From Liolophura sinensis (lineage: Eukaryota; Mollusca; Polyplacophora; Chitonida; Chitonidae): DNA of 64,000 bases. The notes beneath the pieces were generated by a model. That model was given only the letters and a program-made list of their open reading frames with translations, was not told the origin of the DNA and ran no database searches. Positions 1 to 64,000 of this stretch are shown piece after piece. Location of the stretch: the NCBI RefSeq assembly GCF_032854445.1, contig NC_088302.1:5077338-5141337 (forward strand), in the 5' to 3' direction. Each line of letters starts with the position of its first letter. Position 1 is the first letter of the stretch. The translations under genes were made by a program, and so were the position numbers.

Positions 1-1015
1 TGAAGGTCAAGTTCACATTTGTAGATTTTCAGGCATTCTGCCAATCGTCTTCGTTCTTTACTGTGTTTAATACATTGTACCAAATAGTGTTCTATGGTTT
101 CATCATCCTCTTGACAGGCTGGGCAAGTTGGTGAAGAATTTTGGATTATAGTTGCTAGATGTGCTTTGAGCCCTGTTTTCCCTAGTCTCTAGTCTGATAT
201 GTTTTTGTCATCTTGGTTATTCAATAACTGGAACGAATTTAATTTTGTAATCGTTCCGTCTAATATTTTATAGTGCCATCGTCCGCGGGATTCTTTATCC
301 CATTCCTCTTTCCACTGATTGTTAATTTGGGTATTGATCAATGTATATATTTCAGTTTGGCTCAGGGGAACGTCTATATCTTGTTGATATTTCTGTAGGT
401 TTGATTTTGCTGCCTGATCTGCAATTTCATTTCCTTGAATATTAACGTGCGCTGGAACCCATGCTGGAGTCAGTTCGGTTTTTTGTTTCTGTTTTTTGTT
501 AGTTAGCGTGATTATTTCTTGTAGGAGGTCTGGTCTGCTCTCAAATTTGGAGTTTTGGATGGAAATTAATCCGCTGAGGGAGTCGCTTAGTATGGCTACT
601 CGGTTTGGTTTGTTCTCAAGAATCCATTGTAGTGCCATTGTAATTGCAACTAATTCACTAGTATAGACGGAGAGGTGGTTGGGTAGTTTATAGTTTTTAA
701 CTATGTTTAGATCTGGTATTGCAAATGATGATCCAGTGTGACCCTGCACATTTTTAGATCCGTCAGTATATATTTTAGATCACCGTTATAGTGTTCGTGG
801 AAGTGTTCTAAGGCTTGAGCTTTGATATATACTGGGTTTTCCAGTTTTGAAATTTGGTCGTGGAGTGCAATGTCTATTTGGGGAGTTTGCAATAGCCACG
901 GGGGTTGTTATTGATATGCATTTTCTTGTTGCTTTGGCAAGGCAATTTCATATTTGCAAAGTAGTCTGTTGATTTCATATCCTATTGGGGCTGAGTGTTT
1001 TGTCCATTTTTTTTC
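1..1015 (-). mobile_element. Non-LTR retrotransposon remnant: end of ORF2 (RT tail, RNase H, zinc-finger tail)
   Basis: Read on the minus strand this is the C-terminal part of a LINE polyprotein that would copy its own RNA at the insertion site. From about 1,000 down to 780 comes the linker after the reverse transcriptase (WTKHSAPIGYEINRLL), broken by one stop. A ribonuclease H domain follows: first acidic site in YTDGSKN near 760, then SELVAI, LSDSLSG and NEIADQAAK. After an in-frame TAG at about 189-191 the frame resumes with a tail in which CPAC, an EH and a later C form the zinc-binding pattern typical of Jockey/I-type elements. A 1-bp frameshift near 775 separates linker and RNase H. The copy is therefore dead and continues past the left edge. 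Superfamily placement is by motif only; the clade is not resolved. Confidence 0.85.
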
Positions 1016-1186
1016 AGATATTCATATTCAGAATATGGAAGGATTAGACTGTAACATGGATGTGTATTACCCGACCTGCATCAGGTCCGAGATGGTCAAT
1101 AAAAGGTCCTCGAACCTAATTCGCCCACATTGTTGCCCACAAGTCTTGGAGAATCAATGTTGCACGTTTTGTGACTGTGGTATACC

Positions 1187-2321
1187 ATGCCTCCATTATG
1201 CAATACGATTGCAATTGGCCTTTTGAAGGCTAACACCCCTGTGGTTGAACGTCGAATGGGAGTGACACCAAACGCCGTTCCGAAATTGCGAGCGAAGTTT
1301 CTCGCATCAGGAAATGTCAAGGACCTGCCAAGAAGTGGAAGGCCAAGGGCAACCACACGAAGATCGGCGAATCGTAAACGTCGCACTAAGGAACAGAACG
1401 CCATCAGGTATAAGGGTCTGAGTGTGCCACACACAAAAAAAACAATCCTAATTTCGACTCTCGCGCGGATTCAACTTGCTCGTCATATCACTTAACATCC
1501 ATTTTGAATTTCGAGATCATGCTGGTGTCAGGGCTAGACGGTTGAGTGCCAAACAATCAGGAGACGTCTAAATATAAGCGTCATGTCCGACATTCGTAAG
1601 TCATTCGTAGTCCGTGAAGGGCGTTCCAAGTCGATAATCGCAAGATCCATTTCCAAAACAACAAAGCCGTCGGAGTACGTCCCAGGCGGCTGGTGAAAAA
1701 AGCCTTGTTGCTCCGCCGTCATAAGATAGCGCGTCTGCAGAGGGCGAGAAATCACGTTCGATGGACTAGATGGCAATGGGGCAACGTTCTTCTCACAGAC
1801 GAAACGCGTGTGTGTCTCCGTCACGTTGACTCTAGGAGACGTGTGTGGCGTCGGCAGGGTGAACAGCACGCAGAGTGCTGCGTGCAGCCAGTAATGGCCT
1901 TTGGTGGTGGCAGCGTAATGGTCTGGGCAGGCATCAGTTTGACAGGCAAGACCGATCTGGTTCCTACTGAGGTGAATCTTGAACGCTGCTGGCTACGTTG
2001 CTCAAGTGCTCAGACCGCATGTTTTGCCCTACGCAGCCGCCGTTGGAGATGAATTTGCCTTCATGCACGACAATGCTCGTCTAAAGCGTGCAAGGATTGT
2101 GAATGACTTCTTCCAAATTGAAGGCATTGGCGGGATCCAGTGGCCCGCGTGTTCTCCGAATCTGAACCCCATTAGTCCATCGTCGAGTTGACGATTTGAG
2201 ACGCCACCTTCCTGAAGGGTGGTTAGTCATCCCGCAACGTCAGGTCGCACGCCTCATCAACACAATGTGAGCACGTTGTCGAAATGTGATACAATCTCGT
2301 GGCGGCTACACACGATATTGA
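1187..2321 (+). pseudogene. Tc1-like transposase pseudogene (copy 1)
   Basis: Encodes pieces of a DDE transposase that would cut and paste the element at TA sites. The N-terminal helix-turn-helix part is readable around GNVKDLPRSGRPRATT. The catalytic region shows ARNHVRWTRWQWGNVLLTDE (first acid), then GGGSVMVWAGISLTGKTDL, then FMHDNARLKRARIVNDFF (second acid), then WPACSPNLNPI. The expected acidic residue right after NPI is lost in a disrupted stretch near 2,175-2,200. Further on, PQRQVARLINTM and SRGGYTRY followed by TGA mark the true C-terminus near 2,321. At least three frame changes and several stops separate these blocks, so the gene is inactive. Family assignment is strong; the branch within Tc1/mariner is not resolved. 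Confidence 0.85.
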
Positions 2322-2572
2322 TAATTACTGCTCATCGAGTGAAAATGATCACATTCTGTGATAAAATAAAGAATTGCCGTTGAAAAATCTGGTTGACTCC
2401 TTTTATGAAATTTTTCAGTTTTCGCATGTCCATTAGCGCACAACTGCGACTGCACGTTAATCCTTGATATACCACGTCGGTCGGATTACTGAGATAGTTT
2501 GTGAAAAATATAATTGCGATCTGGTACATACCACAGGAGATATCAAGCAACGTTTTTTTTTGGGGGGGGGGG

Positions 2573-2595
2573 ACTTACTTTTGTTGCACTGTATA
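2573..2595 (-). repeat. Right terminal repeat of Tc1-like copy 1
   Basis: ACTTACTTTTGTTGCACTG next to TATA. On the minus strand it begins with CAGTGCAACAAAAGTAAG, a form common at Tc1-like ends, abutting a TA target dinucleotide. It is preceded on the plus strand by T9 and G12 runs. The partner on the left was not found. Confidence 0.6.
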
Positions 2596-3192
2596 TTTGC
2601 AACAAAACTGCTTATGATTGGTCAACCGCACGTGCTTAATTGACAGTTCGGAAAGGTCTATTTGCCAAGTTCAACCACCCAGTGACTTAACCACCCTGAT
2701 CAACCATAAAGCGGTGACTTTGCGGTAACTTCGAAGACTTTCTGCCTTGTATGGTATAACACAGAATGTGTCAACGGAAGATTTAGAAGGTGACCAGTTT
2801 CTGCTAGGAATTTACCGAGCAGAGGGATGTGCTTGTTAGCGTCGTATGGTTATATTCTAGTGTTCGTTTTGTACAGGACAGGCTTGTTCGTTAACCTGTT
2901 GTAAGTACTGAAGGATTTCAGGTTAACTGTTGATGTGGTGTCAGTTAACACTTTGAACGGCTGGCCCGTGATGTTAACTGTTGTAATCGGTTGGTCAATT
3001 TTACTGGACGGTTAGTTAAGAACATAAGTTGTTGCTCGGAATACAGTCATCCTGTGACGATGAATCATGTTTGGGGGAGGTTAGGCATTCTGTTGCCGCT
3101 GTCCTATTTCTCTGTTCTATCGTCAGCTTGTCTGACTGATTGTTTTAGCCGTTTCTTTTCCGTGACAGACACATCTCAAGGAAGTGTCCATG
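2596..3192 (-). pseudogene. Ty3/gypsy-type retrotransposon remnant: last half of zinc knuckle and aspartic protease
   Basis: Minus-strand continuation of the Gag gene at 4,701-5,336, separated from it by the Tc1-like element at 3,193-4,700. Directly beside the insertion the reading GHFLEMC supplies the H-X4-C half of a CCHC zinc knuckle. Further along (about 2,960-2,860) comes a retropepsin-like stretch, VLTDTTSTVNLKSF, in which the catalytic D-T-G/A triplet reads D-T-T, then HIPLLGKF. Around 2,745 a KAESLRSYRKVTAL segment resembles the start of the following polyprotein part. Stops and frameshifts are frequent, so nothing functional is made. The identification rests on the order knuckle, protease, SLRSYR-like motif, which fits Ty3/gypsy Gag-Pol. 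Confidence 0.7.
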
Positions 3193-3217
3193 TATACACA
3201 CAGAAAAAGTTAAGCAC
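3193..3217 (+). repeat. Left terminal inverted repeat of Tc1-like copy 2
   Basis: TATACACACAGAAAAAGTTAAGCAC begins here (the shared inner word is GTTAAGCAC). It matches the reverse complement of 4,676-4,700 at most positions, with small differences in the A-rich part. Confidence 0.8.
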
Positions 3218-3472
3218 TGACAAAATCATTGGTGTTGGGAGATTACTAGTAAACTGATATTGCATCAAAACGGGCAACATTCTTTAAATAAGAAAACACC
3301 ATAAATGACATCAGACGTCACAATTTATTCAGGATATCGTTAGCCAAATCAAAGTGTATTTTTCACAAAATTAAACTGGCTTGTAAGTATTGAACTTCAG
3401 AGTTCATCTGGCTTCATAGGGCGTAAAAGTAAAAATGTCAGTTTGTGTAGAACACATCCCTAGAGCCAAAGG

Positions 3473-4409
3473 TTAGCCCGTATAGCCCCCATTAGTCCGG
3501 ATGACAGCTTCCGATCTGCGTCTCATCCCTCTGCGTCGCCACTCCTTATGTAATGCGGCTTCCAATTCCTGCAGATTTTGTACAGGAGGCTCTAGGGCTT
3601 CAATGTTTCGGCCCATCACATTCCAAATGTACTTTTCAAATCGGATTCAAATCCGGACTCATGGCAGACCAAAGCAGACTTGTCACGGCTTCGTTCTGGA
3701 GGTAGGCTATTACTGCCCAGGAACAATGAAGCCTGGCATTGTCATCCATGTACACGGGTCTTGTGCCTAATGGGGTGGTTCTCAAAATGAGGCACGACAA
3801 CTGGTTGCAGGACTTCCCGAATGTACTGATCACCTGTGAGGTTTCCTCGTGTAGTGACAAAGTCCAGTTTGCAGTCGTTCGAGATGCACACCCAAACCAT
3901 TACACAACCCCCTCCATAAGGAACATACGAGTGGATGTTCGTGGGTGTATACGCTGTGTTCTTGTGCCTCCAAACCCTCATTCGTCCATCTGTAATGTTG
4001 AGCAAAGAACCGACTTTCGGCCGATCGATGGATTCTACGACAGGTCCTCAATTTCCATCCTCGTCGTGCTAAACACAATGCCAAACGCATCCGTTTGTGA
4101 CGATCTTACAATAGGCGGCGTTTCGTGACTCTCCTTGCCCTCAGCCTTGCGGTTTTCAAGGGGTCTCTCACGGTTCTTGAGGACAGATGGACTTGATGCA
4201 AATGGCTGACGTCGTACTAGTCGGATTAGAGACCTGCCTTCACGCTGTGATGTTACAGGTGGTCGGCCGAAGCGTGGTCGGTCTTTCACAGCATTAGTTT
4301 CACCGTGTTTTCTCACCAGTTGGCTTATCACTGTATAAAATAGTAGCCCAACTGACGCCCGATAGCTATGAACGACAACCCTGCGGATTGCATACCGATA
4401 ATTTGCCAT
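3473..4409 (-). pseudogene. Tc1-like transposase pseudogene (copy 2)
   Basis: Minus-strand DDE transposase remnant. It probably started at MANYRYAI (ATG at 4,409-4,407) and ended at NGGYTG followed by TAA at 3,475-3,473. Recognisable blocks in order are VKDRPRFGRPPVTSQ (linker after the DNA-binding helices), NITDGRMRVWRHKNTAYTP, YGGGCVMVWVCISNDCKLDF, PVYMDDNARLHCSWAVIAYL (second catalytic acid) and LLWSAMSPDLNPI. After a shift of frame, the C-terminal WNVMGRNIEALEPP block follows. Several frameshifts and stops interrupt it. It is clearly different in sequence from the copy at 1.2-2.3 kb, so the two belong to different Tc1-like lineages. It is not expected to be active. Confidence 0.85.
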
Positions 4410-4675
4410 CTTTGCTCCTCTGATATACGCCATATTCACAGAAGATTAGTCCACATTGCACAACGCCGACCTTAAGTAAAAAAAATTGAAGGGAAAGCAT
4501 ACTGAATTTTGCACAACTGCACGAAAAACATTTCCTTGTCGCAAAACATGAAGTTCTCACGTTACTGTCAAGCATGAATGATCACGATCGTTCAAAGGAA
4601 CATCATTCGTCATCCTCATAACTGGCATTACAGTTAAAATTAATGGGGAATTTGAATAACTGATCTTAGCAGGGG

Positions 4676-4700
4676 GTGCTTAACTTTTTTTCTTTGTATA
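4676..4700 (-). repeat. Right terminal inverted repeat of Tc1-like copy 2
   Basis: GTGCTTAACTTTTTTTCTTT followed by GTATA. Its reverse complement starts TATACAAAG and shares GTTAAGCAC with the left end. Directly outside is a TA-rich target. Confidence 0.8.
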
Positions 4701-5336
4701 TATGTTACAGTCTCCACAGGTGCGGTCCTTTGCTGGGCAGGTGAATGTTTGTGGATAGGGGCCACCGCAAAAATAACACTCCTTGTCGCTGGACCTGTTG
4801 ATCATCAGATTTGGTTTTGATCCCGGATGACGTGTTTGTTCCAGAATTATTTATTGTTTATGTGATTTTCAGCTTTTTGATCTTCATTGTTTTGCGCTCA
4901 AGTTTCAGATATTTCTACAGTTCTTTCCGCATTCAAAAAATCAGTCAGTGTCCAATCTGCTTCACGAAGTGCTCTGCGTCGGATTCTGTTTGATAAACAC
5001 GTTTGTATGATCTGTCTTGATTTGCTTGTCAGTGGACTGTAATTCACAGGTGGCTGCTAACTGACAGTCTCATCTGGAAAGTATCTATTCGCTTGCCTGG
5101 TTGTTGGGAAGCTTGTCCGAACTTGTGAATTCCACATTTCTAAATGGTGTGAAGTATTTTGTGAGCGCGTCGACAGCTTTATTGATGTACAAAGCGTCAC
5201 CAGTGTATGCCACCATGTCGAATATGTCACACAACTAGTCACCATCATAAAGCAGATAAACTGCTCCTTTACGTTCATCGCCCTTCCCGTCTAAAGCTAC
5301 GACAGGGTTGTTGACATAAGCAGTCTGGGTTGCCAT
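4701..5336 (-). pseudogene. Ty3/gypsy-type Gag remnant (capsid and zinc knuckles)
   Basis: On the minus strand a Gag-like reading starts at an ATG at 5,336-5,334 (MATQTAYVNNPVVALDGK). It continues through VYLLYDGD, a stop, then DIFDMVAYTGDALYINKAVD, ALTKYFTPFRNVEF and a stretch ending in a TLTDFLNAERTVEISE-like reading near 4,920 (one frame change). Near 4,790-4,710 it reads ECYFCGGPYPQTFTCPAKDR followed by TCGDC, which is one knuckle plus the first half of a second. The other half of that second knuckle is on the far side of the Tc1-like insertion. The copy is broken by stops and frameshifts. No long terminal repeat was recognised between 5,337 and 5,577, a stretch in which I see nothing else. 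Confidence 0.75.
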
Positions 5337-5577
5337 GTATGTTGAGCTTTGGAAATGTAGGTAAGGCAGCTGTAAATCCGCATCGACAAACCATTTATAT
5401 ATTGACCGAAATATTTATGTGAGGATTTGTTGATCATAGTTAATGTGCAGCTGTTTCTTCTCCCTGCATGGCTGACCGGACATGAATATAACTGGTTTGT
5501 GGTTCATAGTCAGGTTTTCTATGCCCATGTATACCCTTATCTGTTATTAAATGTGACCTGTTACTCCATATGATAGA

Positions 5578-5812
5578 TTTTATTTATTTGATTGGTGTTT
5601 TACGCCGTACTCAATATTTCACATACACGACGGCGGCCAGCATTATGGTGCGAGGAAACCCGGCTGGAAAAAACGACCATCCGCAAGCTGCTGAAAGACC
5701 TTCCCACACAAGGCCAGACAGCAAGCCAGCATGAGCTGGGCTTGAACTCACAGCGACCGCACTGGTGAGAGGCTCCCGGATCATTGCGTCATGCTAGCTC
5801 CCTCGGCCCCTA
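5578..5812 (-). mobile_element. SINE family 1 copy (tRNA-headed), minus strand
   Basis: Carries the family's diagnostic blocks in reverse order: tail TTTATTTATTTGATTGGTG, then TTTTACGCCGTACTCAA, then ACGACGGCGGCCAGCATTAT, then the head with GCTTGAACTCACAGCGACC. The family has a tRNA-like head with a B-box form of GAGTTCAAGTCC, a conserved GC-rich body and an A-rich (AAAT)n tail, and shows target-site duplications elsewhere in the window. The head end is worn here. Confidence 0.85.
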
Positions 5813-7160
5813 ATAGCTTTTGCGCACCTGCATCGGAGTAAACAAAACTTCGACAAACCAGTTCCTACTGGTCGCTTCTGCTCTATACGGGTCGTCACAC
5901 ACAACACTTCAGGTCATTGACTGCGCCGGGTTATCTTTCAAATACATATACCGTAAACGACTTAGAAATTTCGTCCATGCACGACTCATACAGGTTTTCG
6001 CTGTTTTTAATTATCAGCGCTCTATTAATCGTATACAAGTACTTTGAAGTCTGTTAGGAAAGTACGATCACGTCTTCCAGGCAAAAGCCAAGTTTCAGCA
6101 GAAAAGTGATTTTTTATGATACTTGCCTTTGAAAACGGCACTGTCCTAGACACCTTAGCGATTAATCATATTAGACACAGTTGTGGGTGCCTGCTCTCCA
6201 CAACGGTCCTGCGTATATAGACCTGTGATCTAGTCCCAGTGGAACGCCTAACCAACAGATTTGCGCATTGAACCGAAACGTAAACATCGCTATTCTACCA
6301 CTCCAATTCACCGTTAAAACTTTTTGACGTTTTATTATGTTCACATGGTTTACTGTTTCACAATCACCAAGGACTGGGTCATATATGGCATATATCAATC
6401 CCTTCAGGGAACGTTACATTCGTAACGTGATGCCTGGTCAGTGTCACCTACAAATGCGCGCCCCAATAGCTGAACACGAATACACTGTGGTATACTCGTC
6501 ACGTGGCCTATCATTATGTTACAGCGCGTGAAGGTATGTCAGGACTGGGTTATCCACTAGGCTATACTTGAAACGCACCACAAAAATTTGCATTAAAAAT
6601 AGAGGAAAATACCCCAAAACTGGGGGGAGGGACACTCCAGGTTCAGAATTATGCTCTGTATGCCTGAACATTACACTCTAGCTTGGAACGCAGAGATGAA
6701 CTTGAATTACAACATATAAAGTTTATAAGATATACTAGTCGGCAGGAACCTTTACATTTTCCCAAGTGCTACTCACTCCCAACATTTAACCTACTACAAT
6801 GTTCTGTTTCAACCGTAACACTTCGTACCATCATTACGTTTCATTCGAAATAACGCTGAGATTAATATTCGCGAATCTATCTCATTACACAACGCTTCCG
6901 AATATAAAAAACCTTTTTTCTGTGGCATCATCAGGTCTTATTTCCACCTCTTAACAACACAGATTTCACCAGCTCCAACCAACCAACAAAAGGAAAAAGA
7001 AAATAATGTGTTTTCGCGTAGTCGTTATCTACATCACTTGTGGTGTCAAGTCCCTTCTCTTCTGCCACGAATCACCAGCAGTCCATGAGCTGCACAGAAC
7101 ATACACTTCACAATAATCTAACACAACACACACATATGTATTACTCAAGGTCATATTAAA
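5813..7160. other. No gene recognised
   Basis: Short open frames up to about 75 codons occur on both strands, but none has a recognisable motif or a plausible codon pattern. There is no clear repeat. The region lies between the transposon graveyard and the inferred 3' end of the Bcl-2-family gene, and is treated as intergenic. Confidence 0.5.
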
Positions 7161-7165
7161 AAGCC

Positions 7166-7171
7166 TTTATT
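7166..7171 (-). promoter_or_regulatory. Candidate polyadenylation signal of the Bcl-2-family gene
   Basis: AATAAA on the minus strand, about 1.43 kb past the stop codon at 8,597. The intervening sequence has no other gene and no obvious repeats, which fits a long 3'UTR. An earlier cleavage site cannot be excluded without transcripts. Confidence 0.4.
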
Positions 7172-8596
7172 AGAATGCCACCAAAGACTTTTCCATTTAA
7201 TGGTGGTGGTCTCTTCAGATCAGTGTCTTGTATGTTTTGGATTCTGTCAATCACAGTGGAAAAGCATGATTATTATCTATTGTAAGTATTATACACTAAA
7301 ACAAAGGTGAAGAACCATGCACTAATTCAGCTGAAGTTTATACAGGGTCAGTTCTGAGACAAACTTAAGATGCCTTATTGTTCTCGAGTGGACTAAAGAC
7401 AGTTCACAAAGAACACTGACACAGCCACTGAGAAATTGAAATAAACCAGAATTCCATAATAGTTCTAACTTCATTCACAATGACAGCAGAATTATAAGCC
7501 AATTTGTTGTGAGCAAATAATCAACAAATGTTTGAAATGCAAAATAACCAATCTACTGTTAGAAAACAATTTTTACTTAGGCTGGATTTCATTACAGAAA
7601 CTGTACTAATTTGGTCACAATATTACCATTAGTCACAGGAAATTAGATGTAGTTTTGGCTACCGTCTAACTTTTACTTTTACTTTGAGCCCAACCATTAA
7701 TTCAGTTCATAAATTAGGTTAAAATGATGTTACAGTAATAATGTGACTTTAGTTAATGCAAAGTGTAATAAATTCAACATGCATTATCTAACATGCATAC
7801 TTGTCCCAGGCAAACTAGTAGAGTCATTTTGGTGCAATACAAGCAACTGTGATAATTCAACAAGATATTATGATTAAAACAGAGAAGCTGAACTATGGTG
7901 ACAGCCGAAGTATATAAACCCTTTCCACTTCTCATTCTGCAACTTAGATTGAGAAATATAGTGGATTGTGATACAAAAGTTTAATATGAAGTAATAACTA
8001 TAATGGATAATAATGTGATATTTTTGACTTTCTATCCTTGCAGGACATCATAATCTGACTTAATTAGGCCAGGATAAATAAAGTTTATCAATCTGCTGAA
8101 ACTATTCCTAGGCCACATGGCGGGAAAACTCAGATTTTCACTGTGAATAGCAGATTCTTCAAACTTTACATTTCCCAATTATGCCGGTTTAAGGCTTACA
8201 ACTGCCAAAAGTGTCACAAATTGACCACTACAGACTTTCCCTCAGCTTTCAAAATTGCATTTCGAAAACCTCATGAAATTACACACTGTGTAAATTCAAT
8301 GAATGATGAAGAGTCTATTGTCACTCAGATTCATTGCAATGAGGTGCTGAAGAGTGGTATGAGTGGGCACTTTCAGATCACAGCTATAGCAGAATCCATT
8401 ATTACCCAGGCCATCCAGCTTCTCACGTAGGACTGGTGTCTTGCTGAAGCAACTGAGCAACACTCAACAATCCATTAGCAATCCTCGGGCCCGGTAGTTT
8501 CAAGCCCCTTAACTGACTAAGCAGAGCAGGACTTGCTTGTATGACTCAGTCAGGCGACAGAATATCACAGTCGTAACATAACATCATCCAATGATA

Positions 8597-9452
8597 TCAC
8601 GAAGACAGGGCATTCAGCAGTGATCCTAACCCAACGGTGAGACACAGATATCCGAGAGAACGAAAACGCTTTAGCACAGCTTCCTGGTTTGGGAAAAGTC
8701 CAACTACAGAGTCCTGTAACACCAAAATGAAAAACTTATAGTAAATGCTGAAGTTACAGTAAACTTGTGCAATGATACATGGAACTGTATCAAACAAAAA
8801 TTTCAATCTCAACCATATTTACTGAAGATTATTTTATTCATTATTTTTTAATAAAGGATACTTTGAAGGATAGTATTATGGGAATGTGCATTTTCTGTAC
8901 AAGAGCTAACAGCATATTAGGAGACAAAATTTCACCTACCCATCCACCCTGTTTCTCGATCCAAGTCCCCAGCTTCTCACCCACATATTTTCCTACACAC
9001 CGAAGTATCCTCTCATCCGGTAATCCCTGTCTGTTGCCATTGATGTCTGTAGATTTCTTCAAACAGTATTTCACCCCAAAGGCATAAGCTGCTCCAATTC
9101 TTCCCCAGTTTACTATGCCATCAGAAAACATGGAGTCAAAAATCCTTGTTATCACTTGTTCGTGAGACTTCCCTTTCTGATTTGTATCTTTAAGGACATC
9201 TGTGATTGCTGATATAGACTTCGAATTACCCCGCAGAAATTCCTCCACAAGATATGCCATGGTTTCACAAACTTGGTCTGGTGGGGGCTCCTTTTCTCCG
9301 AGAACTTGACGTTTGTGGATGTAGTCTGCTATGACGATTGCCTGCTGATCTACAGGTACGTCCATGTATTTCTTGCCAAATTGCACTGTTTTACTAGACT
9401 GGCTCCCTGGCATCCCCATGTAGGCGGCCAGTAAATTATTTGTTAACGGCAT
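8597..9452 (-). CDS. Bcl-2-family apoptosis regulator, two coding exons
   Basis: Coding exons are 9,452-8,940 (171 codons) and 8,713-8,597 (38 codons and TGA), joined in phase 0 to give 209 residues, a usual length for the family. Such proteins act at the outer mitochondrial membrane and control its permeability in apoptosis. Visible motifs are a BH4-like helix (AIVIADYIHKR, about 39-48), BH1 (MFSDGIVNWGRIGAAYAFG, about 108-126), BH2 (TWIEKQGGW then DSVVGLF, about 163-178) and a C-terminal hydrophobic stretch (about 191-207). No clear BH3 core with L-x3-G-D was found; the 76-92 stretch is the candidate. The donor is GTAGGT right after the BH2 tryptophan, and the acceptor is TTACAG. An intron at this point of BH2 is a known family trait. 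The start is the ATG at 9,452; a TTG-initiated upstream reading is ignored because an acceptor (TTGTCAG) ends at 9,461. MFSDG before NWGR recalls Bax/Bak, while the BH4 recalls Bcl-2. Pro- or anti-death role is undecided. Confidence 0.93.
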
Positions 9453-9460
9453 TTTGCTAC

Positions 9461-10228
9461 CTGACAACAGTAATAATATTTATATATATACATGTATATA
9501 TAATAAGGAAAGGAAAGGAAAGGAAAGGATACACACACGCAATCTAAAGATAAACGAAAATTTCCACAGATCTGAAATATGATTCAAAAGTTAAATGTGA
9601 AAAAAAAAAAGGGATGTCAATTTTCATTCATTCATTGATCCACTGAGATATAGCCCTAAGCTAAGCTGGGCGTTCCTATCGAATGCCCTGTGTAAACAGA
9701 ATGTTGGGTGGGATAAAATTTTCGCGGCCCGAAAATAAAAATAAAAGTAAAAAATGGGATAGAGTAAGCGAGCCGGTTCTTTTTTTTTTTCAGTGAAATT
9801 GTGGTGTGAAAGTCTATATGACCGAAGCCGGGCGTTACGTATACGAAGCTTAGGTCTGGGCTACTGAGACAGTAATGGCGGACGCGGGCAGGCGGATAGG
9901 CTGTATTTTGACAGAGTGGTGAGCATGAATAAATAACCATTTAGCGCACAGCCTGGTAAACAACACAAAGGAAATGTACCAAATAGTATTCTTTCGTAGG
10001 AAGCCGACAGAAATAGCTAAATGTGAGACTACACTCAACTTATACATATCTGATCAATAAACGCAAAGAAAAAGCACCGAAAGCACTTTTTCAAAATGGC
10101 GACAAGTTGGATCAGGCAAACGTGCTGTTAAGAGATGAACGTCGTTTCCATTTTTGTTTCGCCATTATCTTTTCAATTAAACGCACATTGTTAAATTATA
10201 CCCATCACTCTACTCCATGTTAACTTAC
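9461..10228 (-). other. Inferred intron in the 5'UTR of the Bcl-2-family gene
   Basis: Bounded on the minus strand by GTAAGT at 10,228-10,223 and TGTTGTCAG ending at 9,461. That leaves 8 untranslated bases before the ATG. Inside are a TA-rich run (about 9,480-9,502), an AAGGA-type microsatellite (about 9,504-9,528), a poly-A run near 9,600 and a poly-T run near 9,780. No coding sequence is supported. The splice sites are read from sequence only. Confidence 0.55.
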
Positions 10229-10420
10229 CTCTTAGTTTTGAACACAATCGGCCGAAAAAGATCTGGTAAACAGCAAGCAGGATAACGCGCTGACTTCTGA
10301 CAACGTCCTTCCTGTGTTCTGAATTTTCCAGACATTACGCTGTAGGTCAACATGCCGGTGCGCAAGCGCGTCACGTGAAAACCAACCAATGAAATGAAAG
10401 TAGGTGAGTTAAAAATAGCA
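10229..10420 (-). promoter_or_regulatory. Probable 5'UTR exon and promoter of the Bcl-2-family gene
   Basis: On the minus strand a CCAAT-type box (CATTGGTTGG, about 10,382-10,393), a palindromic E-box (TCACGTGA, about 10,370-10,377) and an NRF1-like GC-rich word (GCGCTTGCGCA, about 10,359-10,369) lie within 35 bp. They are followed by about 120 bp leading to a strong donor (AG then GTAAGT at 10,229/10,228). This is the layout of a TATA-less promoter with a short noncoding first exon, and the orientation and distance fit the Bcl-2-family gene. The start site itself is not determined. Confidence 0.5.
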
Positions 10421-11250
10421 CATAACTGTTTAGGAGCCCTGTACTGGAGTAACCTTCAAGACCAAGAAAACTGAAAAAAAGGGATTTTAGATTTATCTTC
10501 GAGCACATATATTTTTACAGAATTTTCATAGACATTTTCTAAGCAACTCTTCACAGACAAGAAAAGCAGGAATGCAGTATTTTCAAAATATAATTTAAGC
10601 TGCAATCCATTACAAGAAAGTAAAGAAAATGAAGAAATTAAAAGTCAGAGCAAATAAAATCCGCGAATAACTTCTAAATATGACCTTAAATAACAGTTTG
10701 TTTGGAAGTTCAAAATCGCTATTTCTCGATCTAATCATGTGTTGGCTTATCTGAATTTTCACTCCAAAGAGTTTAGGAGATTACCGGAACATGTAGGCAT
10801 ACCGATTAACCGTATCTTAAATGTGAAACGCAGATCCATAACCTAGCTACACCCTACTTCAGGCGACAAGCGTATGTAGGCGAATCGGTGTCATATGCTA
10901 CAGCCAGTGCGACGTCTCAGTGAAGTGAAAATATGCCTTATATATAGCTTTGTGCCTATTTCTCGATATTACGACATCCTGCATTCTTCCACCGCATTCC
11001 AGTATCGCGTTCTCTTTGTTATATCAGATGGACCGCGAGTTCAATTCGGAGTGCGGTTAAACCTGTAGACTTTAAAGAAAAAGTAAGGCCTTGATCTACG
11101 CTGTTTTTACAGCTCATCACAATCGAAGTACAGTATCCTTGCATAGTTACCATCTCGAAGTAGAATATAGGCCTACATAGGCCTATTTTACTGTGAGACG
11201 TGTACGCGTAGGGCCTACACATAGGGTACATCGCATGACTGATGTTCGTT
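10421..11250. other. No gene or repeat recognised
   Basis: AT-rich single-copy-looking sequence with short frames only. No motif was seen. Confidence 0.5.
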
Positions 11251-11607
11251 TTCAGAGACAGAGTGAGTGAGTGAGTGCTTGGGGTTTAACGTCGTGCTCA
11301 ACAATTTTTCAGTCATATGACGATTAGGGTGTATGTAATCTACCTCCTTGTCGCAGGACGGATTTCCACCGCTCTTTTATCTAATGCTGCTTGACTGAGG
11401 CGACTTACCGATGGCAAGTAAGTTGCCCCGCCCGAGCCATTATAGGCTACTGATGCGGGTCAACCAGTCGTTGCACTATCCCCTTCATGCTGAACACCAA
11501 GCGAGGAAGTTACAACTTCCTTTTTTAAAGTCTTAGGTGTGACTCGACCAAGGATTGATCCTGGATCTACCGCTCCCGAAGCGGACGCTCTGCCATTCAG
11601 AGACAGA
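11251..11607 (-). mobile_element. SINE family 2 copy with 12-bp target duplication, minus strand
   Basis: The body (about 11,263-11,595) starts with a GAGT microsatellite and GGGGTTTAACGTCGTGCTCA, then CAATTTTTCAGTCATATGAC. It ends with a tRNA-like head that on the minus strand reads TGGCAGAGCGTCCGC (A-box-like) and GGATCAATCC (B-box-like). Exact 12-bp duplications TTCAGAGACAGA lie at 11,251-11,262 and 11,596-11,607. This is a different SINE family from the one with the GCCGTACTCAAG body. Confidence 0.8.
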
Positions 11608-12539
11608 ATCCACAGCCGAGGACATGTACGGTCATTTGTAAGCCCATTTGAACGTTTGAAAACTAGGGAACGTACTCAATACGTACTCGAAAGATAGTAA
11701 ATCATGTCGGTGGAACTTGTGGGTTTTATGTGGAGAATTCCATGCATATTCACAGCATTCAGAAACAGTTCAATAAATACATCAGTTAAGTACCATCTAG
11801 TGTCCTATTTAAAGAATCCCCATGAGAAAAAATGGTACTCTCCGGCACACCTTTACATGGTGTTTTAAGTCTTTGTGTGTGTTTATACAGCTATATACAT
11901 GTATACTATACTGTTTATATGTTGATATAGGCCTGAAGACCTACCGGCAGGTTTTCATACTGGTTGACCTTCACATCTTTTTTTTTAAACACTGTCGAAG
12001 GGTTTATCACGAGACCTATCCTAGCGCAATGATATACAAGGTCATGTAGTTTATAGTCAGACTAAAGGAAGTTTAGTATATCCCAGAGGTTTTCCATCAA
12101 TTGCGTAATAAAGGATCTACGTAGAAGATGAGGAGTGTCATTGCGATGTTGCGAGTAATAAGTTTTGAAAACAATATTTTATATCACAAAGTAATCGACA
12201 TCGACCAAGAAGCCTAACCAATATAATGTTATGATGTTATAATTTACTTATAATGGATACTTATCAATAATTATGATGACTATGATGAAAACCATTTTGT
12301 TCCAGTTATGTTTTGAATTTGTTTCAGATGGGTATATGTACATTTATATGTACATCTACACGCTATTTGGATAGGGGTTTTATACACCAGAATTACACAC
12401 TACGTAACTTTGTGTTTTTTTGCGTGTTGATCGGGGTGGTTGTCTCAACGTGACTTGATTCCAGCTTTATTTCGGTGACATTCAGGTCGTTGACTCTTTG
12501 AATAAAGTTGTGCTGGAATAATTATGTAGTATAATGTTA
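11608..12539. other. No gene recognised
   Basis: AT-rich sequence with short frames. No domain or clear repeat could be read. Confidence 0.45.
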
Positions 12540-12735
12540 CCTGTGTTGAACGCCGTGACGAAGATATCAGACATTACACCCCACCCAGTGTGTAGTCTAT
12601 ACTGACATTGGACCCACCCTTTCATGGACTATCAAAGATCATCGAAATTTAGATATTAAAAGCATGACCCATCCCGGGTTCGAATCTGGGTCGCCCGCTA
12701 GCGAGCGCTAACCTTTTGGCTGCTGCACTGTAGTC
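12540..12735 (-). mobile_element. SINE family 2 fragment, minus strand
   Basis: On the minus strand a tRNA-like head (AAAAGGTTAGCGCTC, then GATTCGAACCC) is followed by CAATGTCAGTAT and TGGGTGGGGTGTAATGTCTG. The latter two match the core of the plus-strand copy at 24.6-24.9 kb. The LINE-like tail is not visible. The B-box is close to the tRNA consensus, but no complete tRNA cloverleaf is present. Confidence 0.65.
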
Positions 12736-13451
12736 CACACTTAGTCATGCGCACTTAGCCTCTCCCTCCCCATCTCCACCCTTCCTTTGATGAGTCGATC
12801 CGCACATCACTGCCAAGTGACGAAATAGCGGACGGAATAGATGTAATAATGCATGGATTGTTCAAATACATATGCGTTAGTGTAAGCATACAGGAATGCT
12901 TATATCTGTAAGTTCTGTCTTATATTGTATTCATCGTGTTGTTAGGCCTATACAGACGAATAGGCCGCGACTCGTTATGGGCTAGAAAGAACACCAAACA
13001 GGCTATATGTGATTAATCAAAGTTCTATATAGGCTATTTGACCAGATAATTATTAATAGTCATAATGATGTCACATGGTACAGAATAATACGGCGTATCT
13101 ATTTATGTATAGGTGGGTGCCATGCAGGGCTAGTCTCAGCTGAGGGTATAGTTATACACGTACTGCTGAAACCACATGTCCATGACCTACGTGTTTGTTG
13201 TATAGGCTACTTGGAGCGACCATAGACCTACATGTACATACGCCCTAATGGGCTGCTTAGCTATATAGGCTTTGTATATACTGGTATATGTAATTCATAC
13301 ACCTTAACATTTCTCTTGTATCGGTCACATGGTATCATATAGCCTACACCGAACGGACTCCAGTCTGTCTCTATATGGCAATCCGCTGCATATTGTTACA
13401 TGCTCATGAGTCTGTTGCATACTAGAATGACTGAGGACTACATGAGCCCCA
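12736..13451. other. No gene recognised
   Basis: AT-rich sequence. Its last 75 bases (about 13,378-13,451) resemble a stretch at 14,860-14,905 (CAATCCGC-GCATAT, then TGTTACATG), so this flank of the 48-bp array has been duplicated. Confidence 0.45.
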
Positions 13452-13835
13452 ATTGCATGTGGGAAACCATACTGGAATAGCTCAGGCCTATATATGCACA
13501 TATTGCATGTGGGAAACCATACTGGAATGGCTGACGTCTGTATGCCCGTATTCCAGCTGGGAAACCATATTGGGATAGCTGAGGCCTATATGTGCACATA
13601 TTGTATGTGTGAAACCGTACTGGAATGGCTGAGGCCTATATGCCCGCATTTCATGTGGGAAACCATACAGGAATGGCTGAGGCCTATATGCCCGTATTTC
13701 ATGTAGGAAACCATACTGGAATGGCTGAGGCCTATATGCCCGCATTTCATGTGGGAAACCATACTGATCGGCTGAGGCCTATATGCCCGTATTTCATGTG
13801 GGAAACCATACTGGAATGACTGAGGCCTATATGTA
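13452..13835 (+). repeat. Tandem repeat, about 48-bp unit, about 8 copies
   Basis: Head-to-tail copies of a unit whose core is TGTGGGAAACCATACTGGAA then TGGCTGAGGCCTATATG. Starts of the core fall near 13,458, 13,507, 13,556, 13,607, 13,655, 13,703, 13,751 and 13,797, so the spacing is 46-51 bp. The later copies are the most alike. Open frames across it arise because 48 is a multiple of 3; there is no sign of a real protein. Confidence 0.9.
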
Positions 13836-15417
13836 TTTAATACCAGAAAAATTAACCATAAAACCTACCTGAACTATAAAGGTTTAATTATTTATTTGAT
13901 TTATAGATTTTAGGTCCAAAGATAACAGCCATCTAAGATATTTATTAAACAAACAAATGAAAAAATGACATCGTACATGTCGTGAGACCGTGTTCATGTA
14001 ACGTCACTTGTCTATACAGACATTTGCATGCATGGCCACCATGCGTATATGATGAAAACAGTTCATCGGTTGCATATGCAGTGATACAGACACATGGTTT
14101 ACATGAGGTTGCATGATGGCACATATAGGCATGCGTATCTCCACATCAGTACAGTAACTTGCACCATATCATGTCTTGCAAAATGTCTTGACCTACTTGT
14201 AGACACATTGACACATGGACAAACGTCATTCTAATATATTATGTAACATATCTCATGAGTTAGGATAATATTACATATAATTATAAATCAGCAGTATTTT
14301 TATGTCACCGTGTTACCAACTCAGGCTCATTCGTGCTGAATTGTGGTCTTTTCTGTATTGTAGTGATCGATAGTTGCAGCTTCGCCAGTGTCCAAGAAGA
14401 TATATAAAAATATATTTCAGGTTAATAAGATAGGGCCTACAGCAGACTACGAAATTAAGCAAAACACTGAATTCTCCATTATAAACATACTGGTTTATGC
14501 ATAGGTATTTTTACTGTACTGTGATTTCCAGGCCTGCAATGTACTCGACCACAAGATCTCACTCCTCTCAAAACTTAGTTATACGTGACCCATGAATGTA
14601 TAGATTCGAAAGAGAAACTTCCATGTATATTGATATACCAACAGGACGTACGTGACGGCTAAATGCCGACATATATATCTATACATATATCCAGATACAT
14701 ATACGTGTATGTGCATGTAGGCAGACAGACTGACGCGGCTGACCTTGGTAATCGGTATAGATACTGAAAATTGCTTGTTACTAGTACTATTTATACCTCT
14801 TCTGTAGAGCCTAACACAAACTTAGACCAGCATTTTCAACGAAATGACCATTAGCAATCCGCCGCATATGTCATCAGGCTGTTACATGTTCACGAGTCGT
14901 TTTCTGTGGAAAACATTACTGGTATGACTGAGGCCTATATATTTAATTTAATATGATATATGGTAGCCCCAATCCAGCTACGTGAAATTACACATTTATT
15001 TCCCCTACAAACTGAGAAAACACGCGAGGAACCCTAAAAATCGTTATTTGTGTATGCATGTCTGTGTTTGTTTATTTATTTATATATCTATTTGATCGAT
15101 ATATGTTAGGCCAAAAGTGTAATGTGTAAGAGATATAGCAAGTGAATCGAAGTAAAACAACATGAATCTGTCATGAAAAATTCGTCAATTAAGAATCAAA
15201 TAAATAAATAAATACGTTTAAATAAATAAATAAATAAAAAAATAAGGAAATGACCTCGTCTATCTCCTGTATACTGTCGTTTGTCTGTGTAGACTCGTAT
15301 ATACAAATTTCATTGCTCACATAACGCTTAATATAGAAGTTACACTGTTTCACCAAGGGGACCATGTATGGTAAAAACACCTTTTCGGTTTCGAATGCAG
15401 TGGAACATACACATATA
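13836..15417. other. Noncoding; contains a worn copy of the 48-bp unit and its flank
   Basis: No gene seen. At about 14,860-14,945 the sequence repeats the flank and one unit of the 13.4-kb array (GTGGAAAACATTACTGGTAT then GACTGAGGCCTATAT). AAAT and TTTA microsatellites lie near 15,065-15,085 and 15,195-15,245. Confidence 0.55.
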
Positions 15418-15847
15418 TTACGCTCCCTTCGCAGCAGTTATTAGCTATATAGATTAATCTGGAAGAATTATGTCGGTAATATATAACTGCTGGTATAGGA
15501 GCGTAACACAAACACTGTTAGTTACATGGTTACTCAGTGATAGGAGACGGAAATATATGATGTCAGTAATCCTCATATTTAGTTACTATGGAGGTTACTG
15601 ACACCATATATTTCCGTATCCTATCACTGAGTAACCATGTAACGAATTTATCCCGCAAGGACCCATCAATTCAGTGCAGAATTCACATATACATCAGTCT
15701 TCTGCACTGAACTGATGGTCTTTGCAAGATAAATTTGTTACATGGTGACACAGTGATAGGATACACAAATATATGGTGTCAATAATCAATATATGAGGAT
15801 TATTGACACCATATATTTCAGTAGCTTTTCACTGAGTAGCCATGTAA
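15418..15847. repeat. Four adjacent large hairpins (foldback/MITE-like cluster)
   Basis: Four inverted repeats follow one another almost without gaps. They are 15,418-15,506 (TTACGCTCC to GGAGCGTAA), 15,521-15,643 (GTTACATGGTTACTCAGTGA to its complement, arms of about 55 bp), 15,644-15,736 (arms of about 37 bp including TTCAGTGCAGAA and TTCTGCACTGAA) and 15,737-15,847 (GTTACATGG to CCATGTAA, arms of about 50 bp). The second and fourth have related arms (CAGTGATAGGA, ATATATGGTGTCA). No coding capacity. This could be one compound foldback transposon or MITEs inserted side by side. Confidence 0.85.
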
Positions 15848-16461
15848 ATAATAACGTCTGTACTTCACGTGACGGTTGTTGTCCAATGAAAAGCGGAGTA
15901 TTTTGTCTGACGCCGGAAAAAAATATATATATATACGGTTACATGATGGCATATATGCTTGAGTATCTCCACATCATGAAGGTATAGTATCTTGTATTTA
16001 TTATTCATACATGAATATTTCCAACATTTTGGTTATTTATTTATTTGAATGATCTTTCACTCCGTATTCAAGTGTCACATTTAATCAGATTGTCACCATT
16101 CCTAAAATTTACCCCGATGCATCAAAGCATGTGGCTACTTCCTACCACACAATCAGTCAATGAGTACCACGCTAACTCACACCCCTGCCACATTAAGTTG
16201 GAAGATGTCCAAGGAAAAATTCAAAATTTCTTATTCACATTACTGAATACCAAAAAAAAAAAAAAAAACCCTGCAAAAGTATTACGGACAGAGCACACAA
16301 CGCCTTGATTTTTATTTCAGATATTTTGTTTCATCCCAAAAATAAAGTATTTATATTTATGTAATTCAGTTGAGCGAATTTAGTCAGACCTTTATGCATG
16401 GTCAGTTTTATTTGTGCGGTTAGAAGCTATATATAAGCCCACGTGCTGACACACCTCCTGC

Positions 16462-16492
<31 letters not shown>

Positions 16493-18299
16493 CAGAGTCC
16501 ACATATATACACTATGTCCATTGACAGACTCCAAAATTACACTCACAAAAGTAAAAGCAAAATACATGTACATCAACAAAGCAGTAAATATTTATACATG
16601 ATTTCTACAAGTTTCCGCCTTGACTATAGTGTCATAATTAGGAAGGATTAGTTTATGTGCTCTCAAACCATCAGTTCGTGTACATAAAAGGGAAATTTCT
16701 GTAATGGGAGATTAATATTGGTACATGACTATTTCATTTTATAAATAAACTACACGGAAATATGTAATCCTTAATGAGTATACACATGACCGATTAAACT
16801 GGGAAGAGGAAGGATTAAACTGGTGGGGAAAACGGGAGGGGGTGGGATACATGTGACTCTCTTGCTAGCCAGCCAACTGGATCTAGGCCCTGCTGTGGTA
16901 TATTCTGTGCTCATCTTCCCGGTGTACACATTGTCACAACAGACACACCAAGGTGGAAATTTCAAAAGGGATTTTAAATAGAGGGATTTTCTGTATTGAA
17001 ACACACGCTGCCTTCATTTTCGGTTTCAGTGAGTCAGTAACTGTAAGGCGGACCTGGAGAAGGTTTCATTATTATCTGTCACGAATTTTTTTAATTGATC
17101 ACCCGAGAGCGAAACCATGTATGTAGATATAACTGCATATGGGTTATGTTACACACCTGCGGTTTTCCGTTTATGTGGGGGTGAGCTATGATGTATCCTT
17201 ACATTCGAAATCAATGTCTATTTTGTCCTTTATATGAAAGATAACTGAAATTAATCGCGTTGGGGAGATATATTCCTAAAAATACGTGATAAATGACAGG
17301 TGACAAGGATACCTGTGTAAAACTACCCTCTCAACGTTTCAGCTCACCACATATATTTATTTCATGGCAGCTGTGGCCAATGCACATGTGGTAACAAGAA
17401 ATGACAAAAAAAAAACTCACAGGATGTGTTAACAGCATCCTATATGTGTCATAAGTCGAATTAATTCAGAATTCTACTAAAAGTGTGAAATACTTGGCTA
17501 AATGGAGACATTCTAGTGTCTGATATATTTTAGGACCAGTATCATTCTCTATAGGGTACTAGAACCCCTCTTTAACGAAATTCTCCATTTTACCTCGTGT
17601 AGCCCAAAATATTGATAAAACATGCAGTCATATGTCTATATTCGAAAATCTAAAAGGTTGCTGGTTCAAATATACGTTAAAAATTTAACAAACGATTGTT
17701 TTAGTTAAAACAAAGAGAATATTGTGAGGGGTGTTTTTTAAAAGTTTAAAAAATATAAAGGACCCTTGCAGCTAGATAGGAAATCGCTCCACTTCGGTGC
17801 TGTAGTGAGGTGTAATTCTTTTAGTGCAGAAAAACAAGTTAAACTTACTTGAATATGAAGTACAATAACTGAAGAACATTTTTGTGAAAAATTGGAGTGA
17901 TGTGATATATGATTTTGTTTTATCAAAAGACAAAACTAGGGTCAAAAGCAGACTTTGCTGTTTTAAGGCGTCTTTCTGTGGGAATTTCGTTCATAATAAA
18001 AATATGATTACGTAAACTAAAACCACTTCCGCATATCTGTGTCAACTATAGGGAGTGGTAAGCTATAGCGAGGTATTGTGTTGGTTCACGCAATTATATT
18101 TTGATAAATTGAAAGAAAGGAGATATTTTGGAAATTCAGATGAACTTTGCATTCACCATAGTATTCCATGGGTCCTAACGTATTGTCGGCATTGGTTCAA
18201 GGATAACATGGCGTTTAACACAAATGAAATAAGCAAAAGAAATGAATCTGAAAATGTCACTTGACTTCGTGGAATCAGCCGCAGTTGTGTAGTTAGCTT
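15848..18299. other. No gene recognised; microsatellites
   Basis: Noncoding, AT-rich. A run of A lies near 16,252-16,269, and TTTA repeats near 16,461-16,492. At about 16,035-16,080 a TTTATTTGAATG-CCGTATTCAAG stretch vaguely recalls the tail end of SINE family 1 but is too worn to call. No protein motif was found. Confidence 0.45.
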
Positions 18300-18590
18300 G
18301 ATGCGTTAAGATTTATTTATTTATTTGATTGGTGTTTTACGCCGTACTCAAGAATATTTCACTTATAAGACGGCGGCCAGCATTATGGTGGATGGAAACC
18401 GGGCAGAGCCCGGGGGAAACCCACGACCATCCGCAGGTTGCTGTCAGACCTTCCCACTTACGGCCGGAAAGGAAGCCAGCATGAGCTGGACTTGAGCTCA
18501 CAGCGACCGCATTGGTGAGAGGCTCCTGGGTCATTACGCTGCGCTAGCGCGCTAACCGACTGAGCCACGGAGGCCCCACGATGCGTTAAG
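18300..18590 (-). mobile_element. SINE family 1, full-length copy with 11-bp target duplication, minus strand
   Basis: The body is about 18,311-18,579, flanked by exact GATGCGTTAAG at 18,300-18,310 and 18,580-18,590. On the minus strand the head reads GTGGCTCAGTCGGTTAGCGC (A-box region) and later GAGCTCAAGTCC (B-box region). The GC-rich body with CGTGGGTTTCCCCCGGGCTC, AATATTCTTGAGTACGGCG and the (AAAT)n tail follow. It is the best-preserved copy here and a good reference for the family (about 265 bp). Confidence 0.92.
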
Positions 18591-19006
18591 AAGAATGTGT
18601 ACAGCTTGTATAGTAGGTCCCTATATGTATAGATATATACATGTATATAAATATAGCATAAACCGTCAGTAAATGTGACATGTAAAAGTTTTAAAACACA
18701 TTCAAGCTTTATTCTATATGATATATACAGAGCATGACACGTACATACCCCGATATTTATCGCAAATCCTGTTAATCGAAAATGTAAAGCGTTTCTCATC
18801 TGTTAATCCAGAGTAACTGGTTATCAAAAGCAACTTACCAACAAAAGTGAATGGATCAGTCTTTTGTTCTCATTGTTCTATAGGTGATACAAACTCACCT
18901 CATTCATGGCCTTAACATGTTAGTCAACATCTAGAGAGAAAGCTTGAGTCGCTATTTCACCATGAAGGTGTACACGATATGGACTAAATGCTTTTGACGT
19001 TAATGG
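18591..19006. other. No gene recognised
   Basis: AT-rich spacer between a SINE and the 44-bp array. Nothing was seen in it. Confidence 0.45.
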
Positions 19007-19035
19007 TGACACCATATTGATATATAGACGCCACT

Positions 19036-19314
19036 TATAACCTGATACGTGTCTCAGTCGGTTAGCGTGCTAGCGCAGTGTTATGGCCCAGAAGCCTCTC
19101 ACCAATGCGGTCGCTGTGAGTTCAAGTCCAGCTCATGCTGGCTTCCTCTCCGGCCGTAAGTGGGAAGGTCTGGCATCAACCTGCGGACGGTCGTGGGTTT
19201 CCCCCGGGCTCTGCCAGGTTTCCTCCCACCATAATGCTGGCCGCCGTCGTATAAGTGAAATATTCTTGAGTACGGCGTAAAACACCAATCAAATAAATAA
19301 AATATAACCTGATA
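19036..19314 (+). mobile_element. SINE family 1, nearly full length, inserted in the 44-bp array
   Basis: Body about 19,048-19,302: TCTCAGTCGGTTAGCGTGCT, GAGTTCAAGTCCAGCTCATG, AATATTCTTGAGTACGGCG, then AAATAAATAA. The flanking word TATAACCTGATA occurs at 19,036-19,047 and 19,303-19,314. It would serve as a target duplication, but it is also part of the 44-bp unit, so it is weak evidence on its own. Confidence 0.88.
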
Positions 19315-20216
19315 TACATGTGCCTTATTGACGTATAGACGCCATTTATAACCTGGTATACGGACGTCATATTAATATATACCTGCCACACATACAAGCG
19401 CCATATTAATATACAAACGCCACTTACAGAGACCATACTGATATATAGATGCCACATATAACCTGGTATATAGGTGCCATATTGTGATATAAATATAGAC
19501 GCTTCTTATAATCTGGTTTACATACGCCATATTTTTGATATATAGACGTCACTAATAACCTGGTATACAGGTGCCATCTTGATATGTAGATGCCACGTAT
19601 AAGCTGGTATAAAGATGCCATATAGATACGTAGACGCCCCTTATAACCTGATATACAGACACCATATTGATACATAGACGCCACTTATAATCTGGTATAT
19701 AGGTGCCATATTCTTATATAAATATAGACGCTTGTTATAACCTGGTAAACAGACGCCATATTGATATATAGACGTCACTTATAGCCTTTTATACAAGTGC
19801 CATATTGATATATAGACGCCACTTACAACCCAGTATACAGGCGCCATATTGATACATTGACGCCACTTATAATCTGGTATAGAGATGCCATATAGATTTA
19901 TAGGCGCCACTTATAACCTGGTATACAGGCATCGTATTGATACATAGACGCCACTTATAATCTGGTATAGAGATGCCATATAGATACATAGACGCCACTT
20001 ATAACCTGGTATACAGGAATCATATTGATACATAGACGCCACTTATAACTTGGTATACTGGCACCATATTGATATATAAACCACACTTATAACCTGGTAT
20101 ACAGATGCCATATAGGTACATAGACGCCACTTATAACCTGGTTTACAGGTGCCATATTGATATATAGACGTCACTTATAACTTGGCATACTGGCGCCATG
20201 TTGACATATAGACGCC

Positions 20217-20377
20217 TCTCCGGCCGTACTTGGGAAGGTCTGCCAGCAACCTGCGGATGGTCGTGGGTTTCCCCCGGGCTCTGCCCGGTTTCCACCCACC
20301 ATAATGCTGGCCGCCGTCGTATAAGTGAAATATTCTTGAGTGAGGCGTAAAACACCAATCAAATAAATAAATAAAAT
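20217..20377 (+). mobile_element. SINE family 1, 5'-truncated, inserted in the 44-bp array
   Basis: Starts abruptly at TCTCCGGCCGTACTTGGGA within the word GACGCC of the array and runs to AAATAAATAAATAAAA. The tRNA-like head is missing. Array units resume after 20,377. Confidence 0.88.
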
Positions 20378-20445
20378 ATAGCCAAGTATACGGGCTCTGT
20401 GTTGATTTACAGGTGCCGTGTTGAGATAAAGACGCCACTTATGAA

Positions 20446-21301
20446 GACCCATAAAGACTTAGATGGCCATAAAATAACCATTTAAACGAAAATTAATTCT
20501 ACGGCATTTAGTCTTGGACGACTTAAACAAATTTCTTGGATGATTTTTCTCTAGGACGATTTGACCAGTATTCAATTAAAATGGCTTATAATAGATGTCG
20601 CCTGTAACTGTTGCTGACTTGTATGTGTATAGTAAGCTTGTGAATGTTCATTCATTTAAATTACTATGCGAAGATTATGAAGTGAGGCGGTAAAGGCCAT
20701 CAAGTCCATGAAGTGTCACATGAACGATGGAACTAACGCTTTTATCTGCAGATATCTAACTTCTGGTATTATGTATATGTAATCTTTTCAGCGACAACTG
20801 ACATATCTGAAACCATATCTCCTGCAAACAGAGTAAAGGTCCTAGATACTACACCATATACATGCAGGCCGTAGCCCTAATCTATCGGTAGGTTGTCGCG
20901 GCTTGCTATTATCCCGGTGATTGTTGGACGTTCTTGTTATCATGTGGTGTGATCCGCACGACGTTTTCGGGGTCAACATCGGGTGAGGTCGACATGTTCC
21001 AAGCTCAGCGAGAACAATATTTATCACAGTCGCTAATGAAGGTGTGCTTGGGTGAAAAGAGGAATCAAGGACTTGTGCAGCAATTGATACATTGTTATAC
21101 TAACTACCCGCCCCCCCCCCCCCCCCCCCCCCTCCCTTTTCTAAAGTTGTTTCTCTTATGGTTAAAGCTGTTTCTATTTTTCGGACTTTTTTTAATACAG
21201 GACAACATTTTCCATACCTCCATAAAAAGAGAGTGTAATAATATACCAACAATAATTACGAAAGATGTAACGAGTTTCATGTGCTTTCCTTTTCTCTATC
21301 A
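20446..21301. other. No gene recognised
   Basis: Noncoding. An open frame of about 130 codons (from 20,934) owes its length partly to the poly-C tract and shows no motif. Confidence 0.45.
21111..21132 (+). repeat. Poly-C tract (22 C)
   Basis: Uninterrupted run of 22 cytosines preceded by CCCG and followed by TCCC. Homopolymer length may be uncertain in the assembly. Confidence 0.95.
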
Positions 21302-21528
21302 CTTTTTGCCGATGCGGTTGCTGTGAGTTCAAGTCCAGCTCATACCGGCTTCCTCTCCGGCCGTACTTGGGAGGGTCTTCCAGCAACCTGCGAATGCTCG
21401 TGGGTTTCCCCCGGGTTCTGCCCAGTTTCCTCCAACCATAATGCTGACCACAGTCGTATACGTGAAATATTCTTGAGTGCGGCGTAAAACACAAATCAAA
21501 TAAATACATAAATAAATCTTTTTGCCGA
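21302..21528 (+). mobile_element. SINE family 1, 5'-truncated, with target duplication
   Basis: The body of about 21,313-21,517 begins within the head (TGCGGTTGCTGTGAGTTCAA) and ends AAATACATAAATAAAT. CTTTTTGCCGA occurs at both 21,302-21,312 and 21,518-21,528, marking insertion. Confidence 0.88.
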
Positions 21529-22979
21529 AGATGTTGATAAGATTGGCCTAAAGATATATATACCGTTTTATCCGATATCCTGAAGATATATATACCGTAA
21601 AGTTATAGGTATTATATGCCCTTTATTGTACAGGTGTTACTTGTCTGCTTTGAAGGCGACCCATACACGCAAAAGAGGAATCACTGAAATATATTTTGGA
21701 GAGTAAGGTTTGCCAACAAGGCATAGAATGGAGAAACACAAGTGGGACGAGGAGGGAGGGGTTATCTGCATAATACACACAGAGAACAATTCAAAAAGTC
21801 ACAGTGAGTTCACGGTGGTTATTTAGCACCGATAAGTATGCTGAGGTCAATAAATGCACCAGCCGGGCCTTGTGATGACCTCTAATGTGAGCGCTTTTTT
21901 TCAGGTGGACGGCATTTAGGCCTTTGGTCCCAAATTGTAACAGTCAAAGTCACACTCAGAGTAGTCTACATTTTAAGATTTTCTCTGCTGGTTTGTTAAT
22001 CACGTTTTGTTTGTGCCAATTACATGCATGTAGCTCACATGGGCACACGATGACCCACATAAAGAAATTCAACATCAGGCAGTAATAAAAAAAAACTGTC
22101 ACACGTGGTGACCTTCATCTTCACTGCACATGACTGTGAGATCATCAGTATAAATAACTTCTCATTTTATACCAGTCCGTAAGCTTCACGGAAGGATAAA
22201 CACAGGGTGTACTGTGTCCAGTAACAATGTGTATACACCGCAGGTCTCCAAAATGATGTTAGCTTTTTATTTTAACGAAACTTCACAATAAAGCAAACCA
22301 TTCAAATCGATTCCCACATGCATTTGTACGTCAATGCATGTTATCAGCGAATTTCTGGTGGGGCTGTTCTAGATGTAAACTGACACTTGCAGCTCTGCGT
22401 GGAGCGTAAGCAGAACCTAGTCTTAGCGCATCGACTCGGTTTTAGATCGAGTTTGACTATATAGAAATGTCATGAGGATATCATCTTTCTTCGATATTTA
22501 TCGCTCCGTGTCATCGCCTCGCGTCATCACGCCATCGCTTTGTGCCATCTGTTAATTTTAATAGAAAGTGTGTTGCCTGAGTAATGCTAGAATGTATTCT
22601 GTTATCATATCACAATATTCTGTCATATTCAACACAATATTCTGTCATATTCAACATAATGCCCTGTCAGTCAAACAGAATCTTTGTGTTGAATTGATAG
22701 AATATGTGTGTTATATTTAACAGAACAATCTGCTGTAATAACAGAATACAATCTAGCACCACTCAGATAGCAGATTTTCTGTTAAATTAACAGATTAAAT
22801 TTTTGAGTGCATAATAAGCAGATTTGCACCATGCACACGCGGCGGTAGATGCGATAGACAATCGCAAAAGTGATCATATCTGCTTTTTATCTATAAATTA
22901 AATTGTTCTTACACTGGTACATATATGTAAGTAACTATGTAAGGATATATGTTAATTACTCATCTTAACGTTTTCATAT
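21529..22979. other. No gene recognised; CAGAAT-rich patch
   Basis: Noncoding. Between about 22,590 and 22,800 short words (AACAGAAT, ATTCTGTCATATTCAACA) recur in both orientations, giving weak local inverted repeats of unknown meaning. Confidence 0.45.
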
Positions 22980-23075
22980 GTCTATTTGTTTAATTGGCGT
23001 TTTTCGTCGTACTCAGGAATATTCCACTTAATATACGACGGCGGCCAGGTTTATCGTGAAATAAAACCAGGCAAT
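22980..23075 (-). mobile_element. SINE family 1 tail fragment, minus strand
   Basis: TTGTTTAATTGGCG, then TCGTCGTACTCAGGAATATT and ACGACGGCGGCCAG, are worn forms of the tail and adjoining body. The remainder is missing. Confidence 0.75.
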
Positions 23076-23868
23076 TGTTATAGGGTGTTAGACTGTGTAA
23101 CTTTGAGGTGTCATGCACTGAAAATGCAGTTGGATTGTATATATTTTCTCTACTGACAGAACAAAATGTACATGGCGCCATATACTGAAATGGCTGCGAA
23201 ATCTGACGCAATACGTTATATCAATAGTAGATTTTTCTTCATAAATAGGTGAAAGGATCGTGATGTTACAATTCTTCATAGTCACTGTATATATGACTGA
23301 TAAGTATGCGTGTAAGCATTCCACGGTGTGGTATGTATATCGCATTTACCTTTCTGTTTACACAAGGAGTATATGTTAGCCGCAGTGGCGAAATGTAATA
23401 TTGATTTCACAATGCACAAAAAACGAGCACAGTGTTTACCTATAGCTATATAACAGGCGCACATTCTTGGTGCGAGTCGTACTTAAACTCACCGTTGGTC
23501 TTTTTTTATTAAGTAGAGCAATAACTATTGCTGTCTACTGTGTCCTTATCAAAATTGGAGGCTTGTGTCATTCCCACGTGCGCGTGGGCAGGACTTCTAT
23601 CACCATGTGATTTATTCTTTTCTATGATAATTTCAAGCATTACAACTTATCTATCTCTCTTTAAAGTTGACAAAGTAAACGTTTGGCCCCTCTATGCCAT
23701 GCCGTCACAGTCCCGAGAAAGTAATTCGGGCAAAATCATGCTGGAAGGATTATTTAAGTATTTTCTAATTTTTGATGTTGTTAATGCTAAAGGAGAAAGG
23801 TTTTGATGTAAGCAAATTAAAATAAATATTATTTTCAAATTGATTTGGTGGCTTATAAGCTATAATGA
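23076..23868. other. No gene recognised
   Basis: AT-rich; the longest frame is about 90 codons with no recognisable motif. Confidence 0.45.
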
Positions 23869-24119
23869 TACTGCCATCAAAGAGCCAGGAGCCTCTTACC
23901 AAATGCGGTCGCCCTGATTTCAAGTCCGGCTCATAATGGCTTCCTCTCCGGCCGTGCGTGGGAAGGTCTATCAGAAACCTGCGGATGGTCGTGGGTTTCC
24001 CCCGGGCTCCGCCCCGTTTCCTCCCACTATAATGTTGGCCTCGGTCGTATAAGTGAAATATCCTTGAGTACGGCGTAAAACACCCATCAAATAAATAGAA
24101 TAAATACTGCCATCGAAGA
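23869..24119 (+). mobile_element. SINE family 1, 5'-truncated, with near-exact target duplication
   Basis: The body (about 23,885-24,102) starts in the head at CCAGGAGCCTCTTACCAAAT and ends AAATAAATAGAATAA. ATACTGCCATCAAAGA on the left is matched by ATACTGCCATCGAAGA on the right (one difference). Confidence 0.87.
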
Positions 24120-24584
24120 CATAAAACACGGTATTTATTTTTAAGCTGACGTTTTGTTGTATAGGTCTTGTGACTACTTCTTTAAGGCCGATAACAGTTG
24201 GCCAAACAGTCACGTTGACTAGCTGCTATCAACACCCGCGATATGTCATCAACAACAGCCTGTGAGTGATTGAGGCATCATCACAACCATGACCCTGTGA
24301 AAGCTACAGGCCTGCAAAGCAACCAATATCCAAAGCGCCATTTATGTTTTTTTACACCTGTTTGTACAAAGACACTTTTCACCTTCCAGCAATTCTCTGA
24401 TATCTGAAGAGATACCTTGTACAAAAAACAGAACAGAAATAAAAATTCGCAATACTTTTTCACATTTTGGATCACAAAATGTAAACTACATCATATGTAA
24501 ATGAGTGTTAAAACCAAGTAAATATCAAATATCAAATATGTGAAAAGTGAGCTATAAATATGTAATATGCACTAGTTATTTGTG
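24120..24584. other. No gene recognised
   Basis: AT-rich sequence between two SINEs. Nothing was seen in it. Confidence 0.45.
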
Positions 24585-24945
24585 ACCGGCTAGGTGGCCT
24601 AATGGTTAGAGCGTTGGAGAAATCGGGAAATCTGGGATCAAAACTGGTTCCGGTCAAATCAAAGATTTTAAAAATAGTACCTGTTGCTACCTCGCTTATC
24701 GCTCTACACTAAAATGTTAGAACAAGGAAACAGTACTGGTTGGCTCAATGTCAGTATAATATGACTGGGTGGGGTGTCATGTCTGGTGTCTTCGGTATGA
24801 TACTTTAGCGGCGTCAGCACTTTGGCGGCATGGAGTCGCTCTGCCAAAAAAGCCACCGTATATGTATGCACTCCATAATGACTCCTCGTCGTCAACTGAC
24901 TGAAAAAAAATGTTAAATACGACTTAAAACCGAACATACAAAAAT
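24585..24945 (+). mobile_element. SINE family 2, plus-strand copy
   Basis: Head: GGCTAGGTGGCCTAATGGTT AGAGCG (A-box region), then GGGATCAAAAC (B-box-like). Core: CAATGTCAGTATAATATGAC, TGGGTGGGGTGTCATGTCTG and GGTGTCTTCGG. Tail: ACTGACTGAAAAAAAATG TTAAATACGACTTAAAAC. This is the most complete copy of family 2 in the window and fixes its orientation. Confidence 0.85.
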
Positions 24946-25235
24946 TAAATCTTTTGGTGGTGGCAGTGATTCAAAGCGAGCTTAAAGAGCGGCATGTAAG
25001 TTGTAAGGGGCAGTTCTAATAGTATACGTATCTGATACACCACCTAACATAAAGACCACAAAAGTATTAATTAAAAACACCCACTGACTGTTATTCTCAA
25101 GGTTACATTTAACCCGGTATTTTACAGACCAGAAACACGTGTATCAAATAACAATTGCTTTTATCTTTGTTAGAAATCATCACTTACTATCTGTCAAAAA
25201 AGATTCTGTGGCGTTCTTTGGCCGTAAAACAGCTA
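24946..25235. other. Unique-looking flank of the satellite
   Basis: Noncoding spacer. Satellite-like sequence (CACCAGCACATACCAGGAAG) begins just after 25,236. Confidence 0.5.
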
Positions 25236-28200
25236 ACTGTGGTCATTCACAAATACACCAGCACATACCAGGAAGGGTTTATCGGAAGTGACCAATGGCA
25301 GTCGGTTTAATATGGTCAAGTGCCCTTCCTAAGGATTGGTCAAACATCGTTCGGTGCCCTTACAAGCATCTGATAGTGCTAATTTTACAGAATACACCAG
25401 CACATGTCAAATACCAGGAAGGGCTTTATCACACATGGCCAATGGCAGTCGATTAGCCTTTCCTAGCATCTGATAGTGCTAATTTTAAAGAATTATTTAC
25501 AGAATACACCGGCACTTATCAAATACCAGAGAGAAGTTGATCGGTCAGAAGAAATGATCGCTCAGTGCGCTTACCAGCATCTGATAGTGCTCATTTAGAG
25601 AACACACCAGCACATATCAAATACAACGAATGGTTTATTGGAAGTGGTCGATGGCTGACGGTCAAGTAAGCTTTAATGCCTTCCTAGCATGTATAAGTGC
25701 TAATATCCAATATCATGTAGACTTTATTAAGAAATGGTCACTGCCTGTCGTGCATCTGATAGTGCCAATTCAAAGAAAAAACAAGCACATATCAAATGCC
25801 GGGAAAAGTGTTTTTGAAAATGGTACCTGGCTGTAGTCTAAACATCATTCGGTACCCTTACCTGCATCTGATAGTGCTAATTTACAGAACACAAAAGCAC
25901 ATATCAAATACCTGGAAGAGGTTTATAGGGAGTTGTGTATGGTTGTTGGTAAATACCAGGAAGTGTTTGTCACGTTTAAATTTTTACCGCCTTTTATAGA
26001 TAAATTTTGTCGATATCATACCCTGACTCGCGGACAAATTTGATTTGGTGCGCTTCCTATCATCTGATAGTGCTAATTTTACAGAATACGCCATCAAAAA
26101 TCATTTACCAGGAACTGTTTTATTGGAAGTGGTCACTGGTTAAAGGCTAAGGGCGGTTTGATGCCCAAACCAGCATCTGATAGTTCTAATTTTACAGAAT
26201 ACACTAGCGCATATCAATTTCCAGAAAGTGTTTGTCGTAAGTGGTCACTGTGTGACGCTCAAATATGACTAGGGGCCCTTAACAGCATCTGATAGTGGCT
26301 AATTTTACTGAATACACATGCATATATCAAATACTAGGATAGGCTATATCTGTCGTCGCCGCAAGCTGAAAGTTAAATGTGGTTCGGTATACTTCCTAAC
26401 GTCCGATAGTGATAATTTTGCAGAATACATCAGCATATATCAAATGCCAGGAAGAGTGTTTTAAGAAATGGTCATGGCCTGTCGTCCAAACATCTTTCGG
26501 TGCCCTTATTACCATCTGATAGTGCTAATTTACAGAGCACACCCACACATACCAAATGCCAGAAAGGACATTATAGGGAGCGGTAAATGGCAGTAAATGG
26601 CTGTTGAATAACAGGTGAGGTTTCGCCACGTTTAGATTGTTACGGCATCATACCAGCACATATCAGATACCTAGGGTGGGGGTGGGGAGTTCGGTGCACT
26701 TCCCACCATCTGAAAGTGCTAATTTTGTTGAATACGCCTGCATACATCAAATACCAGGAAGGGTTTATCGCAAGTGGTCACTGAGTGACGGTCAAATATG
26801 ATTAGATGTTCTTCCTACCATCTTATAGTGCTAATTTACAGAATATATCAGCACATATCAAATACCAGAAAGGGTGTTTTAGGAAATGGCCACTGATTGT
26901 TGTCCAATATCGTTTGGCGCCCTTACCAGCATCTAATAGTGCTAATTTACAGAATACACCAGCACATACCAAATACCTGGAAAGGCTTTATAGGTAGTGG
27001 TCAATGGCAAGTTAGTAAATACCAAGAAATGTTTCGTCACGTTAAGGTTCTTACCGCATTTTACTCATAATTCTGCCGTTTCCATACCCTTCTAAGCATC
27101 TAGTAGTCCTAATTTTAAAGAACACACAGGCGCGGTAGACGCGGTAGGCGCGGTCCAAAATGGACGCTATCAGCCACCATACTTCCTAGCATCTGACAGA
27201 ATACACCAGCACATATCGGATACCAGGAAGGGATTTGTCGGAAGTGGTCACTGGCTCACAATCAAGTATGGTTTGGTGCCCTTATTAGCACGTGAAAGTG
27301 CTATTTTACAAAACACACCTGCACATATCAAATGGAAGAGTGTTATAACAAATGGTCACTGGCTATCGTCCAAACATCGGTCGGTGCCCTTACCGGCATC
27401 TGATAGTGCTAACTTACGGAACACACCAGCACATATCAAATGCCAGAGAGGTCGGGCGGTGGGGAAGGGGGGGGGGGGCTTGTTTTAAGAAGTGGTCGTG
27501 TGACTGTCAAACATCGTTCGGTGCACTTACCAGCATCTAAAAGTGCGACTTTTGCGAAAAGCACCGGTACATGTCAAATACATGGAAGGGTTTATCGAAA
27601 GTGTCAATTGTGTCACAGTCAAATATAATTAGATGGTCCTCCTAGCGTCTGTTAGTGCTAATTTACAGAATACATCGGCACACATCAGATACGAGGAAGG
27701 GATTCGTCGGAAGTGGTCACTGGCTGACGATCAAGTATGGTTTGGTGCCCTTCCTAGCGTGGTAAAGTGCCAATTTACAAACCACATCACCACATATCAA
27801 ATATCAGGAAGGCTGTTATAAGAAAGGGCTACTGGCTCTCGTCCAAATATTGTTCGGTGCCCTTACCAGCATCTAATAATGCTAATTTACAGAAAACAAC
27901 AGCACATATCAAATACCAAGGAGGGCAGGGGGGAGCGGGGGTGCGTTAAGAAGTGGTCACCGTCTGAAGGTCACACATCGTTTGGTGCCCTTACCAGCAT
28001 TTGATAGTGCTCATTTTGCTAAATTCACTGGCACATATCAAAGAACAGGAAGGATTTTTCGGGAGTGGTCAGTGTGTGATAATCAAATATATTTTGACGT
28101 CTCTCCTAGCATCAGTTAACGCTAATTTACAAAATATACCAGTAGATATCAAATACCAGGAAGAGTGTTTCCACGAATGGGTCACTTTCTGACGATCAAA

Positions 28201-30150
28201 CATCGATCCGTACCCTCAACAGAGTTTTAAAGAGCACATATGAAATACTAGGAAGGGCTTTATTACAAAAGCCCACTGGCTGACGGTCAAATATAATTTG
28301 GTGCCCTTCCTAGCGTCTGATAGTGTTAATTTTACAGAACAGACCAGCACATATCATATACCAGGAAGTGATTCGTCGGAAGTGGTAACTGGCTGACGAT
28401 CAAGTATGGTTTGGTGCCTTTCCTAGCATGTGAAAGTGCCAATTTACAGACCACACCACCACACATCAAATATCAGGAAGAGTGTTATAAGAAATGACCA
28501 CTGGCTGTCGCCCAAATATTGCTTGATTCCCTTACCAGCATTTGATAGTGCTAATTTACAGAACACACCACCACATATCATATACCAGGAAGGGATTCGT
28601 CGAAAGTGGTCACTGGCGGACGTACTAGTATCGTTTGGTGCCCGTCCTAGCATCTGATAGTGCTAATTTACAGAATCCAGCAGCACATATCATATACCAG
28701 GATGGGATTCGTCGGATGTGTTCACTGGCTGAGAATCAAGTATGATTTTGTGGCCTTCCTAGCATCTGATAGTGCTAATTTTACAGTATACACAAGCACA
28801 TATCATATACCAGGAAGGGATTCGCCGAAAGTTGTCGCTGGCTGGCGTTCAAGTATCGTTTGGTGCCCTTCCTAGTATCTGATAGTGATAATTTTACATA
28901 ATACAGCAGCACATATCATACACCAGGAAGGGATTCGTCAAAAGTGGTTACTGGCTGACGTTTAAGCATGGCTTGGTGCCCTTCCTAGCATCCTATAGTG
29001 CTAATATACAGAGTACACCAGCACATATTTTATACCAGGAAGGGAATCGTCGAAAGTGGTAACGGGCTGACGATTAAGCATGGTTTGGTGCCTTTCCTAC
29101 CACATTAAAGTGCCAATTTACAGACAACACCACCATATATCTAATATCAAAAAATATCAGAGTTTTAAAACAAATTGTTACTGGCTGACGGTCCAATATT
29201 GTTTGGTGCCCTTCCTAACATTTGATAGTGCTAGTTTTATAGAGTACGCCAGCACAAATTAAATACTGCGAAAGGCTTTATCGGAAGTGGTAACACTTTC
29301 ACGGTTAAGTATTGTCTTGCACCCTTCCTAGCATCTAATAGTGCTAATTTTACAGCATACATCAGCACATATCATATACCAGGATGGGATTCGTCGAAAG
29401 TGGTCACTGGCTAACGATAAAATTTGGTTTAGTGCCATTCCTAGAAATTATTAGTGCTTTATCATAAGTGGTAACACTTTCACGGTAGGGTATTGTCTTG
29501 CGCCCTTCCTAGCATCTAATAGTGCTAATTTTACAGCATACACCAGCACATGTCAAGTACCAGGATGGGATTCGTCAAAAGTGGTCACTGGCTAACGATG
29601 AAATATAGTTTAGTGCCATTCCTAGAAATTAATAGTGCTTTATCGGAAGTGGTAACACTTTCACGGTTAGGTATTGTCTTACGCCCTTCCTAGCATCTAA
29701 TAGTGCTAATTTTACAGCATGCACCAGCACATATCAAATACCAGAAAAGCCTTTATCGGAAGTGGAAACTGTTTTGGTAACTGATTAAGTATTGTTTGGC
29801 GCCCTTCCTAGCATCTGATAGTGCTAATTTTACAGAATACACCAGTGTATATAAAATATCAGGTAAAGTGTCTTATAAGAAATGGTCACAGGCTGTCGTC
29901 CAAACATCGTTTGCTGCCTTTCCCAGAAACTGATAGTGTTAAATTAAAAAACACGCCGGCACATATCAAATATCAGGAAGAGTGTAGTAAGAAAATGTCT
30001 CTGGCTATCGTCCAAACATCGCTCGGTTCCGTTACCAGCATATGATAGTGCGAATTTTTCTAAAAACACCAGTACATATCAAATACCAGGAAGGGTTTAT
30101 CACAAGTGATCACTGTGTGACAGTCATACATGATTAATTGGACCTCCTAG
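25236..30150 (+). repeat. Left edge of the satellite: diverged, irregular monomers
   Basis: Spacing of the GCATCTGATAGTGC word varies (about 75-195 bp, with losses and part-monomers). Sequences differ strongly between neighbours, and no repeated multi-monomer order is visible up to about 30 kb. Several monomers have G-rich insertions (about 26,670-26,690, 27,448-27,480 and 27,920-27,945). A short GCGGTAGACGCGGTAGGCGC stretch sits near 27,135. Confidence 0.85.
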
Positions 30151-33100
30151 CGTCTGTTAGTGCTTATTTACGGAATACACCAGCACATATCAAAAACCAG
30201 GAATGGTGTTTTTACCAAGAGGGATCCTCCTGATGGTCAAACATTGGCCCGTGCTCTCACCAGAGTCTTATACGATGAATTTTACCAAATAGACAAGCAC
30301 ATATTTAAAACCAGGAAAGGCTTTATCCCACGTGACCACTGGCTGACGGTCAAATATTGTTTGTTGTCCTTCCTAGCATTTGATAGTGCTAGTTTTATAG
30401 AATACACCAGCACAAATTCAATACTAGGAAAGGCTTTATGGGAAGTGGTAACTGCTTGACGGTCAAGTATCATCAGGCGCCCTTTCTAGCTTCTGATAGT
30501 GCTAATTTTACAGTATACAAAAGCACATATCATAAACCAGGAAGGGATTCGTCCAACGTGATCACTGGTTGACAATCAAGTATGTTCTGGTGCCCTTACT
30601 AGCATCTGATGGTGCTAATCTACACACAGAATATACCAGCACATATTATATACCAGGAAGGGGTTCGTCGGAAGTGGTCACTGGCTGACGATTAAGCATG
30701 GTTTGGTGCCTTTTCTACCATATGAAAGTGCCAATTTACTGACCACACCACCACATATCAAATATCAGGAAGAGTGTTATAAGAAATGGCTATTGGCTGT
30801 AGTCAAACATATTGTTTGGTGGCCTTACCAGCATTTAATAGTGCTAATTTACAGAATACACCAGCACATATTAAACACCAGGAAGGGTGTTTTTACCAAG
30901 TGGTCACCTTCTGATGGTCAAACATTGGCCCGTGCCCTTACCAGAGCCTTATAGAATAAATTTTACAGAATACATAAGCACGTAAAAAAACCCAGGAATG
31001 GCTTTACCACACGTGACCACTGGCTGACGGTTAAATACTGGCTGGTGCCCTTCCTAGCATGTTGTGCAATTTTTATAGAATACACTAGCACAAAATAAAT
31101 GCTAGGAAAGGTTTTATAGAAAGTGGTAACTATTTCACGGTTAAGTATTGTCTTGCGCCCTTCCTCGCATCTGATAGTGCTAATTTTACAGTATACACCA
31201 GCACATATCATATACCAGGAAAGGATTCGTCAGAAGTGGTCACTGGCTGACGATTACGTATGGTTTTGTGCCCTCCCTAGCATCTGATAGTGCTAATTTT
31301 ACAGTATATTCGAGCACGTATTATATACCAGGAAGGGGTTTGTCGGAAGTGGTCACTGGCTGACGGTCAAGTAAGGTTTGGTGCCCTTCCTAGCATCTGA
31401 TAGTGCTAATTGACAGTATACACCAGCACATATCATATACCAGGAAGGGATTCGTCAAACGTGGTCGCTGGCTGACGATCAAGTGTGGTTTGGTGCCCTT
31501 CCTTGCATCTGATGGTGCTAATTTAAAGAATACACCAGCACATATTATATACCAGGAAGGGGTTTGTCGGAAGTGGTAACTGGCTGACGATCAAGTAAGG
31601 TTTGGTGCCCTTCCTAGCATCTGAAAGTGCTAATTGACAGTATACACCAGCACATATCATATACCAGGAAGGAATTCGTCGGAAGTGGTCACTGGCTGAC
31701 GATTAAGCATGGTTTGGTGCCTTTTCTACCATATGAAAGTGCCAATTTACAGACCACACCACCACATATCAAATATCAGGAAGAGTGTTATAAGAATTGG
31801 CTATTGGCTGTAGTCGAAATATTGTTTGGTGCCCTTACCAGCATTTGATAGTGCTAATTTACAGAAATACACCAGCACATATTAAATACCAGGAAGGGCG
31901 TTTTTACCAAGTGGTCACCTTCTCATGGTCAAATATTGGCCCGTGCTCTCACCAGAGTCTTATAGAATGAAGTTTACCAAATAGACGAGCACATATTTAA
32001 AACCAGGAAAAGCTTCATCCCAAGTGACCACTGGCTGAAGATCTAACATTGTTTGTTGTCCTTCCTAGCATTTGATAGTGCTAGTTTTATAAAATGCCCC
32101 AGCACAAAATAAATGCTAGAGAAAGCTTTGTAGGAAGTGGTAACTGTCTGACGGTCAAGTATCATTTGCCGCCCTTCCTAGCATCTGATAGTGCTAATTT
32201 TACAGTATATACCAGCACATATAATATACCAGGAAGGGATTCGTCCAACGTGGTCACTGGCTGACGATCAAGTATGGTTTGGTGCCTTTCCTTGCATCTG
32301 ATGGTGCTAATTTACAGAACACACCAGCACATATTATATACCAGGAAGGGGTTTGTCGGAAGTGGTAACTGGCTGACGATCAAGTAAGGTTTGGTGCCCT
32401 TCCTAGCATCTAATAGTGCTAATTGACAGTATACACCAGCACATATCATATACCAGGAAGGAATTCGTCGGAAGTGGTCACTGGCTGACGATTAAGCATG
32501 GTTTGGTGCCTTTTCTACCATGTGAAAGTGCCAATTTACAGACCACAACACCACATATCAAATATCAGGAAGAGTGTTATAAGAAATGGCTACTGGCTGT
32601 AGTCGAAATATTGTTTGGTGCCCTTACCAGCATTTGATAGTGCTAATTTACAGAATACACCAGCACATATTAAATACCAGGAAGGGTGTTTTTACCAAGT
32701 GGTCACCTTCTGATGGTCAAACATTGACCCGTGCTCTCACCAGAGTCTTATAGAATGAACTTTACAGAATACATAAGCACGTATTTAAAACCAGGAAGGG
32801 CTTTATTACACGTGACCACTGGCTGACGGTTAAATATTGTCTGTTGCCCTTCCTAGCATTTGATAGTGCTAGTTTTATAGAATACACCAGCACAAAATAA
32901 ATGCTAGGTAAGGCTTTATTTTAAGGTGGTAACTATTTCACGGTTAAGTATTGTCTTGCGCCCTTCCTAGCATCTGATAGTGCTAATTTACAAAATCTAC
33001 CAGCACAAATCATATAACAGGAAAGGTTTTATCGGAAGTGGTAACTGATTAAGTATTGTCTGGCGCCCTTCTTAGCATCTTATAGTGGTAATTTTACAGA

Positions 33101-36100
33101 ATACACCAGCACATATAAACTATTAGGGTAAATGTCGTATATGAAATGGTCACTGGCTGTCGACCAAAAATCGTTTGGTGCCCTTCCCATTATCTAATAG
33201 TATTAATTCAAAAAAACACACCAGCACATATCAAATATCAGGAAGAGTGTAGTAATAAATTGTCTCTGGCTATCGTCCAAACATCGCTCGGTTACCTTAC
33301 CAGCATATAATAGTGCGAATTTTGCTAAAAACACCGGTACATATCAAATACAAGGAAGGGTTTATCACAAGTTATCACTGTGTGACAGTCAAATATGATT
33401 AATGGGCCCTCCTAGCGTCTGTTTGTGCTTACTTACAGAATACACCAGCACATATAAAAAAACAGGAATGGTGTTTTTACCAAGTGGTCGCCTCCTGATG
33501 GTCAAACATTGGCCCGTGCTCTCACCAGAGTCTTATACAATGAATTTTAGCAAATAGACAAAAACATATTTGAAAGCAGGAAAGGCTTCATGCCACGTGA
33601 CAACTGGCTGAAGATCTAACATTGTTTGTTGTCCTTCCTAGCATTTGACAGTGCTAGTTTTATAAAATACACCAGCACAAAATCAATGCTAGAGAAAGCT
33701 TTATAGGAAGTGGTAACTGCCTGACGGTCAAGTTTCATTTGCCGCCCTTTCTAGCATCTGATAGTGCTAATTTTACACTATACACCAGCACATATCATAT
33801 ACCAGAAAGGGATTTGTCAAACGTGGTCACTGGCTGACGATCAAGTATGGTTTGGTGCCCTTCCTTGCATCTGATGGTGCTAATTTACAGAACACACCAG
33901 CACATATTATATACCAGGAAGGGGTTTGTCGGAAGTGGTAACTGGCTGACGATCAAGTAAGGTTTGGTGCCCTTCCTAGCATCTAATAGTGCTAATTGAC
34001 AGTATATTCGAGCACGTATTATATACCAGGAAGGGGTTTGTCGGAAGTGGTCACTGGCTGACATTCAAGTAAGGTTTGGTGCCCTTCCTAGCATCTGATG
34101 GTGCTAATTTAAAGAATACACCAGCACAGATTATATAACAGGAAGGGGTTTGTCGGAAGTGGTAACTGGCTGACGATCAAGTAAGGTTTGGTGCCCTTCC
34201 TAGCATCTGATAGTGCTAATTTAAAGAATACACCAGCACATATCATATACCAGGAAGGGATTCGTCGGAAGTGGTCACTGGCTGACAATTAAGCATGGTT
34301 TGGTGCCTTTTCTACCATATGAAAGTGCCAATTTACAGACCACAACACCACATATCAAATATCAGGAAGAGTGTTATAAGAAATGGCTATTGGCTGTAGT
34401 CAAACATATTATTTGGTGGCCTTACCAGCATTTAATAGTGCTAATTTACAGAATACACCAGCACATATTAAACACCAGGAAGGGTGTTTTTACCAAGTGG
34501 TCACCTTCTGATGGTCAAACATTGGCCCGTGCCCTTACCAGAGTCTTATAGAATAAATTTTACAGAATACATAAGCACGTAAAAAAACCCAGGAATGGCT
34601 TTACCACACGTGACCACTGGCTGACGGTTAAATACTGGCTGGTGCCCTTCCTAGCATGTTGTGCAATTTTTATAGAATACACTAGCACAAAATAAATGCT
34701 AGGAAAGGCTTTATAGAAAGTGGTAACTATTTCACGGTTAAGTATTGTCTTGCGCCCTTCCTCGCATCTGATAGTGCTAATTTTACACTATACACCAGCA
34801 CATATCATATACCAGGAAAGGATTCGTCAGAAGTGGTCACTGGCTGACGATTACGTATGGTTTTGTGCCCTCCCTAGCATCTGATAGGGCTAATTTTACA
34901 GTATATTCGAACACGTATTATATACCAGGAAGGGGTTTGTCGGAAGTGGTCACTGGCTGACATTCAAGTAAGGTTTGGTGCCCTTCCTAGCATCTGATAG
35001 TGCTAATTGACAGTATACACCAGCACATATCATATACCAGGAAGGGATTCGTCAAACGTGGTCGCTGGCTGACGATCAAGTGTGGTTTGGTGCCCTTCCT
35101 TGCATCTGATGGTGCTAATTTAAAGAATACACCAGGAAGGGGTTTGTCGGAAGTGGTAACTGGCTGACGATCAAGTAAGGTTTGGTGCCCTTCCTAGCAT
35201 CTGATAGTGCTAATTGACAGTATACACCAGCACATATCATATACCAGGAAGGGATTCGTCGGAAGTGGTCACTGGCTGACGATTAAGCATGGTTTGGTGC
35301 CTTTTCTACCATATGAAAGTGCCAATTTACAGACCACACCACCACATATCAAATATCAGGAAGAGTGTTATAAGAATTGGCTATTGGCTGTAGTCGAAAT
35401 ATTGTTTGGTGCCCTTACCAGCATTTGATAGTGCTAATTTACAGAAATACACCAGCACATATTAAATACCAGGAAGGGTGTTTTTACCAAGTGGTCACCT
35501 TCTCATGGTCAAATATTGGCCCGTGCTCTCACCAGAGTCTTATAGAATGAATTTTACCAAATAGACGAGCACATATTTAAAACCAGGAAAAGCTTCATCC
35601 CAAGTGACCACTGGCTGAAGATCTAACATTGTTTGTTGTCCTTCCTAGCATTTGATAGTGCTAGTTTTATAAAATGCCCCAGCACAAAATAAATGCTAGA
35701 GAAAGCTTTGTAGGAAGTGGTAACTGTCTGACGGTCAAGTATCATTTGCCGCCCTTCCTAGCATCTGATAGTGCTAATTTTACAGTATATACCAGCACAT
35801 ATAATATACCAGGAAGGGATTCGTCCAACGTGGTCACTGGCTGACGATCAAGTATGGTTTGGTGCCTTTCCTTGCATCTGATGGTGCTAATTTACAGAAC
35901 ACACCAGCACATATTATATACCAGGAAGGGGTTCGTCGGAAGTGGTCACTGGCTGACGATTAAGCATGGTTTGGTGCCTTTTCTACCATATGAAAGTGCC
36001 AATTTACAGACCACAACACCACATATCAAATATCAGGAAGAGTGTTATAAGAAATGGCTACTGGCTGTAGTCGAAATATTGTTTGGTGCCCTTACCAGCA

Positions 36101-39100
36101 TTTGATAGTGCTAATTTACAGAATACACCAGCACATATTAAATACCAGGAAGGGTGTTTTTACCAAGTGGTCACCTTCTGATGGTCAAACATTGACCCGT
36201 GCTCTCACCAGAGTCTTATAGAATGAACTTTACAGAATACATAAGCACGTATTTAAAACCAGGAAGGGCTTTATTACACGTGACCACTGGCTGACGGTTA
36301 AATATTGTCTGTTGCCCTTCCTAGCATTTGATAGTGCTAGTTTTATAGAATACACCAGCACAAAATAAATGCTAGGTAAGGCTTTATTTGAAGGTGGTAA
36401 TTATTTCACGGTGAAGTATTGTCTTGCGCCCTTCCTAGCATCTGATAGTGCTAATTTACAAAATCTACCAGCACAAATCATATAACAGGAAAGGTTTTAT
36501 CGGAAGTGGTAACTGATTAAGTATTGTTTGGCGCCCTTCTTAGCATCTTATAGTGGTAATTTTACAGAATACACCAGCACATATAAACTATTAGGGTAAA
36601 TGTCGTATATGAAATGGTCACTGGCTGTCGACCAAAAATCGTTTGGTGCCCTTCCCATTATCTAATAGTATTAATTCAAAAAACACACCAGCACATATCA
36701 AATATCAGGAAGAGTGTAGTAATAAATTGTCTCTGGCTATCGTCCAAACATCGCTCGGTTACCTTACCAGCATATAATAGTGCGAATTTTGCTAAAAACA
36801 CCGGTACATAACAAATACAAGGAAGGGTTTATCACAAGTTATCACTGTGTGACAGTCAAACATGATTAATGGGCCCTCCTAGCGTCTGTTTGTGCTTACT
36901 TACAGAATACACCAGCACATATAAAAAAACAGGAATGGTGTTTTTACCAAGTGGTCGCCTCCTGATGGTCAAACATTGGCCCGTGCTCTCACCAGAGTCT
37001 TATACAATGAATTTTAGCAAATAGACAAAAACATATTTGAAAGCAGGAAAGGCTTCATGCCACGTGACAACTGGCTGAAGATCTAACATTGTTTGTTGTC
37101 CTTCCTAGCATTTGACAGTGCTAGTTTTATAAAATACACCAGCACAAAATCAATGCTAGAGAAAGCTTCATAGGAAGTGGTAACTGCCTGACGGTCAGGT
37201 TTCATTTGCCGCCCTTTCTCGCATCTGATAGTGCTAATTTTACACTATACACCAGCACATATCATATACCAGAAAGGGATTTGTCCAACGTGGGTCACTG
37301 GCTGACGATCAAGTATGGTTTGGTGCCCTTCCTTGCATCTGATGGTGCTAATTTACAGAACACACCACACATATTATATACCAGGAAGGGGTTTGTCGGA
37401 AGTGGTAACTGGCTGACGATCAAGTAAGGTTTGGTGCCCTCCCTAGCATCTGATAGTGCTAATTGACAGTATATTCGAGCACGTATTATATACCAGGAAG
37501 GGGTTTGTCGGAAAGTGGTCACTGGCTGACGTTCAAGTAAGGTTTGGTGCCCTTCCTAGCATCTGATGGTGCTAATTTAAAGAATACACCAGCACAGATT
37601 ATATAACAGGAAGGGGGGTTTGTCGGAAGTGGTAACTGGCTGACGATCAAGTAAGGTTTGGTGCCCTTCCTAGCATCTGATAGTGCTAATTTAAAGAATA
37701 CACCAGCACATATCATATACCAGGAAGGGATTCGTCGGAAGTGGTCACTGGCTGACAATTAAGCATGGTTTGGTGCCTTTTCTACCATATGAAAGTGCCA
37801 ATTTACTGACCACACCACCACATGTCAAATATCAGGAAGAGTGTTATAAGAATTGGCTACTGGCTGTAGTCGAAATATTGTTTGGTGCCCTTACCAGCAT
37901 TTGATAGTGCTAATTTACAGAATACACCAGCACATATTAAATACCAGGAAGGGTGTTTTTACCAAATGGTCACCTTCTGATGGTCAAACATTGGCCCGTG
38001 CTCTCACCAGAGTCTTATACAATGAATTTTACCAAATAGACAAGCACATATTTAAAAGCAGGAAAGACTTCATCCCAAGTGACCACTGGCTGAAGATCTA
38101 ACAATGTTTGTTGTCCTTCCTAGCATTTGATAGTGCTAGTTTTATAAAATGCCCCAGCACAAAATAAATGCTAGAGAAAGCTTTATAGGAAGTGGTAACT
38201 GTCTGACGGTCAAGTATCATTTGCCGCCCTTTCTAGCATCTGATAGTGCTAATTTTACACTATACACCAGCACATATAATATACCAGGAAGGGATTCGTC
38301 AAACGTGGTCACTGGCTGACGATCAGTATGGTTGGTGCCCTTCCTTGCATCTGATGGTGCTAATTTTAGAACACACCAGCACATATTATATACCAGGAAG
38401 GGTTTGTCGGAAGTGGTAACTGGCTGACGATAAAGTAAGGTTTGTTGCCCTTCCTAGCATCTAATAGTGCTAATTGACAGTATACACCAGCACATATCAT
38501 ATACCAGGAAGGAATTCGTCGGAAGTGGTCACTGGCTGACGATTAAGCATGGTTTGGTGCCTTTTCTACCATATGAAAGTGCCAATTTACTGACCACACC
38601 ACCACATATCAAATATCAGGAAGAGTGATACAAGAAATGGCTACTGGCTGTAGTCGAAATATTGTTTGGTGCCCTTACTAGCATTTGATAGTGCTAATTT
38701 ACAGAATACACCAGCACATATTAAATACCAGGAAGGGTGTTTTTACCAAGTGGTTATCTTCTGTCAAACATTGGTCTGTGCTCTCACCAGAGTCTTATAG
38801 AATGAACTTTACAGAATACATAAGCACATATTTAAAACCAGGAAGGGATCTATTACACGTAACCACTGGCTGACAGTTATATATTGTCTGTTGCCCTTTC
38901 TAGCATTTGATAGTGCTAGTTTTATAGAATACACCAGCACAAAATAAATGCTAGGTAAGGCTTTATTTGGAGGTGGTAACTATTTCACGGTGAAGTATTG
39001 TCTTGCGCCCTTCCTAGCATCTGATAGTGCTAATTTACAGAATATACCAGCACATATCATATACAAGGAAAGGCTTTATCGGAAGTGGTAACTGTTTTGG

Positions 39101-42100
39101 TAACTGATTAAGTATTGTTTGGCACCCTTCTTAGCATCTTATAGTGCCAATTTTACAGAATACACCAGCACATATAAACCATCAGTGTAAGTGTCGTATA
39201 TGAAATGGTCACTGGCTGTCGACCAAAAATCATTTGGTGCCTTTTCCATCATCTAACAGTGCTAATTCAAAAAAACACACCAGCACATATCAAATATCAG
39301 TGTAGTAATCAGAGTGTAGTAATAAATTATCTCTGGCTATCGTCCAAACATCGCTCGGTTACCTTACCAGCATATGATAGTGCGAATTTTACTAAAAACA
39401 CCGGTACATATCGAATACAAGGATGGGTTTATCGGAAGTGATCACTGTGTGACAGTCAAACATGATTAATGGGCCCTCCTAGCGTCTGTTTGTGCTTACT
39501 TACAGAATACACCAGCACATATAAAAAAAACCAGGAATGGTGTTTTTACCAAGTGGTCGCCTCCTGATGGTCAAACATTGGCCCGTGCTCTCACCAGAGT
39601 CTTATACAATGAATTTTACCAAATAGACAAGCACATATTTAAAAGTAGGAAAGGCTTCATGCCACGTGACCACTGGCTGAAGATCTAACATTGTTTGTTG
39701 TCCTTCCTAGCATTTGACAGTGCTAGTTTTATAAAATACACCAGCACAAAATAAATGCTAGAGAAAACTTTATAGGAAGTGGTAACTGTCTGACGGTCAA
39801 GTATCATTTGCCGCCCTTTCTAGCATCTGATAGTGCTAATTTTACACTATACACCACCACATATCATATACCAGGAAGGGATTTGTCAAACGTGGTCACT
39901 GGCTGACGATCAAGTATGGTTTGGTGCCCTTCCTTGCATCTGATGGTGCTAATTTACAGAACACACCAGCACATATTATATACCAGGAAGGGGTTTGTCG
40001 GAAGTGGTAACTGGCTGACGATCAAGTAAGGTTTGGTGCCCTTCCTAGCATCTGATAGTGCTAATTGACAGTATACACCAGCACATATCATATACCAGGA
40101 AGGGATTCGTCGGAAGTGGTCACTGGCTGATTATTAAGCATGGTTTGGTGCCTTTTCTACCATATGAAAGTGCCAATTTACAGAATACACCACCACATAT
40201 CAAATATAAGGAAAAGTGTTATAAGCAATGGCTACTGGCTGTAGTCGAAATATTGTTTGGTGCCCTTACCAGCATTTGATAGTGCTAATTTACAGAATAC
40301 ACCAGCAAATATTAAATACCAGGAAGGGTGTTTTTACCAAATGGTCACCTTCTGATGGTCAAACATTGGCCCGTGCTCTCACCAGAGTCTGATACAATGA
40401 ATTTTACCAAATAGACAAGCACATATTTAAAAGCAGGAAAGACTTCATCCCAAGTGACCACTGGCTGAAGATCTAACATTGTTTGTTGTCCTTCCTAGCA
40501 TTTGATAGTGCTAGTTTTATAAAATGCCCCAGCACAAAATAAATGCTAGAGAAAGCTTTATAGGAAGTGGTAACTGTCTGACGGTCAAGTATCATTTGCC
40601 GCCCTTTCTAGCATCTGATAGTGCTAATTTTACACTATACACCAGCACATATAATATACCAGGAAGGGATTCGTCAAACGTGGTCACTGGCTGACGATCA
40701 AGTATGGTTTGGTGCCCTTCCTTGCATCTGATGGTGCTAATTTTTAGAACACACCAGCACATATTATATACCAGGAAGGGGTTTGTCGGAAGTGGTAACT
40801 GGCTGACGATAAAGTAAGGTTTGTTGCCCTTCCTAGCATCTAATAGTGCTAATTGACAGTATACACCAGCACATATCATATACCAGGAAGGGATTCGCCG
40901 GAAGTGGTCACTGGCTGACGATTAAGCATGGTTTGGTGCCTTTTCTACCAAATGAAAGTGCCAATTTACAGAATACACCACCACATATCAAATATCAGGA
41001 AGGGTGTTATAAGCAATGGCTACTGGCTATAGTCGAAATATTGTTTGGTGCCCTTACCAGCATTTGATAGTGCTAATTTACAGAATACACCAGCACATAT
41101 TAAATACCAGGAAGGGTGTTTTTACCAAGTGGTTAACTTCTGATGGTCAAACATTGGCCCGTGCTCTCACCAGAGTCTTATAGAATAAATTTTACAGAAT
41201 ACATAAGCACATATTTTAAACCAGGAAGGGATCTATTACACGTGACCACTGGCTGACGGTTAAATATTGTCTGGTGCCCTTCCTAGCATTTGATAGTGCT
41301 AGTTTTATAGAATACACCAGCACAAAATAAATGCTAGGTTAGGCTTTATTTGGAGGTGGTAACTATTTCACGGTTAAGTATTGTCTTGCGCCCTTCCTAG
41401 CATCTGATAGTGCTAATTTACAGAATACACCAGCACATATCATATACAAGGAAAGGCTTTATCGGAAGTGGTAACTGTTTTGGTAACTGATTAAGTATTG
41501 TTTGGCGCCCTTCTTAGCATTTTATAGTGCCAATTTTACAGAATACACCAGCACATATAAACCATCAGTGTAAGTGTCGTATATGAAATGGTCACTGGCT
41601 GTCGACCAAAAATCGTTTGGTGCCCTTCCCAGCATCTAATAGTGCTAATTCAAAAAACACACCAGCACATATCAAATATCAGGAAGAGTGTAGTAATAAA
41701 TTATCTCTGGCTATCGTCCAAACATCGCTCGGTTCCCTTACCAGCAAATGATAGTGCGAATTTTGCTAAAAACACCGGTACATATCGAATACAAGGATGG
41801 GTTTATCGGAAGTGATCACTGTGTGACAGTCAAACATGATTAATGGGCCCTCCTAGCGTCTGTTTGTGCTTACTTACAGAATACACCAGCACATATAAAA
41901 AAACCAGGAATGGTGTTTTTACCAAGTGGTCGCCTCCTGATGGTCAAACATTGGCCCGTGCTCTCACCAGAGTCTTATACAATGAATTTTAGCAAATAGA
42001 CAAGCACATATTTAAAAGTAGGAAAGGCTTCATCCCAAGTGACCACTGGCTGAAGATCTAACATTGTTTGTTGTCCTTCCTAGCATTTGACAGTGCTAGT

Positions 42101-45100
42101 TTTATAAAATACACCAGCACAAAATAAATGCTAGAGAAAGCTTTATAGGAAGTGGTAACTGCTTGACGGTCAAGTATCATTTGCCGCCCTTTCTAGCATC
42201 TGATAGTGCTAATTTTACACGATACACCAGCACATATCATATACCAGGAAGGGCTTCGTCAAACGTGGTCACTGGCTGACGATCAAGTATGGTTTGGTGC
42301 CCTTCCTTGCGTCTGATGGTGCTAATTTACAGAATACACCAACACATATTTTATAACAGGAAGAAGTTTGTCGGAAGTGGTAACTGGCTGACGATCAAGT
42401 AAGGTTTGGTGCCCTTCCTAGCATCTGATAGTGCTAATTGACAGTATACACCAGCACATATCATATACCAGGAAGGGATTCGTCGGAAGTGGTCACTGGC
42501 TGACGATTAAGCATGGTTTGGTGCCTTTTCTACCATATGAAAGTGCCAATTTACAGACCACACCACCACATATCAAATATCAGGAAGAGTGTTATAAGAA
42601 ATGGCTACTGGCTGTAGTCGAAATATTGTTTGGTGCCCTTACCAGCATTTGATAGTGCTAATTTACAGAATACACCAGCACATATTAAATACCAGGAAGG
42701 GTGTTTTTACCAAGTGGCCACCTTCTGATGGTCAAACATTGGCCCGTGCTCTCACCAGAGTCTTATAGAATGAATTTTACAGAATACATAAGCACATATT
42801 TAAAACCACTGGCTGACGGTTAAATATTGTCTGGTGCCCTATTTCGCATTTAATAGTGCTAGTTTTATAGAATACTCCAGCACAAAATAAATGCTAGGTA
42901 AGGCTTTATCGGAGGTGGTAACTATTTCACGGTTAAGTATTGTCTTGCGCCCTTCCTAGCATCTGATAGTGCTAATTTACAGAATACACCAGCAGTTATA
43001 TACAAGGAAAGGCTTTATTGGAAGTGGTAACTGTTTTGGTAACTGATTAAGTATTGTTTGGCGCCCTTCTTAGCATCTTATAGTGCCAATTTTACAGAAT
43101 ACACCAGCACATATAAACTATCAGTGTAAGTGTCGTATATGAAATGGTCACTGGCTGTCGACCAAAAATCATTTGGTGCCTTTCCCAGCATCTAATAGTG
43201 CTAATTCAAAAAACACACCAGCACATATCAAATATCAGGAAGAGTGTAGTAATAAATTGTCTCTGGCTATCGTCCAAACATCGCTCGGTTCCCTTACCAG
43301 CATATGATAGTGCGAATTTTGCACATACATATCAAATACCAGGAAGGGTTTATCACAAGTGATCACTGTGTGACAGTCAAACATGATTAATGGGCCCTCC
43401 TAGCGTCTGTTTGTGCTTACTTACAGAATACACCAGCACATATAAAAAAAACAGGAATGGTGTTTTTACCAAGTGGTCACATTCTGATGGTCAAACATTG
43501 GCCCGTGCTCTCACCAGAGTCTTATAGAATAAATTTTACAGAATACATAAGCACACATTTAAAACCAGGAAGGGATCTATTACACGTGACCACTGGCTGA
43601 CGGTGAAATATTGTCTCGTGCCCTATTTGGCATTTGATAGTGCTAGTTTTATAGAATACACCAGCACAAAATAAATGCTAGGTAAGGTTTTATCGGATGT
43701 GGTAACTATTTCACGGTTAAGTATTGTCTTGCGCCCTTCCTAGCATCTGATAGTGCTAATTTACAGAATACACCAGCATATATCATATACAAGGAAAGGC
43801 TTTATCGGAAGTGGTAACTGTTTTGGTAACTGATTAAGTATTGTTTGGCGCCCATTCTAGCATCTTATAGTGCTAATTTTACAGAATACACCAGCACATA
43901 TAAACCATCAGTGTAAGTGTCGTATATGAAATGGTCACTGGCTGTCGACCAAAAATCATTTGGTGCCCTTCCCAGCATCTGATAGTGCTAATTGAAAAAG
44001 CACACCGGCACATATCAAATATCAGGAGAGTGTAGTAATAAATTGTCTTTGGCTATCGTCCAAACATCGCTCGGTTTCCTTACCAGCAAATGATAGTGCG
44101 AAATTTGCTAAAAACACCGGTACATATCAAATACAAGGATGGGTTTATCGGAAGTGATCACTGTGTGACAGTCAAACATGATTAATGGGCCCTCCTAGCG
44201 TCTGTTTGTGCTTACTTACAGAATACACCAGCACATATAAAAAAAAAACAGGAATGGTGTTTTTACCAAATTGTCACCTTCTCATGGTCAAATATTGGCC
44301 CGTGCTCTCGCCAGAGTTTTATACAATGAATTTTAGCAAATAGACAAGCACATATTTAAAAGTAGGAAAGGCTTCATCCCAAGTGACCACTGGCTGAAGA
44401 TCTAACATTGTTTGTTGTCCTTCCTAGCATTTGACAGTGCTAGTTTTATAAAATACACCAGCACAAAATAAATGCTAGAGAAAGCTTTATAGGAAATGGT
44501 AACTGCCTGAGGTTTAAGTATCATTTGCCGCCCTTTCTAGCATCTGATAGTGCTAATTTTACACTATACACCAGCACATATCATATACCAGGAAGGGATT
44601 TGTCAAACGTGGTCACTGGCTGACGATCAAGTATGGTTTGGTGCCCTTCCTTGCATCTGATGGTGCTTATTTACAGAATACACAAGCACATATTATATAA
44701 CAGAAAGGGGTTTGTCGGAAGTGGTAACTGGCTGACGCTCAAGTAAGGTTTGGTGCCCTTCCTAGCATCTGATAGTGCTAATTGACAGTATACACCAGCA
44801 CATATCATATACCAGGAAGGGATTCGCCGGAAGTGGTCACTGGCTGACGATTAAGCATGGTTTGGTGCCTTTTCTACCAAATGAAAGTGCCAATTTACAG
44901 AATACACCAGCACATATCAAATATCAGGAAGAGTGTTATAAGCAATGGCTACTGGCTATAGTCGAAATATTGTTTGGTGCCCTTACCAGCATTTGACAGT
45001 GCTAATTTACAGAATACACCAGCACATATTAAATACCAGGAAGGGTGTTTTTACCAAGTGGTTAACTTCTGATGGTCAAACATTGGCCCGTGCTCTCACC

Positions 45101-48100
45101 AGAGTCTTATAGAATAAATTTTACAGAATACATAAGCACATATTTTAAACCAGGAAGGGATCTATTACACGTGACCACTGGCTGACGGTTAAATATTGTC
45201 TGGTGCCCTTCCTAGCATTTGATAGTGCTAGTTTTATAGAATACACCAGCACAAAATAAATGCTAGGTTAGGCTTTATTTGGAGGTGGTAACTATTTCAC
45301 GGTTAAGTATTGTCTTGCGCCCTTCCTAGCATCTGATAGTGCTAATTTACAGAATACACCAGCACATATCATATACAAGGAAAGGCTTTATCGGAAGTGG
45401 TAACTGTTTTGGTAACTGATTAAGTATTGTTTGGCGCCCTTCTTAGCATTTTATAGTGCCAATTTTACAGAATACACCAGCACATATAAACCATCAGTGT
45501 AAGTGTCGTATATGAAATGGTCACTGGCTGTCGACCAAAAATCGTTTGGTGCCCTTCCCAGCATCTAATAGTGCTAATTCAAAAAACACACCAGCACATA
45601 TCAAATATCAGGAAGAGTGTAGTAATAAATTATCTCTGGCTATCGTCCAAACATCGCTCGGTTCCCTTACCAGCATATGATAGTGCGAATTTTGCTAAAA
45701 ACACCGGTACATATCGAATACAAGGATGGGTTTATCGGAAGTGATCACTGTGTGACAGTCAAACATGATTAATGGGCCCTCCTAGCGTCTGTTTGTGCTT
45801 ACTTACAGAATACACCAGCACATATAAAAAAACCAGGAATGGTGTTTTTACCAAGTGGTCGCCTCCTGATGGTCAAACATTGGCCCGTGCTCTCACCAGA
45901 GTCTTATACAATGAATTTTAGCAAATAGACAAGCACATATTTAAAAGTAGGAAAGGCTTCATCCCAAGTGACCACTGGCTGAAGATCTAACATTGTTTGT
46001 TGTCCTTCCTAGCATTTGACAGTGCTAGTTTTATAAAATACACCAGCACAAAATAAATGCTAGAGAAAGCTTTATAGGAAGTGGTAACTGCTTGACGGTC
46101 AAGTATCATTTGCCGCCCTTTCTAGCATCTGACAGTGCTAATTTTACACGATACACCAGCACATATCATATACCAGGAAGGGCTTCGTCAAACGTGGTCA
46201 CTGGCTGACGATCAAGTATGGTTTGGTGCCCTTCCTTGCATCTGATGGTGCTAATTTACAGAATACACCAACACATATTTTATAACAGGAAGAAGTTTGT
46301 CGGAAGTGGTAACTGGCTGACGCTCAAGTAAGGTTTGGTGCCCTTCCTAGCATCTGATAGTGCTAATTGACAGTATACACCAGCACATATCATATACCAG
46401 GAAGGGATTCGTCGGAAGTGGTCAATGGCTGACGATTAAGCATGGTTTGGTGCCTTTTCTACCATATGAAAGTGCCAATTTACAGACCACACCACCACAT
46501 ATCAAATATCAGGAAGAGTGTTATAAGAAATGGCTACTGGCTGTAGTCGAAATATTGTTTGGTGCCCTTACCAGCATTTGATAGTGCTAATTTACAGAAT
46601 ACACCAGCACATATTAAATACCAGGAAGGGTGTTTTTACCAAGTGGCCACCTTCTGATGGTCAAACATTGGCCCGTGCTCTCACCAGAGTCTTATAGAAT
46701 GAATTTTACAGAATACATAAGCACATATTTAAAACCAGGAAGGGATCTATTACACGTGACCACTGGCTGACGGTTAAATATTGTCTGGTGCCCTTCCTAG
46801 CATTTGATAGTGCTAGTTTTATAGAATACTCCAGCACAAAATAAATGCTAGGTAAGGCTTTATCGGAGGTGGTAACTATTTCACGGTTAAGTATTGTCTT
46901 GCGCCCTTCCTAGCATCTGATAGTGCTAATTTATAGAATACACCAGCACATATCATATACAAGGAAAGGCTTTATCGGAAGTGGTAACTGTTTTGGTAAC
47001 TGATTAAGTATTGTTTGGCGCCCTTCCTAGCATCTTATAGTGCTAATTTTACAGAACACACCAGCACATATAAACCATCAGTGTAAGTGTCGTATATGAA
47101 ATGGTCACTGGCTGTCGACCAAAAATCGTTTGGTGCCCTTCCCAGCATCTAATAGTGCTAATTCAAAAAGCACACCAGCACATATCAAATATCAGGAAGA
47201 GTGTAGTAATAAATTGTCTCTGGCTATCGTCCAAACATCGCTCGGTTCCCTTACCAGCATATGATAGTGTGAATTTTGCTAAAAACACCGGTACATATCA
47301 AATACCAGGAAGGGTTTATCGGAAGTGATCACTGTGTGACAGACAAACGTCATTAATGGGCCCTCCTAGCGTCTGTTAGTGCTAATTTACAGAATACACC
47401 AGCACATATAAAAAAAAACCAGGAATGGTGTTTTTATCAAATGGTCATCTTCTGATGGTCAAACATTGGCCCGTGCTCTCACCAGAGTCTTATACAATGA
47501 AGTTTACCAAATAGACAAGCACATATTTAAAAGCAGGAAAGGCTTTATCCCACGTAACCACTGGCTGAAGATCTAACATTGTTTGTTGTCCTTCCTAGCA
47601 TTTGACAGTGCTAGTTTTATAAAATACACCAGCACAAAATAAATGCTAGAGAAAGCTTTATAGGAAGTGGTAACTGCCTGACGGTCAAGTATCATTTGCC
47701 GCCCTTTCTAGCATCTGATAGTGCTAATTTTACACTATACACCAGCACATATCATATACCAGGAAGGGATTTGTCAAACGTGGTCACTGGCTGACGATCA
47801 AGTATGGTTTGGTGCCCTTCCTTGCATCTGATGGTGCTAATTTACAGAATACACCAGCACATATTATATAACAGGAAGGGGTTTGTCGGAAGTGGTAACT
47901 GGCTGACGATCAAGTAATGTTTGGTGCCCTTCCTAGCATCTGATAGTGCTAATTGACAGTATACACCAGCACATATCATATACCAGGAAGGGATTCGTCC
48001 AACGTGGTCACTGGCTGACGATCAAGTATGGTTTGGTTCCCTTCCTTGCATCTGATGGTGCTAATTTACAGAAAACACCAGCACATATTATATAACAGGA

Positions 48101-48550
48101 AGGGGTTTGTCGGAAGTGGTAACTGGCTGACGATCAAGTAAGGTTTGGTGCCCTCCCTAGCATCTGATAGTGCTAATTGACAGTGTACACCAGCACATAT
48201 CATATACCAGGAAGGGATTCGTCGGACGTGGTCACTGGCTGATTATTAAGCATGGTTTGGTGCCTTTTCTACCATATGAAAGTGCCAATTTACAGACCAC
48301 ACCACCACATATCAAATATCAGGAAGAGTGATACAAGAAATGGCTACTGGCTGTAGTCGAAATATTGTTTGGTGCCCTTACCAGCATTTGATAGTGCTAA
48401 TTTACAGAATACACCAGCACATATTAAATACCAGGAAGGGTGTTTTTACCAAGTGGTCACCTTCTGATGGTCAAACATTGGCCCGTGTTCTCACCAGAGT
48501 CTTATAGAATGAATTTTACAGAATACATAAGCACATATTTAAAACCAGGA
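30150..48550 (+). repeat. Core of the satellite: higher-order repeat zone
   Basis: A distinctive monomer with ACCAGAGTCTTATA marks each unit. It occurs about every 787 or 798 bp (7 monomers), sometimes about 1,010 bp (9) or about 675 bp (6). Two forms of the marker alternate: one continues GAATGAATTTTACAGAATAC, the other CAATGAATTTTA(C/G)CAAATA. So the full unit is usually two half-units, about 1.58-1.8 kb or 14-16 monomers. Other fixed members of each unit are a CTAGTTTTATAGAATACACC monomer, a CCATATGAAAGTGCCAATTT monomer and a GTTTTGGTAACTGATTAAG monomer (some half-units). Confidence 0.9.
30700..37100 (+). repeat. Earlier tandem copies of a 3.47-3.60-kb block within the satellite
   Basis: The stretch from about 30,700 recurs at about 34,300 (offset 3,597, then 3,580 at 31,951/35,531), and from about 32,490 the offset becomes about 3,468 (32,741/36,209). 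The offset drops by 112 bp, one monomer. A monomer present at 32,360-32,470 is missing in the second copy near 35,930, which is what unequal exchange between monomers would leave. Confidence 0.8.
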
Positions 48551-48700
48551 AGGGCTTTATCACACGTGACCACTGGTTGACGGTCAAATATTGTCTGGTG
48601 CCCTTCCTAGCATTTGATAGTGCTAGTTTTATAAAATACACCAGCACAAAATAAATGCGAGGAAAGGCTTTATCTGAAGTGGTAACTATTTCACGGTTAA
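40846..48700 (+). repeat. Two tandem copies of a 3.93-kb block within the satellite
   Basis: Landmarks in the first copy recur exactly 3,929 bp later: 40,846/44,775, 41,169/45,098, 41,588/45,517 and 42,431/46,360. Long stretches look identical by eye, such as the AATAAATTTTACAGAATACA region at 41,184 and 45,113. After about 42,780 the copies are offset: the first lacks a piece of about 30-40 bp near 42,805 that the second keeps. The 3,929 bp are five half-units (798, 787, 759, 798, 787), so one unequal exchange duplicated five half-units at once, recently. Confidence 0.88.
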
Positions 48701-50160
48701 GTATTTTGATGCGCCCTTCTTAGCATCTGATGGTGCTAATTTACAGAATCCACCAGCACATATCATATACCAGGAAGGAAATCGTCAAAAGTGATAACTG
48801 CCATAGGATCAAGTATGGTTTTGTGCTCTCCCTAGCATCTCACAGTGCTAATTTTACAGTATACACCAGCACATATCATATACTAGGAAGGGATTCGTCC
48901 AAAGTGGTTAATGGATGACGTTCAAGTATGGTTTGGTTCTTTTCATACCATATGGAAGTGCCAATTTACAGATCTCACCACCACATATCAAATTTCAGGA
49001 AGAGTGTTATAAAAAATGGCTACTGACTCTAGTCCAAATATTGTTTGGTGCCCTTACCAGCATTTGATAGTGCTAATTTACAGAATACACCAGCACATAT
49101 TAAATACCAGGAAGGGTGTTTTTACCAAGTGGTCAACTTCTGATGGTCAAACATTGGCCCGTACTCTGAACCGAGTCTTATAGAATGAATTTTACAGAAC
49201 ACACCAGCACGTTTTTAAAACCAGGAAGGGCTTTATCACACGTGACCACTGGCTGACGGATAAATATTGTCTGGTGCCCTTCCTAGCATTTGATAGTACT
49301 ACTTTTATAGAGTTCACCAGCACAAAATAAATGCCAGGAAGGGATTCGTCAAACGTGGTCACTGACTGACGCTCATGTATGGTTTGTTGCTATTCCTAGC
49401 ATCTAATAGTGCTAATTTTACAGTATGCACCAGCACATATTATATACCAGGAAGGGATTCGTCGGAAGTGGTAACTGGCTGATGATCAAGTATGGTTTGG
49501 TGCCTTTCCTGCCATATGAAAGTGCCAATTTACAGACCACATCACCACATATCAAATATCAGGAAGAGTGTTGTAAGAAAGGGCCACTGGCTGTCGTCCA
49601 AATATTGTTTGGTGCCCTTTCCAGCATTTGATAGTGCTAATTTACAGAACACACCACCACATATAAAATGCCTGGGAGGACGGTGGGGGTATTTTAAGAA
49701 GTGTTCACCTTCTGACTGTCAAAGATCGTTCGGTACCCTTACCAGTTTCTGAAAGTGCAAATTTTGCTACATACATCGACATATATCAAATACCAGACAG
49801 GGTGTATCGGAAGTGGTCAATGTGTGACAGTCAGATATTATTTGGTGCCCTTCCTAGCATCTGATAGTGCTAGTTTTATAGAATACACCAGCACATAACA
49901 AATACCAGGAAAAGCTTTACCGGAAGTTGTAAATGGTTGACGGTTAAGTATTGTTTGAGGCCTTTCCTAGCATCTGATAGTGCTAGTTTTACAGTATACA
50001 CCAGCACATATCAAATACGAGGAAAGGCTTTATGGGAAGAGGTGACTGGCTGACGGTCAAGTATGGTTTTGTGTAATTCCTAGCATTTGATACACATGCA
50101 CCCATCAAATGTCAGGAAGGGTTTAATAAGATATGATCACTCATAAACGGCCAAACATGG
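48550..50160 (+). repeat. Right edge of the satellite: diverged monomers
   Basis: After the last regular half-unit, monomers again differ from each other and the marker appears in a worn form (CCGAGTCTTATAGAATGAAT near 49,170). One monomer carries a G-rich insert (about 49,672-49,690). The last recognisable pieces (GTCAGGAAGGGTTTAATAAG, then TGATCACTCATAAACGGCC) end near 50,160. Confidence 0.85.
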
Positions 50161-53100
50161 TTCGATACACTAGATTTTGAATGCCACATACTTACGTGTT
50201 TGGAAGACGCATTGATTTCGCATGCTGCAAAGCAATGGTTTAGTTCAGAGATTGACGAGGAAGGTCAAATCTCTATCGAAATCTACCTGAAATCCTGTAC
50301 TTCAAATTATTCTAAAATAAAAGTTTCCACCGTTTTTTTTTAGGCAATCAATTATCTTGTGTTTTTTTAAATCATTGGCAACACTGAATTATTTGTGAGA
50401 ACGCGTTATTAAACATTGTAGTCTGGTATACTTGTATATTATGACTGTTAACATGCTGAAGACAATCCCAGTAAAACGATCATCGTAAAGGTCATCAGAC
50501 AAAACATGCTATAACATGGTACCAAAATCATTATATGTTTATGCCTGATGTACTTTACTACACAAATGATACAAACAATATTATATAGCTACAGTCTGTT
50601 CTGACTGTTAAATCTAATAGTTATGTTTCTACTTTGCTTACCTTTCAAGTGGATTTTGGTACCTTGCCCGTTGTCTTAGATATATATCATATTGGCCATT
50701 TTGTTTGCGTGCTATCCCTTAGCTGTTGCTACAATTAGTTTGGAATCTCGGTGTTTCCCATGAAGTGTGGAGACAGCCACATGGTCTTTGAAGTGAGCAA
50801 TGCAACTTTGCAGTCAGCTAGAGTGGCTTTTATAGATGCACACAGCTGTCATCTCGAAGTTAAAGGCGTCTACAGCTTGGGTACTGTATTGGGTTGTTTT
50901 TTCTACTTGTTGAATCTCAGGATTAATCACAGCGGTGTCATTTGACAACCCACGGGACATTTCCTACCTGGCTACCCACGGAGATATGGGGGTGGGAGGG
51001 GATCGGAAGTTGAGTGGTCTATGAGGCCGACGTTACTCCGCAGGACACACCATAACCTGAGTCAATCTCATCATATTTCCAGGGCTGGTGTGAGCCAACT
51101 GACCAAGAAGAGAAAGCTGTCACATTTGATATGCCCATTTACTTTGTCCTTTAAGTTTTCGTTTTCATTTATTTCATTTACACTGGGTGCCCAACAAAAT
51201 ATCAGTTCAGGAATAAAAGATATTAATTTTAGATAGGCATGACACCTTTTGTAGGTTTCTGGTGCGATTTATGATTTTTTTGGGATATATAAGATCATAT
51301 TTGTGCTTTAATTGAGAATATATCATTTGAAAGCAAAAACAAAATATTTTCATACTTTAGCTTACAGTTGTGCTTTATTTCAATGGTGACGAAGAGTATA
51401 ATAAACCAGTTTTATTCTCTTTACCTGGAAGAAAATAGTTCTTTAAGTATGTTAATTGTACTTATCTCATTTTCACCGGTTTTATTAAACAATTTGATGA
51501 GAGAAGCCTAGTTACGCTAATGTATCCGTTACATAAATGTTACTGTTTGTATGGCGTTCCATCGAAACAGAATTATAAATACCAAGCCATTTGAACCAGC
51601 CTTTTTGAAAGATTTCTTTCAGATGTGAGCAAAGCACCCGCTGAATCGTTTATCCAGATTGGAAGAAAATGAAAAGCTTTAATGGTGGAAATTGTAAATA
51701 TTGTGCTATTGTTTTCTGTCTTCTTTGGTTGGTATCTTTAATATTTTATTGATACACTGTGTTCTTAAATTTTAAAGGCGCCTTTCTCACTCTTGAGTAA
51801 TACCTAATACTTTCATCGCGGTGCATTCTGAGAATGTACATACGGCTGTACTGGAAGCCTATGTGTATATAATGTTAAGCTTATTAAATATTAGCATACA
51901 TTCGGCAAATGTATGGAGAGTGATATAATGGTGACATTAAAATCTACGTATAAATCGATGGAATGTACGTCAAGTTGCGTAACTGGAAATATATACGACG
52001 ACTGTTGTGGATTTATCATCGTCACATTATTACACCGAATGGTCTTAGTTCTGCACACTCTGTCTAGGATTCAACCTGTCTACAAACTATATTTATGTTT
52101 GTGGATTTCTAAATACAATTACACTAAGCTTAATCTTTTTATGTGCCACTAATCCAGTACTCTAATCCGCACGCGAGACAACAGATTTGGACTTATCAAG
52201 CTGTCTGACAGCTTCTTACTTAAGGATTATCAACAGCACCTGTCGCTTGGACGCTGGGTGGGGGTTGTTTCCGGGAGCGGGGTGTGGGCAGAAATGTTTG
52301 TCTTGTTTCAGACGTATAGTGTCGATTCACAGCGGCCTCACAAGCTATTAGAACTGTCGTGTAATGATGGTATAGCACTCATCTGACTTTTCACTATACA
52401 CATTCGTATCCACAACACAGATAAGTTAGCAACATGACCGTAGTACACGGGTGATACAGATCTTTATCTTAGTGGATGACTGGCTTTTTCAGTTCTGTCA
52501 TCGCATAACTTCAGTTTGCAGATCAAGTTGTAACTACATTAGTTGAGCCTTTAACATTTAATTCATCGAACAATTTCAATCAGTTTTTATAACGTGCAAA
52601 GGTACGCAATTGTTAAGCAAATTCCTTCATATATGCCATATTTTAACTTTATCCCTTGTATTTTGGTACATACTGGTTCGTTTCGAAATTCAGCACTATG
52701 TCAGGGAGTAATTAGACATGGTATTTGGTATGTTCTTGTAGATTCAGCAATCGGATACAAGTCAAATTTTAACGGAAAGCTCTTCCTGGTAGCAATCAAA
52801 GCTTCTCTTTGTATGATTTCGTCCTTTTTCCGTACTTTCTATATTTTCTTAGTTTCTTCGGTCATTTGTGTTATACGTCTTTTTGGGAACTGACCTTACG
52901 ATTATTGACCTGGAATGTCGTTATTGGTTGACGGCTGTTATATGAATGTCTGTGTCGACGCATAGATGATATGTACTAACATATTCTGTAAATTTAGCAC
53001 TATCATAACCAAATAGTAATAACCAGATCTCGACTGAAACATATTTAGCAAGACTGGAGACCATACCTGATAAAATTGGTTTTATTATTCAATGTAGACA

Positions 53101-53689
53101 TTGATTGCATACATGTATGTGGCTGTATATTTATTTACAACGCACAAGTTAGCCCGCAGAGTATTAAGTAAGGTGTATGTTAAAGACTAACATGCCCAGT
53201 CCTTTAGAAACACCAACAAAAAATAACAAATGTGATCTTGTACAATGCAATGGCATATTAATGTCATTGATGAAGGAAAATCCGGATTAGTTTACTCAAA
53301 TTCATAAGTAATTAACCGTGTTAAATTCATTAATCATATATTTACAGATACTCGGTGGCCTGTAGGTACCTGTATCAGGCTAGTAGACACGTGACCCAGG
53401 GCATGGTTGTAATTTAAGATACAGTGTCTTCATTTGGAGCCACGGTAAATAGCAACAGTAGATTATGTCAAGATAAAGCTGGATCAAATGTTGTGTCTAG
53501 ATTTGGGTTGGGTAGTATCTGTCAACTGTTTCTTACAATTGGTGTGTGATTCATTAAAAGTGTTCTTAATTAATAGTCCTCAACAATTCAACAAACTTAT
53601 ATACCCATCCCTTATGTGATTCAAGTTTGCACCAATGGTTCTTGGAAGCTATTGTAATGTTTAACGTGTATAATCAGAGCGCCAAAACA
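50161..53689. other. No gene recognised
   Basis: AT-rich noncoding-looking sequence. Frames of up to about 99 codons (for example 52,594-52,893, which has some hydrophobic runs) lack recognisable domains or splice context. No repeat family was identified. Confidence 0.45.
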
Positions 53690-54035
53690 TTACATCAAGA
53701 TCAAGGCACGACATCTAAAAAGCTCCAACGAAGCGGCGCATCAGATGAACACCAAAGCACTATCTCTAATGAACGCAAAAACATTTCATGAATTGCAAAA
53801 CACTACTTCTAATGAATGTTAAAACACTATATCAAGCCAAAAGCACTGTATCTAATGAACTCCATTTCAGCAGTACATCGAACGAACTTTAAAGCACAAC
53901 ATCTAATGATCGCCAAAGCATTTCATGAAACCCAAAGCGCTAAATCTAATGATCGCCAAAGCATTTCATGAAACCCAAAGCACTACATCTAATGATCGCA
54001 AAAGCATTTCATGAAACCCAAAGCACTATACATCC
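53690..54035 (+). repeat. Tandem repeat, about 43-bp unit
   Basis: Three neat copies at about 53,895-54,030 of CATCTAATGATCGCCAAAGC followed by ATTTCATGAAACCCAAAGC and a CACTA join. Upstream to about 53,690 are more worn copies (CTCTAATGAACGCAAAAAC, CTTCTAATGAATG). No protein is predicted. Confidence 0.8.
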
Positions 54036-54596
54036 AATGATAGCTGTTCTTATCTGGTCCAGTGTCATCTTCGCTATATGCCAATGATCTGCCTGCAGTT
54101 ACATGTTGTCAAATTGCCCTTTCATCTTCTAATGTTGCCAAATCCAAGAAATGATTGAATATATATTTAAAAGACGTAGTGTGCGCAGTTAAATGGATTT
54201 CTGCCTGAGCTGTGTTTTATAGGTCATGACAATGAACTGATAGGAAAATTTAAAAACCCAGAGAAAAGACACTTTGATACAAATTAATGAAATTTGTAAA
54301 TTTTAATATTAATCAACTATGTCATCGTACAGATGTTTTCTGGGTAACTATTCATATCGGTCAGCTTAGCCCACTTAACCTGTTACAAAAAAAGAAGCAA
54401 CGGGTTGATTAGACAATGCTGTGAACTTGAACACGCCGTTACCATTCCTCTGGTACCTCCCCTCCAATTGCTTTGCGTAAAAATGTCAACATTTCTTGAA
54501 CACTACACCCAGTCAAAGACTTTCAGTATAATCCCAAGTCCTTACGGTTGGACACTTGACCGCCCTACTTGAGTGCGCTGTCCTCTACAGTCACTT

Positions 54597-54920
54597 GTAT
54601 GCACGCTTGGTGTTTAATGTCGTACTTAACAATTTTTAGTCATATGACGATGAGGAGTCATAAGGTGTCTGTACATATGTTGTGTCTTCCTATGGCAGGG
54701 CAAGTCCATGCTGCCCACATGCTGTCGCCACTGAAGTATTCATGCAGAAGACACCAGACATGACACCTCACCCCGTTACATTATACTGATCTCACCTCTC
54801 AGTGACGAGCACAAAGCACCATGTTTAAATTCTTTGGTATGGTCCGACACGGGTTTGATCCCTGGGACTCCCGACTCTGAGGTGGACGCCCTAACCATTA
54901 GGCCACTGGAGCAGCCCTTG
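54597..54920 (-). mobile_element. SINE family 2 copy, minus strand
   Basis: The left end GCTTGGTGTTTAATGTCGTA, CAATTTTTAGTCATATGACG and CAGACATGACACCTCACCCC are the reverse complement of the tail and core of the copy at 24.6 kb. The right end holds the tRNA-like head (minus strand GTGGCCTAATGGTTAGGGCG, then GGGATCAAACCC). Target duplications are not clear. Confidence 0.85.
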
Positions 54921-55262
54921 CCACTTCTGGGGTGATCGTGAAATGTAAATAAACACTTTAATAAGTAAATAGATAAATACTTATTGGTTTCCACAGCTTT
55001 TTTACTGGACCACCCACTGTCCGGCTTTTCTCCTCAGGAGACGACAGTTATAACAACTATGTAAGAGATATTATTGCACTTGTGCGCCACATTAGAATTG
55101 TCCTGGCTAACTTATATTGTATCACCGTCAGCCAGCCTTGTATCTTGTCATATAGGTGCATAAATGCACGTCTAGTTTTTTCCTCTCATTTAATTATGCA
55201 TTCTGTATGTACCTGTAACTATAACGGGATAGAGCGAGTCCACTCGGACTTCATTCAAGCCT

Positions 55263-55524
55263 TGCAGTCATTTAATTTATTTATTTATTTGATTGGTAAT
55301 TTTACGCCGTACTCAAGAATATTTCACTTATACGGCCAGCATTACGGTGGGAGGAGACTAGGCAGAGCCCGGCATAAACCCACGACCATACGCAGGTTTC
55401 TGCCAGACCTTCCATCTTACGGCCAAAATGGAAGCCAGCATGAGCTGGGCTTGAACTCACAGCTACCGCATTGGTGAGAGGCTCCTGGTTCATTCCTCTG
55501 CGCAAGCGCGCTGCAGTCATTTAA
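55263..55524 (-). mobile_element. SINE family 1 with 13-bp target duplication, minus strand
   Basis: The body of about 55,276-55,511 is bordered by TGCAGTCATTTAA at 55,263-55,275 and 55,512-55,524. Tail TTATTTATTTATTTGATTGG, then TTTTACGCCGTACTCAAGAA and, at the right, GCTTGAACTCACAGCTACC of the head. The head is slightly shortened (ends GCGCAAGCGCGC). Confidence 0.9.
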
Positions 55525-56630
55525 ACATTTGTTTATAATCACAAATATTTATACTAATATTGCTGGATAAATAAATAAAAAAAGCACACAAACAAATACT
55601 GATTCGTTTTATGTCCTAAGGTCATCAGTTCCACCAGTTTTACCACCAGTTCAAGTGGCCAAGTATTCGTTCAAAATGAGACAATTTGCACTGGTTTGAT
55701 TTGATTGCTTATTATTTACTATCGAATTTTGCACGTATGATAGAGGTTAGTTTTTTTGGGTGCTCTCTGCTCTGCTTATATGTTTTGAGATAATAGTCAC
55801 TAGCTGATTGAAATGTTCACATGAAGCCAAACAAAGAGATGACAATTTAGCTGGTTCCTTTAACTGTTTTTACTAATGATTTGACTCTTGTACCTAGCCT
55901 TGTTCCTCGAGAGATAGATCGTGGCTTTATAATCACTATTACTTAATTGCAATGTTTATTGGTGAGAACTAGACTTCACCTAAACTAAATATTATATGCA
56001 AATAGTGTAACTCCGAAAAACTCGTGAAAGACTTACAAGTCCATATTTCCGCTTTTAGTTTTGCACTTATTATGAATGACTCATCCGTTAACTTCGTCAG
56101 CGCCATTACTTGATAAAAACGAACTGGTATTCGAACAACGTGTTACTGACATGAGTAGGTGGCGCAGAAAGCTGGAAAAGGTCCCAGTCTTTTCATTAAT
56201 GCCTCCAGAAACCTGCCTGACGAGTGCATTAAAACGCAACGTAACTGTCTAAACCGCCTGTGGCTAAACAGTTCAGTTACACTCATGTAGAAAACCAAGT
56301 TCTTATTCCTGGTCAAAAGCCTTTCTGACAATAGCCGGGGGTCCACAGTGTGTCATAAACCGTTAACTGGGCAAGTCCTCAGTGGTCTTCCAGAGATGAC
56401 TCCACCGTTACACAAGGCTAACGTACCCAAACAAAACCCTTCACCGAATTAAAGCTGCAGGACACCATTGTACTGCTCAATAACGACATAATTATAGTGA
56501 GGCAACGCATACGCATTTGTGAGGAACCCGACCAATTGTAGCCGACATCAGAGATTTAGTTTTGTTTGTTGTAAACAGAGGGTAATACAAGTTCGAACAA
56601 CGAAGCCTGGGAGAATGGCCGGATTAAACT
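55525..56630. other. No gene recognised; upstream of the astacin gene
   Basis: Noncoding; short frames only. It probably contains regulatory sequence of the downstream gene, but no specific site could be supported apart from the TATA box listed next. Confidence 0.45.
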
Positions 56631-56633
56631 GCC

Positions 56634-56641
56634 TATATATA
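56634..56641 (+). promoter_or_regulatory. Candidate TATA box of the astacin gene
   Basis: TATATATA, 77 bp before the ATG at 56,718, flanked by GC-richer sequence (CTGCC before, CCAGTGTCCGG after). This would place the transcription start near 56,660-56,670 and give a 5'UTR of about 50 bp. Confidence 0.5.
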
Positions 56642-56717
56642 CCAGTGTCCGGAGTGTCCACGACAAGACTCCATAACGTGCCACCATTCCTGACGAGTCG
56701 GTCACTAGAAGCTTATC

Positions 56718-59700
56718 ATGGCGACAATACAGGTCGTCTTCTGGTTAATGCTGGTACTCACTGTTCTATCCGGCATTTCCCATGGGGCTGCTCCTGACAA
56801 GGTAACTTTTACCCATCATGAAACGTGACTGTTATATATATACATATATATATGATTATTTCTGTGTGCTACTTTTGCAGAAAAAGCAACCAAGTAATTA
56901 ATGTGTACATATTCCATCAGTTGTTGGTTTAATAATTATGGTGTAAAATGCACATAAGCTGTAAGCATGTTTTACATACTTGTAGGTGTAAAGACAATGA
57001 ATGTGCAATGAAAATCGATCTAAGGAAGAATCTGTGTATTTTTCTGCACGCGTAGATGTTGCGTTAGCAAGTCAAGTTCAAATTCAGCAACCAAATACTT
57101 GAACAAACCAAATAGTTAGGCTGTTGATGACTTTTTAAGGAAATATAGAAGGTATTTTATAACATTGATACTTTAAAAAAAGCATTTTGTAAATTGATAT
57201 GTTTTATTGTGTAATTTTAACGTATGAGCTATGTGTTAATGTATGACATGTGCTGCGAAGGTTGTTAGACCGGCTTGTTACAGACACGCCCTTCCTGTTA
57301 CCAGCAATATGGAATCCGTACATATCCGCACAAAAAAAACTCCTTTAGCTATCCGTATTCACGCAGGAAAGAACCGTTTACACTTTTGTGAGTTTCTGTG
57401 GATGTTAAAAGCGACCCATAGTCGTGATGTCCAGATTTTGGTGTATGAAACAGCGGCACGAAAAGGGCAGAACTGACCCTGATCCCGAGTCGCTGTCAAA
57501 TTGTTATATAATAGTGGCCCTAAACGTGGGATAAAGTCGCACCTTAAAACTGTTTGATGTTTCCTCACTCCCCACAATGGATAAGATGTACTTAAGATAT
57601 TAGCCTCTAAGGATAAGAATGTTCATAGAAAAGAAAGATATCAGACTATATACCATATAAGGAAAGACAATAAACAAGAAAATGGACTAAATAGATGTAG
57701 AAAAGGAATCTTGACTCTGGCGATGTTTAAATGACAGTCGGGTGGTGCACTGGGTTGGAGAACCAGTGGTCGTGTGTTATGGTGTCGTGGCAGCATAGCT
57801 AGTAGGTCATGCATGACAACGGTGGTTGAAAACGTTAACAGGGCATTTGTTTCTCTTTCAGAATAACCTCTTTGCGTTGTTGAAGAAGTTAGATGCAGAA
57901 TTATCCAGACGTGAGGTAATCGAATTATTTCAGACACAACTGCATTAAACTCTGTTAAACTGTAAAACCGGACTTAGAACAGGGAACATATGCCTTACTG
58001 ATTAAGGAATGGTCATATCATATTAATTAATAACAATGTTTTCACAGATTATCCAGAGCCAGAATATCGTTAAAGGGATATTAAACATCTGTCTGGTTCG
58101 GCATTTAAATGAATTAAACGGCAAGAATTTTACGATATGTTCAAGCATAGTAAGGCCCATTTATTTTTTTCTCTAGCTTTCCCAAAGCCCGGATGACAAC
58201 GGAACCTCCACGTGGTCCATTGACCCGGAAGTACAATGGCAACGTTCTCGGATGTACATCGTGAATGGACGAGAAGAACATCACGTGCGTATTTGTCATG
58301 TTTTTATTTTGGTGCTTAGATATATAAGCTATTTTGAGTGATTAAGATTAAGAGTTTGATGTAAGTCAAAATCGAAATTCTTCAAAAAATTCAAAATTCT
58401 TTAATAAATATTTCCTGTATTTGTTTTGCTGATGTTTAACGCTGTAAAATTTTAACTTAGAAGAAACTAGAATTCGCCGATCTTTCCCAGGTTCTTGGCA
58501 AATCTCCTAAATTAAAGGTTCAACTGGGCCAGCAAATGCTGCATTTGAACCTACAACCTTACCGGTCAGGGACCAACACGCTGGAACAAGAGCAAAGCTT
58601 TAGCGGAAGGAGTATACATGAGTATACAAGTATTCGAACAATGAGTCGCTAGGACCAGGTCCCGTATTTATCAAGCAACTTATGACTTAAGTCATAAATT
58701 TGAAGTCTTTAAAAAGCCAAACTCTGAACAGGAAAAGAACCCAAATTGCGGTTAGTACATTTTTCTGCGGTAAAGAATCAGTGTACAAATTTTAGCTTTC
58801 TAGAGCGAACCATTTTAATTTTAGCTGTCTTTGAATTTTTGACATAAGTCTGAAGAAGTTTGGTAAATACGGACAGAGGGTTATATCCAGTTTGAGCTGA
58901 AATACTAACGGAGCCAAGACAAAACGTCTCTGAGGATTACGAGAATTACGCTTGTCCATGCATGCAGTTAAGACTACTGCGTGCCTTTGGTGGACACAAG
59001 CCAGAAATAATTGAACGCCAGCTCATCTCCGTTCTTGGAAAGTTGATTTTGGTAATAATGCAATATTGAAACAGAATTTTTTGATAGGTTAAGCCTATTA
59101 TTAAAAAAGAGGCTCCCACAATGTGTTTGATTTGGCCGAAGTCCAGTGCAGAATGTTATTCTTGAAACCCTAAATGATTGGCTTACATCAAGTGAAACAC
59201 AATAAGCTTGAAAATCTCAGATAGTTTGGCACATCGCCAAGGTTTATAGTCTTCATTCAACAGTTGTTTACGTGAAAATACCGATAACAATAGTACAGAG
59301 ATGTTTAAGTGCACACTAAACAGAAAACAAACTGCCCTATATAACTACATATATCATATTATTTACCTATTTATCCAAATTTGTTGTAAACAAGTGTCGT
59401 CATTTGGCGCAAATATCACCCAGGTACACGACCTGATATTTCTGGAGAGTAAACAACTATCGAGGGTGATACTGTTAATATGTCGTCATGTCACCATAAC
59501 AAAGCCCTAATAGTTTAGTTTCCATTTGTATTGTTTATATTCCATCAATACCATCTTTTCATTCACTTGAGAAAGACCAAGTATGAAAGCTGAAACTTTG
59601 TCAAATTAAAGACAAATTACATGCAGAAGCACGCAAGTTTGCTTTGACTTTTTACATGAATGGATTTGCTCTCCTACAGTCAGCTGAACAAAACGTTACG

Positions 59701-62700
59701 CTGCGATTCACTGATTCCTGCCCAGTGACGTCGTGTATGTGTTCGTATCAAACTGTTGCCAACTTTGCACGGAATTTATTTCGCGAATCAGTTCCCGTAC
59801 ACTTCTCTCATCCTATCATTGAATAATTCAGCTATATATTCCACATACCACAATAAAACCGATCAGTGCAATAATAATAATAAAAAATACAAATAAACTC
59901 CACAACTGGCAACTGTTTGTGAAGTACTCCTCAAGGCGGGATGTAAGTTGTGTGAGGGAAGGCATCATACATCCCCGTACAATTATCACGAAAGGCAGTG
60001 AATGTGGCGAATTCTTGAATGTGGCGGTGATTAACAATCAAAAAAAATAAATAAATAAATAAACAGAGGAACAGGGCAATGCTGAATGTTGTATAAGTAC
60101 ACTATTCTTGAGTACGGTGTAAAACTTCTGTCAAATAAATAAATAAGTAAAACAACGCTAAATTTCGCCATTTTTGCACTCCGTTTAAAATTTCAGTCAA
60201 ATAAATACAAAAAACAATGTTAAATTTCTCCATTTTTGCAATGATGTGTTTGTTTTTCTTTGTGAATGGCAAAAGTATGTCACAGTTGTTCGGTTATCAT
60301 AATGCAGATGTTCTTTCCACGTAAAATAGGTTTTTCCTGATCTGTTACAGCAGTAGAAAAGCTTCAGGGTAAATTCTTGATATATACGTCCTGAAGTGCT
60401 AAAATTGTACATCCACATGTTCTGTAGCTATTTTGTGTCTCTGTTCCTCCTACATCCAGGTTGATGATTACAAACCATGGCTGACCATTCCACCTGAAAA
60501 TAATAACGGGAATACAGATGAAATCCTCAGCCACAACGATAAGCTGCGGCTCAACTTGGAAGGTGAAAACCAGGAAGACAGGGTAAGGCATCAGAGTTAT
60601 CTTCCCTTGAATCAGCTGAGCGTGTTACACACAAACCAAGGTTGCTGAAGCGGCCAACTGAGATTATCTGTCGTCTCCATCACTTTTGTTTCTGAGGGTT
60701 TTTAATATATTTCCACACGGCACTACTGATTCTCAAGCAACGTTTATGTATAATATATTTTTTGTTGGCCACAGAGGAGTTTTGAAACTCAAACCAGGTG
60801 ATTTCTTCTCTGCGTGGATTGTCTCATTATCGTGACTTATTTTCTCAGATCAAATAAACTGACTTTTAGGACTTACACTCCCACATCAAACATGCTTTTT
60901 TCTCTCTTCCTTTGTCAATGAAGAAGGATGATGACGAAGAACGGGAAAAGAGGAAATACTTGTATCCAAAAGGATCATCGAATCTTTGGCCACAGGGGAT
61001 TATTTTGTACAGGTTTGCCACGGATCAGAGAAGATTCGGTGAGTCGAATTCTCAACAATTAAATTGGCTAGTTAAACAGATTAGACAAAAATTTGTTTGG
61101 AAAAAAGAGAAACATCCACCTTTAGAGTACTCTATGAAAAAGTACGTCTTGTTTAACAAAATAATGATATGAAACAGCTAAAAAAGTTGAAACTTGCGTC
61201 GCCAAGATACCTAAACACCACAAACTGTCTTTGATTTCCAGACAACCAAGAAAGCTATGATGTCGTCAAGGCAGCCATGCGGTGGTACGAAGAGAACAGC
61301 TGTATAAAATGGCGAGAGGCGACCTCGCAGATGGAAAATTTCGTGGAGATTGGAAAAGGCGTCGGGTAAGGCTTTTTCACGTGACACCTAATTCAGTGGT
61401 ATACGGTTTTCAGATCCAGGGCCTATTTTCCATGGCGGATGTATAATTAGGACAACAAGAAATTAATTTCTTAATTTTACATCAGTTTGGCAATTTTACC
61501 GCAAATTTGTAATTTTCAATGTAATATGCGAACAATTTCTGCTCTCTTTCCACTGTGAAGACCATCAAACCATTCTGCCTGTTCGCATTTGAAAATATCC
61601 TTACCCACATACACCAAGTGTAAACATACAATATGAATCTACCAAATTAGCTGTATTTCATTTAAGAACTAAAATGTCTTCATCCACATTGTTGTGTTTA
61701 CAGTTGCAGCGCCAACATTGGGAGAAGCGTGCAGAAGAGCATCATGACATTGGAAGAACCTAGATGTCTCACGGTAAATAAGAATATCACTTGAAAAGCT
61801 TTGTTTAAAGGCTTAACCAACACCGTGGTCGTTGGTGGAGTGGATACGATAATACAGTAGTATAGGTTGCCGAACGGTGTCCAAGATGGGACGTCGTGAA
61901 CAAAGAACATCTTATGTCATGAGTAGTGTACATGTACACATGTGTGCTCGTGATTGTTTTCGTTCATGACACTGTCTCATGAACATGGTCATGTTTAGGC
62001 TTCCATCATGAACACGCCGACGATGACTATAGCTGGCATTGTATCGTGTAATAAAGCAACGTTCTTGTTCTCAAGCTCACGACAGTTTCGCACGAAGTAT
62101 GCCACTGTTTAGGCTTCAATCACGAATCAGTAATAAACGAAATGTTTCTGTTAATCGGTTCACCACTGCTCTGCACGAAAAGGGCCATTGTTTGGGCATC
62201 CATCACGACCATGTCCGCAATGACTAGCTATGCAGCAGTAATGAAGGCAATGTTTCTGTTTTTCAGTTCACGACTGTTTTGCACGAAATGGGCCATTGTT
62301 TGGGCTTCCATCACGAACACGTCCGTAGTGACCGTGACAAGTACGTTGATGTGATTTACAGCCGACTTCAGGAGAAACCCGGGGGTACCAACTGGGGCAA
62401 GTCGAATACCATAAACTACGCCCCCTACGACCTGGGATCCACTATGCACTACAGCCTATACGTGAGTAAAACATTATTTGGAGCCTTAAACACCCAGACC
62501 AGGGTAGCCGGGCAATGTGTAACTGCTCCAAGGAGAATCCATGTTTACGACCAATAGTGATAGAGACTTAGACGGAACGACCCCATCCAGTGACCACCAT
62601 CAATCTCCTTCACTGACGTCACATAAAAGGACCATGGTCATAAAGGTGACATATTGCGGAGACGCCTACGGCATTACACACCAATAAAATACTAAATGGA

Positions 62701-63258
62701 AAAGGTCAAACAATTATTCCAAAGGTCTGAAGTTCAAACCTACGCCAGAAATCCCACTTCATGCATACAGCCCTATAGCGAAGATTTCCCACATCTCACA
62801 TCTACTACCTGCTGACTAGACAGATGTTATAGTCGACACAAACTAAATCTGTCTACTTAGAATATTCATATATTAACTACCTGCAAGGTTTATCTCTAGT
62901 AATTCTACCTTTCTCTGTCTTGCCTTCTTTGTGTGTATTACCTAAGAAGGAATGCGGCCTGCAATATTAGGATTCTTGGTTTGTTCCTGTTAAGTCCCAT
63001 CCACTGAAATGCAGATTAACTGCGCTCATATATTTGCCACGATGTCCTAAATGTTCTATTTCTATAGATAATAGTAAATCAGACCATATTTTCCACTGTG
63101 TGTATATGAGATTTTCTTACAGGCGGGCTCTTTAGAACAAGGGAAGATGGCAATCATCCCAAAGAACATGGAGTTAGACTTCTTGGCTACAACACACAGA
63201 CCCTCCACCATGTCTTTCTACGATCTCTTCTCTATCAACTACGCATACGAATGTGCAG
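56718..63258 (+). CDS. Secreted astacin-family (M12A) zinc metalloprotease, 5' nine exons, partial
   Basis: Exons: 56,718-56,801; 57,862-57,915; 58,177-58,284; 60,460-60,582; 60,924-61,038; 61,242-61,365; 61,704-61,773; 62,267-62,461; 63,123-63,258. All have GT/AG junctions and join without a stop (336 residues, then a phase-1 donor; the gene continues beyond the window). Residues 1-23 form a signal peptide (VVFWLMLVLTVLSG core). Residues 24-133 are a propeptide ending in a furin-type R-E-K-R (130-133). The catalytic domain starts near LWPQGIILYRF (about 144). The active site is HEMGHCLGFHHEHVRSDRD: His232, Glu233, His236, third ligand His242. The Met-turn STMHYS carries Met286 and Tyr288. 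Cys182/Cys335 and Cys204/Cys224 match the two conserved astacin disulfides. The propeptide LEGE (115-118) stands where family members often have F-x-G-D. It would be secreted and cleave extracellular proteins; the substrate is unknown. Later non-catalytic domains may lie outside. Confidence 0.93.
58285..60459 (+). other. Largest intron of the astacin gene (intron 3)
   Basis: Runs from donor GTGCGT to acceptor CATCCAG. No second gene is supported. It holds AAAT microsatellites (about 60,045-60,065), a SINE tail fragment (60,095-60,150) and a small local duplication of CTAAATTTCGCCATTTTTGC / TTAAATTTCTCCATTTTTGC around 60,155-60,240. Confidence 0.7.
60095..60150 (+). mobile_element. SINE family 1 tail fragment inside the astacin intron
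   Basis: ACTATTCTTGAGTACGGTGT then AAAACTTCTGTCAAATAAAT AAATAAG matches the last 50 bp of family 1. The remainder is absent. Confidence 0.7.
61963..62266 (+). repeat. Three decayed copies of the start of the astacin catalytic exon, in the preceding intron
   Basis: Upstream of the real exon 8 (from 62,267) its first 60 or so bases recur at 61,963, 62,076 and 62,159 (spacing 113, 83, then 108 bp), separated by related spacers (GTAATGAAGGCAATGTTTCT-like). Copy 1 reads HEHGH, then a 1-bp deletion breaks the frame. Copy 2 reads TTVSHEVCHCLGFNHE and still has an AG (CTCAAG) before it. Copy 3 reads FTTALHEKGHCLGIHHDHVR and then meets TAG, and its acceptor AG is lost. They look like local tandem duplications of acceptor plus zinc-motif sequence that have become pseudo-exons. 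None keeps both an open frame to a good donor and an intact acceptor. Confidence 0.85.
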
Positions 63259-63661
63259 GTCAGAACTGAATCAATTAACCAACCAGACTGCATGTTGGTA
63301 TCTTATCTATAGTGTAATTGGCCGTATCAACCTAACTTATGTCTTAGTTTATGAAACTCAGTAGGTGTCAGATGTTAAATCTTTGCATTGACACATACTT
63401 AAAAAAGCTTGGACATGAAATGCTCCTTTAAACATCAGAATGACAAATTGTAGTTCATTTTTACTTACGGCGCATCAAGAGTTTCGAATTTAAATTTAAT
63501 GCAATCATTGTGCGATTATATCCCTTTACATATACGCCTTTGAAGACAATAGCATGTACAGTTAAAAAAATAACAAGAAGAGCACTTTTTGAGAAATTCG
63601 ATTACACTAAATAAAAGGCTATTAACACTGTGGAATATATACACAGGGCGTAATTGTAGAT

Positions 63662-63686
63662 TGTCCGCACTTATAAAGTGCGGACA
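63662..63686. repeat. 25-bp near-perfect palindrome at a SINE border
   Basis: TGTCCGCACTT, ATA, AAGTGCGGACA: 11-bp arms around a 3-bp centre, ending exactly where the family 1 SINE begins. Confidence 0.85.
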
Positions 63687-63937
63687 GAGGCCTCAGTGGC
63701 CGTGGTGGTTAGCGTGCCAGTGGGGCGCAATGGCCCAGGAGCCTCTCATCAATGCAGTCGCTGTGAGTTCAAGCCCAGCTCATGATGGCTTCCTCTCCGG
63801 CCGTTATTGGGAAGTTCTGCAAATGGTTATAGGTTTCCCCTCTGCCCAGTCTCCTCCAACCATAATGCTGGCTGTTGTCGTATAAGTTAAATATTTTGAG
63901 TAAGGCGTAAAATACCAATGAAATAAATAAATAAATT
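63686..63937 (+). mobile_element. SINE family 1 copy in the last visible astacin intron
   Basis: Head GGCCTCAGTGGCCGTGGTGG TTAGCGTGCC, B-box region GAGTTCAAGCCCAGC, body CCTCTCCGGCCG and ATTTTGAGTAAGGCG, tail AAATAAATAAATAAAT. The body has a deletion in the GTGGGTTTCCCCCGGG part. It lies in the astacin sense orientation after exon 9. Confidence 0.88.
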
Positions 63938-64000
63938 TTAAAGGAACGATTGGCATGTACATGATGTCTACTAATTTACGTGATTGCAGAAAAATGTAAC

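Follow-up and report, generated by a model that had tools for sequence, protein, structure and literature searches.

Does the satellite at this locus in the chiton Liolophura sinensis carry a hairpin that is maintained by selection as RNA, or does it repeat an inverted sequence that spread together with the array? The question arises from an earlier note on a stretch of 64,000 nucleotides (C8:5,077,338-5,141,337, the window hereafter) in this 609-Mb genome of 632 contigs, which had read in each satellite monomer a hairpin whose variants keep the two arms matched. The assembly was first published under Liolophura japonica and the species was later corrected to L. sinensis, according to the available sections of the two papers (PMC11068029; PMC12441733). 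The C8 satellite is best explained as one member of a family of tandem arrays, spread over several loci, that share a stem-loop formed on one strand. Selection for RNA structure of some kind is, in our judgement, probable; this combines the chance that a minus-strand RNA hairpin is selected, most likely as a small-RNA precursor (miRNA- or hpRNA-like), which from the sequence we rate as about even, with that of another structural role for the RNA, which is unlikely. The alternatives weighed below overlap, as a transposon origin is compatible with a small-RNA role, and their probabilities need not sum to one.

TRF and nhmmer find the long head-to-tail arrays with higher-order repeats that characterize a satellite, on C8 as well as in the other arrays described below. 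The C8 array has a period of 112 (TRF), its monomers are spaced 112-113 bp apart in 153 of 218 intervals, and it runs in a single orientation throughout, all 217 hits of a two-strand nhmmer search with one seed being on the plus strand. With up to three mismatches allowed, the 17-nt core TAGCACTATCAGATGCT matches 158 times in the window, against 0.16 expected from shuffles. Over the 219 monomers the core is intact in 38, carries zero to two mismatches in 140, and at least three in 79.

Features of the C8 satellite array and its hairpins, in window coordinates (scores are from the covariance model unless stated otherwise).
Feature	Position	Strand	Description
Satellite array C8	25,231-50,156	+	219 head-to-tail monomers of about 112 bp, some partial; nhmmer, 219 top-strand hits
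Left margin of the array	25,231-28,230	+	Monomers more divergent, spacing irregular; mostly lower nhmmer scores
Hairpin singled out by the earlier note	31,046-31,115	-	Left arm TTGTGC, right arm ATGCTAGG; 62.3 bits, the monomer itself being among those that built the model
Example of the ATGCTAG right-arm type	32,057-32,129	-	69.6 bits; the type comprises 21 of 219 monomers
One of the two top-scoring hairpins of the array	34,192-34,263	-	98.7 bits (an overlapping stretch was in the model)
Conserved 17-nt core TAGCACTATCAGATGCT	34,202-34,218	-	Candidate guide, on the 3' arm of the hairpin read from the minus strand
Copy of the TTGTGC variant hairpin	34,643-34,712	-	Within a segment duplicated at +3,597 bp; 61.5 bits
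Solitary degenerate hairpin remnant	52,964-53,007	-	Opposite orientation, 2.8 kb beyond the array; from letters and fold; weak nhmmer hit (E 1.3e-4; model input mixed both strands)

The window also holds other tandem arrays, at 13,418-13,833 (period 48), 19,433-20,216 (44) and 53,745-54,028 (43), as well as smaller ones. On the minus strand, an open frame at 8,841-9,467 matches the Bcl-2 family (Pfam PF00452, 8e-16) and one at 189-749 matches RNase H (PF00075, 4.5e-10), the latter by its resemblance presumably part of a non-LTR retrotransposon. A repeated stretch at 62,055-62,557 (+) has translations in which HExxHCLGFxHE-like motifs can be seen by eye, motifs that we take to resemble those of astacin peptidases; at an E-value of 0.001 Pfam gave no match for 62,100-62,340. 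Elsewhere in the assembly, contig C99 carries COX1 every 15.5 kb or so, seven times, a pattern that head-to-tail assembly of mitochondrial genomes would produce. Translated with the invertebrate mitochondrial code, the gene stays open.

The typical monomer had been described as a pair of inverted repeats in which several mismatches become G-U pairs in a minus-strand RNA, and folding bears this out. The minus-strand consensus of the C8 array forms 27 pairs with a 1-nt bulge at -40.9 kcal/mol, a near-perfect inverted repeat. Twenty-two of these pairs are Watson-Crick, all five others are G-U and none is A-C, and on the plus strand the same five are A-C mismatches. Among individual monomers the minus strand folds better than the plus in 214 of 219, with a mean of -22.0 kcal/mol, compared with -14.4 for the plus strand, -13.4 for dinucleotide-shuffled minus strands, and a baseline of about -11.5 for 200 72-mers drawn at random from the rest of the window. 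The comparison with dinucleotide shuffles of the minus strand, a control of the kind that the earlier note had named, places the fold beyond chance on average; with 20 shuffles per monomer, z lies below -2 in 132 of 219 and does not in the other 87. The monomer first singled out (31,046-31,117) folds at -25.7 kcal/mol on the minus strand (z -5.97) and at -22.5 on the plus (z -4.14), while one of the two top-scoring hairpins, at 34,192, reaches -36.5 (z -7.25, with none of 200 shuffles as good) and -23.7 (z -4.87), respectively.

Matched changes in both arms had been taken as a sign of selection or of templated correction. Both variants do exist: the right arm ATGCTAG occurs in 21 of 219 C8 monomers, and the left arm TTGTGC is found at 31,046 and 34,643 and in seven other C8 monomers. 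As evidence of selection, they carry less than was supposed. The monomers at 31,046 and 34,643 belong to a single segmental duplication, 99.3% identical along 450 bp at an offset of 3,597, so that the TTGTGC change at these places counts as one event, and their folds (-25.7 and -29.5) fall inside the range of -20.6 to -33.7 spanned by the 19 other monomers that share this right arm. The ATGCTAG type has changed in one arm only, which turns two G-U pairs into Watson-Crick pairs, and the gaps between its 21 copies measure 763-807 bp in 15 of 20 cases, a regularity that makes these copies look like one higher-order-repeat lineage. A single arm-to-arm correction behind this type is possible.

Nor did covariation inside the arrays exceed that of the shuffled controls. 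The set consisted of 64 non-redundant hairpins from C8 and the related array on C1 (62 of 69 non-redundant ones, seven being dropped by hand, plus two typical ones), and 500 shuffles were made. Paired cells amounted to 79.5% versus 79.2% in the shuffles (112/500 as high), pairs changed on both sides numbered 6 versus 12.0 (500/500 as high), the covariation score was 0.145 versus 0.147 (311/500 as high), and RNAalifold found no consensus pair across the 64 hairpins. With no excess over the shuffles, no consensus pair and one duplicated event, we reject matched arm changes within the array as evidence of selection. There is a weak G-U bias among recent within-array changes: in non-redundant monomers, single-step departures from Watson-Crick pairing gave 128 G-U versus 106 A-C on C8 and 41 versus 25 on C1, and among changed pair states present in at least ten C8 monomers three are G-U and none is A-C. 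Counting distinct rows only (188 for C8, 123 for C1 and 88 for C7, a third array), the core is the least diverse region on C1 (0.115, spacer 0.194) and on C7 (0.110, spacer 0.150), and on C8 core (0.237), partner arm (0.251) and loop (0.228) are about equal and all below the spacer (0.335). Selection on each copy at present, if any, acts weakly.

These results would also fit a hairpin with no present function, an ancestral hairpin having been spread by unequal exchange and conversion so that the similarity among arrays reflects common origin. The absence of covariation inside arrays, the many degraded copies (at least three core mismatches in 79 of 219 C8 monomers) and a G-U bias that is only weak in recent changes all speak for this explanation. 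Common origin alone, however, does not explain why loops differ at 60% of sites and spacers show no detectable similarity while the core differs at 4.5%, although the conservation of the core was itself raised by the way in which some arrays were found, and we consider this account unlikely.

The evidence for the contrast comes from elsewhere in the genome, where C1, C7, C13 and the unplaced C345 carry arrays of this hairpin whose spacers are unrelated and whose loops have diverged. When one C8 monomer was used as query, the DNA search matched C1, among the matches listed in the hairpin part only (query 3-78). The C1 array comprises 121 monomers of 112 bp with a spacer that differs from that of C8, a count that leaves out ten scattered hits located below position 5,300 in the joined C1 pieces; on the minus strand the 112-nt consensus folds into this hairpin (-39.4 kcal/mol) and on the plus into another structure, and the isolated plus-strand stretch gives only a broken hairpin (-15.6 kcal/mol). 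The C7 array, with a period of 108, was found through a core pattern, and the C13 and C345 arrays through a C7 query and a second core pattern. C345 has the same unit as C13, 793 bp long on C13 and carrying four different hairpins (13a-13d), which lies at 8.22-8.30 Mb and 22.43-22.45 Mb among the matches listed; in a DNA search with hairpin 13a the best 40 of 294 candidates were all on C13. Genome-wide, the pattern AGCATCTGATAGTGCTAATTT occurs with up to three mismatches at 1,152 places (425 forward, 727 reverse), whereas the reversed control gives 6; those placed individually comprise 151 in the window, 115 in the C1 piece, 58 in C7, 40 in C13, 37 in C345 and 1 in C9. The minus fold beats the plus in 119 of 121 hairpins on C1, 87 of 88 on C7, 40 of 40 on C13 and 41 of 41 on C345, hits above 15 bits being used (88 of 90 on C7, 40 of 41 on C13 and 41 of 41 on C345). 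In a two-strand check, opposite-strand hits in the C1, C7, C13 and C345 pieces only overlap better forward hits. Beyond the C1 array lie two weak opposite-strand hits, at 5,783-5,834 and 5,950-5,999 of the joined pieces.

The C9 match is a single hairpin (C9:24,597,698-24,597,765) beside a TA repeat. Its flanks, compared by eye, match the 793-bp unit of C13, and we reject it as an independent ancestor on this ground; judging by its letters, it is a transplanted piece of the C13 array.

That a module of 67-72 bp stands in contexts unrelated to one another, with four occurrences in the 793-bp unit, might suggest a short foldback or MITE-like transposon that was inserted several times and then tandemly amplified, with the arms as its terminal inverted repeats. 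Terminal inverted repeats are indeed present, the arms making up nearly the whole module, and degenerate copies flank the arrays. The flanks do not favor such an origin: for all four C13 hairpins the longest word shared by the two sides is 2-4 nt (flanks of 12-16 bp, placed by eye), which leaves room for short target-site duplications. Each array keeps one orientation, all DNA-search matches among those listed lie in or beside tandem arrays, and the C9 copy shares the flanks of the C13 unit. Moreover, strand-symmetric decay of a transposon predicts equal numbers of G-U and A-C, a prediction at odds with the pair counts given below. We therefore regard this origin as quite improbable. Among the roles that had been proposed for the hairpin, descent from a foldback transposon is thus weakened by flanks, orientation and array-bound matches, and the small-RNA precursor fits best.

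To compare the arrays with one another, we used seven hairpin types (C8, C1, C7 and C13a-d), represented by consensus letters or by one real monomer per type. Minus and plus folds of the consensuses are -40.3/-23.7, -39.4/-15.6, -41.1/-22.8 and -30.4/-26.2 kcal/mol for the first four and -31.6/-15.5, -32.3/-24.3 and -28.4/-8.3 for the last three, and RNAalifold gives -35.1 kcal/mol for the seven together on the minus strand versus -16.5 on the plus. Standard pairs make up 92.6% of the minus-strand cells versus 78.3% on the plus. The 189 pair cells on the minus strand comprise 146 Watson-Crick, 29 G-U, 2 A-C and 12 other; counted by distinct positions, which allows for shared descent, the asymmetry is weaker, at 9 G-U versus 2 A-C. 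Between the types, unlike within the arrays, changes on both sides of a pair exceed the shuffles: five pairs in the consensuses (C-G to U-A twice, C-G to G-C, and G-C to A-U twice) versus 1.8 shuffled, and covariation of 0.175 versus 0.126, values that one shuffle in 500 reached in each case. With a single real monomer for each type, the test gave four pairs versus 1.5 (10/500 as high) and 0.160 versus 0.121 (12/500), and all these shuffle counts, coming from seven related sequences, are not probabilities. The plus-strand version is also above shuffles (78.3% versus 75.9% standard pairs, 2/500; five pairs, 6/500), which double changes should bring about on either strand, though it pairs many fewer cells; the double-change test thus speaks for pairing, not for the strand.

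Divergence between types is 16/357 (4.5%, or 0.045) in the core, 73/357 (20%, 0.204) in its 5' partners and 140/232 (60%, 0.603) in the loop, and an arm-swap permutation of core against partners over the seven types gives P 0.016. Ascertainment favors a conserved core in C7 (found by core pattern) and in 13b and 13c (C7 query and core pattern); among types found otherwise or by linkage (C8, C1, 13a and 13d), which leave these patterns aside, the core stands at 6/102 and the partners at 21/102, with P 0.061. The order of core, partner and loop, which corresponds to the ranking of mature arm, star arm and loop in a microRNA family, is absent inside C8. None of ten pairs of spacer consensuses aligns better than shuffles at the 5% level (lowest 0.097). 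A conserved core and pairing across arrays with diverged loops and spacers, together with both-side changes above shuffles, support selection for RNA structure. In the stem below the core, by contrast, it is the 3' side that varies more (45/168, versus 22/168 on the 5' side). Across C8, C1, C7 and C13a-d conservation is thus offset, with the 3'-arm core and the basal 5' arm kept and their partners varying more, and both arms could have constrained 5' ends.

A core that alone is nearly invariant among arrays with unrelated spacers could also be a site bound as double-stranded DNA. The CENP-B box is kept in centromeric satellites, and the 17-bp core might likewise be a protein-binding site in unrelated satellites, with the second arm a half-decayed inverted copy; a small dyad, TAGCA..TGCTA, is visible within the core. 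Such a site does not, however, predict a paired second arm, changes on both sides of a pair, or the preference for G-U over A-C (29 versus 2 cells; 9 versus 2 positions), and the arrays are dispersed, with two sites on C13. We find this interpretation quite unlikely.

If the favored reading of a small-RNA precursor holds, the array would be transcribed from its minus strand, and the transcript would, according to the computed folds, form a row of 27-bp hairpins. A Dicer-type enzyme would then free a small RNA from the 3' arm, its 5' end probably near UAGCACUAUCAGAUGCU, where conservation begins; of all the steps, this processing is the least secure. Selection would act on the copies collectively and not one by one, keeping the core and the pairing of the partner arm, while loop and spacer would drift. 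MicroRNA hairpins pair at least 16 nucleotides between the arms and have 8 nt or more in the loop, and the chiton hairpin has 27 pairs on C8 and a loop of 12 columns in the consensus alignment of the seven types. The stem of a canonical pri-miRNA is about 35 bp; the 27 pairs on C8 are not extended in the 112-nt consensuses of C8 and C1, and stems of the other types are similar or shorter, and for this reason we do not claim membership among the microRNAs. Counted on the C8 consensus, a 22-nt duplex starting at the conserved U leaves about five pairs below it, fewer than in a canonical pri-miRNA, which makes a Dicer-only, hpRNA-like route more likely than one through Drosha. Besides the short stem, a guide on the 3' arm alone does not predict the more variable 3' side below the core.

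The same observations bear on the possibility that selection favors the RNA structure of the minus-strand hairpin in some capacity other than that of a small-RNA precursor, the hairpin being bound by a double-strand-RNA protein or acting as a processing or localisation element. The strand asymmetry and the pairing between types apply equally to such a structure, and a stem below canonical pri-miRNA length agrees with it. The loop, which is the usual protein contact, is nevertheless the most diverged part of the hairpin, and one arm keeps its letters, although paired changes should accumulate in both arms if structure were all that mattered. We accordingly judge this role unlikely, as stated above.

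In the window Rfam gave no match at gathering scores. Weak matches to mir-144 (19.9 bits versus 60, on the other strand) and TarB, from 34,150-34,420 (271 bases), are taken as chance, and a self-cleaving ribozyme is rejected, there being no Rfam match and no conserved loop. The start of the predicted product, UAGCAC, resembles, as we take it, that of the miR-29/285 family. A target gene of an hpRNA would carry extended complementarity to an arm; the pattern GCATCTGATAGTGCTANV occurs at 1 place, inside the array of the window. It includes a letter that follows the core in none of the seven types, and sites followed by T or mismatched are indistinguishable from the arrays.

Several known systems share parts of this organisation. 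In C19MC and mir-430, many paralogous hairpins share an orientation, keep one arm and vary in the loop, as in the chiton arrays, but the chiton stem is shorter and its spacing is satellite-like. Mosquito tapiR shows that a satellite may be the source of a selected small RNA, although there the product is a satellite-derived piRNA and not that of a stem-loop. The nearest described system appears to be the hp-CG4068 cluster of Drosophila, a tandem hpRNA cluster with 20 copies in D. melanogaster and 9 in D. simulans which, in the available part of the report, yields Dcr-2-dependent siRNAs with mus308 as a named target (PMC10317233). As far as that part describes it, the cluster resembles the chiton arrays in its tandem hairpins and rapid change in copy number, and differs in that its product and target are named, whereas the chiton small RNA is only predicted. 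The chiton copies, moreover, number 219 on C8 and 121 on C1, in several arrays with unrelated spacers. The mir-548 family, derived from MADE1 MITEs with 37-bp inverted repeats 6 bp apart, likewise shows, in the sections available, a short near-palindromic repeat giving rise to a stable hairpin with many potential human paralogues; the chiton copies differ in lying in tandem arrays and in G-U pairs that favor one strand (PMC1784062). Among the papers listed, we found no account of such arrays in titles or abstract openings, and no literature match to the letters of the core. For Liolophura itself, the available text of the assembly paper mentions small RNA isolated from five tissues and describes polyA-selected sequencing only (PMC11068029).

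Taken further, though tentatively, the thousand or so satellite hairpins on at least four chromosomes may together constitute one distributed source of a small RNA, in which only the guide arm and its pairing partner would be selected. Satellite turnover, through unequal exchange and homogenisation, would supply the copy number, possibly in conflict with a target that evolves quickly. Satellite DNA is commonly regarded as unconstrained; here, arrays without spacer similarity keep one strand-specific stem-loop. If the product is confirmed, the unit selected in a satellite would be an RNA, and array growth and homogenisation would be mechanisms of gene dosage.
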